From assembly GCA_001789805.1 (NCBI GenBank), contig MGAR01000031.1, positions 1 to 37,336 of the forward strand: a stretch of 37,336 nucleotides of DNA, written 5' to 3'. A program made the position numbers and the translations under genes. Numbering within the stretch: the first letter of the stretch is position 1; every line of letters begins with the position of its first letter. Source of the stretch: Candidatus Roizmanbacteria bacterium RIFCSPLOWO2_01_FULL_41_22. Its GTDB lineage: Bacteria > Patescibacteriota > Microgenomatia > UBA1406 > GWC2-37-13. Of the stretch, positions 1 through 37,336 are shown in pieces. The notes under the pieces were generated by a model that was given only the letters and a program-made list of their open reading frames with translations, searched no databases and was not told where the DNA came from.

Positions 1-37
1 AAGTTATTATTTTATTTATTAATTTAATATATATCCT

Positions 38-1222
38 ATGGCACAAGGCGTATTTCAGAGGAATAAACCCCATGTAAACATTGGTACTATCGGACATGTC
101 GATCACGGTAAAACTACCACCACATCAGCTATCCATTACGTACTCTCCAAAAAGGGCTTGGCCAAGTTTCTTAGGTATGAAGATATAGACAAAGCGCCGG
201 AAGAAAGAGCTCGTGGAGTGACTATCAACATCCACCATTCAGAATATGAAACCGCAAAACGCCATTATGCGCATATTGACGCCCCTGGACACGCCGATTA
301 CATCAAAAACATGATTACCGGTGCTGCCCAGATGGATGGAGCGATTTTAGTAGTGTCGGCTCCGGATGGCCCAATGCCTCAGACTCGAGAACATATTCTT
401 TTAGCCCGCCAGGTTAATGTCCCGGCGATCGTAGTTTTTTTAAACAAAGTAGACATGGTTCAAGACAAAGAGATTATTGATCTGGTGGAAATGGAAGTGC
501 GCGACCTTCTAAAAAAATACAAATACCCAGGCGACGAAGTGCCAGTGATCCGCGGATCAGCGCTCAAAGCTCTGCAAGATGACCCGGCCTCTATCAAAGC
601 TATTGAGGAATTGATTCAGAAAGTCGATGAGTATGTGCCAGAACCAAAAAGACCGATCGATAAGCCTTTCTTGATGCCTGTCGAAGACGTCTTTACCATC
701 TCCGGCCGCGGAACAGTGGTTACCGGTAGAGTGGAAAGAGGCGAACTTAAGGTCAACGAGGAAGTAGAAATTGTTGGTGTCAAACCATCACGCAAAACAA
801 TTGTTACCGGAATTGAGATGTTTAGAAAAACCTTATCAGAAGCCAGAGCTGGCGACAACACCGGTCTGTTGCTTCGAGGCATCGAGAAGGATGATGTCGA
901 AAGAGGTCAGGTGTTGGCCAAACCAGGTTCGGTGACACCTCATACCGAATTTGAAGCGGAAATTTACGTTCTTACTAAAGAAGAAGGTGGTCGACATACG
1001 CCGTTTTTCAAAGGGTACAGACCACAGTTTTATATCCGGACAACCGACGTCACCGGCGAGATTGAACTACCGGCCAACGTCGAGATGGTCATGCCCGGCG
1101 ATAACGTCAAAGTGAAAGCAAAACTGATTTACCCGATTGCGCTTGAAGAAGGATTGAAGTTTGCTATTCGCGAAGGCGGTCATACCGTGGGAGCTGGCGT
1201 GGTCATCAAGATACTGAAATGA
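38..1222 (+). CDS. tuf: Elongation factor Tu
   Basis: This is EF-Tu, the GTPase that delivers aminoacyl-tRNA to the ribosomal A site. At 394 aa it is full length. Visible GTPase motifs are G1 GHVDHGKT (residues 19-26), switch I RGVTI (about 59-63), G3 DAPGH (81-85), G4 NKVD (about 136-139) and G5 SAL. Domains 2 and 3 follow, with the typical [13 protein letters not shown] and RTTDVTG stretches. The usual bacterial G3 is DCPGH; here the Cys is Ala, as in archaeal and eukaryotic EF1A. The ATG is preceded only by AT-rich sequence with no Shine-Dalgarno site. It sits directly upstream of the S10-type cluster, the usual place for tuf. The identification is secure. Confidence 0.99.
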
Positions 1223-1263
1223 AATCAGGAAGTTCTAAACCCCCGCTTTGCCGCTTAAGTAGG

Positions 1264-1285
1264 CGCTTCGTTTTTTTGAGAAGCG
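1264..1285 (+). other. Hairpin in tuf-rpsJ spacer
   Basis: CGCTTC (1264-1269) pairs perfectly with GAAGCG (1280-1285) around a loop that contains seven T. Two further CCGCTT copies just upstream (1243-1248 and 1251-1256) could pair with the same 3' arm, so three 5' arms compete for one partner. It is not a normal intrinsic terminator, because the T run is in the loop and not after the stem. Its function is unknown. Confidence 0.4.
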
Positions 1286-1291
1286 GATGAC

Positions 1292-1309
1292 CTGGCTTTG
1301 AGTAGCCAG
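1292..1309 (+). other. Hairpin 30 nt upstream of rpsJ start
   Basis: CTGGCT (1292-1297) and AGCCAG (1304-1309) form a perfect 6-bp stem with a 6-nt loop, ending 30 nt before the rpsJ ATG. It could be part of an rpsJ leader or stabilise a processed 5' end. The sequence shows only the stem. Confidence 0.35.
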
Positions 1310-1339
1310 CATATTGTTTATTTATTGCACGTTTATATT

Positions 1340-1648
1340 ATGCCGAAAGGGAGAATACGCATTCGATTAAAGTCTTACGATCATCGACTCATTGATGAAA
1401 CCTGTCAAAAAATTGTTGACACGGCAATCAAGACTGGGGCGTCGATTATTGGACCGGTTCCACTGCCAACCAAAAGGGAAGTGTATGTGGTGAATAAGTC
1501 TACTTTTACCGACAAAGACTCGCGCGAACATTTTGGACTGATTATTCATAAACGACTATTAGATATCGTAAACCCCACAAATCAGACCATCGACTCTTTG
1601 ATGCATTTGGAATTACCGGCTGGAGTGGAAGTGGAAGTGAAGATGTAG
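1340..1648 (+). CDS. rpsJ: 30S ribosomal protein uS10
   Basis: This is uS10 (102 aa), a component of the 30S head that also serves as NusE in transcription antitermination. Family features are the start MPKGRIRIRLKSYDH, the GPVPLPTK turn and the DSREHF...HKRLLDI segment. An in-frame upstream start at 1298 would add 14 hydrophobic residues foreign to the family, so the ATG at 1340 is preferred. It has no Shine-Dalgarno site. It lies 117 nt after tuf and is followed by a 175-nt regulatory-looking spacer before rplC. In most bacteria rpsJ and rplC are much closer, so the spacing itself is notable. Confidence 0.97.
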   Translation: MPKGRIRIRLKSYDHRLIDETCQKIVDTAIKTGASIIGPVPLPTKREVYVVNKSTFTDKDSREHFGLIIHKRLLDIVNPTNQTIDSLMHLELPAGVEVEVKM

Positions 1649-1677
1649 TTGAACATAAACAAAGCGTATTATATAAT
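1649..1677 (+). promoter_or_regulatory. Sigma70-type promoter between rpsJ and rplC
   Basis: TTGAAC (1649-1654) is separated by exactly 17 nt from TATAAT (1672-1677), a near-consensus housekeeping promoter starting right at the rpsJ stop codon. The expected transcription start is near 1684-1685, which coincides with a small ORF. It would drive the cluster from rplC onward separately from tuf-rpsJ. Confidence 0.7.
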
Positions 1678-1684
1678 TCTTTTG

Positions 1685-1723
1685 ATGTTCATGACAATCA
1701 TGTTGAACTCAGTATCAACATAA
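1685..1723 (+). CDS. Putative 12-codon leader peptide upstream of rplC
   Basis: The ORF ATG...TAA encodes MFMTIMLNSVST, with three Met in twelve residues. Its ATG falls at the predicted +1 of the promoter at 1649-1677, so it could be translated as a leaderless message. The stop codon lies 7 nt before the 5' arm of a predicted antiterminator (1731-1738), close enough for a terminating ribosome to cover that arm. The ORF also contains two mutually exclusive small hairpins (1690-1702 and 1700-1721). An ORF this short can occur by chance; its placement is the argument for it. Confidence 0.35.
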   Translation: MFMTIMLNSVST

Positions 1724-1730
1724 GGCTATA

Positions 1731-1764
1731 CAGATTGGCAACAGGCAGAAGAAGCCCCGATCTG
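1731..1764 (+). promoter_or_regulatory. Putative antiterminator stem in rplC leader
   Basis: CAGATTGG (1731-1738) can pair with CCGATCTG (1757-1764) over 8 bp, including one G-U pair. The 3' arm takes part of the terminator's 5' arm, all of its loop and the first base of its 3' arm. The two structures therefore exclude each other, as expected of an attenuator. Confidence 0.5.
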
Positions 1765-1778
1765 GGGCTCTTTTTTTT
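1753..1778 (+). terminator. Intrinsic terminator (attenuator) upstream of rplC
   Basis: AGCCCC (1753-1758) pairs perfectly with GGGGCT (1764-1769) around the 5-nt loop GATCT, followed by C and eight T (1771-1778). This is a textbook rho-independent terminator, 45 nt before the rplC ATG. It sits downstream of a strong promoter and inside an otherwise continuous ribosomal cluster, so it is best read as a conditional attenuator. Confidence 0.8.
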
Positions 1779-1823
1779 CGTAAATTTATTGCAGGAATTT
1801 GGTAAGTATTCATTTTTATTATC

Positions 1824-2510
1824 ATGACAGCCGTTGTTTTAGGAGAAAAAATAAGTCAGTCGCAGATGTTTGATGAGCAAGGCCAAAGAGTGCCGGTGAC
1901 GTCTATTAGGACGTCACCTTGCTTTTTAGTTGACTTGAGGTGGTCCCGCTCAAACAATCGGGATTACTGTACTTTTAAGCTTGGTTTTGGTCAAAGCAAA
2001 AGAATTGCCAAAACCGTTCAAGGGCAGTTAAAAAAAGCGGGGATAGAAACCCCGCTTCGTTTTTTAAAGGAGGTTCGCGTCAACTCTGTAGTCACAAGCT
2101 GCAGCCCGGTTGAAGAGGAAGGAAAAAAGGGAGTATTAATTGGAGAAACTAAAGTGTTTATCGGTGGAGAGTTAAAGCCATCAGTCCTTTTTAAAGTTGG
2201 GGAAAAAGTGCGGGTGACAGGTGTATCCAAAGGAAAAGGCTTCCAAGGAGTGGTAAAAAGACATCATTTTGCCGGCGGCCCCAGGACCCACGGACAGTCC
2301 GATCGTGAGCGCGCTCCAGGTTCCATGGGCCAGACCACCACCCCGGGTCGCACCTATAAAGGTAAGAGAATGGCCGGTCGCATGGGTAATGAGCGGGTCA
2401 CGGTACGGGGACTGCGGATCATGAAGGCGGAAGATCAAAGTTTGGCCGTGAAGGGACTGATTCCCGGACACATCCACACTTTGGTGGAAGTAGTTTCTGA
2501 TAAAAGATAA
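1824..2510 (+). CDS. rplC: 50S ribosomal protein uL3
   Basis: uL3 (228 aa) is a 50S protein whose central loop reaches the peptidyl-transferase region. Family signatures are GVSKGKGFQGVVKRHHF, the HG...APGSMGQ loop, KGKRMAGRMGNERVTV and the C-terminal VKGLIPG. The Gln that PrmB methylates in E. coli (Q150, in GQNQTPG) is Thr here (GQTTTPG), so that modification cannot occur. It is the first gene after the attenuator leader. The ATG follows TTTATTATC with no Shine-Dalgarno site. Confidence 0.98.
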   Translation: MTAVVLGEKISQSQMFDEQGQRVPVTSIRTSPCFLVDLRWSRSNNRDYCTFKLGFGQSKRIAKTVQGQLKKAGIETPLRFLKEVRVNSVVTSCSPVEEEGKKGVLIGETKVFIGGELKPSVLFKVGEKVRVTGVSKGKGFQGVVKRHHFAGGPRTHGQSDRERAPGSMGQTTTPGRTYKGKRMAGRMGNERVTVRGLRIMKAEDQSLAVKGLIPGHIHTLVEVVSDKR

Positions 2511-2524
2511 TTTTAAATATATAT

Positions 2525-3241
2525 ATGCCAGACACCAAAATCAATTCTAAGACAGTTAAAGTTAAGCCACAGCCCAAAGCCAAGACAGAAAAACCCTTAG
2601 AAGTATCAGTCTACGATCTTAAGGGAAAAACAGTAGGTTTGGCGGCTTTACCCAAAGCGATTTTTGGCGTTAAAGTAAATATTCCGCTTATTAAGCAGTA
2701 TGTGAGGGTTTATTTACAGAATCAAAGGCAGGGTAACGCATCGACCAAAACCAGAGGTGAAGTAACAGGTTCAACCAGAAAAATTTATCGTCAGAAAGGG
2801 ACGGGTAATGCCCGGCACGGCTCAATCAAAGCCCCGATTTTTGTCGGAGGCGGTATCACTTTCGGGCCAAAACCGCGGGATTATTCCTTAAAAATGAATA
2901 AAAAACAAAAGACGCTGGCTTTATTTAGCAGTCTGACCGTAAAGGCCAACGATAAGGAAATATTTGCTTTGCAAGACGAGGTAGGGAAAATGAAGCCAAA
3001 AACCAAAGAAGTGGCTTTGTTTCTGAAAACAATAAAAAAGGAGAAAGGGAAGTTTTTATTAGTTATGCCGAAAATGGAAAAAAACGGCTATGTTTTATCA
3101 GCACGCAACCTGCCAAATGTTGAGATGACCCAGGCCGCTAGTCTCAATCCGTATATATTAATGAGATCAAACGCGGTGATATTTTTAGAAGAGGCTTTGA
3201 CTGTATTAGAGAAACACTTTTTAAAACAAAATGCAAATTAA
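2525..3241 (+). CDS. rplD: 50S ribosomal protein uL4
   Basis: uL4 (238 aa) lines the peptide exit tunnel; in E. coli it also represses its own S10 operon. The tunnel-loop signature is present (STKTRGEVTGSTRKIYRQKG, then GNARHGS and FGPKPRDY). A Lys/Pro-rich extension of about 25 residues precedes the conserved core that starts near VSVYDLKGK. The last codons overlap rplW by 11 nt, which suggests translational coupling. Whether uL4 acts on the leader upstream of rplC cannot be judged from sequence. Confidence 0.98.
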   Translation: MPDTKINSKTVKVKPQPKAKTEKPLEVSVYDLKGKTVGLAALPKAIFGVKVNIPLIKQYVRVYLQNQRQGNASTKTRGEVTGSTRKIYRQKGTGNARHGSIKAPIFVGGGITFGPKPRDYSLKMNKKQKTLALFSSLTVKANDKEIFALQDEVGKMKPKTKEVALFLKTIKKEKGKFLLVMPKMEKNGYVLSARNLPNVEMTQAASLNPYILMRSNAVIFLEEALTVLEKHFLKQNAN

Positions 3242-3518
3242 TACGATTTTGATATCACCGGTCCTGACAGAAAAAGCTACTCAGATGGCCCAAAATAACG
3301 TCTATGCCTTTACGGTTGCAGCAAGAGCTAATAAAAATCAGATTGCTGCGGCTGTAGAGCTTTTATATAAAGTTAAAGTGGCGGAAGTCAAAATAACAAT
3401 CCGTAAAGGGAAGATTAAAAAAGCCGGTAAACGGATGTATCCGGTGCCACAAGCTAATAGGAAAATTGCCTATATTTCAGTTAAGGAAGGGACGATTAAC
3501 CTTTTTCCGAAAGCATAA
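3231..3518 (+). CDS. rplW: 50S ribosomal protein uL23
   Basis: uL23 (95 aa) sits at the tunnel exit and is the docking site for trigger factor and SRP. Family signatures are the N-terminal ISPVLTEKATQMAQNNVYAF stretch and the VAEVKITIRKGKIKKAGKR region. The start lies inside the rplD 3' end (11-nt overlap), preceded only by A-rich sequence, so translation probably depends on uL4 translation. Length and order (rplD-rplW-rplB) are normal. Confidence 0.97.
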   Translation: MQINTILISPVLTEKATQMAQNNVYAFTVAARANKNQIAAAVELLYKVKVAEVKITIRKGKIKKAGKRMYPVPQANRKIAYISVKEGTINLFPKA

Positions 3519-3543
3519 AGTGTAAAATTCAATTTTCAAATTT

Positions 3544-4317
3544 ATGGTAAAAATTGTTCTACCAAAAACTCAAAATCCGGAAAAAAAATTGACCAGCATC
3601 CTGAAAAAGCATTCGGGACGCGATTCAACAGGTTCAGTCTCGGTCAGACACCAGGGAGGAAGACAAAAGAGGTATTACCGGCATGTTGATTTCAAAAGAG
3701 ATAAACGGGATATGATAGCAAAAATCGAAACAATCGAGTACGATCCCAACCGAAACGCTCATATTGCCCTGGCGGCCTATAAAGACGGAGAGAAGAGATA
3801 TATCCTCCACCCTGCTGATCTTAAAATTGGTGATTCTATTATCGCTTCAGAAAAAGCCGATGTAAAAATAGGCAACTCCTTACCTTTGAAAAATATCCCA
3901 GTTGGGATTGAAGTGCACAACATCGAGATATATCCGGGAAAAGGAGGAGCAATGGTTCGTGGCGCCGGCACCTTTGCCTCGGTTGTCGCCAAAGAGGGAG
4001 CCTATGTCAATATCAAGTTATCGTCAGGTGAGTTGAGAAAATTTCAGGACAACTGTTGGGCTACAGTCGGGAGAGTAGGCAATATCGAACACAAATATGA
4101 AAAAATCGGCAAAGCCGGCAGAAATATACTGATGGGCATACGGCCAACAGTTCGAGGAACTGCCCAAAATCCGCGTTCGCATCCACATGGCGGCGGCGAA
4201 GGTCGATCCGGTGAGGGAATGCATCCCAAAACCCCTTGGGGAAAGCCGGCCCGTGGAAAAAAAACCAGAACCAAGAATAAATGGAGTAATAAATTTATCA
4301 TTAAGCGTCGCAAATAA
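3544..4317 (+). CDS. rplB: 50S ribosomal protein uL2
   Basis: uL2 (257 aa, slightly shorter than the usual 270-280) is needed for subunit association and peptidyl-transferase assembly. The catalytic-region signature [14 protein letters not shown], with the conserved His (E. coli H229), is intact, and the basic C-terminus [20 protein letters not shown] is typical. The shortening is mainly in the N-terminal part. The next gene, 3 nt away, is rplV; the usual intervening rpsS is absent here and lies at 7889. Confidence 0.98.
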
Positions 4318-4320
4318 ACT

Positions 4321-4767
4321 ATGGAATCGCTGACATATTTTAAAAATTTGAAAATTACCCCGAAAAAGATGCGTTTTTTGCTGCCTGAGATTAAAAAATA
4401 CAAGCCAGCGCAGGCATTAGAGTACCTGATGTACTCGCCTTACAGGTCGGGAAAAATATTTTATCAAGTTCTACATTCGGCCATTGCCAATGCAAAAAGT
4501 AGTTTAAAGGTCAGTGAGGATATGTTAAAATTCAAACTTTTGACAGTTGAAGCAGGTCAGGCTTTAAAAAGATATTTACCTAATGCTCGCGGCAGCGTCC
4601 GGCCTTTTAAGCGTCGTTATTGTCATGTTAAAATGATTTTAACAGCGGCAAAACCAGTACAAACGCCAGTTAAGAAAGAAATGAAAGAGGAAATAAAAGC
4701 AAAGTCGGAAGTAAAAAGTCAAAAAAAGGCTTTAAAAGCAGGTAAAAATGATAAGAAGACAACCTAA
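4321..4767 (+). CDS. rplV: 50S ribosomal protein uL22
   Basis: uL22 (148 aa) contributes the long beta-hairpin that narrows the exit tunnel. The core is recognisable from LKITPKKMRFLLPEIK through the hairpin region NARGSVRPFKRRYCHVKM. After about residue 108 there is a Lys/Glu/Ala-rich tail of about 40 residues, a low-complexity extension common in this cluster (also on uS5, bL17 and uS13). The start is 3 nt after rplB, where rpsS would normally intervene. Confidence 0.96.
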   Translation: MESLTYFKNLKITPKKMRFLLPEIKKYKPAQALEYLMYSPYRSGKIFYQVLHSAIANAKSSLKVSEDMLKFKLLTVEAGQALKRYLPNARGSVRPFKRRYCHVKMILTAAKPVQTPVKKEMKEEIKAKSEVKSQKKALKAGKNDKKTT

Positions 4768-4815
4768 AAAGTAGTTCGTCTTAGACAATTACTATTAATT
4801 AATTATTTAGAAAAT

Positions 4816-5463
4816 ATGGGTCAAAAAGTTCATCCAAAAGGATTGCGACTGGGAATCACCTTTAACTGGTCATCTCGTTGGTTTTTCTCGGATAAAAAAG
4901 TGTTCCGTACGTCCATTAACGAAGATATCAACATCCGTATGAAGTTGTTAAAAGCCTATAGTTACGCTTCGGTAACCCAGGTTGATATCGAGCGGGCGAT
5001 CAACAAGATCACGGTTGTTGTTTATTCGGTTAAACCAGGGATGATTATAGGCCGTGGAGGAAAGGGTCTGGAGGAAGTCAAAAGGATTATCGTCTCCCAG
5101 TTGAAGTCGTTTCAAGGTAAGAAAAAGGGTAAAGAAATAAAGATTGATCTGAAAATAGAGCCGGTAAAAAAGCCATATTTGAACGCTTATTATGTGGCCC
5201 AAACTATCGCCGAAAAGCTAGTGAGAAATTTTCCTCATCGCGGAGTGGTGCATAATGCGATGGATCGGGTAAAGGAAGCCGGAGGAAGAGGTATTAAAAT
5301 TCAACTTGGTGGTCGTATTGCCGGAGCTGAGATATCCCGCCGAGAAAAGTATTTTATGGGTACTATCCCAACATCCACTATCCGTGAGGACGTTGATTTT
5401 TCCAAGTATCCCGCTTTGACCAAATCAGGTTATATCGGAGTTAAGGTTTGGATTCACAGATAA
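4816..5463 (+). CDS. rpsC: 30S ribosomal protein uS3
   Basis: uS3 (215 aa) is at the mRNA entry channel of the 30S subunit. It begins MGQKVHPKGLRLGI, as is typical, has a KH domain with the GXXG loop (PGMIIGRGGKGLEEVKR), and ends with the C-terminal domain GGRIAGAEISRREKYFMGT...DVDFSKYPA. Length is normal. The start follows a 48-nt AT-rich spacer without a Shine-Dalgarno site. Confidence 0.98.
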   Translation: MGQKVHPKGLRLGITFNWSSRWFFSDKKVFRTSINEDINIRMKLLKAYSYASVTQVDIERAINKITVVVYSVKPGMIIGRGGKGLEEVKRIIVSQLKSFQGKKKGKEIKIDLKIEPVKKPYLNAYYVAQTIAEKLVRNFPHRGVVHNAMDRVKEAGGRGIKIQLGGRIAGAEISRREKYFMGTIPTSTIREDVDFSKYPALTKSGYIGVKVWIHR

Positions 5464-5469
5464 AAATTT

Positions 5470-5880
5470 ATGTTAGCGCCTAAAAGACAAAAATATCGTA
5501 AACAATTCCGAGGTACGTGGCGGAGAATAGCTGTAAAAGGCGACAAGATCAATTTTGGAACTTATGCCTTGCGGTCACTTGATAAAGGATGGATTAAAGA
5601 CCGCGAAATTGAGGCCTCGCGTGTGGTATTAGCCAGGGCTACCAGAAAAAATGGCAAATTTTGGATTCGGATTTTTCCCAATAAGCCCTACAGCAAAAAA
5701 CCGCCTGAAGTGACGATGGGTGCAGGAAAAGGCGATGTGGCTTATTTTGTATCTTCGGTTTCGCCAGGCCGGGTACTTTTTGAGATAGACGGTTTATCAG
5801 AGGTTGAATCCAAGATGGTTTTGGAAAATGTTGCAGCCAAGTTGTCGGTTAAAACAAGGATTATTAATAGATCAATATGA
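5470..5880 (+). CDS. rplP: 50S ribosomal protein uL16
   Basis: uL16 (136 aa) helps position A-site tRNA. It begins MLAPKRQKYRKQFRG and shows the GTYAL, WIRIFPNKPYSKKP and GKGDVAYFV segments. The Arg that YcfD hydroxylates in E. coli (R81, in the AVRMG motif) is Thr here (PEVTMGAGKG, residue 82). The stop overlaps the rpmC start as ATGA, so the two are coupled. Confidence 0.98.
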   Translation: MLAPKRQKYRKQFRGTWRRIAVKGDKINFGTYALRSLDKGWIKDREIEASRVVLARATRKNGKFWIRIFPNKPYSKKPPEVTMGAGKGDVAYFVSSVSPGRVLFEIDGLSEVESKMVLENVAAKLSVKTRIINRSI

Positions 5881-6092
5881 AAAAATTAACTACCGAATTA
5901 AATAAAAACACAATCAAAGAGCTTGAGCGCGAAATCCAGGCGGCAAAAGAAGAGATCGCCAAGATGCGTCTTGATATCAAAGCTAATCCGCCCAAAGACA
6001 CCAACGCCCTGATGAAAAAAAGAAAAAGGCTGGCGGTATCATTGACCGTTCACGGACAAAAGAAAGATGCAGAGTCTAATAATTTATCTTAA
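5877..6092 (+). CDS. rpmC: 50S ribosomal protein uL29
   Basis: uL29 (71 aa) is a small two-helix protein near the tunnel exit beside uL23. The helix KELEREIQAAKEEIAKMRLDIKANPPKDTN and the following basic KKRKRLAVS segment fit the family. It overlaps rplP by 4 nt and precedes rpsQ by 5 nt, the universal uL16-uL29-uS17 order. The sequence is weakly conserved, so position supports the call. Confidence 0.93.
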   Translation: MKKLTTELNKNTIKELEREIQAAKEEIAKMRLDIKANPPKDTNALMKKRKRLAVSLTVHGQKKDAESNNLS

Positions 6093-6097
6093 TTTTT

Positions 6098-6355
6098 ATG
6101 ATTAAAACACTTACCGGTACAGTTGTTTCCACCAAAATGCAAAAAACGATAGTCGTGCGGGTTGAACGCAAGATGAGGCATCCTCTGTATCAAAAGGTGA
6201 TCATCAGCTTTAAAAATTACAAAGCTCATTATGAAGGCAAGACGATCAAAGAAGGCGACGTAGTCACGATCCGGGAAACAAGACCGATCTCCAAAGATAA
6301 GCATTTTGAAGTGATTTCGGAAGCCCAAGTTAAGGAGAAAAAGATTAAAAGTTAG
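6098..6355 (+). CDS. rpsQ: 30S ribosomal protein uS17
   Basis: uS17 (85 aa) is an OB-fold protein that binds helix 11 of 16S rRNA early in 30S assembly. Signatures are LTGTVVSTKMQKTIVVRVER, HPLYQKVI and the GDVVTIRETRPISKDKHFEV motif. Length is normal. The start is preceded by the AT-only leader TCTTAATTTTT. Confidence 0.98.
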   Translation: MIKTLTGTVVSTKMQKTIVVRVERKMRHPLYQKVIISFKNYKAHYEGKTIKEGDVVTIRETRPISKDKHFEVISEAQVKEKKIKS

Positions 6356-6389
6356 TTTATTTTAAATTTAATATTAAGATTCTATTTTT

Positions 6390-6764
6390 ATGTTACAGCT
6401 TAGATCAATGCTGGTAGTGGCCGATAATACCGGAGCGAAAAAACTCCAGATGATTGGCATGCCCAAAAGAGGTAATAAATTAAAAGCTACCGTTGGTGAG
6501 GTAATTACTGGTGTAGTCAAAGAAGCGCAGCCTTTTGGTCAGGTTAAAAAGGGAGAAGTGGTGTATGCGGTAATTGTAAGAACCAAAAAGGAAAAAAGAC
6601 GTGAAGATGGTAGTTACATCCGGTTTGACGATAACGCTTGTGTGATTTTAGCGGCAAAAGACGTCAAAGACCCCAAAGGGACACGGATATTTGGACCCTT
6701 GGCCAAAGAAATCAAAGACAATGGTTTTAATAAAATTGCCAGTTTAGCGGAGGAAGTTTATTAA
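6390..6764 (+). CDS. rplN: 50S ribosomal protein uL14
   Basis: uL14 (124 aa) forms inter-subunit bridges and is the target of the silencing factor RsfS. It shows LVVADNTGAKKLQMIG, VVKEAQPFGQVKKGEVVYAVIVRTKKE, the IRFDDNACVIL strand and the C-terminal DPKGTRIFGPLAKE. This is an ordinary full-length member in its usual position between rpsQ and rplX. Confidence 0.98.
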   Translation: MLQLRSMLVVADNTGAKKLQMIGMPKRGNKLKATVGEVITGVVKEAQPFGQVKKGEVVYAVIVRTKKEKRREDGSYIRFDDNACVILAAKDVKDPKGTRIFGPLAKEIKDNGFNKIASLAEEVY

Positions 6765-6771
6765 AGATTTT

Positions 6772-7077
6772 ATGAAACTTAAAAAAGGAGACAAGGTAAA
6801 AATTACAGCCGGCAAAGATCGTGGGCGCGAAGGCATTGTCGAACGCGTATATAAAAAGACGGGAAGTGTTATTATTCCGGGTGTAAATATTTATAAAAAA
6901 CATGTTAAAAAGAGTGAACAGATGCCCCAAGGTGGCGTTGTGGACATTCCCAGGCCATTAAAATCGGCCAAAGTGATGTTGATCTGTCCCAAGTGCAGCA
7001 AGGCCACAAGAGTAGGCTATAAAGTCACCAAAGATCGGAAAATGCGCATTTGTAAAAAGTGTCAAAGCACAATTTAA
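6772..7077 (+). CDS. rplX: 50S ribosomal protein uL24
   Basis: uL24 (101 aa) is an assembly initiator protein with a KOW domain (LKKGDKVKITAGKDRGREGIVERV). The C-terminal part carries two Cys pairs (CPKC and CKKC) separated by about 18 residues, a zinc-ribbon-like arrangement found in many bacterial uL24 proteins. It starts 8 nt after rplN. A GGAGGA lies 15-20 nt upstream of the ATG, rather far for a functional Shine-Dalgarno site. Confidence 0.98.
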   Translation: MKLKKGDKVKITAGKDRGREGIVERVYKKTGSVIIPGVNIYKKHVKKSEQMPQGGVVDIPRPLKSAKVMLICPKCSKATRVGYKVTKDRKMRICKKCQSTI

Positions 7078-7122
7078 CCCAAGGATAAGGAGTGAAATAA
7101 TATTTTTCAGGTAAAACGGCTT

Positions 7123-7668
7123 ATGTCGATAAAAGAATATTACAATCAGGAGGTAAGAAAAAAGATGATGAAGGATCTGAATATTGCCAATCAACTGGCT
7201 GTACCGGGCGTTTTGAAGATCGTGGTCAATGTCGGAGCGGGTGAGGCAGTCACTAACAAAGGAGTGATTGCCAAGATTCAAGAGCAGGTGCAGACCATTA
7301 CCGGTCAAAAGACAGTAGTTACCAAAGCCCGACGGTCGGTTTCGGCTTTTAAAATCAGAGAAGGACTCCCGATTGGGGTAAAAGTCACCTTAAGGGGTAA
7401 ATACATGTACGATTTTTTGGAAAAATTGATTAAAATAGTCATCCCGCGCTTAAAGGATTTTCGCGGTGTTAAAGTCTCAAGCGTTGATAACCACGGTAAT
7501 CTAAACATTGGTTTTACCGAGCAGACGATTTTTCCCGAGATAGAATTTGACAAAATTGATAAAATAAGAGGTTTACAAGTGACGGTGGTGACAAATTCTA
7601 AAAGTCATGAAATAGGTAGAAAGTTGTTTGAAACATTGGGTATCCCGTTTGTTAAATCGGCCCCTTAA
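7123..7668 (+). CDS. rplE: 50S ribosomal protein uL5
   Basis: uL5 (181 aa) binds 5S rRNA and contacts P-site tRNA. Recognisable segments are [40 protein letters not shown], the [19 protein letters not shown] strand-helix and the C-terminal [13 protein letters not shown]. Length is normal. A 45-nt spacer separates it from rplX. Confidence 0.98.
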
Positions 7669-7696
7669 AGCGAGTTACTTATTTATATATTATTTA

Positions 7697-7882
7697 ATGG
7701 CAAAGACATCAGACGAAGTAAAATTTAGAAAAAAACAAAAATTTACAGTCAGAGATCGAAATCGTTGTCCTTTGTGTGGACGCGCCAGAGGTTATATGAG
7801 GCGGTTTGGTTTGTGTCGGATTTGTTTTAGAGAAAAAGCGTTGCAAGGGGAGATTCCTGGAGTTAGAAAAATTTCTTGGTAA
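7697..7882 (+). CDS. rpsN: 30S ribosomal protein uS14, zinc-binding type
   Basis: uS14 (61 aa) of the short zinc (C+) type. It has CPLC and CRIC pairs that form a zinc site, followed by [18 protein letters not shown]. The ATG at 7697 begins [16 protein letters not shown]; the alternative start at 7628 would lie inside rplE and add 23 non-family residues. It follows rplE as usual, but the next gene is rpsS instead of rpsH. Confidence 0.97.
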
Positions 7883-7888
7883 AAAATT

Positions 7889-8173
7889 ATGAGTAGATCA
7901 TTAAAAAAAGGCCCGTATGTTGATGAAAATTTGCAAAAGAAGATCGAGAAGCAAAAGAGCACCGGTGCCCGCGAACCAATCAAGACCTGGGCCAGAGACT
8001 GCCAGATTGCGCCACTTTTTGTCGGTCATCACATCAGCATACATAACGGAAAAAAGTTTATAGAGATATTAATTACCGAAGGAATGGTCGGCCATCGTTT
8101 GGGAGAGTTTTCGCCAACCAGGACTTTCCGGGGACACGGTAAAATCACCAAGCGCACCGCCGAAAAGACCTAA
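7889..8173 (+). CDS. rpsS: 30S ribosomal protein uS19, relocated
   Basis: uS19 (94 aa) is in the 30S head and partners uS13. Signatures are MSRSLKKGPYVDENL, KTWARDCQIAPLFVGHHISIHNG and the VGHRLGEFSPTRTFRGHG motif. In nearly all bacteria it lies between rplB and rplV; here it is between rpsN and rpsH, 6 nt after rpsN. Nothing in the gene suggests decay and it is the only copy in the window, so this is a functional relocation. Confidence 0.98.
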   Translation: MSRSLKKGPYVDENLQKKIEKQKSTGAREPIKTWARDCQIAPLFVGHHISIHNGKKFIEILITEGMVGHRLGEFSPTRTFRGHGKITKRTAEKT

Positions 8174-8206
8174 AAATAAATTTAAAATTTTGAATTCGTA
8201 GTTTAT

Positions 8207-8590
8207 ATGGATCCAATCATCGACTTAATAATAATCATTAAAAACGGATACATGAGTCATAAATCGCAGGTGGCATCGGTTCATTCCCGCTACAGAGAAG
8301 AACTGCTCAAAAAACTAGCAGAGGCTGGCTACATCACAGGCTATACTGTGACAGGAGATAAGGTGAAAAAAATCACCATTGATCTGAAGTTTGAAGATGG
8401 AGAATCCGCGGTAACTGATGTGAAATTATTTTCCAAACCGGGACGTCGATGGTATATCACGGCCAAAGAACTAAAGCCAGTGATCGGGGGTTTGGGCCAT
8501 GCGTTTATCTCTACTTCAAAAGGCATATTGACTAATAAGGAAGCTAAAAAGCTAAAACTAGGCGGTGAGTTATTATTTGAGATTTGGTAA
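8207..8590 (+). CDS. rpsH: 30S ribosomal protein uS8
   Basis: uS8 (127 aa) is a primary 16S rRNA binder in the platform and the spc-operon autorepressor in E. coli. It shows DLIIIIKNGYMSHKSQV, LKKLAEAGYITGY, SKPGRRWYI and the C-terminal ISTSKGILTNKEAKKLKLGGELLFEIW. Length is close to normal. The spacer before it (8174-8206) is AT-rich and has no obvious structure. Confidence 0.98.
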   Translation: MDPIIDLIIIIKNGYMSHKSQVASVHSRYREELLKKLAEAGYITGYTVTGDKVKKITIDLKFEDGESAVTDVKLFSKPGRRWYITAKELKPVIGGLGHAFISTSKGILTNKEAKKLKLGGELLFEIW

Positions 8591-8592
8591 TT

Positions 8593-9138
8593 ATGTCCAA
8601 AATCGGCCAGAAACCAGTTCAGGTTCTAAATACTGTGCAGATTGCCGTATCAGGTGAATCTGTCCATTTCAAAGGGGCTAAGGGCGAAATGACCCTGACT
8701 TTTCCTCAAAAGGTGCTTGAAATAAAGCAGGAGGAGGGAGTATTTTTGGTGAAGAGAAAGGGTAATAATGCGAAGGATAAGGCGCTTCACGGCCTGTACC
8801 GCAGCCTGTTTGCTAACGCGATTTTTGGCGTTGAGAAAGGCTGGGAAAAGCGCTTGGATGTAGTAGGGACGGGATTTACCGTTAAACTACAGGGGCAAGA
8901 CGTTGTCTTTAAGCTGGGTTTTTCCCATCCGGTTGTTTTTAAGCAGGTGGCAGGAGTGCAGTATCGAGTGGAAGGCACTAATAAAGTGGTAATTTCGGGC
9001 GTTGACAAGCAGTTGGTAGGCCAGGTTGCTCATCAGATCAAAATGATCAGGCGACCCGATGTGTATAAAGGTAAAGGTATCCGTTATGAAGGAGAAGTTA
9101 TAAAGCTTAAACCGGGTAAAAAGGCTAAGACCGCTTAA
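8593..9138 (+). CDS. rplF: 50S ribosomal protein uL6
   Basis: uL6 (181 aa) is located near the elongation factor binding site. It begins MSKIGQKPVQV and carries the two tandem RNA-binding-like domains, with GVEKGWEKRLDVVGTGF, LGFSHPV and the C-terminal IRRPDVYKGKGIRYEGEVIKLKPGKKAK. The ATG at 8593 lies 2 nt after the rpsH stop and is preferred over an in-frame TTG at 8584 inside rpsH. Confidence 0.98.
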   Translation: MSKIGQKPVQVLNTVQIAVSGESVHFKGAKGEMTLTFPQKVLEIKQEEGVFLVKRKGNNAKDKALHGLYRSLFANAIFGVEKGWEKRLDVVGTGFTVKLQGQDVVFKLGFSHPVVFKQVAGVQYRVEGTNKVVISGVDKQLVGQVAHQIKMIRRPDVYKGKGIRYEGEVIKLKPGKKAKTA

Positions 9139-9154
9139 AACATTAATTTTTGAT

Positions 9155-9505
9155 ATGATAAACATTAATCGCCAAAGAACCGATCGCCGCAAAAGACGAG
9201 TCAGTGCTAATATTCACGGCACTATAGTATGTCCGAGGATTTGCGTTTATCGTTCTAACAAGAATATTTATGTCCAGGCTATTGACGATGATAAAAAAAT
9301 CACGATTACCGCGGTTTTCAGTAAGACCGTCAAGGATGGAAAAATGACTAAAAGCGTTGTAGCAAAAGCCGTTGGGAAAAAATTGGCCTCAGAGCTGTTA
9401 CAGGTCAAGATCAAACAAGCGGTTTTTGATCGCAGTCGTTATGCTTATAATGGTCGGGTAAAAGCGTTGGCAGAGGGATTGCGAGAGGGGGGCATCAAAG
9501 TTTAA
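9155..9505 (+). CDS. rplR: 50S ribosomal protein uL18
   Basis: uL18 (116 aa) binds 5S rRNA together with uL5 and bL25. It shows the RRKRRVSANIHGT basic N-terminus, RICVYRSNKNIYVQAID, and the C-terminal FDRSRYAYNGRVKALAEGLREGGI. Order rplF-rplR-rpsE is standard. Confidence 0.98.
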   Translation: MININRQRTDRRKRRVSANIHGTIVCPRICVYRSNKNIYVQAIDDDKKITITAVFSKTVKDGKMTKSVVAKAVGKKLASELLQVKIKQAVFDRSRYAYNGRVKALAEGLREGGIKV

Positions 9506-9532
9506 TGGGCATTATTATCATTTTTGATTATC

Positions 9533-10129
9533 ATGTTTAACAGACAAGGTTTGCCACAGTCAGAAAAATTAGAAGAGCGGATTTTACTTATTCGACGTGT
9601 TTCCAAAAAAGTCACCGGTGGCAATTATGTCACCTTTTCCACTTTGGTTGCGGTTGGTGACCGTAAAGGACGCGTAGGAATTGGAATGGGTCGGTCACTT
9701 GAAGTGCCTCCCTCAATTCAAAAAGCGGTTGCACAGGCTAAGAAAAATTTAATCAGAGTTCCTATTTATAAACAGTCGCTGCCTCACCAGATAATGTTTA
9801 AATACAAGGCTGCTAAAATTTTACTTAAGCCGGCGCCTGAAGGCACGGGTCTCAAAGTCGGTGGAGTGGCCCGGATTATTTTGGATCTGGCCGGGGTCTA
9901 CAACGCCTCGGGTAAAGTGATCGGTTCACGCAACCAGGTGGTCAATGCCCACGCAATGATTGAGGCAATAAAAAAATTAAGACCAAGATCAAAAAGTTCA
10001 AAAAGCGAACCAGTTCAGTTGACTAAACAAGAAACTAAACCAATACAACTTAAACCAGAGAGGGAAAAACCGGCAAAACCAGTAGAAAAGACCGCAAAAA
10101 AGCCGGTAAAAATAGTTAAGAAATCATAA
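9533..10129 (+). CDS. rpsE: 30S ribosomal protein uS5 with basic tail
   Basis: uS5 (198 aa) contributes to decoding accuracy and mRNA unwinding at the entry site. Signatures are LEERILLIRRVSKKVTGG, FSTLVAVGDRKGRVGIGMG, PAPEGTGLKVGGVARIILDLAG and GSRNQVVNAHAMIEAIKKL. After about residue 155 there is a low-complexity Lys/Pro/Glu tail of about 45 residues, longer than usual. The ATG at 9533 is preferred over a TTG at 9524. The next gene is rplO; rpmD, normally between them, is absent. Confidence 0.97.
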   Translation: MFNRQGLPQSEKLEERILLIRRVSKKVTGGNYVTFSTLVAVGDRKGRVGIGMGRSLEVPPSIQKAVAQAKKNLIRVPIYKQSLPHQIMFKYKAAKILLKPAPEGTGLKVGGVARIILDLAGVYNASGKVIGSRNQVVNAHAMIEAIKKLRPRSKSSKSEPVQLTKQETKPIQLKPEREKPAKPVEKTAKKPVKIVKKS

Positions 10130-10144
10130 AAATCAATCAATTCT

Positions 10145-10594
10145 ATGACCAATATCCTATCATCACTTACAAAAATTAACCAAAAAAAGAAAAAAAGAGT
10201 CGGTCGAGGCTTGGGAAGTGGAAAAGGGTCAAAGTCGGGTCGTGGTACAACCCGCCATCAGAAAGCCCGCGAGAGCATTCCTTTGCACTTTGAAGGCGGC
10301 CAGGGGCGTTATGTTAAAAAATTTCCTCTTTGGCGGGGAAAAGGGAGGAACAAGCCCTTAAAAAAGCCGGCTTTTATCATTCATCTTAAAGATTTAAACG
10401 TCTTCAAAGACGGCGATACGATCGACATACAGTCTTTAATTAAGAAAAAATTATTGATCAGGAAAGAAGAGGTTAAGACGCTCAAAGTGTTAGCGAGTGG
10501 TACACTGGAGAGAAAGTTGATTGTGAAATTACCAGTTTCGCAGGCCGTCAAAAAACAGATCGAAAAGCTTGGCGGCGAGGTAAAGCTGGTATGA
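10145..10594 (+). CDS. rplO: 50S ribosomal protein uL15
   Basis: uL15 (149 aa) is a late 50S assembly protein. It has the Gly/Lys/Arg-rich N-terminal KKRVGRGLGSGKGSKSGRG segment, the FEGGQGRYVKKFPLWRG region and the C-terminal LAS...IVKLPVSQAVKKQIEKLGG domain. It starts 15 nt after rpsE, too small a gap to hide uL30. Its stop overlaps the secY start as ATGA. Confidence 0.98.
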   Translation: MTNILSSLTKINQKKKKRVGRGLGSGKGSKSGRGTTRHQKARESIPLHFEGGQGRYVKKFPLWRGKGRNKPLKKPAFIIHLKDLNVFKDGDTIDIQSLIKKKLLIRKEEVKTLKVLASGTLERKLIVKLPVSQAVKKQIEKLGGEVKLV

Positions 10595-11877
10595 AAGAAG
10601 TCAAAGAAAAGATCCGGTCATTATTAAAAGATGAGACATTAAGAAAAAAACTGTTTTTTACCCTGTTTATCTTCCTGGCTTTCCGAATATTTGCCTTTGT
10701 GCCAGTCTCGGTTATCAACCTTGAGCGTTTACGCGTCCTTTTTGCACAGAGTCAGTTTTTATCGCTTCTGGATATTTTTTCTGGCGGCACTTTGATCAAT
10801 TTCTCGGTAATGGCTTTGGGACTTAATCCTTACATCAACGCTTCAATTATCATCCAGTTATTATCGATGGTCTTTCCTAAGCTTGAACAGTTGGCCAAAG
10901 AAGGTGATTACGGTAAGTATAAGCTGAATCAATATACCCGTTTTCTGACAGTGCCTCTCACTGTTGTTCAGTCGGTTGGCATCTATATGTTGCTCCGAAA
11001 TCAGAAAATTATCAGCACTCTTACACCGCTTGAGTTTTTTACTTTTATTTTTACGTTGGTAGCGGGGACTTTTATCCTGGTCTGGTTTGGAGAGCTGATC
11101 TCTGAGTTTGGACTAGGTAACGGCATCTCACTTATCATATTTGCCGGTATTGTCGGCCGGATACCCATCCTTTTGGGTAAGACGGTGAGTGTTGCCAGTC
11201 AAGAAATGGTAGTCAATATTTTGGTTTTTGCCATAATCTCGGCTGTCGTGATAGCGGCGGTAGTTTTTATCAATGAGGCAGTCAGGAAGATACCGGTTTA
11301 CTATGCCAAACGCATAAAAGGCAATAAGATGTATCAAGCGGCGACTAACTTTCTACCATTAAAGCTTAACCAGGCCGGAGTCATTCCTATCATTTTTGCG
11401 GTTTCTTTTGTTTTGTTTCCTCAGCTTGTTGGTAACTTCTTAAAATACTCAAGTAACCAGGTCGTAAGCGGTATTGCCACTTTTTTGGCAAATGCCTTTG
11501 ATCCATCAGGTTTCTTTTACAACTTTTTTTATTTCGTGCTGGTAATCGGATTTACTTTTTTTTATACTATGATTGTTTTTAACCCGCAAAAGATTGCCGA
11601 TGAGATCCAGAAACACGGTGGTTTTATCCCGGGTATCCGGCCAGGTTCTGCAACAAAACAATATCTAGAGAAAATTTTATATAAGATCACCACAGTTGGT
11701 GCGTTATTTCTTGGTTTGATTGCGATTCTGCCGGCGATTGTCTCCAAATTTACAGGTATCAGCGGTTTGGTAATTGGAGGAACGGGTATTCTTATCGTGG
11801 TTTCAGTAATTTTGGAAACATTTAAGATGGTCGAGGCACAGCTAGTTATGAAAAACTATGACCGGTTTGTGCAGTAA
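10591..11877 (+). CDS. secY: Preprotein translocase subunit SecY
   Basis: SecY (428 aa) is the channel subunit of the SecYEG translocon. The sequence shows about ten hydrophobic segments, the first near residues 20-38. Family signatures include ALGLNPYINASIIIQLL, WFGELISEFGLGNGISLIIFAGI, the cytosolic loop PVYYAKR (C4), LPLKLNQAGVIPIIFA and the C-terminal FIPGIRPGSATKQYLEKIL (C5). It overlaps rplO by 4 nt, and a weak GAGG lies upstream of the ATG. Position at the end of the spc operon is standard. Confidence 0.99.
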   Translation: MKEVKEKIRSLLKDETLRKKLFFTLFIFLAFRIFAFVPVSVINLERLRVLFAQSQFLSLLDIFSGGTLINFSVMALGLNPYINASIIIQLLSMVFPKLEQLAKEGDYGKYKLNQYTRFLTVPLTVVQSVGIYMLLRNQKIISTLTPLEFFTFIFTLVAGTFILVWFGELISEFGLGNGISLIIFAGIVGRIPILLGKTVSVASQEMVVNILVFAIISAVVIAAVVFINEAVRKIPVYYAKRIKGNKMYQAATNFLPLKLNQAGVIPIIFAVSFVLFPQLVGNFLKYSSNQVVSGIATFLANAFDPSGFFYNFFYFVLVIGFTFFYTMIVFNPQKIADEIQKHGGFIPGIRPGSATKQYLEKILYKITTVGALFLGLIAILPAIVSKFTGISGLVIGGTGILIVVSVILETFKMVEAQLVMKNYDRFVQ

Positions 11878-11909
11878 TCACATATTAAAATTTATTAAGT
11901 TTACGTTTT

Positions 11910-12083
11910 ATGGCAAAAAAAAGCTCTCGAGTCAAGTTGGGGTTGGTCTGTGGTGTTTGCAATACGCAAAATTACGTCATCGAAAAGAATAAGATAAATA
12001 CTACCGTAGCGATCAAAATTAAAAAGTTTTGTTCAAAGTGCAATAAACACACGGATCATAAGGAGAAGAAGAAACTTGGCTAA
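11910..12083 (+). CDS. rpmG: 50S ribosomal protein bL33
   Basis: bL33 (57 aa) of the zinc-binding (C+) type: MAKKSSRVKLGLVCGVC, then FCSKCNKHTDHKEKKKLG. The two CxxC pairs (residues 14-17 and 41-44) form the zinc ribbon. It lies 32 nt after secY and 5 nt before the adk fusion. bL33 is more often near secE/nusG or on its own, so a place between secY and adk is unusual. Confidence 0.94.
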   Translation: MAKKSSRVKLGLVCGVCNTQNYVIEKNKINTTVAIKIKKFCSKCNKHTDHKEKKKLG

Positions 12084-12088
12084 ATTAT

Positions 12089-13213
12089 ATGAAACTAGTC
12101 TTAATCGGCATTCAGGGATCGGGTAAATCAACACAAGGTAATTTACTATCGAAACAACTGAAAATTCCCTACCTGTCAACCGGACATATTTTTCGGGCGA
12201 TTGCCAAGGAAAAAACCAAGTTAGGTCATGAAGTGAAGCTTCTTATGTCTTCGGGCTTACTGATCCCCGACGATCTGACTATTGAGATAGTTAATACTTA
12301 TTTATCAAAGCCAGAGTATAAGCGAGGCTATATTCTTGACGGCTTCCCGCGAACTCTCAAACAAGCCAAGCTCTATAAAAATAATGTTGATAAGGTGATT
12401 TATCTTGAGGTACCAGACAAAGAAGCGCTTTGGCGACTGGCTTACCGAAAAGATAATCGTGACGACAATACGGTCAAAGCAATTGTTAAGCGGATAGAAC
12501 TATTCCACAAACACACAAGTGCGGTTATTAAATACTATGAAGAAGAAGGCAAGTTAGTTACTATCGACGGTACGGAAAAGATTGAAAAGGTGAATCGTAA
12601 CATCCTCAAGAGTCTAGGTAAACAGCTTATTAAAAACCAGATTAAGACCTGGCAGCAAAAGAAAAAAGCGATTATTGCCATCGTCGGCTTACCAGGTAGT
12701 GGTAAGACAGAAGCAGCTAATTTTTTTGTTCATAAAAATGTGCCGATAGTAAAGTTTGGTCAAGTATTAAATGATTATATCGACCAGCATCAACTCAAAC
12801 ACGACGAGAAGACTCATAAAAGGCTTCGTGAAGGCTGGAGAAAAAAAAGGGGAGCAGATGTTTTTGCGCAAATGAATGAGCAATATATAAGAGAAAGTCT
12901 TAAAAAGAAATCAATAGTGGTTGTTGAGGGTATGCGTTCTTGGGAAGAATGTCTATATTTAAAAAAACGATTTCCTGAGGTGAGAATCTATATTCTAAAT
13001 ATTTATGCAGATAAAGATATTAGAAGAGAACGGGCTGCCGGGAGGAAATATCGGCCTAAACTATGGGGCGAAGAAAGAGAGATCAACGAACTTTTAGGTA
13101 CGAATATGGGTCCAACCATTGCCATGGCCGATTTTTTGATAAAAAATAATTATTCTTTAGAACAGTTTCATGATAAGTTGGAAGAAGTTGATCGGGTAGT
13201 TTATTTTGCCTAA
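12089..13213 (+). CDS. adk: Adenylate kinase fused to a second P-loop kinase-like domain
   Basis: This 374-aa protein has two nucleotide-binding domains. Residues 1-180 are adenylate kinase (ATP + AMP to 2 ADP), with P-loop GIQGSGKST (7-15), AMP-site DGFPRT (84-89), and a short lid in which only a few residues separate LAYR from RDDN. Residues 194-374 start with a second P-loop, GLPGSGKT (200-207), followed by VKFGQVLND, VVVEGMRSWEE and a C-terminal MADFLIKNNYSLEQFHDKL. That pattern resembles dephospho-CoA kinase-like/UPF0200 proteins, better known from archaea. Adk normally sits alone here between secY and map. The Adk call is secure; the role of the second domain is unknown. Confidence 0.9.
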   Translation: MKLVLIGIQGSGKSTQGNLLSKQLKIPYLSTGHIFRAIAKEKTKLGHEVKLLMSSGLLIPDDLTIEIVNTYLSKPEYKRGYILDGFPRTLKQAKLYKNNVDKVIYLEVPDKEALWRLAYRKDNRDDNTVKAIVKRIELFHKHTSAVIKYYEEEGKLVTIDGTEKIEKVNRNILKSLGKQLIKNQIKTWQQKKKAIIAIVGLPGSGKTEAANFFVHKNVPIVKFGQVLNDYIDQHQLKHDEKTHKRLREGWRKKRGADVFAQMNEQYIRESLKKKSIVVVEGMRSWEECLYLKKRFPEVRIYILNIYADKDIRRERAAGRKYRPKLWGEEREINELLGTNMGPTIAMADFLIKNNYSLEQFHDKLEEVDRVVYFA

Positions 13214-13216
13214 AAA

Positions 13217-13969
13217 ATGATTAATCTTAAGACGCGGGAAGAGATAGAGATAATGAAGCAGGGAGGCAAAATTTTACAAAAGACCATTGCCAAAGTATTA
13301 CCCTTGGTTAAACCGGGCGTCACAACTAGTTACCTTGACAAAACGGCAGAATCAATTTTAAAAGAGTACGGGGGTGAACCCTCGTTTAGGTCTGTTTCGG
13401 GTTATCAATGGACGCTGTGTACTCCGATTAACGAACAGGCAGTGCATACGCCGCCTAGTAATCGGGCACTGAGGGAAGGGGAACTGTTGACAATCGACAT
13501 CGGAGTTTTATATCGAGGTTATCATACCGACTATGCCACGTCGTTGGTGGTTGGAACTGTTCATAAACCTAAACTGGAAGCATTTTTACAAACCGGACGG
13601 CAGGCTCTGGCAAAAGGCATCGCTCAGGCAAGGGTGAATAATCATCTCGGACACATATCCCAGGCAATTGAAAAGGAGATATACGCCAAGCATTTTTTTG
13701 TCCTCAAAGACTTGACCGGGCATGGAATCGGGCGTCAATTGCACGAAGATCCTTTTGTTTTTAATTATCTGGATCGCCCAATAGAAAAGACCGAGCGTAT
13801 CTGTGAAGGCCTGGTGATTGCCATCGAGGTGATTTACTCGATGGGTTCTGAAGAGATTGTTTATGAAAAGCGGGGTGAGTGGTCGATTAAAACAAGCGAT
13901 AGTGGTTTGTCTGCCTGTTTTGAACACACGGTTGCGATTATTGGAGATAAGGGTTACATTTTGGCTTAG
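13217..13969 (+). CDS. map: Methionine aminopeptidase, type I
   Basis: MetAP (250 aa) removes the initiator Met from nascent proteins. All expected residues are present: the active-site His77 (NEQAVHTPP) and metal ligands Asp94 (LTIDIG), Asp105 (HTDYATS), His169 (GHGIG), Glu204 (AIEVIY) and Glu236 (FEHTV). There is no N-terminal zinc-finger extension. It starts 3 nt after the adk fusion, in the standard adk-map-infA order. Confidence 0.98.
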   Translation: MINLKTREEIEIMKQGGKILQKTIAKVLPLVKPGVTTSYLDKTAESILKEYGGEPSFRSVSGYQWTLCTPINEQAVHTPPSNRALREGELLTIDIGVLYRGYHTDYATSLVVGTVHKPKLEAFLQTGRQALAKGIAQARVNNHLGHISQAIEKEIYAKHFFVLKDLTGHGIGRQLHEDPFVFNYLDRPIEKTERICEGLVIAIEVIYSMGSEEIVYEKRGEWSIKTSDSGLSACFEHTVAIIGDKGYILA

Positions 13970-13991
13970 CGTATGTTAAAATATACCTTTT

Positions 13992-14207
13992 ATGAAAGAT
14001 AATGTTTTGGTTGTTGAAGGGGAAGTGGTCGAGAATCTTCCCAACACTCTTTTTCGAGTGAAGTTGGACGACAGTGAAAAGATAATTTTGTGTTATTTAT
14101 CAGGAAAAATGAGGAAAAATTATATTAAGATTTTACCGGGAGACCGGGTCAAGTTGGAGATGACTCCTTACGACTTAAATAGAGGGAGAATAGTCTTTCG
14201 AAAGTGA
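13992..14207 (+). CDS. infA: Translation initiation factor IF-1
   Basis: IF-1 (71 aa) is a single OB-fold that occupies the A site during initiation. Signatures are [51 protein letters not shown] and a short basic end. It lies in its usual place between map and rpmJ. Confidence 0.98.
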
Positions 14208-14213
14208 ACCAAC

Positions 14214-14327
14214 ATGAATATTCAGTCGTCAATCAAATTAAAGTGTGCTTTTTGTAAGATCGTCAAAAGAAAAGGGCGTCTATATGTGATTTGTAAAAAT
14301 CCCAGACATAAGCAGAGACAAGGTTGA
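14214..14327 (+). CDS. rpmJ: 50S ribosomal protein bL36
   Basis: bL36 (37 aa) is the smallest ribosomal protein, with a zinc ribbon: [20 protein letters not shown] then [14 protein letters not shown]. Cys11, Cys14, Cys27 and His32 are the expected ligands (C+ type). It lies 6 nt after infA, as in most bacteria. Confidence 0.96.
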
Positions 14328-14330
14328 AAT

Positions 14331-14397
14331 TAAAGTCAAAAGTTGAAAGTTTGAAAGTCGATAAAGTCAAAAGTCAAAAGTCAAAAATTAAAAAGTC
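14331..14397 (+). repeat. AAAAGTC heptamer repeat tract upstream of rpsM
   Basis: The infA/rpmJ to rpsM spacer carries many copies and variants of AAAGTC/AAAAGT. These include three perfect tandem GTCAAAA units at 14366-14386 flanked by degenerate ones (AAAGTTG, AAAGTTT, AAAGTCG). The same heptamer recurs at 17759-17793. It forms no stable hairpin, and its function is unknown. Confidence 0.75.
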
Positions 14398-14450
14398 TTA
14401 ATAAACGAAAAAAATTTGAATAATAGTTTAATAATTTAGTTATTATCTTT

Positions 14451-14888
14451 ATGGCGCGCATTTTAGGAGTGGTTTTGCCGGATGAAAAACGGATAGATTT
14501 TGCACTGACCCTTTTATATGGCATTGGGTGGTCAGCGTCGAAAACTATACTCAAGCAAACAGGCATTGATACCGGCAAAAAAGTCAAAGCGATTTCAGAA
14601 GATGAGATAAAAAAAATTATTGGCATTATTGAGAAATCGTTTAAGGTGGAAGGAGACCTGAGAGAAGAGGTTAATGAAAATATCAAAAGATTAAGAGAGA
14701 TTGCCAGTTACCGTGGACTGCGTCATTCGCGGGGATTACCGGTTAGAGGTCAGCGGACGCGCTCCAATGCGCGCACTAAAAGAGGTAAGAGAAAGACAGT
14801 AGGCGCCCTCAAGAAAGAAGCTTGGGCCAAGGTCGAACAAGGTCAACCTAAGGCGGCTACCCCAACAGACAAACCGGCGTCCAAATAA
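14451..14888 (+). CDS. rpsM: 30S ribosomal protein uS13
   Basis: uS13 (145 aa) is in the 30S head and contacts P-site tRNA. It shows MARILGVVLPDEKRIDFAL, the helix-two-turn-helix LLYGIGWSASKTIL, and YRGLRHSRGLPVRGQRTRSNARTKRG. The C-terminus carries about 20 extra residues rich in Lys, Ala and Pro. It starts the alpha-operon segment, 123 nt after rpmJ across the heptamer repeats. Confidence 0.98.
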   Translation: MARILGVVLPDEKRIDFALTLLYGIGWSASKTILKQTGIDTGKKVKAISEDEIKKIIGIIEKSFKVEGDLREEVNENIKRLREIASYRGLRHSRGLPVRGQRTRSNARTKRGKRKTVGALKKEAWAKVEQGQPKAATPTDKPASK

Positions 14889-14903
14889 ATTAGTTTAAAA
14901 CTT

Positions 14904-15278
14904 ATGCAAAAAAGTAAAAATACCAGAATGATCGAAAACGGCCGGATTTATATTATGGCAACCTTTAATAACACTCTTATTACCATAACCGACGAGAAGG
15001 GGAGTCCGATCGTGGTCGATTCTTCGGGTATGCACGGTTTTTCCGGCACCCGAAAATCCACGCCCCATGCAGCCACCGTTACCGCCGGTTCTGCTATTCA
15101 AAAAGCGATAGAAAAGCACAATCTTCGCAAAGTGGATGTTTTTGTGAAGGGGATAGGACAGGGAAGAGAAGCGGCTTTACGGGTCATTAAAAGTGCGGAA
15201 CTGGACATAGACCGGATCGTAGATATGACGCCGTTGCCTCATAACGGTGTTCGTCCACCAAAAATTAGAAGAGTTTAA
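14904..15278 (+). CDS. rpsK: 30S ribosomal protein uS11
   Basis: uS11 (124 aa) is in the 30S platform near the Shine-Dalgarno helix. Signatures are ATFNNTLITITDEKG, SGMHGFSGTRKSTPHAA, VDVFVKGIGQGREAALR and PLPHNGVRPPKIRRV. The N-terminus is typical in length. It starts 15 nt after rpsM. Confidence 0.98.
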   Translation: MQKSKNTRMIENGRIYIMATFNNTLITITDEKGSPIVVDSSGMHGFSGTRKSTPHAATVTAGSAIQKAIEKHNLRKVDVFVKGIGQGREAALRVIKSAELDIDRIVDMTPLPHNGVRPPKIRRV

Positions 15279-15289
15279 TTTTAATTATT

Positions 15290-15910
15290 ATGCGATATAC
15301 AGGACCAAGAAACAGAATTGCGCGCCGTGAGGGAGTAGATCTGGGTTTAAAGACCCCGGGATCCAAATCTCACGCATCTCTTCTTAAAAAAATGAACGTT
15401 TTACCGGGACAACATGGCGTTCGGGGGAGAAGAAAGATGTCAGAACATTCTAAACAGCTTAGAGAAAAGCAGAAATTACGATTTACCTTCGGGGTGACAG
15501 AAACACAGCTAAAAAATTATTTTAAGACGTCATCCCGTAAGAAGGGTAATACCGGCATGTTGCTGTCACAGTTATTGGAAAGAAGACTTGATAATATTGT
15601 CTACCGCCTTGGTTTAGTACCTACTCGAGCAGCGGCAAGACAATTAATTGCTCATAAACATATCAAAGTCAATGATACCAAGATGAACGTCGCTTCTTAT
15701 CTGGTCAAAGTCGGAGATACAATTTCGATTGCAGATAAGCAGACACTAAAGATACCGGCTGTTGAAGCAATGCTGTCCAAAAAAGACACGCTTATACCTG
15801 AGTGGTTGGAGACTAAAGGCCACGCTGGGAAACTGATCGCACAGCCAAGTTCGGAGATTGTCGAAAAGCAAATCAATTTACGGTTAGTGGTGGAGTTTTA
15901 CTCAAAATAA
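15290..15910 (+). CDS. rpsD: 30S ribosomal protein uS4
   Basis: uS4 (206 aa) is a primary 16S rRNA binder; in E. coli it represses the alpha operon. It shows MRYTGPRNRIARREG, LPGQHGVRGRRKMSEHSKQL, LLERRLDNIVYRLGLVPTRAAARQL and the S4 RNA-binding motif HKHIKVND. It lacks N-terminal Cys pairs, so it is the zinc-free type. Order rpsK-rpsD-rpoA is standard. Confidence 0.98.
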   Translation: MRYTGPRNRIARREGVDLGLKTPGSKSHASLLKKMNVLPGQHGVRGRRKMSEHSKQLREKQKLRFTFGVTETQLKNYFKTSSRKKGNTGMLLSQLLERRLDNIVYRLGLVPTRAAARQLIAHKHIKVNDTKMNVASYLVKVGDTISIADKQTLKIPAVEAMLSKKDTLIPEWLETKGHAGKLIAQPSSEIVEKQINLRLVVEFYSK

Positions 15911-15947
15911 TTTATCATTTGCCCGATCTAAGGGCGCAATTATTAAT

Positions 15948-16880
15948 ATGGTTTCACCAGCATTTTTTATAAAAAAAGAGGAAGAGTCGTCCTCTTATGG
16001 CAGATTTATTTTTGAACCTCTACACCAGAGTTTTGGCAACAGTTTAGGCAACTCTTTACGGCGGACTTTACTCTCCTCATTACCGGGGGCGGCAATTGGC
16101 TATGTCAAAGTCAAGGGAGCGCCTCATTTGTTTAGTTCTATTAAAGGAGTCAAAGAGTCGGTATTGGACATAGTCTTAAATATGAAACAGTTACGTTTTA
16201 CCACTTCTGGAGAAGGGCCATTTAGGATATCAATATCTGCTAAAGGGGCAAAAAAGATTATTGGTCGCGATTGCAAAGGTGACGCCACAGTGGTCAATGA
16301 CGATCAATATATTGCTGAGATTACTGATAACAAGGTAGAACTTGAGATAGAAGCGGTGGTGGAGGTGGGTTATGGTTTTGTTGCCTCCGAGGAAAAACAA
16401 GAGAAAGAAACGGGTTTTATTACCATTGATTCGGCTTTTTCGCCGGTGCGACGGGTTAATTTCAAAATCGAAGAGGCCAGAGTCGGCCGAAAAACCAATT
16501 TTGAAAGATTGATACTAGAAGTGTGGACTGACGAAAGCGTTTCTCCTACCGAGGCTTTGAAACAGTCGGCGGCTTTGCTGTCTAGTTATTATGGTCATAT
16601 GTTCTCAGGTAAAGACGTGGCTAAGACAGAAGAAGAGCAGGCTGCACAAAAAGAATCATCGGCAGAAGCACTGGCCAATAAAAAAATTTACGAAACGATT
16701 ATCGACGAGTTGAATCTGCCTTCCCGAGTGATTAACGCACTCCTTAGGGAGAATATTGAGACCGTAGCTGATTTGGTTAAAAGAGGTAAAGAAAACCTGG
16801 TCGGATTAAAAGGTGTAGGCAAAAAATCTATCGATTTAATCGAGGAAGAACTACAAAAGATGGGGATAGAGCTTGAATAA
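15948..16880 (+). CDS. rpoA: RNA polymerase subunit alpha
   Basis: RpoA (310 aa) nucleates RNA polymerase assembly. The N-terminal domain shows FGNSLGNSLRRTLLSSLPGAAI and IKGVKESVLDIVLNMKQL. A linker rich in Glu and Ala lies around residues 222-245. The C-terminal domain (LPSRVINALLRENIETVADLV...GLKGVGKKSI) keeps the Arg and Asn that contact UP-element DNA in E. coli (R265, N268), so upstream promoter recognition is probably retained. The length is slightly short. It is flanked by rpsD and rplQ as usual. Confidence 0.99.
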   Translation: MVSPAFFIKKEEESSSYGRFIFEPLHQSFGNSLGNSLRRTLLSSLPGAAIGYVKVKGAPHLFSSIKGVKESVLDIVLNMKQLRFTTSGEGPFRISISAKGAKKIIGRDCKGDATVVNDDQYIAEITDNKVELEIEAVVEVGYGFVASEEKQEKETGFITIDSAFSPVRRVNFKIEEARVGRKTNFERLILEVWTDESVSPTEALKQSAALLSSYYGHMFSGKDVAKTEEEQAAQKESSAEALANKKIYETIIDELNLPSRVINALLRENIETVADLVKRGKENLVGLKGVGKKSIDLIEEELQKMGIELE

Positions 16881-16898
16881 TCGTTATGTTCTAAAATT

Positions 16899-17330
16899 AT
16901 GAGACATCGTGATAAAAAGGTAAAATTTCAAAAAGGGAAAGACGCCAACGAAATGCTTATGCGTAAGTTGGCAGTGAATTTTTTGGAACATGGGCACATG
17001 GTGACTACAGAAAAAAAAGCCAAAGCGATTAAACCCTTTTTAGAGAAGTGCGTCAATAAAGCCAAGAGAAATGCTCAATCCGACCAGAATGTGCTAAAGC
17101 GCTATTTTGTTGATAAAAGGCATCTGGAAGCCCTGGTGACTCAGGTTGCACCAGCCCTCAAATCGCAAACTAGCGGTTATCTGAGGCTCAAGCGTTTGGA
17201 AGCGCGCGGTTCAGACGGCGCAATGATGATGCGTGTTGAATGGGCATTTCCGGTACTTATCACTTGGAAGAAGGAGAAGAAAGCAAAAGAAGCTAAGAAA
17301 CCAGCGCCCAAAGAAGAGGTTAGAAAATAA
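16899..17330 (+). CDS. rplQ: 50S ribosomal protein bL17
   Basis: bL17 (143 aa) lies near the tunnel exit. The core is MRHRDKKVKFQKGKDANEMLMRKLAVNFLEHG with TTEKKAKAIKPFLEK, ending in GYLRLKRLEARGSDGAMMMRVEW. The last 20 or so residues are a Lys/Glu/Ala/Pro tail. Position after rpoA is standard. Confidence 0.98.
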   Translation: MRHRDKKVKFQKGKDANEMLMRKLAVNFLEHGHMVTTEKKAKAIKPFLEKCVNKAKRNAQSDQNVLKRYFVDKRHLEALVTQVAPALKSQTSGYLRLKRLEARGSDGAMMMRVEWAFPVLITWKKEKKAKEAKKPAPKEEVRK

Positions 17331-17343
17331 TTTTGTTTAACTT

Positions 17344-17781
17344 ATGACAAAAATAACCGAAACAACCCGACCGCTCAAGGCCAAAGAGATCACTCATCAG
17401 TGGCATTTAATAGATATTGGCGGTAAAATTCTCGGAAGGACAACGCAAGAAATTGCCCGTTTGTTGCAGGGTAAACACAAAGTGCAGTACGTTCCATATT
17501 TGGACAACGGCGATCACGTGGTGGTCATAAACGCCAGTAAAGTGGTACTGACCGGCAAAAAAGCCGACAACAAAAAATATACGTATTATTCCGGCTATCC
17601 AAGCGGTTTGAGGACAGAAACATTTCTTGGGTTAATTAAAAGAAGACCGGAAGAAGTCATTCGTCACGCTGTAACCGGTATGTTGCCTAAAAATAAACTA
17701 AGAGACAACAGGTTGGCACGGCTTCACGTCTTTGATGATGACAAACACCCGTTTGAACAAAAGTTAAAAGTCAAAAGTTAA
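17344..17781 (+). CDS. rplM: 50S ribosomal protein uL13
   Basis: uL13 (145 aa) is an early 50S assembly protein. Signatures are HQWHLIDIGGKILGRTTQEIARLLQGKHK, GDHVVVINASKVVLTGKKADNK and AVTGMLPKNKLRDNRLARLHVF. The last residues (QKLKVKS) and the stop codon are encoded by AAAAGTT/AAAAGTC heptamers that continue into the spacer, so the original 3' end seems to have been replaced or extended by the repeat. Confidence 0.98.
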   Translation: MTKITETTRPLKAKEITHQWHLIDIGGKILGRTTQEIARLLQGKHKVQYVPYLDNGDHVVVINASKVVLTGKKADNKKYTYYSGYPSGLRTETFLGLIKRRPEEVIRHAVTGMLPKNKLRDNRLARLHVFDDDKHPFEQKLKVKS

Positions 17782-17793
17782 AAGTCAAAAGTC
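17759..17793 (+). repeat. Five tandem AAAAGTY heptamers spanning the rplM stop
   Basis: Five uninterrupted 7-nt units (AAAAGTT, AAAAGTC, AAAAGTT, AAAAGTC, AAAAGTC) run from 17759 to 17793. They encode the last six uL13 residues and supply its TAA stop at 17779-17781. The motif matches that at 14331-14397. Confidence 0.85.
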
Positions 17794-17839
17794 CAAACAG
17801 ATCAATAATTATTGAGAGTAGACAAATTTTAAATTTAAT

Positions 17840-18295
17840 ATGCCAAAAAAAACAAAGGATGTCCAATATTATGAAGGGGTCGGCCGGCGAAAGACCGCAG
17901 TAGCGCGTGTCCGTCTGTATATTACCAAGCGCGATAAGACAGCTACGGTAGGAGACAAGAAAATCAATCAGGGTGAGTTTTTGGTAAACGATAAACCGAT
18001 CGATAAAATTTTTAGTAGCAAATATGAACAAAAACAATATCTTCGCCCTCTAGAATTAACCGACAATGTTGGTCGTTTTTCTATCTCAGTGAAATTAATG
18101 GGTGGAGGAAAAAACAGCCAGCTTGAGGCCGTGGTCCATGGCCTTTCCCGCGCTCTTAGCCTGGTCGATAAAGATACTTACAGACCAATCCTTAAAAAAG
18201 AAGGCTCGTTAACACGCGACTCGCGTGCGCGAGAAAGAAGATCAGTTGGGACAGGAGGCAAGGCTCGCCGCGCAAAACAGTCTCCAAAGCGCTAA
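17840..18295 (+). CDS. rpsI: 30S ribosomal protein uS9
   Basis: uS9 (151 aa) has a C-terminal tail that touches P-site tRNA. It shows YYEGVGRRKTAVARVRLY, the FLVNDKPIDKIFSS region, GGGKNSQLEAVVHGLSRAL and the basic end RDSRARERRSVGTGGKARRA with terminal SPKR. It pairs with rplM as in nearly all bacteria and closes the ribosomal cluster. Confidence 0.98.
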   Translation: MPKKTKDVQYYEGVGRRKTAVARVRLYITKRDKTATVGDKKINQGEFLVNDKPIDKIFSSKYEQKQYLRPLELTDNVGRFSISVKLMGGGKNSQLEAVVHGLSRALSLVDKDTYRPILKKEGSLTRDSRARERRSVGTGGKARRAKQSPKR

Positions 18296-18471
18296 AATTA
18301 GCCTCTTCGTTGATGCTGTGGTTACTTACGGATACTCTTGGCATTTCGCTTGACTAAAGTTATACCGCTTTCAGATAAAATTGCAAAAATATTCAATCTT
18401 TCAGCGGCATAACCCTCCGTACGTTCATTTTGCTTTTGCAAATTGAACTACGGTGGGTATACAATAATGAT
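18296..18471 (+). other. Spacer between ribosomal cluster and glycan genes
   Basis: This 176-nt stretch has no ORF and no hairpin followed by a U run, so the end of the ribosomal transcript is not apparent. It contains a loose dyad, TTGCAAAA with TTTTGCAA (the latter around 18434-18441), and CCGCT/AGCGG arms about 40 nt apart. A candidate promoter for the next gene lies at its 3' end. Confidence 0.5.
18436..18465 (+). promoter_or_regulatory. Candidate promoter of GT2 gene
   Basis: TTGCAA (18436-18441) and TACAAT (18460-18465) are spaced 18 nt apart. The predicted start would be at or next to the ATG at 18472, giving a leaderless message. The -35 match is only 4 of 6, so this is tentative. 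Confidence 0.35.
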
Positions 18472-19344
18472 ATGGTTGATCTATCAGTCATTGTTCCCTC
18501 ATACAACACTAAAGACATCACTAAGCAATGTATTGAAGCTCTTCATCAGGCGTTGTCTCTACAAAAAATCACTTCGGAGATTATAGTTGTTGATAACGCC
18601 TCAACAGACGGATCAAGAGAGATGTTGAAAAGATTGCCGGTGAAACTGATTGAGTTGCCGGAAAACAAAGGTTATGGCGTAGCTAATAACGTGGGTGTGA
18701 AATTTGCCCAAGGGAGATACATTTTATTTTTAAACTCCGATGTAATGATTAAATTGGTCAACTTTGACGATCTTATTCACTATCTACATGAACATCTGGA
18801 GGTGGCGGTTTTGACGGTAGAAGTTAATCTGCCTTCGGGCGGGATTGATCCAGCCTCACACCGAGGCTTTCCCACAATCTGGCGAACCTTTTGCTATTTT
18901 TCCAAACTGGAGCAGTATTTAGGAAAGATTCCACTATTACGCCGTTCGTTTGGTGGGTATCACCTGTTACATCTGGATCTTAATAGCGAGCACGAAATCG
19001 ACTCTCCAACCGGTGCTTTTTACTTAACCCGGCGTGAAGTGATCGAGAAGGTTGGTGGTTTTGATGAACAGTTTTTTATGTACGGTGAAGATCTGGATCT
19101 GTCTTATCGGATCAAAAAACTGGGCTACAAAATTATGTATATTCCGCGCTACCGCGTACTTCATCTCAAACACCAAAGTGGTCTGAAAAACGGCCATAAT
19201 CAGATAAGGAGTCAAATAACTAAGCATTTTTATCAGTCGATGAAGATTTTTTATACCAAACACTACGCACAAAAAAATCCGGCACCGGTAAATAGTTTGG
19301 TCAATTTTTTTATCGATCTCAAATTAAAACTAAACCGTAAATAA
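18472..19344 (+). CDS. GT2 family glycosyltransferase (rhamnosyltransferase-like)
   Basis: This 290-aa GT-A fold glycosyltransferase probably transfers a sugar from an NDP donor onto a lipid-linked or surface glycan at the cytoplasmic membrane face. It begins LSVIVPSYNTKDITKQCIEAL and continues EIIVVDNASTDGSREML and ENKGYGVANNVG. The metal-binding site is FLNSDV, and the acceptor region is DSPTGAFYLTRREVIEKVGGFDEQFFMYGEDLDLSYRIK. These are WbbL/rhamnosyltransferase-type features, but the substrate cannot be told from sequence. The ATG at 18472 is chosen over a TTG at 18430. It starts a run of glycan genes, with the next gene 1 nt away. Confidence 0.9.
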   Translation: MVDLSVIVPSYNTKDITKQCIEALHQALSLQKITSEIIVVDNASTDGSREMLKRLPVKLIELPENKGYGVANNVGVKFAQGRYILFLNSDVMIKLVNFDDLIHYLHEHLEVAVLTVEVNLPSGGIDPASHRGFPTIWRTFCYFSKLEQYLGKIPLLRRSFGGYHLLHLDLNSEHEIDSPTGAFYLTRREVIEKVGGFDEQFFMYGEDLDLSYRIKKLGYKIMYIPRYRVLHLKHQSGLKNGHNQIRSQITKHFYQSMKIFYTKHYAQKNPAPVNSLVNFFIDLKLKLNRK

Positions 19345-19345
19345 T

Positions 19346-20476
19346 ATGAAGAGAATCGGCATTGACGCCCGACTGTACAACGAGACCGGTGTTGGGGTGT
19401 ATATTCGCAATCTTCTTCATTACCTTGACGAGTTGCCGCCTTCGGATATGCAGTTTTATGTTTATGTGTTAGATACTAAGAAAGTAAATGTTGATTTTAA
19501 AAGTAAATCTTTTATTATTCGTCCGACTACATCCAGATGGCACAGTCTGGCTGAGCAGGTGAGTTTTTGTCAACAGCTTTATCAGGACAATCTTGATTTG
19601 ATGCATTTTACTTATTTTAGTTATCCGGTGTTATATGGCAGGCCGTTTATCGCCACTGTCCACGACGTCACCCCGCTTTTATTTAAAACCGGTCGAGCCT
19701 CGACGCTCCAACCGTTGATTTATGAGTTTAAGCACCTGGTTTTTAAATTTGTGCTTTCGTCCCAGATCAAAAATGCTACCAAAATCATCACGCCAACAGA
19801 AAGCGTTAAGAAGCAACTGACTGCGATTTATGGTAAAAAAATAGGCGCTAAGATCACGGTTACAGGCGAGGGGGTGGATTACCAGCTTGTAAAAGCGACT
19901 AGTTCAAATCATCAACTTCCTAAATCGTCTAACTTGACTCCTAAACCTTTTCTTCTGTATGTGGGCAATTTTTACCCTCATAAAAACGTCGAACGGTTAA
20001 TTGTTGCTTTTAAAGCTCTCACCATAAGGCCTGATCTGCAACTGGTATTGGTTGGTCCGAAAAACTATTTTTCAGAAAGGCTTCGCGCGCAGACCAAAAA
20101 CCCCCGAGTTCATTTTTATCTGAAAACGTCGCTTGAGGAAAGGATAGGTTTTTACCAACAAGCATCAGCCTTGATTAACCCCTCCCTGTCTGAGGGTTTT
20201 GGCCTCCCCATTATTGAGGCGGTCTATTTTAATTTACCTATTCTGGCTTCCAATCTACCGGTATTTAAAGAGTTGTTGGGTGATCAATTTATCGCTTTTG
20301 ACCCAAAAAATAGTAAAAATATCAGCGAGAAAATAGCTGGTTTTCTTACCAATCCGCCCACAGTCGATTATTCAGGCATCCTGGAAAAGTATTCCTTCTC
20401 CAAGATGACTAAAACCGTTATCGGCGAATATAAAAATTTGTTGATGTCAAAAAATCCTCATGGACAGGTCTTGTAA
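19346..20476 (+). CDS. GT4 family glycosyltransferase
   Basis: This 376-aa GT-B fold glycosyltransferase begins IGIDARLYNETGVGVYIRNLL, as is typical of GT4 mannosyltransferases. Residues around 95-105 read FIATVHDVTPLLF. The C-terminal donor domain shows FLLYVGNFYPHKNVERLI and the E-x7-E motif SEGFGLPIIEA. No signal peptide or transmembrane segment is visible, so it is cytosolic or peripheral. It probably extends the glycan started by the sugar transferase at 29425. It follows the GT2 gene by 1 nt and is the last glycan gene before the defence cassette. Confidence 0.9.
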   Translation: MKRIGIDARLYNETGVGVYIRNLLHYLDELPPSDMQFYVYVLDTKKVNVDFKSKSFIIRPTTSRWHSLAEQVSFCQQLYQDNLDLMHFTYFSYPVLYGRPFIATVHDVTPLLFKTGRASTLQPLIYEFKHLVFKFVLSSQIKNATKIITPTESVKKQLTAIYGKKIGAKITVTGEGVDYQLVKATSSNHQLPKSSNLTPKPFLLYVGNFYPHKNVERLIVAFKALTIRPDLQLVLVGPKNYFSERLRAQTKNPRVHFYLKTSLEERIGFYQQASALINPSLSEGFGLPIIEAVYFNLPILASNLPVFKELLGDQFIAFDPKNSKNISEKIAGFLTNPPTVDYSGILEKYSFSKMTKTVIGEYKNLLMSKNPHGQVL

Positions 20477-20503
20477 AATGTTAAAACCTATAGCAATTTT
20501 TGG

Positions 20504-20532
20504 TTGACACAGAATAAATAGTCGGGTATCAT
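20504..20532 (+). promoter_or_regulatory. Sigma70-type promoter of lexA-RM operon
   Basis: A consensus TTGACA (20504-20509) lies 17 nt before TATCAT (20527-20532), the best -35 box seen in the window. The predicted start is around 20539, exactly the lexA ATG, so the lexA message is probably leaderless. Confidence 0.75.
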
Positions 20533-20542
20533 TAAATAATGA
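20529..20542 (+). promoter_or_regulatory. Candidate LexA operator over the -10 box and start codon
   Basis: TCATTA (20529-20534) and TAATGA (20537-20542) form an inverted repeat separated by two A, overlapping the -10 box and the lexA ATG. A wider dyad, GGGTATCA (20524-20531) with TGATTACCC (20549-20557), is centred on the same area. LexA proteins bind phylum-specific palindromes at their own promoters, so this is a reasonable operator candidate. Confidence 0.4.
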
Positions 20543-21177
20543 ATAATTTGATTACCCCTCGACAAAAAGAATTGCTTTCAATTGTCTACAGTTATATAAA
20601 AAATGAAGGTTATCCTCCGACGTTTGACGAAATGAGAAAGAAACTAAAAATTGTTTCTAATCAATCCGTTATTGATCTTCTAAATAAGCTCGTGGAAGGT
20701 AAATTCTTAAAAAGAAATGAAAACATTGCCAGAAGCATTGCAATTCTCCCCTTGGGTTATGAGGCGCTGGGAAAACCACCGCTTGCCCCATTTCTCGGAG
20801 TGACAACCGCAGGATTTCCAATTGATCCGATAGAGATGACTGGTGAATGGCAAGAATTACCAGGAGGAGTTGCTCGTTTCGCAGATCAAGTGTTTTTACT
20901 CAAAGTTCATGGAGATTCCATGATAAACGCTGGTATAAACGATGGTGATGTGGTACTTGTGAAGAGTGAGAAAGAATTTAGCTCAGGCGATATTGTCTTA
21001 GCAGAGGTCAGTGGTGAATCAACAATCAAACGTTTTGTTTCAGAGGATAAACCGCCTTATCTTTATCTGAAACCGGAGAATCCTGAATATAAAATTATTT
21101 ACTTTACAGAAGAAGTTGTTTTGAAAGGTAAAGTTTTATCAGTAGTAAAACAAGGGCAGATGAATAAAATTGCCTAA
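20539..21177 (+). CDS. lexA: LexA-type self-cleaving repressor
   Basis: This 212-aa protein has LexA architecture. An N-terminal winged HTH (residues 1-70, with TPRQKELLSIVYSYIKNEG and PPTFDEMRKKL) is followed by an S24 peptidase/autocleavage domain. Visible sites are the Ala91-Gly92 scissile bond (GVTTAGFP), nucleophile Ser127 in VHGDSM and general base Lys164 in STIKRF. Such repressors cleave themselves when RecA filaments form on damaged DNA. It is the first gene of an apparent operon: the RM fusion starts 6 nt after its stop. It could be the cell's global SOS regulator or a local controller of the RM genes; its position favours at least local control. Confidence 0.92.
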   Translation: MNNLITPRQKELLSIVYSYIKNEGYPPTFDEMRKKLKIVSNQSVIDLLNKLVEGKFLKRNENIARSIAILPLGYEALGKPPLAPFLGVTTAGFPIDPIEMTGEWQELPGGVARFADQVFLLKVHGDSMINAGINDGDVVLVKSEKEFSSGDIVLAEVSGESTIKRFVSEDKPPYLYLKPENPEYKIIYFTEEVVLKGKVLSVVKQGQMNKIA

Positions 21178-21183
21178 ACAAAT

Positions 21184-23139
21184 ATGCCAACAGTAAAACC
21201 AAACAAAACTAGTGAAATTGTAGGAAAGATTTTTAAAAATCAAGAATTGGCTTTTGGCCTTAAGGAATTCACTGATGTTAACTTGGAAGATGTGCTTTAT
21301 ATAAGCGAACAAGAACCTCATCGATTTTATGTAAAAGATTTAAAATCGGGCATATCAAGATTTGTTTATGATGAAAATAAATTAGTCGGGAAACCGGAGG
21401 AGATAGTCCGCCAGTTGTGGCTTCATAAACTTAACTTTCATTATGGTTATTCGTTTGATCGTATTGACACTGAAAAAAGCATTCATTTCGGTCGAGAGAT
21501 ACATGCGAAGGCTGCTGATATTATTGTTTATAAAAAAGATAAAATCACCCCATATATTATTGTGGAAGTAAAAAATCCCAATGAAAAAAAGGCAATAGAT
21601 CAGTTAAAGAGTTATCTTAACTCTGAGGGTTGCGAAATCGGTGTCTGGTCAAATGGAATAGAAAAGATTATTCTCTATCGACCTTATCCTCGAGAGTTTG
21701 AAGATTCTTTAAGCGATCTACCCGGTGTAGGCCAAACAATTGACGATTTATTTGAAATTAAAAGGACTTGGAAAGAACTTAATCCCAAATTTGATTTTGT
21801 GGAAATCATAAAACATATCGAAGAATTTGCTCTTGCCGGATCAGGAGCAAACGTGTTTGAGGAAATCTTCAAAATTATCTACGCTAAACTATACGACGAA
21901 AAGCTGGCCAGAGAGCGAAGAGAAAACCAAGAGGTAATTTTTAGAAAGTATCGGGATCCGGAAAAATCCTATGAAGTTATTAATCAACTTTTTAAAAATG
22001 CAGTGAGAGAATGGCGAGACACATTTGAAACATCCGACAGAATTAAACTGTCTCCGGACAGGCTTAATATTTGTATACCTTTTCTAGAAAAATTCCGGTT
22101 GTTTGAAACCGGACTGGGAGAGCTTGAAATTATTGATAGTGCGTTCGAGTACCTAATTACCGAAGTGTCAAAAGGAACAAAAGGACAATATTTTACCCCT
22201 CGCCACGTGATTAAAATGTGCGTAAGGATGCTGAATCCCAAGGACAACGAATATGTTATCGATCCGGCCTGCGGCTCAGGCGGATTTCTTCTTCATGCCA
22301 TGTATCACGTGTGGGAACGTTTTTTAAATACTAATGCCGCTAAAAAAGACTATGCGTCAAAATATTTATTCGGTATTGATTTTGATGACAATATGCGCCG
22401 TATTTCTCAAGCTTTGATGCTAATAGCTGGTGACGGAAAACACCAGATCTTTAAGAGGGATTCATTAGATGCTCGAGACTGGCAAAGACCGGAAAGTGCA
22501 GATGCGAAAGTTGGATTAAAGCACCTATTGACTCAATTTGAAAATCCTTCGGATCAAAAAGACAATCAGCTTACTTATCGCCATCTTAATTTTGACATTT
22601 TGATGACTAATCCGCCATTTGCCGGAGAAAATCCCGAGCAAGGACTCCTGCGCCAATATCTACTTGCTAAAAAAGATGGAAAATTGAAAAATAACGTCGA
22701 ACGGCATATTCTGTTTATCGAAAGATCGCTTGATGCTATAAAACCAGGCGGACGGCTAGCAATAGTTCTTCCTCAAGGCGTACTAAATAATACCAACATG
22801 CATACTATCCGCGAGTGGCTTTTTGAAAAAGCGCGCATTTTGGCGGTAGTAGGATTACATGGAAATACTTTTAAACCTCACACCGGGACAAAAACCAGTG
22901 TTATATTTTTACAAAAGTGGAATGAAAACGAGGAACCATTAAAAGATTACCCAATTTTTATGGCAGTATCCAAGAAATCCGGTAAAGATAATTCCGGGGA
23001 TTATGTTTATAAGAAAGATGAAAAAGGAAATTACAAACATGCTCCCCGCGGCCGCAAGATCCTCGACCACGACCTAGACAAAATCGCCGAAGCTTTTATC
23101 AATTTTGCCAAAGAGCAAAGTTTTAGTTTTTGGAGGTAA
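21184..23139 (+). CDS. hsdM: Restriction-modification fusion: HsdR_N-like nuclease plus N6-adenine methyltransferase
   Basis: This 651-aa protein joins two activities. Residues about 45-165 match a type I HsdR N-terminal PD-(D/E)XK nuclease: Asp112 (KAADIIVYK), Glu128 and Lys130 (IIVEVK), and the Gln140 motif QLKSY. Residues about 220-650 are HsdM-like: a helical domain (FEEIFKIIYAKLYDE), AdoMet motif I DPACGSGG (360-367) and catalytic NPPF (476-479). It resembles the A subunit of BcgI-type (IIB) systems, which methylate and cut with a separate specificity subunit and no HsdR helicase. The start follows AAACAAAT with no Shine-Dalgarno site. Catalytic residues of both halves are intact. A regulatory or degenerate nuclease role cannot be ruled out. 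Confidence 0.88.
   Translation: MPTVKPNKTSEIVGKIFKNQELAFGLKEFTDVNLEDVLYISEQEPHRFYVKDLKSGISRFVYDENKLVGKPEEIVRQLWLHKLNFHYGYSFDRIDTEKSIHFGREIHAKAADIIVYKKDKITPYIIVEVKNPNEKKAIDQLKSYLNSEGCEIGVWSNGIEKIILYRPYPREFEDSLSDLPGVGQTIDDLFEIKRTWKELNPKFDFVEIIKHIEEFALAGSGANVFEEIFKIIYAKLYDEKLARERRENQEVIFRKYRDPEKSYEVINQLFKNAVREWRDTFETSDRIKLSPDRLNICIPFLEKFRLFETGLGELEIIDSAFEYLITEVSKGTKGQYFTPRHVIKMCVRMLNPKDNEYVIDPACGSGGFLLHAMYHVWERFLNTNAAKKDYASKYLFGIDFDDNMRRISQALMLIAGDGKHQIFKRDSLDARDWQRPESADAKVGLKHLLTQFENPSDQKDNQLTYRHLNFDILMTNPPFAGENPEQGLLRQYLLAKKDGKLKNNVERHILFIERSLDAIKPGGRLAIVLPQGVLNNTNMHTIREWLFEKARILAVVGLHGNTFKPHTGTKTSVIFLQKWNENEEPLKDYPIFMAVSKKSGKDNSGDYVYKKDEKGNYKHAPRGRKILDHDLDKIAEAFINFAKEQSFSFWR
23132..23137 (+). 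promoter_or_regulatory. Shine-Dalgarno site deciding the 23141 start
   Basis: GGAGGT ends 3 nt before the ATG at 23141 and overlaps the stop of the upstream RM fusion. It is one of very few clear Shine-Dalgarno sites in the window, although the spacing is short. Confidence 0.55.
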
Positions 23140-23140
23140 A

Positions 23141-23905
23141 ATGACAAAGCTTAAGAAGCAAGAAAATTCAATTGATAATGAATTAATTAATAGATTTATA
23201 AGCTTAAGTGTAACTATTCGTTTATTATTATTTGCGTTATTGAAAGAAATTTATATATTAATTTTCATAGGACTATTTGTTATTCTTATTTATCGGTGGA
23301 ATTTCGATAAGGCAGATATGTTTTTTGACTTTCTTAAAACTTCTTTTTGGCCGCTTATTGTATTATTTGCTATTTTTTTGTTCAAGAATGAAATATCAAG
23401 TCTTATCAGTAAAGGCATAGTAATAATACTTCCCGGAGGACACCAATTAAGATTAAATGAACCTGCCCCTCAACAAGAAACCATACAAAAGAATCCTGAA
23501 CCAAAAATAATTGAAGACTACAAAGAGAAAGAAAAACTGCACTTAGTAAAAATAGAAGCACTGGGGAAAAGTTATGTAGCACTTAAGACGCAGCTTATCA
23601 ATACTCAAATATATTTAGATTTTGAGAGAAACTATAGAGTTGTTTTTGGAAGTCAGGTAGATTTATTGAAAAGATTAAGATCAATTTTCCCTACAGGACA
23701 AGCTGGTAAAGATATAATTTTTACTTTTATATCAACTCAAAGACTATTTCCTGTTTTTGCAAGTTGGACGTTTACGCAATATATGAATTTTCTTTTAACA
23801 AGTAATCTTATTAATTTTAGTAATGATAATTATTTTATCACCGATAAAGGTAAAGCTTTTTTAGCCTATATTGAGATCCTCAATTATCCCCAAAAAGGTC
23901 TGTAA
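23141..23905 (+). CDS. Two-TM protein of unknown function within the RM operon
   Basis: I do not recognise this 254-aa protein. It has two hydrophobic helices (about residues 37-52 and 68-82) with a basic N-terminus. A further hydrophobic strand (KGIVIILPGG), a Pro/Gln/Glu linker (about 106-130) and a soluble C-terminal part follow. The end, FLLTSNLINFSNDNYFITDKGKAFL, has the helix-wing and TxKGxxFL look of a winged-helix domain. It starts 1 nt after the RM fusion and ends 8 nt before hsdS, so it is built into the operon. Its base use is more AT-rich than its neighbours. It might anchor the complex at the membrane or sense DNA entry; that is speculation. The upstream TTG at 23105 is rejected as start. 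Confidence 0.8.
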   Translation: MTKLKKQENSIDNELINRFISLSVTIRLLLFALLKEIYILIFIGLFVILIYRWNFDKADMFFDFLKTSFWPLIVLFAIFLFKNEISSLISKGIVIILPGGHQLRLNEPAPQQETIQKNPEPKIIEDYKEKEKLHLVKIEALGKSYVALKTQLINTQIYLDFERNYRVVFGSQVDLLKRLRSIFPTGQAGKDIIFTFISTQRLFPVFASWTFTQYMNFLLTSNLINFSNDNYFITDKGKAFLAYIEILNYPQKGL

Positions 23906-23913
23906 TAAACATT

Positions 23914-25293
23914 ATGTTGAATTTTTCAATTATCCAAAAATCCCAACTCGAAGGAGCGAAACGAATTGATGCGGAATATTATCAGCCGGAGTATTTGGAG
24001 TTAGATAATAAACTTGAAGAATTTGGTAAAAATTTAAAAACACTAGGAGAATTATTAGACAAGGGTAATTCTTTAACTGGTGGTGCAACACCATTAGGGG
24101 CAGAATATCCTCTAAGTGGTATAAAATTCTTAAGAGTTCAAAACATTATGCCTGGGTATTTTGACTTATCAGACGTGGTCTTTATTGATGAAAAAATTCA
24201 CAATGTTCAATTAAAGAGATCAAGATTAGCAGACGGAGACGTATTACTTACTATAACCGGAGTTTCATATGGTAAATCTGTAGTTTATAAAAAGGATTTT
24301 GGTGAAGCTAATATTAATCAGCATTCTGTTAGAATTCATTTAAAAAACGAAATAATTCCAGAATATATTTCAGCTTTTTTTAATTCAAAATATGGTCGAT
24401 TTCAATCTGATAAGAAAATTACAGGAAATTCAAGACCAGCTTTAGCCTACGAAGAAATAAAAAGTTATAAGATACCTTTTTTATCTTTAATTAAACAGTT
24501 GGCCGTAAAAGGGTTTTATGATCGATCTTTAATGAAAGTAGAAGAATCAAATAGTTTGTACAAACAAGCGGAAAATCTACTTTTGGAAAAATTGGGATTG
24601 GCGGATTATAAACCGAAGGATGAACTAAGTTTTGTGGTTAATTTTTCAGACATAAAAATTGCAAATCGGATGGACTCTGAATATTTTCAGCCAAAGTACG
24701 AGAAATTAATGTCAAAACTAAAAACTAAAAGCTCAAAACTATTGAAAGAGTTAATTTCCATGAAAAAAGGATTTGAGCCGGGGAGCGACGTTTACCAAGA
24801 AGAAGGAAAGTTATTTATTCGTGTTAGTAGTGTTACAAAGCAAGAGCTTATCGATAAGGATCAAAAATACTTAAAAGATGACTTATATCAAAAATTAAAG
24901 AAAGATTTTGAACCACAAATCGGAGAAATTTTGTTAACAAAGGATGCTAACCCAGGGATAGCTTATGTGATCAAAGAACCGGTTGAGGGTATAATCTCTG
25001 GGGGAATTTTACGACTAAAACTCAAAGAAAATATTGACGCTGAATATTTGGCTTTATGCATTAATTCACTGATTGGAAAAATGCAGGCAGAACGCGACGC
25101 GGGAGGGTCAATTATTTCTCACTGGCGGCCTGAACAGATGAAAGAGTTACTTATTCCCATTCTTCCAAAAACTGCACAGGAAAAAATTGCTGAGTTAGTT
25201 AGAAAATTTCACGAGGCGAGGAAAAAGTCAAAAGAGCTTCTGGAGGAGGCAAAAAGAAAAGTGGAGGAGATGATCGAGAAAGGAGACCAATAA
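23914..25293 (+). CDS. hsdS: Type I-like specificity subunit HsdS
   Basis: This 459-aa S subunit has two target-recognition domains that read the two halves of a split DNA site. The two halves are internally repeated: KRIDAEYYQPEYLELDNKL near residue 16 and NRMDSEYFQPKYEKLMSKL near residue 251. Each precedes a TRD with a typical LLTITGVSYGKSVV or LLTKDANPGIAYVI core. A Glu/Lys-rich helix (KFHEARKKSKELLEEAKRKV) closes the protein, as in conserved S-subunit spacers. Full length with two TRDs fits one asymmetric bipartite site. The central repeat junction (24711-24740) is encoded by degenerate heptamers. Confidence 0.92.
   Translation: MLNFSIIQKSQLEGAKRIDAEYYQPEYLELDNKLEEFGKNLKTLGELLDKGNSLTGGATPLGAEYPLSGIKFLRVQNIMPGYFDLSDVVFIDEKIHNVQLKRSRLADGDVLLTITGVSYGKSVVYKKDFGEANINQHSVRIHLKNEIIPEYISAFFNSKYGRFQSDKKITGNSRPALAYEEIKSYKIPFLSLIKQLAVKGFYDRSLMKVEESNSLYKQAENLLLEKLGLADYKPKDELSFVVNFSDIKIANRMDSEYFQPKYEKLMSKLKTKSSKLLKELISMKKGFEPGSDVYQEEGKLFIRVSSVTKQELIDKDQKYLKDDLYQKLKKDFEPQIGEILLTKDANPGIAYVIKEPVEGIISGGILRLKLKENIDAEYLALCINSLIGKMQAERDAGGSIISHWRPEQMKELLIPILPKTAQEKIAELVRKFHEARKKSKELLEEAKRKVEEMIEKGDQ
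24711..24740 (+). repeat. Degenerate heptamers in hsdS inter-TRD linker
   Basis: GTCAAAA, CTAAAAA, CTAAAAG and CTCAAAA follow each other in 7-nt register, coding for the Ser/Lys/Leu/Thr linker before the second TRD. They resemble the intergenic AAAAGTC heptamers, but in a Lys-rich coding region this may be chance. Confidence 0.3.
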
Positions 25294-25295
25294 AT

Positions 25296-25976
25296 ATGTA
25301 CAAACTGTCACCATCGGATTTTGCTTATCTGTATGAAGAGTGCAAGCTCTGCTACTACCTCAAAGTAAAACACGGCATTTATCAGCCCAGCATGCCGATG
25401 CCGGGAGTATTTTCAGCGATAAATTCTAGATTGCAGGGAAACTTACTTGGCCACAATCTAAAGAAGTTGGCTATTGATTTACCCGATGGCCAGGTGGTAA
25501 GCCAGGAGGGCTGGGTTGAATCGCAGCTTGTTCCGGAAACGTCAGCATATATTAAAGGCAAATATGATCTTTTAGTCAAAAATCCCGACGGCACACATAC
25601 TCTGGTTGACTTAAAAATTAGCCAGCCCAATGACGACAAAATTGAGAAATATAGGACACAGCTTACCGCCTACCAGTTTGCGCTGGCCCATCCCAAAACC
25701 GGATCGCCAATTAATGTCACCAGACTTGGGCTATTGATCTTTTATCCCGATCAGGCAGTATTTGAAGATGGCGTAGCCAGGCTCGATTTTCCACCCAAGT
25801 GGCTTGAGGTACCAATTGAGAAAATAGGTTTTTTTAGTTTTATCAAAAAAATCGATAAGCTATTATCAGGCCCACTACCCGCTGAAAGCCGGGACTGTAA
25901 ATGGTGTCGCTATCGCCATGTTGGCGAAACGCTTTCGCATAAGGAAATCAGTGAAGAACAAAATCTGCCGTTTTAA
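25296..25976 (+). CDS. PD-(D/E)XK nuclease, Cas4/RecB-like, with two Cys pairs
   Basis: This 226-aa protein belongs to the PD-(D/E)XK superfamily, closest in pattern to Cas4/AddB-type nucleases (PDDEXK_1). Visible catalytic elements are Asp91 (IKGKYDLLV), Asp105 and Lys107 (LVDLKIS), and the Gln122/Tyr126 motif QLTAYQF. Cys16 and Cys19 near the N-terminus and Cys201 and Cys204 near the C-terminus could hold an iron-sulfur cluster. Cas4 proteins usually arrange these as one plus three, so the two-plus-two pattern differs. It starts 2 nt after hsdS with GGAG about 10 nt upstream and is probably the last gene of the cassette. No CRISPR array or cas1 is in the window. It may be a restriction effector or a recombination exonuclease. 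Confidence 0.82.
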   Translation: MYKLSPSDFAYLYEECKLCYYLKVKHGIYQPSMPMPGVFSAINSRLQGNLLGHNLKKLAIDLPDGQVVSQEGWVESQLVPETSAYIKGKYDLLVKNPDGTHTLVDLKISQPNDDKIEKYRTQLTAYQFALAHPKTGSPINVTRLGLLIFYPDQAVFEDGVARLDFPPKWLEVPIEKIGFFSFIKKIDKLLSGPLPAESRDCKWCRYRHVGETLSHKEISEEQNLPF

Positions 25977-25990
25977 ATATCAATGGCGAT

Positions 25991-27043
25991 ATGCTGAAAA
26001 TAACCGACTACCACTATCACCTACCATCTGCTTTAATTGCTCAAGAGCCGGCTAAACCGCGCGACCATTCACGGCTTTTTATTTACGATACCCAAACAGA
26101 CAAAATTCGTTTGGCTCGTTTTTATAATCTAAGTCAGTTTCTGCCGCCAAAATCATTTTTGGTTTTTAACGACACTAAAGTGGCGCCGGCACGCCTCACC
26201 ATGCATAAAGAAACCAGTGGAAAGGTGAAACTGTTATTTTTAGTAAATGAGGTAGTTGATCATAATACCCGGTTTATCCGCGCTTTTGTTGACCGCCAGG
26301 TCAAAATCAACGATTGTCTGAATTTTGAAAAAAACTTAACAATTACGGCCGTGAAACAGGAAGAAAATATTTTTACTTTTCGCCTGAGTTTTCCTTATGA
26401 AAAGCTAAAGTTAGCTCTGGAAACAGCCGGAGCAATGCCGATTCCACCATATATTAAACACTCGCCGTTAACCTCTCAAGAGCTGCGGGAGAAATATCAG
26501 ACAGTTTTTGCCAAAAAATGGGGTTCGGCTGCAGCACCGACAGCCGCGCTTCATTTTACTAAACATGTTTTTTCCGACTTAATAAAGTCGGGAATTGACC
26601 AATATTTTATTACTTTACAGGTGGGCTTAGGGACTTTCGCCCCAATCAATGAGGAAAACATTAGCCAAAAGAAGTTGCATGCGGAACTGGTAGAAGTTAA
26701 TTGTCAGACTTTAAAGTCAATTAAACTGGCCAAAGTTCAAGGTAAACAGCTGGTGGCGGTAGGCACCACTGTAGTGCGGTCTTTGGAGTCACTGGTGCTG
26801 CAAAAAAAGGACAGGTTCAACTCACATTTTTCAACCGAGCTTTTTATTTTCCCACCTTATCAGTTTAAGATGGTGGACGGGTTAATTACTAATTTCCATC
26901 TGCCTAAAAGTTCGTTGATGATGTTGGTTGAGGCATTTTTACAATACAAAAAAGCAAAAAGACATCTAGTTGATCTCTATAGTGTGGCGATAACAGAAGG
27001 CTTTTGCTTTTATTCTTTTGGCGATGCGATGTTCATAATATAA
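25991..27043 (+). CDS. queA: tRNA preQ1(34) S-adenosylmethionine ribosyltransferase-isomerase
   Basis: QueA (350 aa) converts preQ1 at tRNA position 34 to epoxyqueuosine, using AdoMet as ribosyl donor. Recognisable segments are ITDYHYHLPSALIAQEPAKPRDHSRLF, FLVFNDTKVAPARL, MPIPPYI, the SAAAPTAALHFT motif, LQVGLGTFAPI and the C-terminal ITNFHLPKSSLMMLVEAF. Length is normal. It lies 14 nt after the nuclease gene and might share its transcript. No tgt or queG is in the window. Confidence 0.96.
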   Translation: MLKITDYHYHLPSALIAQEPAKPRDHSRLFIYDTQTDKIRLARFYNLSQFLPPKSFLVFNDTKVAPARLTMHKETSGKVKLLFLVNEVVDHNTRFIRAFVDRQVKINDCLNFEKNLTITAVKQEENIFTFRLSFPYEKLKLALETAGAMPIPPYIKHSPLTSQELREKYQTVFAKKWGSAAAPTAALHFTKHVFSDLIKSGIDQYFITLQVGLGTFAPINEENISQKKLHAELVEVNCQTLKSIKLAKVQGKQLVAVGTTVVRSLESLVLQKKDRFNSHFSTELFIFPPYQFKMVDGLITNFHLPKSSLMMLVEAFLQYKKAKRHLVDLYSVAITEGFCFYSFGDAMFII

Positions 27044-27101
27044 AAACAAAATTAAAGGTGGACTTAATGTTAAAATTTAACAAAGTATTATCTTATCCCA
27101 A

Positions 27102-28247
27102 ATGAACACTGTAAGTAAGTCAAAAAAAATCGCTATTGTTTACGACTGGATTGACAAATGGGGAGGAGTGGAAAGGATTTTATTGACGCTTCACAAACTT
27201 TTTCCCCAGGCAGTTTTTTATACTTCCTATACAAATTTAACCCAAGCGTCGTGGGCAAAACAACTACCAGTTAAAACTTCGTTTATCCAGTCATTACCTA
27301 ATTTTATCCGTTCAAACCGTATTTTATCCTTACCGTTTTACCCGCTGGCATTTGAAAGTTTTGATTTTACCGATTTTGATTTAGTAATTTCTGTAACTTC
27401 TTCATTTGCCAAAGCGGTTATCACTAAACCGCCTACTAAACACATCTGTTATTTACTTAGTCCAACACGCTATTTTTGGGGGATGGAGAAAGACTATTTA
27501 AAAAGTGGATGGAAAAGATTAATGGTTTCACCATTTACCACAGGGTGGCGGCAGTGGGATTATATCGTGGCCCAAAGGCCCGACTTAATCGTTTCCTTGT
27601 CCAAAACAGTAGCTGATCGCTGTCAAAAGTATTATCGCCGAGCTTCAACCGTAGTTTATCCACCGTTTGACGTAGATTATTGGCAAGGCTTTAAACAGAG
27701 AAGATCAGAGCTTAAAGATCAGCGATTTTTTTTAGTCGTTTCCAGACTTGAGCCCTATAAAAAGATAGATCTAGTGATCGATGTATTTAATCAATTAGTC
27801 GATCAAAGGTTGGTGGTGGTGGGAGAAGGTTCACAAAAGCGCTATCTGCAGGCCATGGCCGGTAATAATAGCCGGTTTACAGGTCAGGTAACCGATCAGG
27901 AGCTAGCCTCTTTATATTCTCAAGCCCGGGCGCTGATTATCCCTCAAGAAGAAGATTTTGGCTATGTTTCTTTGGAAGCCCAGTTTTTTGGCTGTCCAGT
28001 AGTGGCTTATGCTGTCGGCGGTACATCGGAAACAGTTGTTGACGGCAAGACTGGGATACTGTTTGCCAAACAGTCACCAGAATCACTAAGAAACGCACTT
28101 GCAAGATATCATACTTTATCATACAATCTTAAAATCGGCACCATTACCCATGGCAAGAAAAATGTCGAGCGTTTCCGGAAAGAGGCTTTTTTTCGCTCTT
28201 TTCAAAATTTAGTTGATGGCGTTTTGTCGGGCGATTTAGGCGACTGA
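27102..28247 (+). CDS. GT4 family glycosyltransferase (mannosyltransferase-like)
   Basis: This 381-aa GT-B glycosyltransferase begins KIAIVYDWIDKWGGVERILL, as in WbaZ/WbdB-type GT4 enzymes. It has the acceptor-side segment HICYLLSPTRYFWGMEKDYL, the donor domain FFLVVSRLEPYKKIDLVI, and the E-x7-E region EEDFGYVSLEAQFFG. The adjacent GDP-mannose pyrophosphorylase suggests GDP-mannose as donor, an inference from context. No membrane segment is visible. Upstream of the ATG, TATTAT (27086-27091) may be a -10 box without a clear -35. Confidence 0.9.
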   Translation: MNTVSKSKKIAIVYDWIDKWGGVERILLTLHKLFPQAVFYTSYTNLTQASWAKQLPVKTSFIQSLPNFIRSNRILSLPFYPLAFESFDFTDFDLVISVTSSFAKAVITKPPTKHICYLLSPTRYFWGMEKDYLKSGWKRLMVSPFTTGWRQWDYIVAQRPDLIVSLSKTVADRCQKYYRRASTVVYPPFDVDYWQGFKQRRSELKDQRFFLVVSRLEPYKKIDLVIDVFNQLVDQRLVVVGEGSQKRYLQAMAGNNSRFTGQVTDQELASLYSQARALIIPQEEDFGYVSLEAQFFGCPVVAYAVGGTSETVVDGKTGILFAKQSPESLRNALARYHTLSYNLKIGTITHGKKNVERFRKEAFFRSFQNLVDGVLSGDLGD

Positions 28248-28298
28248 AAAATAATTGATGAACATTTAACATTATCCATTTTTTAACGCAGTGATATT

Positions 28299-29384
28299 AT
28301 GAAAGCAGTAATTTTTGCGGGCGGGGTGGGAACACGTTTATGGCCATTGTCTCGTAAAAAATCACCCAAGCAATTTGAGAAGATCGTGGGTAATAAATCG
28401 ACACTCCAGTTGTCAGTCGAGCTTCTTTATCCGGAGTTTGCTTCTCAAGACATCTATATTGCTACAGGAAAGGAATATGTCCAGCTGGTGAGCGCGCAAC
28501 TGCCGCAATTACCTAAGGCAAACATCATCGGTGAGCCAACCCGTCGAGACGTTGGCCCGGCAGCAGCTTTTTGGATGGCGTATCTGGCCAAAAAAGCCCC
28601 CAATGAGCCAGTGGTCGTCTTGTGGAGCGATCATTTGATAAGAAATAAAGCTAAGTTTAAGGCAATGCTGCGGGCAGTAGACTTATATCTGCAACAAAAT
28701 CCGCAAAAGATTGTCTACTTTGGCCATAAACCACGATTTGCTTCGGAGAACTTAGGTTGGATAGAAACAGGGAAAGTGGAGAGTTCTGTAGGTGATATTG
28801 AATTTCGTCAATTTAAAGGTTTTCGCTATCGTCCAGATGCTGCTTTAGCTCAGGAATATTTTACCTCGGGCAAACATTCGTGGAATCTGGGTAGTTTTGC
28901 CACCACACCTGGTTTTCTTCTTCAGATGTTTCAAAAATTTGCCCCAAAAATCTATCAGTTGACACAAAAAATAGTAGAAGCTAAGGGAGCATCGGAGTTG
29001 GAATTGACACTTAAGAACTATTATCATCTGATGCCAGATGTCCACCTAGATCGTGCGATCTCAGAAAAAATTGCCAGCCAGTACGCGGCTGTGATCGTGG
29101 AGGATATTGGTTGGAGTGATGTTGGAGCTTGGGAGGCGCTAAAGGAAGCTCTGCAAAAAACAGAAAAAGATAATGTCACCCAAGGTAAAGCCATGCTCAA
29201 ACAGTGTACCGATAATCTTATTTACAACTACAACGGTAAACAGCTGGTAGTGGGAATCGATTTGCAAGGCCTTCTTGTTGTCAACACCAATGATGTGCTT
29301 TTAATTTCCAAAAAAACCTCTGTTCCCAAGATAAAGAAGCTGGTAGAAAGCTTCGCAGGCACTGAAAACGAAGTTCTTACTTAA
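28299..29384 (+). CDS. manC: Mannose-1-phosphate guanylyltransferase
   Basis: ManC (361 aa) makes GDP-mannose from GTP and mannose-1-phosphate in the cytoplasm. The nucleotidyltransferase signature FAGGVGTRLWPLSRKKSPKQF begins at residue 6, followed by IGEPTRRDVGPAAAFWMAYL, VLWSDH and WNLGSF. It ends after the guanylyltransferase part and lacks the phosphomannose isomerase domain of bifunctional enzymes. It would feed the neighbouring GT4 enzymes and lies between a GT4 and the initiating sugar-phosphate transferase. Confidence 0.94.
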   Translation: MKAVIFAGGVGTRLWPLSRKKSPKQFEKIVGNKSTLQLSVELLYPEFASQDIYIATGKEYVQLVSAQLPQLPKANIIGEPTRRDVGPAAAFWMAYLAKKAPNEPVVVLWSDHLIRNKAKFKAMLRAVDLYLQQNPQKIVYFGHKPRFASENLGWIETGKVESSVGDIEFRQFKGFRYRPDAALAQEYFTSGKHSWNLGSFATTPGFLLQMFQKFAPKIYQLTQKIVEAKGASELELTLKNYYHLMPDVHLDRAISEKIASQYAAVIVEDIGWSDVGAWEALKEALQKTEKDNVTQGKAMLKQCTDNLIYNYNGKQLVVGIDLQGLLVVNTNDVLLISKKTSVPKIKKLVESFAGTENEVLT

Positions 29385-29404
29385 TTATTTCTTGCTAAAA
29401 ATTA

Positions 29405-29410
29405 TATAAT
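29405..29410 (+). promoter_or_regulatory. Candidate -10 box before sugar transferase gene
   Basis: A perfect TATAAT ends 14 nt before the ATG at 29425. No convincing -35 hexamer is present at 16-18 nt, so the promoter call is weak. Confidence 0.3.
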
Positions 29411-29424
29411 ATCGCATAACTCTT

Positions 29425-30084
29425 ATGCTTCTTATCTCAGGAAAATCTTATGATCAATTTACCAAACGACTAATGGATTTGGCTATGGCCAGCATCCTCA
29501 TTCTTATTTTTATTTTACCGAGTCTGGTGATTGCGCTGATTATAAAACTTACCTCGAAGGGTCCGATATTTGCTGACGTTCCGGAGCGAGTAGGCCAGTA
29601 TGGCAAAAAATTTCGAATGTATAAATTTCGTTCTATGATCGCCAACGCCCATTATTTATTACGTACCGACCCAAAATTCGCGAAACTTCTTCGGGAATAT
29701 AAAAAAGGCAGTTATAAATTATTAAATGATCCGCGGGTCACTCCAATCGGCAAATTTATCCGGAAACACTCGCTTGATGAGATTCCGCAGGTTTTGAATG
29801 TTTTAAGGGGTGAGATGAGTATTATTGGCCCGCGTGCTTACTACCCCGACGAGCTGGAGAATCAGCAAAAAGAATATCCCCACGTGAAAGGTTCAGTTGC
29901 CAAAGTACTTTCGGTCAAACCGGGGATTACCGGTCTGTGGCAAGTCACAGGTAGGTCAGAAATTAATTTCGATGAAAGAATCATTATTGACGCTAAGTAT
30001 GCTGATAGGTTATCATTAGGTAATGATTTAAAAATTATCCTTAAAACCCCCTGGGTTATGCTTTCTGGGAAAGGAGCGGTCTAG
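29425..30084 (+). CDS. Polyprenyl-phosphate sugar-phosphate transferase
   Basis: This 219-aa protein belongs to the Bac_transf (PglC/WcaJ C-domain) family that moves a sugar-phosphate from an NDP-sugar to undecaprenyl phosphate, the first step of glycan assembly. A hydrophobic re-entrant/membrane segment covers about residues 18-42. Then come the RMYKFRSM motif, DPRVTPIGKFIRKHSLDEIPQ with the Asp-Glu catalytic dyad, MSIIGPRAYYP and PGITGLWQVTGRS. It lacks the long N-terminal part of WcaJ and so is the minimal type. The sugar is unknown. Confidence 0.93.
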   Translation: MLLISGKSYDQFTKRLMDLAMASILILIFILPSLVIALIIKLTSKGPIFADVPERVGQYGKKFRMYKFRSMIANAHYLLRTDPKFAKLLREYKKGSYKLLNDPRVTPIGKFIRKHSLDEIPQVLNVLRGEMSIIGPRAYYPDELENQQKEYPHVKGSVAKVLSVKPGITGLWQVTGRSEINFDERIIIDAKYADRLSLGNDLKIILKTPWVMLSGKGAV

Positions 30085-30090
30085 TATAAT

Positions 30091-31971
30091 ATGGATTTAC
30101 CAATTGAAAAAATTAAGTTACCTATGGTCAGAAAGAAAAAGCGTTTCAAGTCTCTTTTTATTGTACTGTTTGGTTTTTTTTTGGTGATCGGGGCGATCGG
30201 TTTTTTTGTTTTCTATCTACCATATACTCGGATTAGAGAAAAAGCGCAGGCCGTGGTTGCTGAGGGTCAGGGTTTGAAAGTAGATATTAAAAAAAACGAT
30301 ATAGACCTAATATCCAAGAGGTTGGACACGATTGACACTAAGTACGCTGAATTTGAAAAAGAAGCGAAAAGTGTCTACTGGGCCGGTTTTATTCCCTATA
30401 TTAAAGATTTCAGAAATGGCGTTGAGGCGGGTCATTATTTGATTGATGCAGGGATAGAGACCGTTAAAGCAGTCGAACCTTACGCCGATCTCATCGGTTT
30501 TAAAAAAGGTCAAGGTACCTCATTTTATGAGAAGACTTCGGAAGAACGGTTGCAGACCGCTGTCTTAACACTGGATAAAATGTTGCAAAAAGTGGACGGG
30601 ATTTCCCAAAGTATTGATGAAGCGGAAAAAAGGATCGAGACCATTGACCCTAACCGTTATCCGCAAAAAATCGGGAATACGGTAGTTCGAGATAATATTG
30701 CCCAGATGAAAGAGCAGTTTAAAGGTATGGCCACTTTGTTTGTTGACGCTAAACCATTGCTTAAAAGTCTGCCTGAGATATTCGGTGCGCAGGAAGAAAA
30801 AACCTATCTTATTCTTTTCCAAAACACTGCCGAAAGAAGAGCCACTGGCGGATTTTTGACTTTTTACGCTGTCTTTAAGATCAATAAGGGCAAAATCACC
30901 ATTGATCGCTCAAGCGATATTTATGATCTGGATTCTAATATCGCCATCCATCCGGTGGCACCCGACAAAATATTAGCTTATCACAAAGGGGTCAGTCAGC
31001 TTTATATCCGCGACAGCAATCTGTCGCCGGATTTTGTCGAGTCGATAAAACTATTTAACTCCCTATATAGTAAAGCAGGCAATAGAGTCGAGTATGACGG
31101 AATTATTACTATGGACTCCAAAGTGCTGGTTGATATGTTGAAAATCTTTGGCGATACCGAGGCGGGTGGAGTCACTTTTTCTGCACAAAATGATCCGCGC
31201 TGCGACTGTCCCCAGGTAATGTATACCCTTTTTGATATCGTTGACCGGCCAGTGAATTATATAAAAGTAAATCGTAAAGGTATTATTGGCGAGCTGATGT
31301 ATCAACTGTTTTATAAAGCAATCGGTTTTTCGCCTTCAAAGTACTGGGGGAGGCTGGCTGAGACTTTGTTCCAAAATCTGGACGAAAAAGACATTCTCCT
31401 ATATTTTACCGATCCTAAAATCCAAACTGCAGTACAGAAACTCAATTATGCCGGACGAGTCCGTGAATATGAGGGCGATTATCTGCATATCAATAACGTT
31501 AATTTTGCCGGTGCCAAGTCGAACTTATTCATTGATGAAAATATTCATTCAGAGACAACCATAGATGGAGAAGCGGTAAAACGCAAAGTCACGATGACTT
31601 TCCGCAACCCGTCCCCGCCTTCAGACTGCAATCTGGAAAGGGGTGGCTTGTGCCTTAATGCCACACTTCGCAACTGGATTAGGTTTTATGTTCCCAAAGG
31701 GGCAAAACTGGTTAACTTCAAAGGTTCAGAGACAAAAGTATTAACTTATGATGAACTAGGGAAAACCGTCTATGAGGGTTTTATGCGCGTCAACCCTCAA
31801 GGTAAAGCCGAGGTGATTGTGGAATATACACTTCCCCCAAACATAACAAATGATAATTATCGGCTGCTTATTCAGAAACAGCCCGGTGTGGAAAAGCAAA
31901 CCCTTGAAGTGGACGTAAACGGAGTGAAAAAATTTGAGGGAAAACTCAATACCGACAAAGAGATTAAGTAA
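30091..31971 (+). CDS. DUF4012 domain membrane protein
   Basis: This 626-aa protein has a basic N-terminus, one transmembrane helix (about residues 23-44) and a large outside region. After about residue 240 comes the DUF4012 core, marked by TYLILFQNTAERRATGGFLTFYAVFKINKGKI, where family members have QN.AE.R.TGG. DUF4012 proteins are common beside capsule and cell-wall glycan genes in Gram-positive and CPR bacteria; their activity is not established. The context suggests a role in attaching or exporting the glycan made by the preceding genes. A TATAAT sits right before the ATG, so initiation at Met12 (30124) from a new transcript is possible. Confidence 0.85.
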   Translation: MDLPIEKIKLPMVRKKKRFKSLFIVLFGFFLVIGAIGFFVFYLPYTRIREKAQAVVAEGQGLKVDIKKNDIDLISKRLDTIDTKYAEFEKEAKSVYWAGFIPYIKDFRNGVEAGHYLIDAGIETVKAVEPYADLIGFKKGQGTSFYEKTSEERLQTAVLTLDKMLQKVDGISQSIDEAEKRIETIDPNRYPQKIGNTVVRDNIAQMKEQFKGMATLFVDAKPLLKSLPEIFGAQEEKTYLILFQNTAERRATGGFLTFYAVFKINKGKITIDRSSDIYDLDSNIAIHPVAPDKILAYHKGVSQLYIRDSNLSPDFVESIKLFNSLYSKAGNRVEYDGIITMDSKVLVDMLKIFGDTEAGGVTFSAQNDPRCDCPQVMYTLFDIVDRPVNYIKVNRKGIIGELMYQLFYKAIGFSPSKYWGRLAETLFQNLDEKDILLYFTDPKIQTAVQKLNYAGRVREYEGDYLHINNVNFAGAKSNLFIDENIHSETTIDGEAVKRKVTMTFRNPSPPSDCNLERGGLCLNATLRNWIRFYVPKGAKLVNFKGSETKVLTYDELGKTVYEGFMRVNPQGKAEVIVEYTLPPNITNDNYRLLIQKQPGVEKQTLEVDVNGVKKFEGKLNTDKEIK

Positions 31972-31977
31972 CATATT

Positions 31978-32508
31978 ATGTCGGCTACCATCAAGACAGA
32001 AGCGCTGATTTTGAAGAAGAACGCTTTACTTCGAAAGGATGTACTGGTTACTTTGTTTACTCAGGAAAAGGGAAAACTGCGGGTCGTAGCCAAGGGTCTA
32101 AAAACACTTACCTCCCGTCGATCGCCGCATGTTCAGACGGGTAACTTGCTTGAGGTAATAGTTTCCTCAGGGAGCCGCGGTTATTATCTGCAGACGACCA
32201 ACCTGATATCTGGATTTGGCCTTTTAAAGAAAGAACCGTTCAAATTGGAATACTTATACACCTATTTTTTCATGCTTGATCGACTTCTTCCCGAAGAACA
32301 GCCCGAACCGGTTGTCTATATTCAAACCAAGCAGTTATTAATAGATTTATCAAAAAGCCACCGCCCGCACTCTTTTGATTTTGAACAATATGTCTTTATG
32401 TTACTTTTAAGACTGGGTTATATACATGAAAAAAAACCGTTAAATCAACTGATGAGAATGGTGGAAGAAATCATTCAGGAAAAGATTCCGACTGATGTTA
32501 TAATGTAA
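31978..32508 (+). CDS. recO: DNA repair protein RecO, short form
   Basis: RecO loads RecA onto SSB-coated DNA in the RecFOR pathway. The N-terminal OB fold is clear: TEALILKKNALLRKDVLVTLFTQEKGKLRVVAKGLKTLTSRR, then QTGNLLEV. At 176 aa it is much shorter than usual (about 240). The zinc-binding Cys module and the end of the helical domain are missing, with a short end RMVEEIIQEKIPTDVIM. It lies 6 nt upstream of glyS, a common recO-glyS neighbourhood. The gene is not interrupted, so this is lineage reduction and not obvious decay. Confidence 0.8.
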   Translation: MSATIKTEALILKKNALLRKDVLVTLFTQEKGKLRVVAKGLKTLTSRRSPHVQTGNLLEVIVSSGSRGYYLQTTNLISGFGLLKKEPFKLEYLYTYFFMLDRLLPEEQPEPVVYIQTKQLLIDLSKSHRPHSFDFEQYVFMLLLRLGYIHEKKPLNQLMRMVEEIIQEKIPTDVIM

Positions 32509-32515
32509 TTATTAT

Positions 32516-33874
32516 ATGGAAGAAATTGTCGCACTAGCCAAACGCCGCGGTTTTGCATATCCCTCATCTGATATTTATGGGGGAATGGCCAATACCTGGG
32601 ATTTTGGTCATTATGGGGTATTGCTTAAAAATAACCTTCGCGATGCCTGGTGGAAACGGTTTGTCCTGGATCGCGACGATATGGTGGGCGTTGAAGCCAG
32701 TATTTTTTTAAACTCCAAGGTATGGGAAGCTTCAGGCCATGTGGCGGGTTTTACCGATGCTTTGGTGGACTGTAAAGACTGCCATTTTCGTACCCGTGCC
32801 GATCATCTCATAGAAGACAAATTAAAGGATATCAAAGTCGAAGGTTTGCCGGTTACAAAGTTGACTGAAATTATTAAAGAGCGCGGACTAAAGTGTCCGC
32901 GGTGCGGATCGGCCAAGCTGACGGATGTGCGTCTTTTTAACCTGCTTTTTGAGACCAAAATCGGGATCGTGGAGGACGCCAAAGCCAAAGCTTACCTTAG
33001 GGGAGAGATCGCCCAGGGAATATTCTTGAATTTCAAAAATGTCATTGACTCGATGCGGGTGCAGATTCCATTTGGAATCGCCCAGCAGGGAAAAGCTTTT
33101 CGAAACGAGATCACCATGGGTCAGTTTATTCACCGGACTTTGGAGTTTGACTTGATGGAGTTTGAATATTTTATTTCACCCCGGGAATGGGAGAAACAGT
33201 ACCAATACTGGCAAAACGAGATGTGGCAGTTTGCCAAGTCGCTAAATTTGACTGAGTCTAATTTACGCTGGCGGGAACATGAGGAGTTTGAAAGATCGCA
33301 TTACTCTAAAAAAACAATGGATATTGAATATAAATATCCGTTTGGCTGGAAAGAGATGTGGGGTATTGCCTATCGCTCCGATTTTGACTTGAAAAACCAC
33401 ATGCAACATTCAGGGCGTAATCTGCAGTATACCGACAAAAAAACCAATAAAAAATACATTCCTCACGTGATCGAACCAACGTTTGGACTATCCAGATTAG
33501 TAGGAATACTTTTATTTGACCGCTATCGTGAACAGGAAGTTAATGGCAAAAAACGGGTCTATCTGAAGTTAAAACCGAGTTTGGCTCCAATAAAGGCAGC
33601 CATATTTCCTTTACAAAAAGACGAAAAGCTCAAAAAAGCAGCTACCGATATTTATCGGGATCTTAAAAAACAATGGACGGTGGAATTTGACGACGCTGGG
33701 AATATCGGCAAAATGTACCGTCGCCAGGATGAGATAGGAACTCCTTATTGCGTGACAATTGATTATCAGACCCTGGAAGACAATAAGGTGACAATCCGTG
33801 ACAGGGACACTATGGAGCAACAAAGGATCGCGATTGAGGCTTTATCAAGTTATTTCAAGGAGAAGCTATTATAA
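32516..33874 (+). CDS. glyS: Glycyl-tRNA synthetase (dimeric type)
   Basis: This 452-aa class II synthetase charges tRNA-Gly and is the eukaryote-like alpha2 type (GlyQS). It begins EEIVALAKRRGFAYPSSDIYGGMANTWDFGHYG. It also shows GHVAGFTD, two Cys pairs suggesting zinc (CKDC and CPRC), the motif 2 FRNEITMGQFIHRTLEFDLMEFEYF, and motif 3 around HVIEPTFGLSRLVGILL. A C-terminal anticodon-binding domain follows. The upstream TATAAT at 32499-32504 may mark a start site 12 nt before the ATG. Confidence 0.96.
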   Translation: MEEIVALAKRRGFAYPSSDIYGGMANTWDFGHYGVLLKNNLRDAWWKRFVLDRDDMVGVEASIFLNSKVWEASGHVAGFTDALVDCKDCHFRTRADHLIEDKLKDIKVEGLPVTKLTEIIKERGLKCPRCGSAKLTDVRLFNLLFETKIGIVEDAKAKAYLRGEIAQGIFLNFKNVIDSMRVQIPFGIAQQGKAFRNEITMGQFIHRTLEFDLMEFEYFISPREWEKQYQYWQNEMWQFAKSLNLTESNLRWREHEEFERSHYSKKTMDIEYKYPFGWKEMWGIAYRSDFDLKNHMQHSGRNLQYTDKKTNKKYIPHVIEPTFGLSRLVGILLFDRYREQEVNGKKRVYLKLKPSLAPIKAAIFPLQKDEKLKKAATDIYRDLKKQWTVEFDDAGNIGKMYRRQDEIGTPYCVTIDYQTLEDNKVTIRDRDTMEQQRIAIEALSSYFKEKLL

Positions 33875-33887
33875 TTTTTCTACTGAT

Positions 33888-34370
33888 ATGAAAAATATCC
33901 CCAAGCAATATTTTTTAATCGGAGGTGTGGTTCTGGTTATTGCGGTTGCAGGACTAATCTTTATGTCCAAAAAAGGCAAGCCAGCGGACAAAATACCAAG
34001 TGCGTCTGAGATGTTTTCCAACCAAGAAGAACAGGTTATTCCCACTGTCGATTCTTCAGTTAAAGTCAGCCTAAATCCACAAAACAACAACCGCGAAATG
34101 ACCATAATCATAAACGGTATACCATCAGGGACGTCATCTGTTGATTACGAACTATCCTATGATACCGTTTCCCAAGGTCTACAGGGCATAATCGGAACCA
34201 TCACAATCGGGTCTTCAGAGACCACGGCCAAAAAAAAAGTTACTCTTGGCACATGTTCTTCCGGCACCTGCGTCTATCATCAGGTGCAGGGAAAAGTTAA
34301 AGTGTCCCTGAAGTTCAGCGGCAGTTATGGGGAAAGAATCTTTAATAAAGATTTTTCTTTGACCGAGTAA
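33888..34370 (+). CDS. Membrane-anchored protein of unknown function
   Basis: I do not recognise this 160-aa protein. It has an N-terminal anchor (about residues 8-26, YFLIGGVVLVIAVAGLIFM), a short flexible linker, and a beta-rich outside domain. A CSSGTC pair near residues 123-128 could form a disulfide. The end is a strand-rich KVSLKFSGSYGERIFNKDF. No lipobox is seen. The ATG at 33888 is chosen over an upstream start inside glyS. TATAAT at 33870-33875 overlaps the glyS stop, so it may have its own promoter. It could be an immunoglobulin-like surface or pilus-associated domain, but this is a guess. Confidence 0.75.
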   Translation: MKNIPKQYFLIGGVVLVIAVAGLIFMSKKGKPADKIPSASEMFSNQEEQVIPTVDSSVKVSLNPQNNNREMTIIINGIPSGTSSVDYELSYDTVSQGLQGIIGTITIGSSETTAKKKVTLGTCSSGTCVYHQVQGKVKVSLKFSGSYGERIFNKDFSLTE

Positions 34371-34394
34371 TAGTGTTGATTTAATTTTTAGATT

Positions 34395-34412
34395 TTTCTA
34401 ATTTATTAGAAA
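34395..34412 (+). repeat. Inverted repeat over the rpsT ribosome binding site
   Basis: TTTCTAAT (34395-34402) and ATTAGAAA (34405-34412) are perfect inverted repeats with a TT centre, just before and into the Shine-Dalgarno sequence. As RNA it can form a 7-bp AU-rich hairpin; as DNA it could be an operator. Confidence 0.55.
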
Positions 34413-34419
34413 GGAGGTG
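34411..34419 (+). promoter_or_regulatory. Strong Shine-Dalgarno site of rpsT
   Basis: AAGGAGGTG matches the 16S anti-Shine-Dalgarno sequence over 9 nt and lies 8 nt before the ATG at 34428. It is the strongest ribosome binding site in the window. Confidence 0.8.
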
Positions 34420-34427
34420 TTGTTATT

Positions 34428-34670
34428 ATGCCAAATATCAAATCAGCTAAAAAAAAGATGAGACAGGATGTCAAAAGGACAAAAATTAACGCTTCTTACG
34501 AAATTAAGATGAAAGATATCATGAAGGAAGTAGCTAAAGCAAAAGGAACTAAAAAGACAGGTAAAATAGTTGGAAAAGCGTACTCCATTATTGATAAGGC
34601 TGCAAAAAAACAAATCATTCATAAAAATAAGGCTGCTCGACTTAAGTCACGGGTGAGCAGCTTAAAGTAA
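34428..34670 (+). CDS. rpsT: 30S ribosomal protein bS20
   Basis: bS20 (80 aa) is a three-helix protein at the base of the 30S body. It begins MPNIKSAKKKMRQDVKRTKINA and ends HKNKAARLKSRVSSLK, as in the family. It is alone among non-ribosomal genes and has a strong Shine-Dalgarno site unlike the rest of the ribosomal genes here. The last codons contain GCTGCTC/GAGCAGC arms (34632-34638 and 34655-34661) that could form a hairpin near the message end. Confidence 0.96.
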   Translation: MPNIKSAKKKMRQDVKRTKINASYEIKMKDIMKEVAKAKGTKKTGKIVGKAYSIIDKAAKKQIIHKNKAARLKSRVSSLK

Positions 34671-34676
34671 AAAACC

Positions 34677-35210
34677 ATGAAATATCAAATTAACTTATTT
34701 CCATCTAACGAGCAAAAGACATCGGATAAGGTGGTTTATTTTTTGTTCCATTATCTGCGTTATATATTGGTATTTACACAGCTAATAGTAATCTCGGTTT
34801 TTTTTTATCGATTCAAGGTGGATCAGGACATTATCGACTTAAAAGATAGCGTCAAACAGAAGCGGGAAATTGTCCTGGCAACTTCTCCTTTAATGAAGGA
34901 AGTAAGCCAGGTTAATAATAAAGTCGATACCGTAAAAAAAATACTGACGATTCAAGACGGTTTTGTCAAACTGAAGGAATATATTTTTTCTAAAGTGCCC
35001 TCGGTGATAGTCCTAAAATCGATTAGACTGAAGGAGTCTTCATTAGAGTTTAGTGGTCTATCAGCCGATCCTCAGGCAGTTAGAGATTTGTATGATTCTT
35101 TAACTGAAGATAAAAAATTTGAAAAAATCAATCTCGAAGGAGTAAAAAAAACTGAAGAAGGTTATGCATTTAGTATGACGTTAGAAAAATTCAATGCGGA
35201 TAAAAAATGA
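34677..35210 (+). CDS. pilN: PilN-like type IV pilus assembly protein
   Basis: This 177-aa protein has the PilN layout: a short cytoplasmic N-terminus with the PilM-binding INLFPSNEQ motif, one transmembrane helix (about residues 28-46), a coiled-coil stretch, and a C-terminal ferredoxin-like alpha/beta domain. In type IV pili PilN links cytoplasmic PilM to PilO in the inner-membrane platform. It starts 6 nt after rpsT and overlaps the next gene by 4 nt (ATGA). Sequence similarity to the family is low; motif, topology and neighbour support the call. Confidence 0.8.
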   Translation: MKYQINLFPSNEQKTSDKVVYFLFHYLRYILVFTQLIVISVFFYRFKVDQDIIDLKDSVKQKREIVLATSPLMKEVSQVNNKVDTVKKILTIQDGFVKLKEYIFSKVPSVIVLKSIRLKESSLEFSGLSADPQAVRDLYDSLTEDKKFEKINLEGVKKTEEGYAFSMTLEKFNADKK

Positions 35211-35785
35211 ACTCAAAAGTAATATTACAAAAATTGACCGAAAAAAAAGTCAAAGATTATACTTTTACTATTCTTTTTTTTCTTATCTTTTCATTTTTTC
35301 TTATCGGTGTAATCCGTCCTAATTTATTAACCGCGTTTGAGCTACAATCGGAGCTTGTGTCGCTGAAAAAAATTAACATTGATTATGAAAAAATTATTCT
35401 CCAGATTGTTGATCATCAGACTATATTGGAAAATAATCGGGATAAATTACCACTGTTGGGTCAAGCGGTGCCTGCACCGCCTCTGATGTATGAGTTGACG
35501 CAAAATATTCAAAATGCAGCCCAAGAAAATGCTGTTAACCTTTCCAAATTGGAAATTAAAGACGTGAGCCTGAAAAGTAAACAGGCGAAGGCGGGGCTGA
35601 AATCGTACTATGTTGCCATCGAAACCCAGGACACATTACCCAATATTGAAGCTTTTTTCAACTCTCTCATGAATCAGCGCAGATTAAAGACGTTGCACAA
35701 TCTGTCCTACACTTTAGAATCTTCCGCCTCCGAAAGTGCTATAATGAAAATAGATTTGCAAGTCAAAGGTTATTATTCTTTATGA
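35207..35785 (+). CDS. pilO: PilO-like type IV pilus assembly protein
   Basis: This 192-aa protein has a transmembrane helix (about residues 20-38), a coiled coil (about 45-80), a PPLMYELTQNIQNAAQENAV helix and a ferredoxin-like end, the PilO layout. PilO forms dimers with PilN around the pilus motor. The gene overlaps both neighbours by ATGA, so the three are translationally coupled. The call rests on topology and position next to the PilN-like gene. Confidence 0.78.
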   Translation: MNSKVILQKLTEKKVKDYTFTILFFLIFSFFLIGVIRPNLLTAFELQSELVSLKKINIDYEKIILQIVDHQTILENNRDKLPLLGQAVPAPPLMYELTQNIQNAAQENAVNLSKLEIKDVSLKSKQAKAGLKSYYVAIETQDTLPNIEAFFNSLMNQRRLKTLHNLSYTLESSASESAIMKIDLQVKGYYSL

Positions 35786-35964
35786 ACAAAAAAGAGTTAC
35801 TGGCGATCTCAATTGTTATTTTTCTCACAATCGTAGCCTGGATTATTTCTGACATTTACCACACCAGATCAAAAACAGCGATGGACGAACAGATTGAGAC
35901 CGCGTTACCTCAAAAAAAGATCGATATAAAAATTTTCCAGGTTCTTGAGGACAAAACACCCTAA
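35782..35964 (+). CDS. Small single-TM protein of pilus operon
   Basis: This 60-aa protein has one hydrophobic helix (about residues 7-23, LAISIVIFLTIVAWIIS) and a short outside tail that ends at KTP. I do not recognise the family. It overlaps the PilO-like gene by 4 nt and precedes the surface-protein gene by 6 nt. It occupies the place where pilP would be in diderm bacteria but has no lipobox or PilP-like domain. Confidence 0.7.
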   Translation: MNKKELLAISIVIFLTIVAWIISDIYHTRSKTAMDEQIETALPQKKIDIKIFQVLEDKTP

Positions 35965-35970
35965 ATTCAT

Positions 35971-37272
35971 ATGTATAGTGATTTATACTTAAAAAAACGG
36001 AATAACATCGGTTTTTTTGTCGCCTCCGGCTTTCTGATAATTGTAGTCAGTATTTTTACCTTTTTTTTCTTTCATAATAATCCGATTCCAACCCGTGCTT
36101 CCAAAAATACTCTGGTCAAACACGAGATTGTAAATTTTTCTTCACAGGAGGTGGGCGTCTTTTGGGAAACTAATGAGGAAGATTTAGGTTGGCTGATTTA
36201 CGGAGTAGATCAGAACAAACTGCAAGAAACAGCGGTTGACGAGCAAGATCTGAACGACTCAAAAACTAAACATACTCTTCATTATGCTATTCTAAAAAAA
36301 CTTAGACCATCCCAAACTTATTATTATAAGATCGTCAGTAATCAGGAAGTCATAGATAACAATAGTCAGCCTTTTACAGTTAAAACCTCGGCTGATTCTA
36401 CCGAACCTGTTTATAGCCGGCCAGCTTACGGGAAGGTGATTCTGACCAATGGTGAGCCGGCTCCAAATATATTTGTAATGGTTCGTTATAAAAATACTTA
36501 CCCCTTTCTTGCCATCACCAAATCTTCGGGTGAATGGTTGATAACTATCCGCTATGGTGTAGATCACGACACACTGCAGACTATTTCATTATACGATCAG
36601 GAAGAGGTGCAGATTGAGATTTTTAATAACCAAAACAAAAGCGATATCCGGGCTTTAGTGGGGCAACTTAGTCCGTTACCCAAGACCGTTATCCTAGGGC
36701 AAAATTATCGATTTTTAGAGACCGTAAACGATGTTTTGCCTGCCTCCACAAAAAGAGGTAGTGGAACAACACACCGATTTGAAGTGCAGTTTCCTCAAAA
36801 CGGAGCGGTGATACCACGTTCGGTGCCTTTGATTAAGGGCCGTGGTATTCCTTCGACTGACGTGTCTGTGGAGATTGATTCTGCACCTAAGTTTGCATCC
36901 ACTGTTCAGGTAGATGCGATAGGTGATTGGCGTGTAGAATTGAATCGGATAATGCTACCCGGCGTCTATCAGTTGAAAGTGACGGGTCAAAATGCCGACG
37001 GTCAGACAGTTTACGCCATCCGAAATTTTACGATAGCCAAAAGCGGAGAGGCGGTGGTGCTTGGAGAAGCGACAGATTCAGCTCAACTAACGGTAACTCC
37101 CATTTTGACAGTCACGACTTTTGCAGTTTCTCCGTCACCTGCTGACATTTATGTATACGACCCAACAGCCACACCAGTACCACCAACCAGCGGAAGCAGT
37201 AATTATTTCTCGTACATCTTATCTGGGCTCGGACTATTAGTTTTTGGCATCGGTATTGTTTTGTTGTTTTAA
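35971..37272 (+). CDS. Large surface protein with FN3/Ig-like domains, anchored at both ends
   Basis: This 433-aa protein has an N-terminal membrane helix (about residues 13-34) and a C-terminal one (about 413-433, YILSGLGLLVFGIGIVLLF). The first outside domain resembles FN3 or the purple-acid-phosphatase N-domain (FWETNEEDLGWLIYG, then LRPSQTYYYKIVS). The second carries a carboxypeptidase-regulatory-like or Big-type fold (GKVILTNGEPAPNIFVMVRYK). The third is Ig-like (FPQNGAVIPRSVPLIKGRG then GDWRVELN). A Thr/Pro/Val-rich stalk (around 370-405) precedes the last helix. It may be a pilus-associated cell-surface or adhesive protein; the function is not known. Confidence 0.75.
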   Translation: MYSDLYLKKRNNIGFFVASGFLIIVVSIFTFFFFHNNPIPTRASKNTLVKHEIVNFSSQEVGVFWETNEEDLGWLIYGVDQNKLQETAVDEQDLNDSKTKHTLHYAILKKLRPSQTYYYKIVSNQEVIDNNSQPFTVKTSADSTEPVYSRPAYGKVILTNGEPAPNIFVMVRYKNTYPFLAITKSSGEWLITIRYGVDHDTLQTISLYDQEEVQIEIFNNQNKSDIRALVGQLSPLPKTVILGQNYRFLETVNDVLPASTKRGSGTTHRFEVQFPQNGAVIPRSVPLIKGRGIPSTDVSVEIDSAPKFASTVQVDAIGDWRVELNRIMLPGVYQLKVTGQNADGQTVYAIRNFTIAKSGEAVVLGEATDSAQLTVTPILTVTTFAVSPSPADIYVYDPTATPVPPTSGSSNYFSYILSGLGLLVFGIGIVLLF

Positions 37273-37302
37273 ATAAAAATCTCTGAATAAGTTACGAAAC
37301 AT

Positions 37303-37336
37303 ATGGCACTCTGGGGAAATGAAGTAAGCGCCTATG
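37303..37336 (+). CDS. Partial CDS at window edge (possible pilM)
   Basis: An ATG at 37303 opens MALWGNEVSAY and runs off the end of the window. A short MxLxG-type start beside a PilN/PilO-like pair would fit PilM, an actin-like ATPase, but eleven residues cannot identify it. It lies 30 nt after the surface-protein gene. Confidence 0.35.
   Translation, partial: MALWGNEVSAY

Follow-up and report, generated by a model that had tools for sequence, protein, structure and literature searches.

A conserved leader before rplC, probably a translation-dependent attenuator of the main ribosomal-protein operon in ultra-small bacteria

Known attenuators and the position of the rplC leader

Attenuation by leader ORFs is already known. 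In the trp, his and pheA leaders a short ORF with a hairpin inside it is translated in front of an antiterminator and an intrinsic terminator that share bases, and the terminator is favoured when a ribosome is at the stop codon. Leader ORFs of resistance genes that sense inhibitors have no amino-acid specificity and respond to the efficiency of translation; they depend on drug-stalled ribosomes. The uORF attenuator of a DUF1127 gene in S. meliloti has been proposed to monitor ribosome availability, and Rho-dependent termination was suggested for it (PMC12218461). Translation of its short uORF, which lies 30 nt from the start site and has a ribosome-binding site, lowers transcription of a non-ribosomal target, and there is no intrinsic terminator (PMC12218461). 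Ribosomal-protein operons have attenuators as well. The E. coli S10 leader, which responds to uL4, attenuates the uL3/uL4/uL23/uL2 cluster at an intrinsic terminator in the leader (PMC10931766), and in the B. subtilis rplJL leader the L10(L12)4 complex is bound and an antiterminator competes with an intrinsic terminator (PMC4538822).

Here, we describe a leader that stands directly before rplC (uL3) in the genome of a Roizmanbacteria member; the window, i.e. the whole stretch of DNA that was analysed, comprises 37,336 nucleotides. With the trp, his and pheA attenuators the element shares a short and putatively translated ORF, a hairpin inside it and a base-sharing antiterminator and terminator. 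Unlike them it has a predicted leaderless ORF, no regulatory codons and ribosomal-protein targets, and its antiterminator arm lies 3' of the stop codon and is unsequestered without translation, so that absence of translation would mean ON. Like the inhibitor-sensing leaders of resistance genes it has a leader ORF devoid of amino-acid specificity that would sense translation efficiency, and its ribosomal-protein targets set it apart from them. With the S. meliloti uORF it would share a decrease of downstream transcription upon translation and a response to ribosome availability; it differs in having an intrinsic terminator. The E. coli type of S10 leader is found before rpsJ in an rpsJ-headed operon, whereas this leader stands before rplC, has another layout and has translation as its likely input; the first-pass annotation had been right in calling its placement different. 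Compared with the rplJL leader (PMC4538822), the conserved sensor here is a mini-ORF instead of a binding site for a protein complex. A broad survey of attenuators does not mention rplC (PMC2965389), no description of this rplC leader element was found in open-access literature, and the Rfam 15 curated covariance models gave only sub-threshold chance matches in positions 1-4000, none at or near a gathering score. As far as this literature goes, the proposal that the attenuator is undescribed holds, and we judge the rplC leader to be a new form of leader-ORF attenuation.

The source genome comprises 1.0 Mb over 37 contigs. Profile matches identify tuf (38-1222) and rpsJ (1340-1648), and rplC (1824-2510, forward strand) matches TIGR03625 with an E value of 1.3e-53. 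The profile-confirmed order after rpsJ is rplC, rplD, rplW, rplB, rplV, rpsC and rplP, later secY and rpoA, and the switch does lie upstream of most of the ribosomal genes, as had been noticed at first reading. On the forward strand the promoter of the rplC operon (1649-1677) consists of TTGAAC (1649-1654), a spacer of 17 nt and TATAAT (1672-1677); these near-consensus boxes were correctly located before, and both are kept in relatives. In family f1 rpsJ follows tuf directly and the promoter starts immediately 3' of the rpsJ stop codon. In family f2 the vicinity of rplC often yields no rpsJ, and yet promoter, leader and terminator still stand directly before rplC (L023, L025, L032, L036, L039, L041). 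This means that the element is the leader of an rplC-first operon; a position inside an rpsJ-led S10 operon, as given originally, is not supported. As read from the DNA, the rplC transcription unit has its own promoter just before rplC, and rpsJ is grouped upstream with tuf.

Three further observations concern this region. The usual place of rpsS is between rplB and rplV; at 3544-4767 rplV follows rplB directly and rpsS is missing between them. A motif resembling GCAC(C/T)TTTA(A/T)AT occurs just before the rpsJ start, at 1325-1339 in the source sequence and likewise ahead of rpsJ in L003-L046; it is kept across the family and stands where a Shine-Dalgarno sequence would be. The spacer between tuf and rpsJ (1228-1310) contains a GCTTCGTTTTTTT tract along with several small hairpins, the conservation of which in relatives is not obvious.

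The mini-ORF and the antiterminator/terminator switch

The part missed in the earlier description is a mini-ORF of 12 codons at 1685-1723 on the forward strand (ATG TTC ATG ACA ATC ATG TTG AAC TCA GTA TCA ACA TAA; MFMTIMLNSVST*), which is supported by a test of position and frame. Its ATG lies 7 nt 3' of the -10 box and its stop codon 7 nt before the antiterminator arm. Transcription normally starts about 7 nt 3' of the -10 box. The mRNA is therefore predicted to be leaderless, with +1 on the AUG at 1685 or not more than a few bases from it. Leaderless starts are plausible in this host, since its genome has six strong promoters with an ATG at the same spacing and the reversed control has none. 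Among 51 non-identical leaders of the order the ATG is found 7-10 nt after the -10 box in 47, as compared with a mean of 3.3 and a maximum of 9 in dinucleotide shuffles. Of 48 leaders, 46 have their first in-frame stop 0-18 nt ahead of the arm core, against 6 and 12 for the other two frames and 8.8 for body shuffles. Statistics against shuffles overstate independence here and below, as the relatives share ancestry. The leaders thus contain a short ORF between promoter and terminator whose start, frame and stop position are conserved.

The length of the leader ORF varies from 9 to 25 codons, and the extra sequence of the long ones stays in frame (L011, L026, L027, L040). In L142 (genus g20) the leader reads another frame and the stop position is unchanged, which argues for selection on the position where the ribosome stops and not on the peptide. 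The peptides differ among leaders, none of the amino acids is predominant (Leu 13.5%, Phe 10.8%, Ile 10.5%) and there are no codon runs. Within the mini-ORF the centroid structure has a hairpin at 1700-1721 on the forward strand (AUGUUGA 1700-1706 with UCAACAU 1715-1721), a possible pause hairpin. Hairpins in this region are enriched across 46 leaders (mean z -1.1) and the source sequence alone has a z of 0.0. The mini-ORF is probably translated, and its translation would alter termination.

Downstream of the ORF, likewise on the forward strand, follows the 5' arm of the antiterminator (1731-1738; CAGATTGG, in many relatives CCGGATTGG). Its 3' partner CCGATCTG at 1757-1764 is common to the intrinsic terminator (1753-1778), which is built of the stem-loop AGCCCCGATCTGGGGCT at 1753-1769 and of eight U residues at 1771-1778. 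The arm and its partner form 8 bp including one G-U pair, and both helices use 1757-1764, so that antiterminator and terminator are mutually exclusive. These coordinates had been given exactly in the first-pass annotation, and the same arrangement recurs before rplC in relatives. The arm has the consensus CCGGAUUGG and pairs with CCAAUCUGG, i.e. with the last Cs of the left stem of the terminator, the loop, and the Gs with which the right stem begins.

Taken alone, the folding energy of the source leader is unremarkable (z -1.7), and the evidence for the switch is therefore comparative. In 27 composite sequences the arm helix is formed in 93.4% of cells and in at most 53% when it is slid. Stem covariation had been named as one of the tests, and its outcome is divided. 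The terminator stem covaries, with double changes in 4 cells and 98.5% paired, while covariation of the antiterminator helix within the order equals that of shuffles (27 composite sequences) because there is almost no variation in this helix. Support for the antiterminator comes instead from the slid helix as control and from the pairings rebuilt in sister families. At equilibrium the terminator is favoured in most leaders. Antitermination at equilibrium was therefore rejected and the switch must work kinetically. When 46 leaders are modelled up to the point at which the terminator still lacks its right stem, the arm has an average of 7.3 pairs in free RNA and 4.5 if a ribosome at the stop covers 10 further nt; masking by the ribosome would thus be partial. 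Without translation most leaders leave the arm free of pairing with upstream sequence (L008 and L026 are exceptions).

Conservation in the order and across the class

Promoter, arm and terminator are present before rplC in most relatives. Of 83 genomes of the order, 38 carry one exact match each to the core GATTGG-N4..30-CCCAATCTGGG; the reversed control has none. In the 30 loci that were measured this core sits 11-115 nt upstream of the rplC start. The source genome has one copy of the core, and a search of it for further cores or a like layout revealed no other convincing copy. The original proposal required the spacer to be conserved, and the leader is kept in 36 of the 42 order genomes that have rplC and readable upstream sequence and is absent in six (hand-classified). 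Order members lacking it include L031, L034, L035, L045 and L046, and only a degenerate leader is seen in L013, L029, L147 and L150. The public contig JAJYLO010000009.1 (L052) also carries the element. Sequence comparison thus confirms the terminator/antiterminator switch as real and conserved upstream of rplC, and it likewise establishes the promoter, the mini-ORF with its stop position, the arm and the terminator inside rplC described below.

The regions upstream of rplC were also compared in some 30 additional families of the class. In many of them rplC is preceded by a promoter, by a mini-ORF that starts a few nt 3' of the -10 box and by a terminator, with different sequences. In f9 the pairing is CUCGG-AUGAG with CUCAACCGAG, in f31 CGAAGUC with GACUUCG in one species and CGAGUC with GGCUCG in another, and in f25 CGGAU..GGG; in f18 the last codons and the stop of the mini-ORF itself are used. 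Overall, the pairing of the stretch at and beyond the stop with the terminator goes beyond that of shuffles (30 class leaders, summed z -9.1), and the predicted antiterminator is weak in f7, f28, f35 and f41, families with the mini-ORF start ATGGAGGTG. As the paired sequences change between families and the layout is kept, a translating ribosome is suggested as the input. Upstream regions of rplC compared outside the class have other layouts, which restricts our claim to the class and does not extend it to the phylum.

Some members deserve separate mention. In f7, f16, f19, f26, f28, f35 and f41 (L184, L215, L211, L222, L223, L209, L220) the mini-ORF starts with ATGGAGGT or GTGGAGGT and contains an internal GGAGG that resembles a Shine-Dalgarno sequence; in several families of this type the terminator loop CCTCC could pair with it. 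In L058 (Patescibacteria UBA2135) TATACT stands just before rplC and is followed 7 nt later by the short ORF MYPAVSGIAMS*, a possible further case.

Proposed mechanism and rival explanations

We consider it likely that the element is a translation-dependent transcription attenuator of the rplC-first operon with the leader mini-ORF as sensor. Transcription would begin at the ATG of the mini-ORF or a few bases away from it, and the ribosome would load directly on the 5' end. If the mini-ORF is translated to its stop, the ribosome would cover part of the arm 1-15 nt downstream; with the arm masked the antiterminator would come too late and the terminator would stop transcription. If a ribosome is not loaded or stalls early, the arm would be free to pair with the left stem and the loop of the terminator before the right stem is made, and with the antiterminator formed RNA polymerase would read into the ribosomal-protein genes. 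Read-through without translation and termination upon efficient translation are expected because the arm is unheld upstream in most leaders. The likeliest signal is general translation capacity (free ribosomes, initiation) and not one amino acid or ribosomal protein. As such a switch precedes ribosomal-protein genes, it would act as feedback on ribosome supply, with a surplus of ribosomes leading to termination and thus to negative feedback on ribosome synthesis. The earlier idea that synthesis of ribosomal proteins is matched to supply survives in this form, with the difference that the supply sensed would be that of ribosomes and not a ribosomal-protein ligand.

The first-pass annotation had leaned to a ligand such as uL4, and it has to be considered whether uL4, uL3 or another ribosomal protein encoded in the operon tips the leader towards termination by binding to it, the mini-ORF being incidental. 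Such logic is known from the S10 leader (PMC10931766), and within the order the arm and the terminator loop hardly vary, as might be expected of a binding site. In sister families, however, the supposed site is swapped for unrelated sequences with unchanged layout, while start, frame and stop position of the ORF are kept far beyond chance; what is conserved is a mini-ORF with a fixed stop, and we regard a protein ligand as unlikely. An attenuator of the trp or his type that is specific for an amino acid or codon would have matching parts, namely leader ORF, internal hairpin, antiterminator and terminator. The composition of the peptides given above reveals neither runs nor a surplus of codons for any single amino acid, however, and the arm is not sequestered upstream apart from the two exceptional leaders, which makes this explanation highly doubtful.

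The same hardware with the same sign could also sense stalled ribosomes (inhibitors, stress) instead of supply, the operon being on when elongation in the mini-ORF slows. Resistance genes provide examples of this, as does, with Rho involved, the S. meliloti DUF1127 gene (PMC12218461), but here the targets are ribosomal proteins and the leaders have no conserved stalling peptide, so we hold sensing of stalls to be rather improbable. Least of all do we expect a plain intergenic terminator of the tuf-rpsJ transcript with a coincidental promoter and no regulation. In f1 the terminator indeed comes right after rpsJ; in relatives, including f2 members without rpsJ beside rplC, the promoter nevertheless lies upstream of it, and the conservation of mini-ORF and arm would be left unexplained.

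A ribosome that reads a mini-ORF at the 5' end is the likely sensor by which ultra-small bacteria with few regulators could match ribosome synthesis to need. The layout precedes the largest ribosomal-protein cluster and is kept across many families of the class while its sequence is rebuilt. The proposed circuit is concrete and directly testable through the position of start and stop codons and through read-through at 1778.

The terminator inside rplC

An intrinsic terminator is embedded in codons 71-81 of rplC (2035-2065, forward strand; AAGCGGGG AUAGAAA CCCCGCUU CG UUUUUU). Codons 72-81 have a codon bias of 0.82 against a gene median of 0.07 (windows of 10 codons, 64 order sequences). The terminator was found in 28 of 36 leader-bearing genomes and in none of the 6 genomes that lack the leader (Fisher p 0.0006, uncorrected for ancestry and with a leader table set by hand). 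It is probably covered when rplC is translated close behind the polymerase and fires when rplC is poorly translated. In this order it would then act as a further stage behind the leader. More tentatively, and with somewhat less than an even chance, both elements may gauge translation capacity in two stages for the main ribosomal-protein operon of this ultra-small class and would do so without a dedicated regulator protein: a predicted leaderless mini-ORF as off-switch at ribosome surplus and, in this order, the rplC-internal terminator as off-switch when rplC is untranslated.

A substitute for Rho-dependent polarity was considered and rejected as the sole reason for this terminator, since the source genome encodes a Rho homologue (E 3.4e-153). 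Elsewhere in rplC, at 1895-1918, there is a hairpin of 10 bp followed by TTGCTTTTTA, with no marked codon constraint among relatives at this site.

The terminator at codons 71-81 is unusual in being a conserved intrinsic terminator within a coding sequence whose synonymous sites are constrained. Pairing in its stem is kept at 92%, and five of the eight pairs show double changes; in L005 and L133 the stem is preserved by changing an otherwise conserved amino acid.
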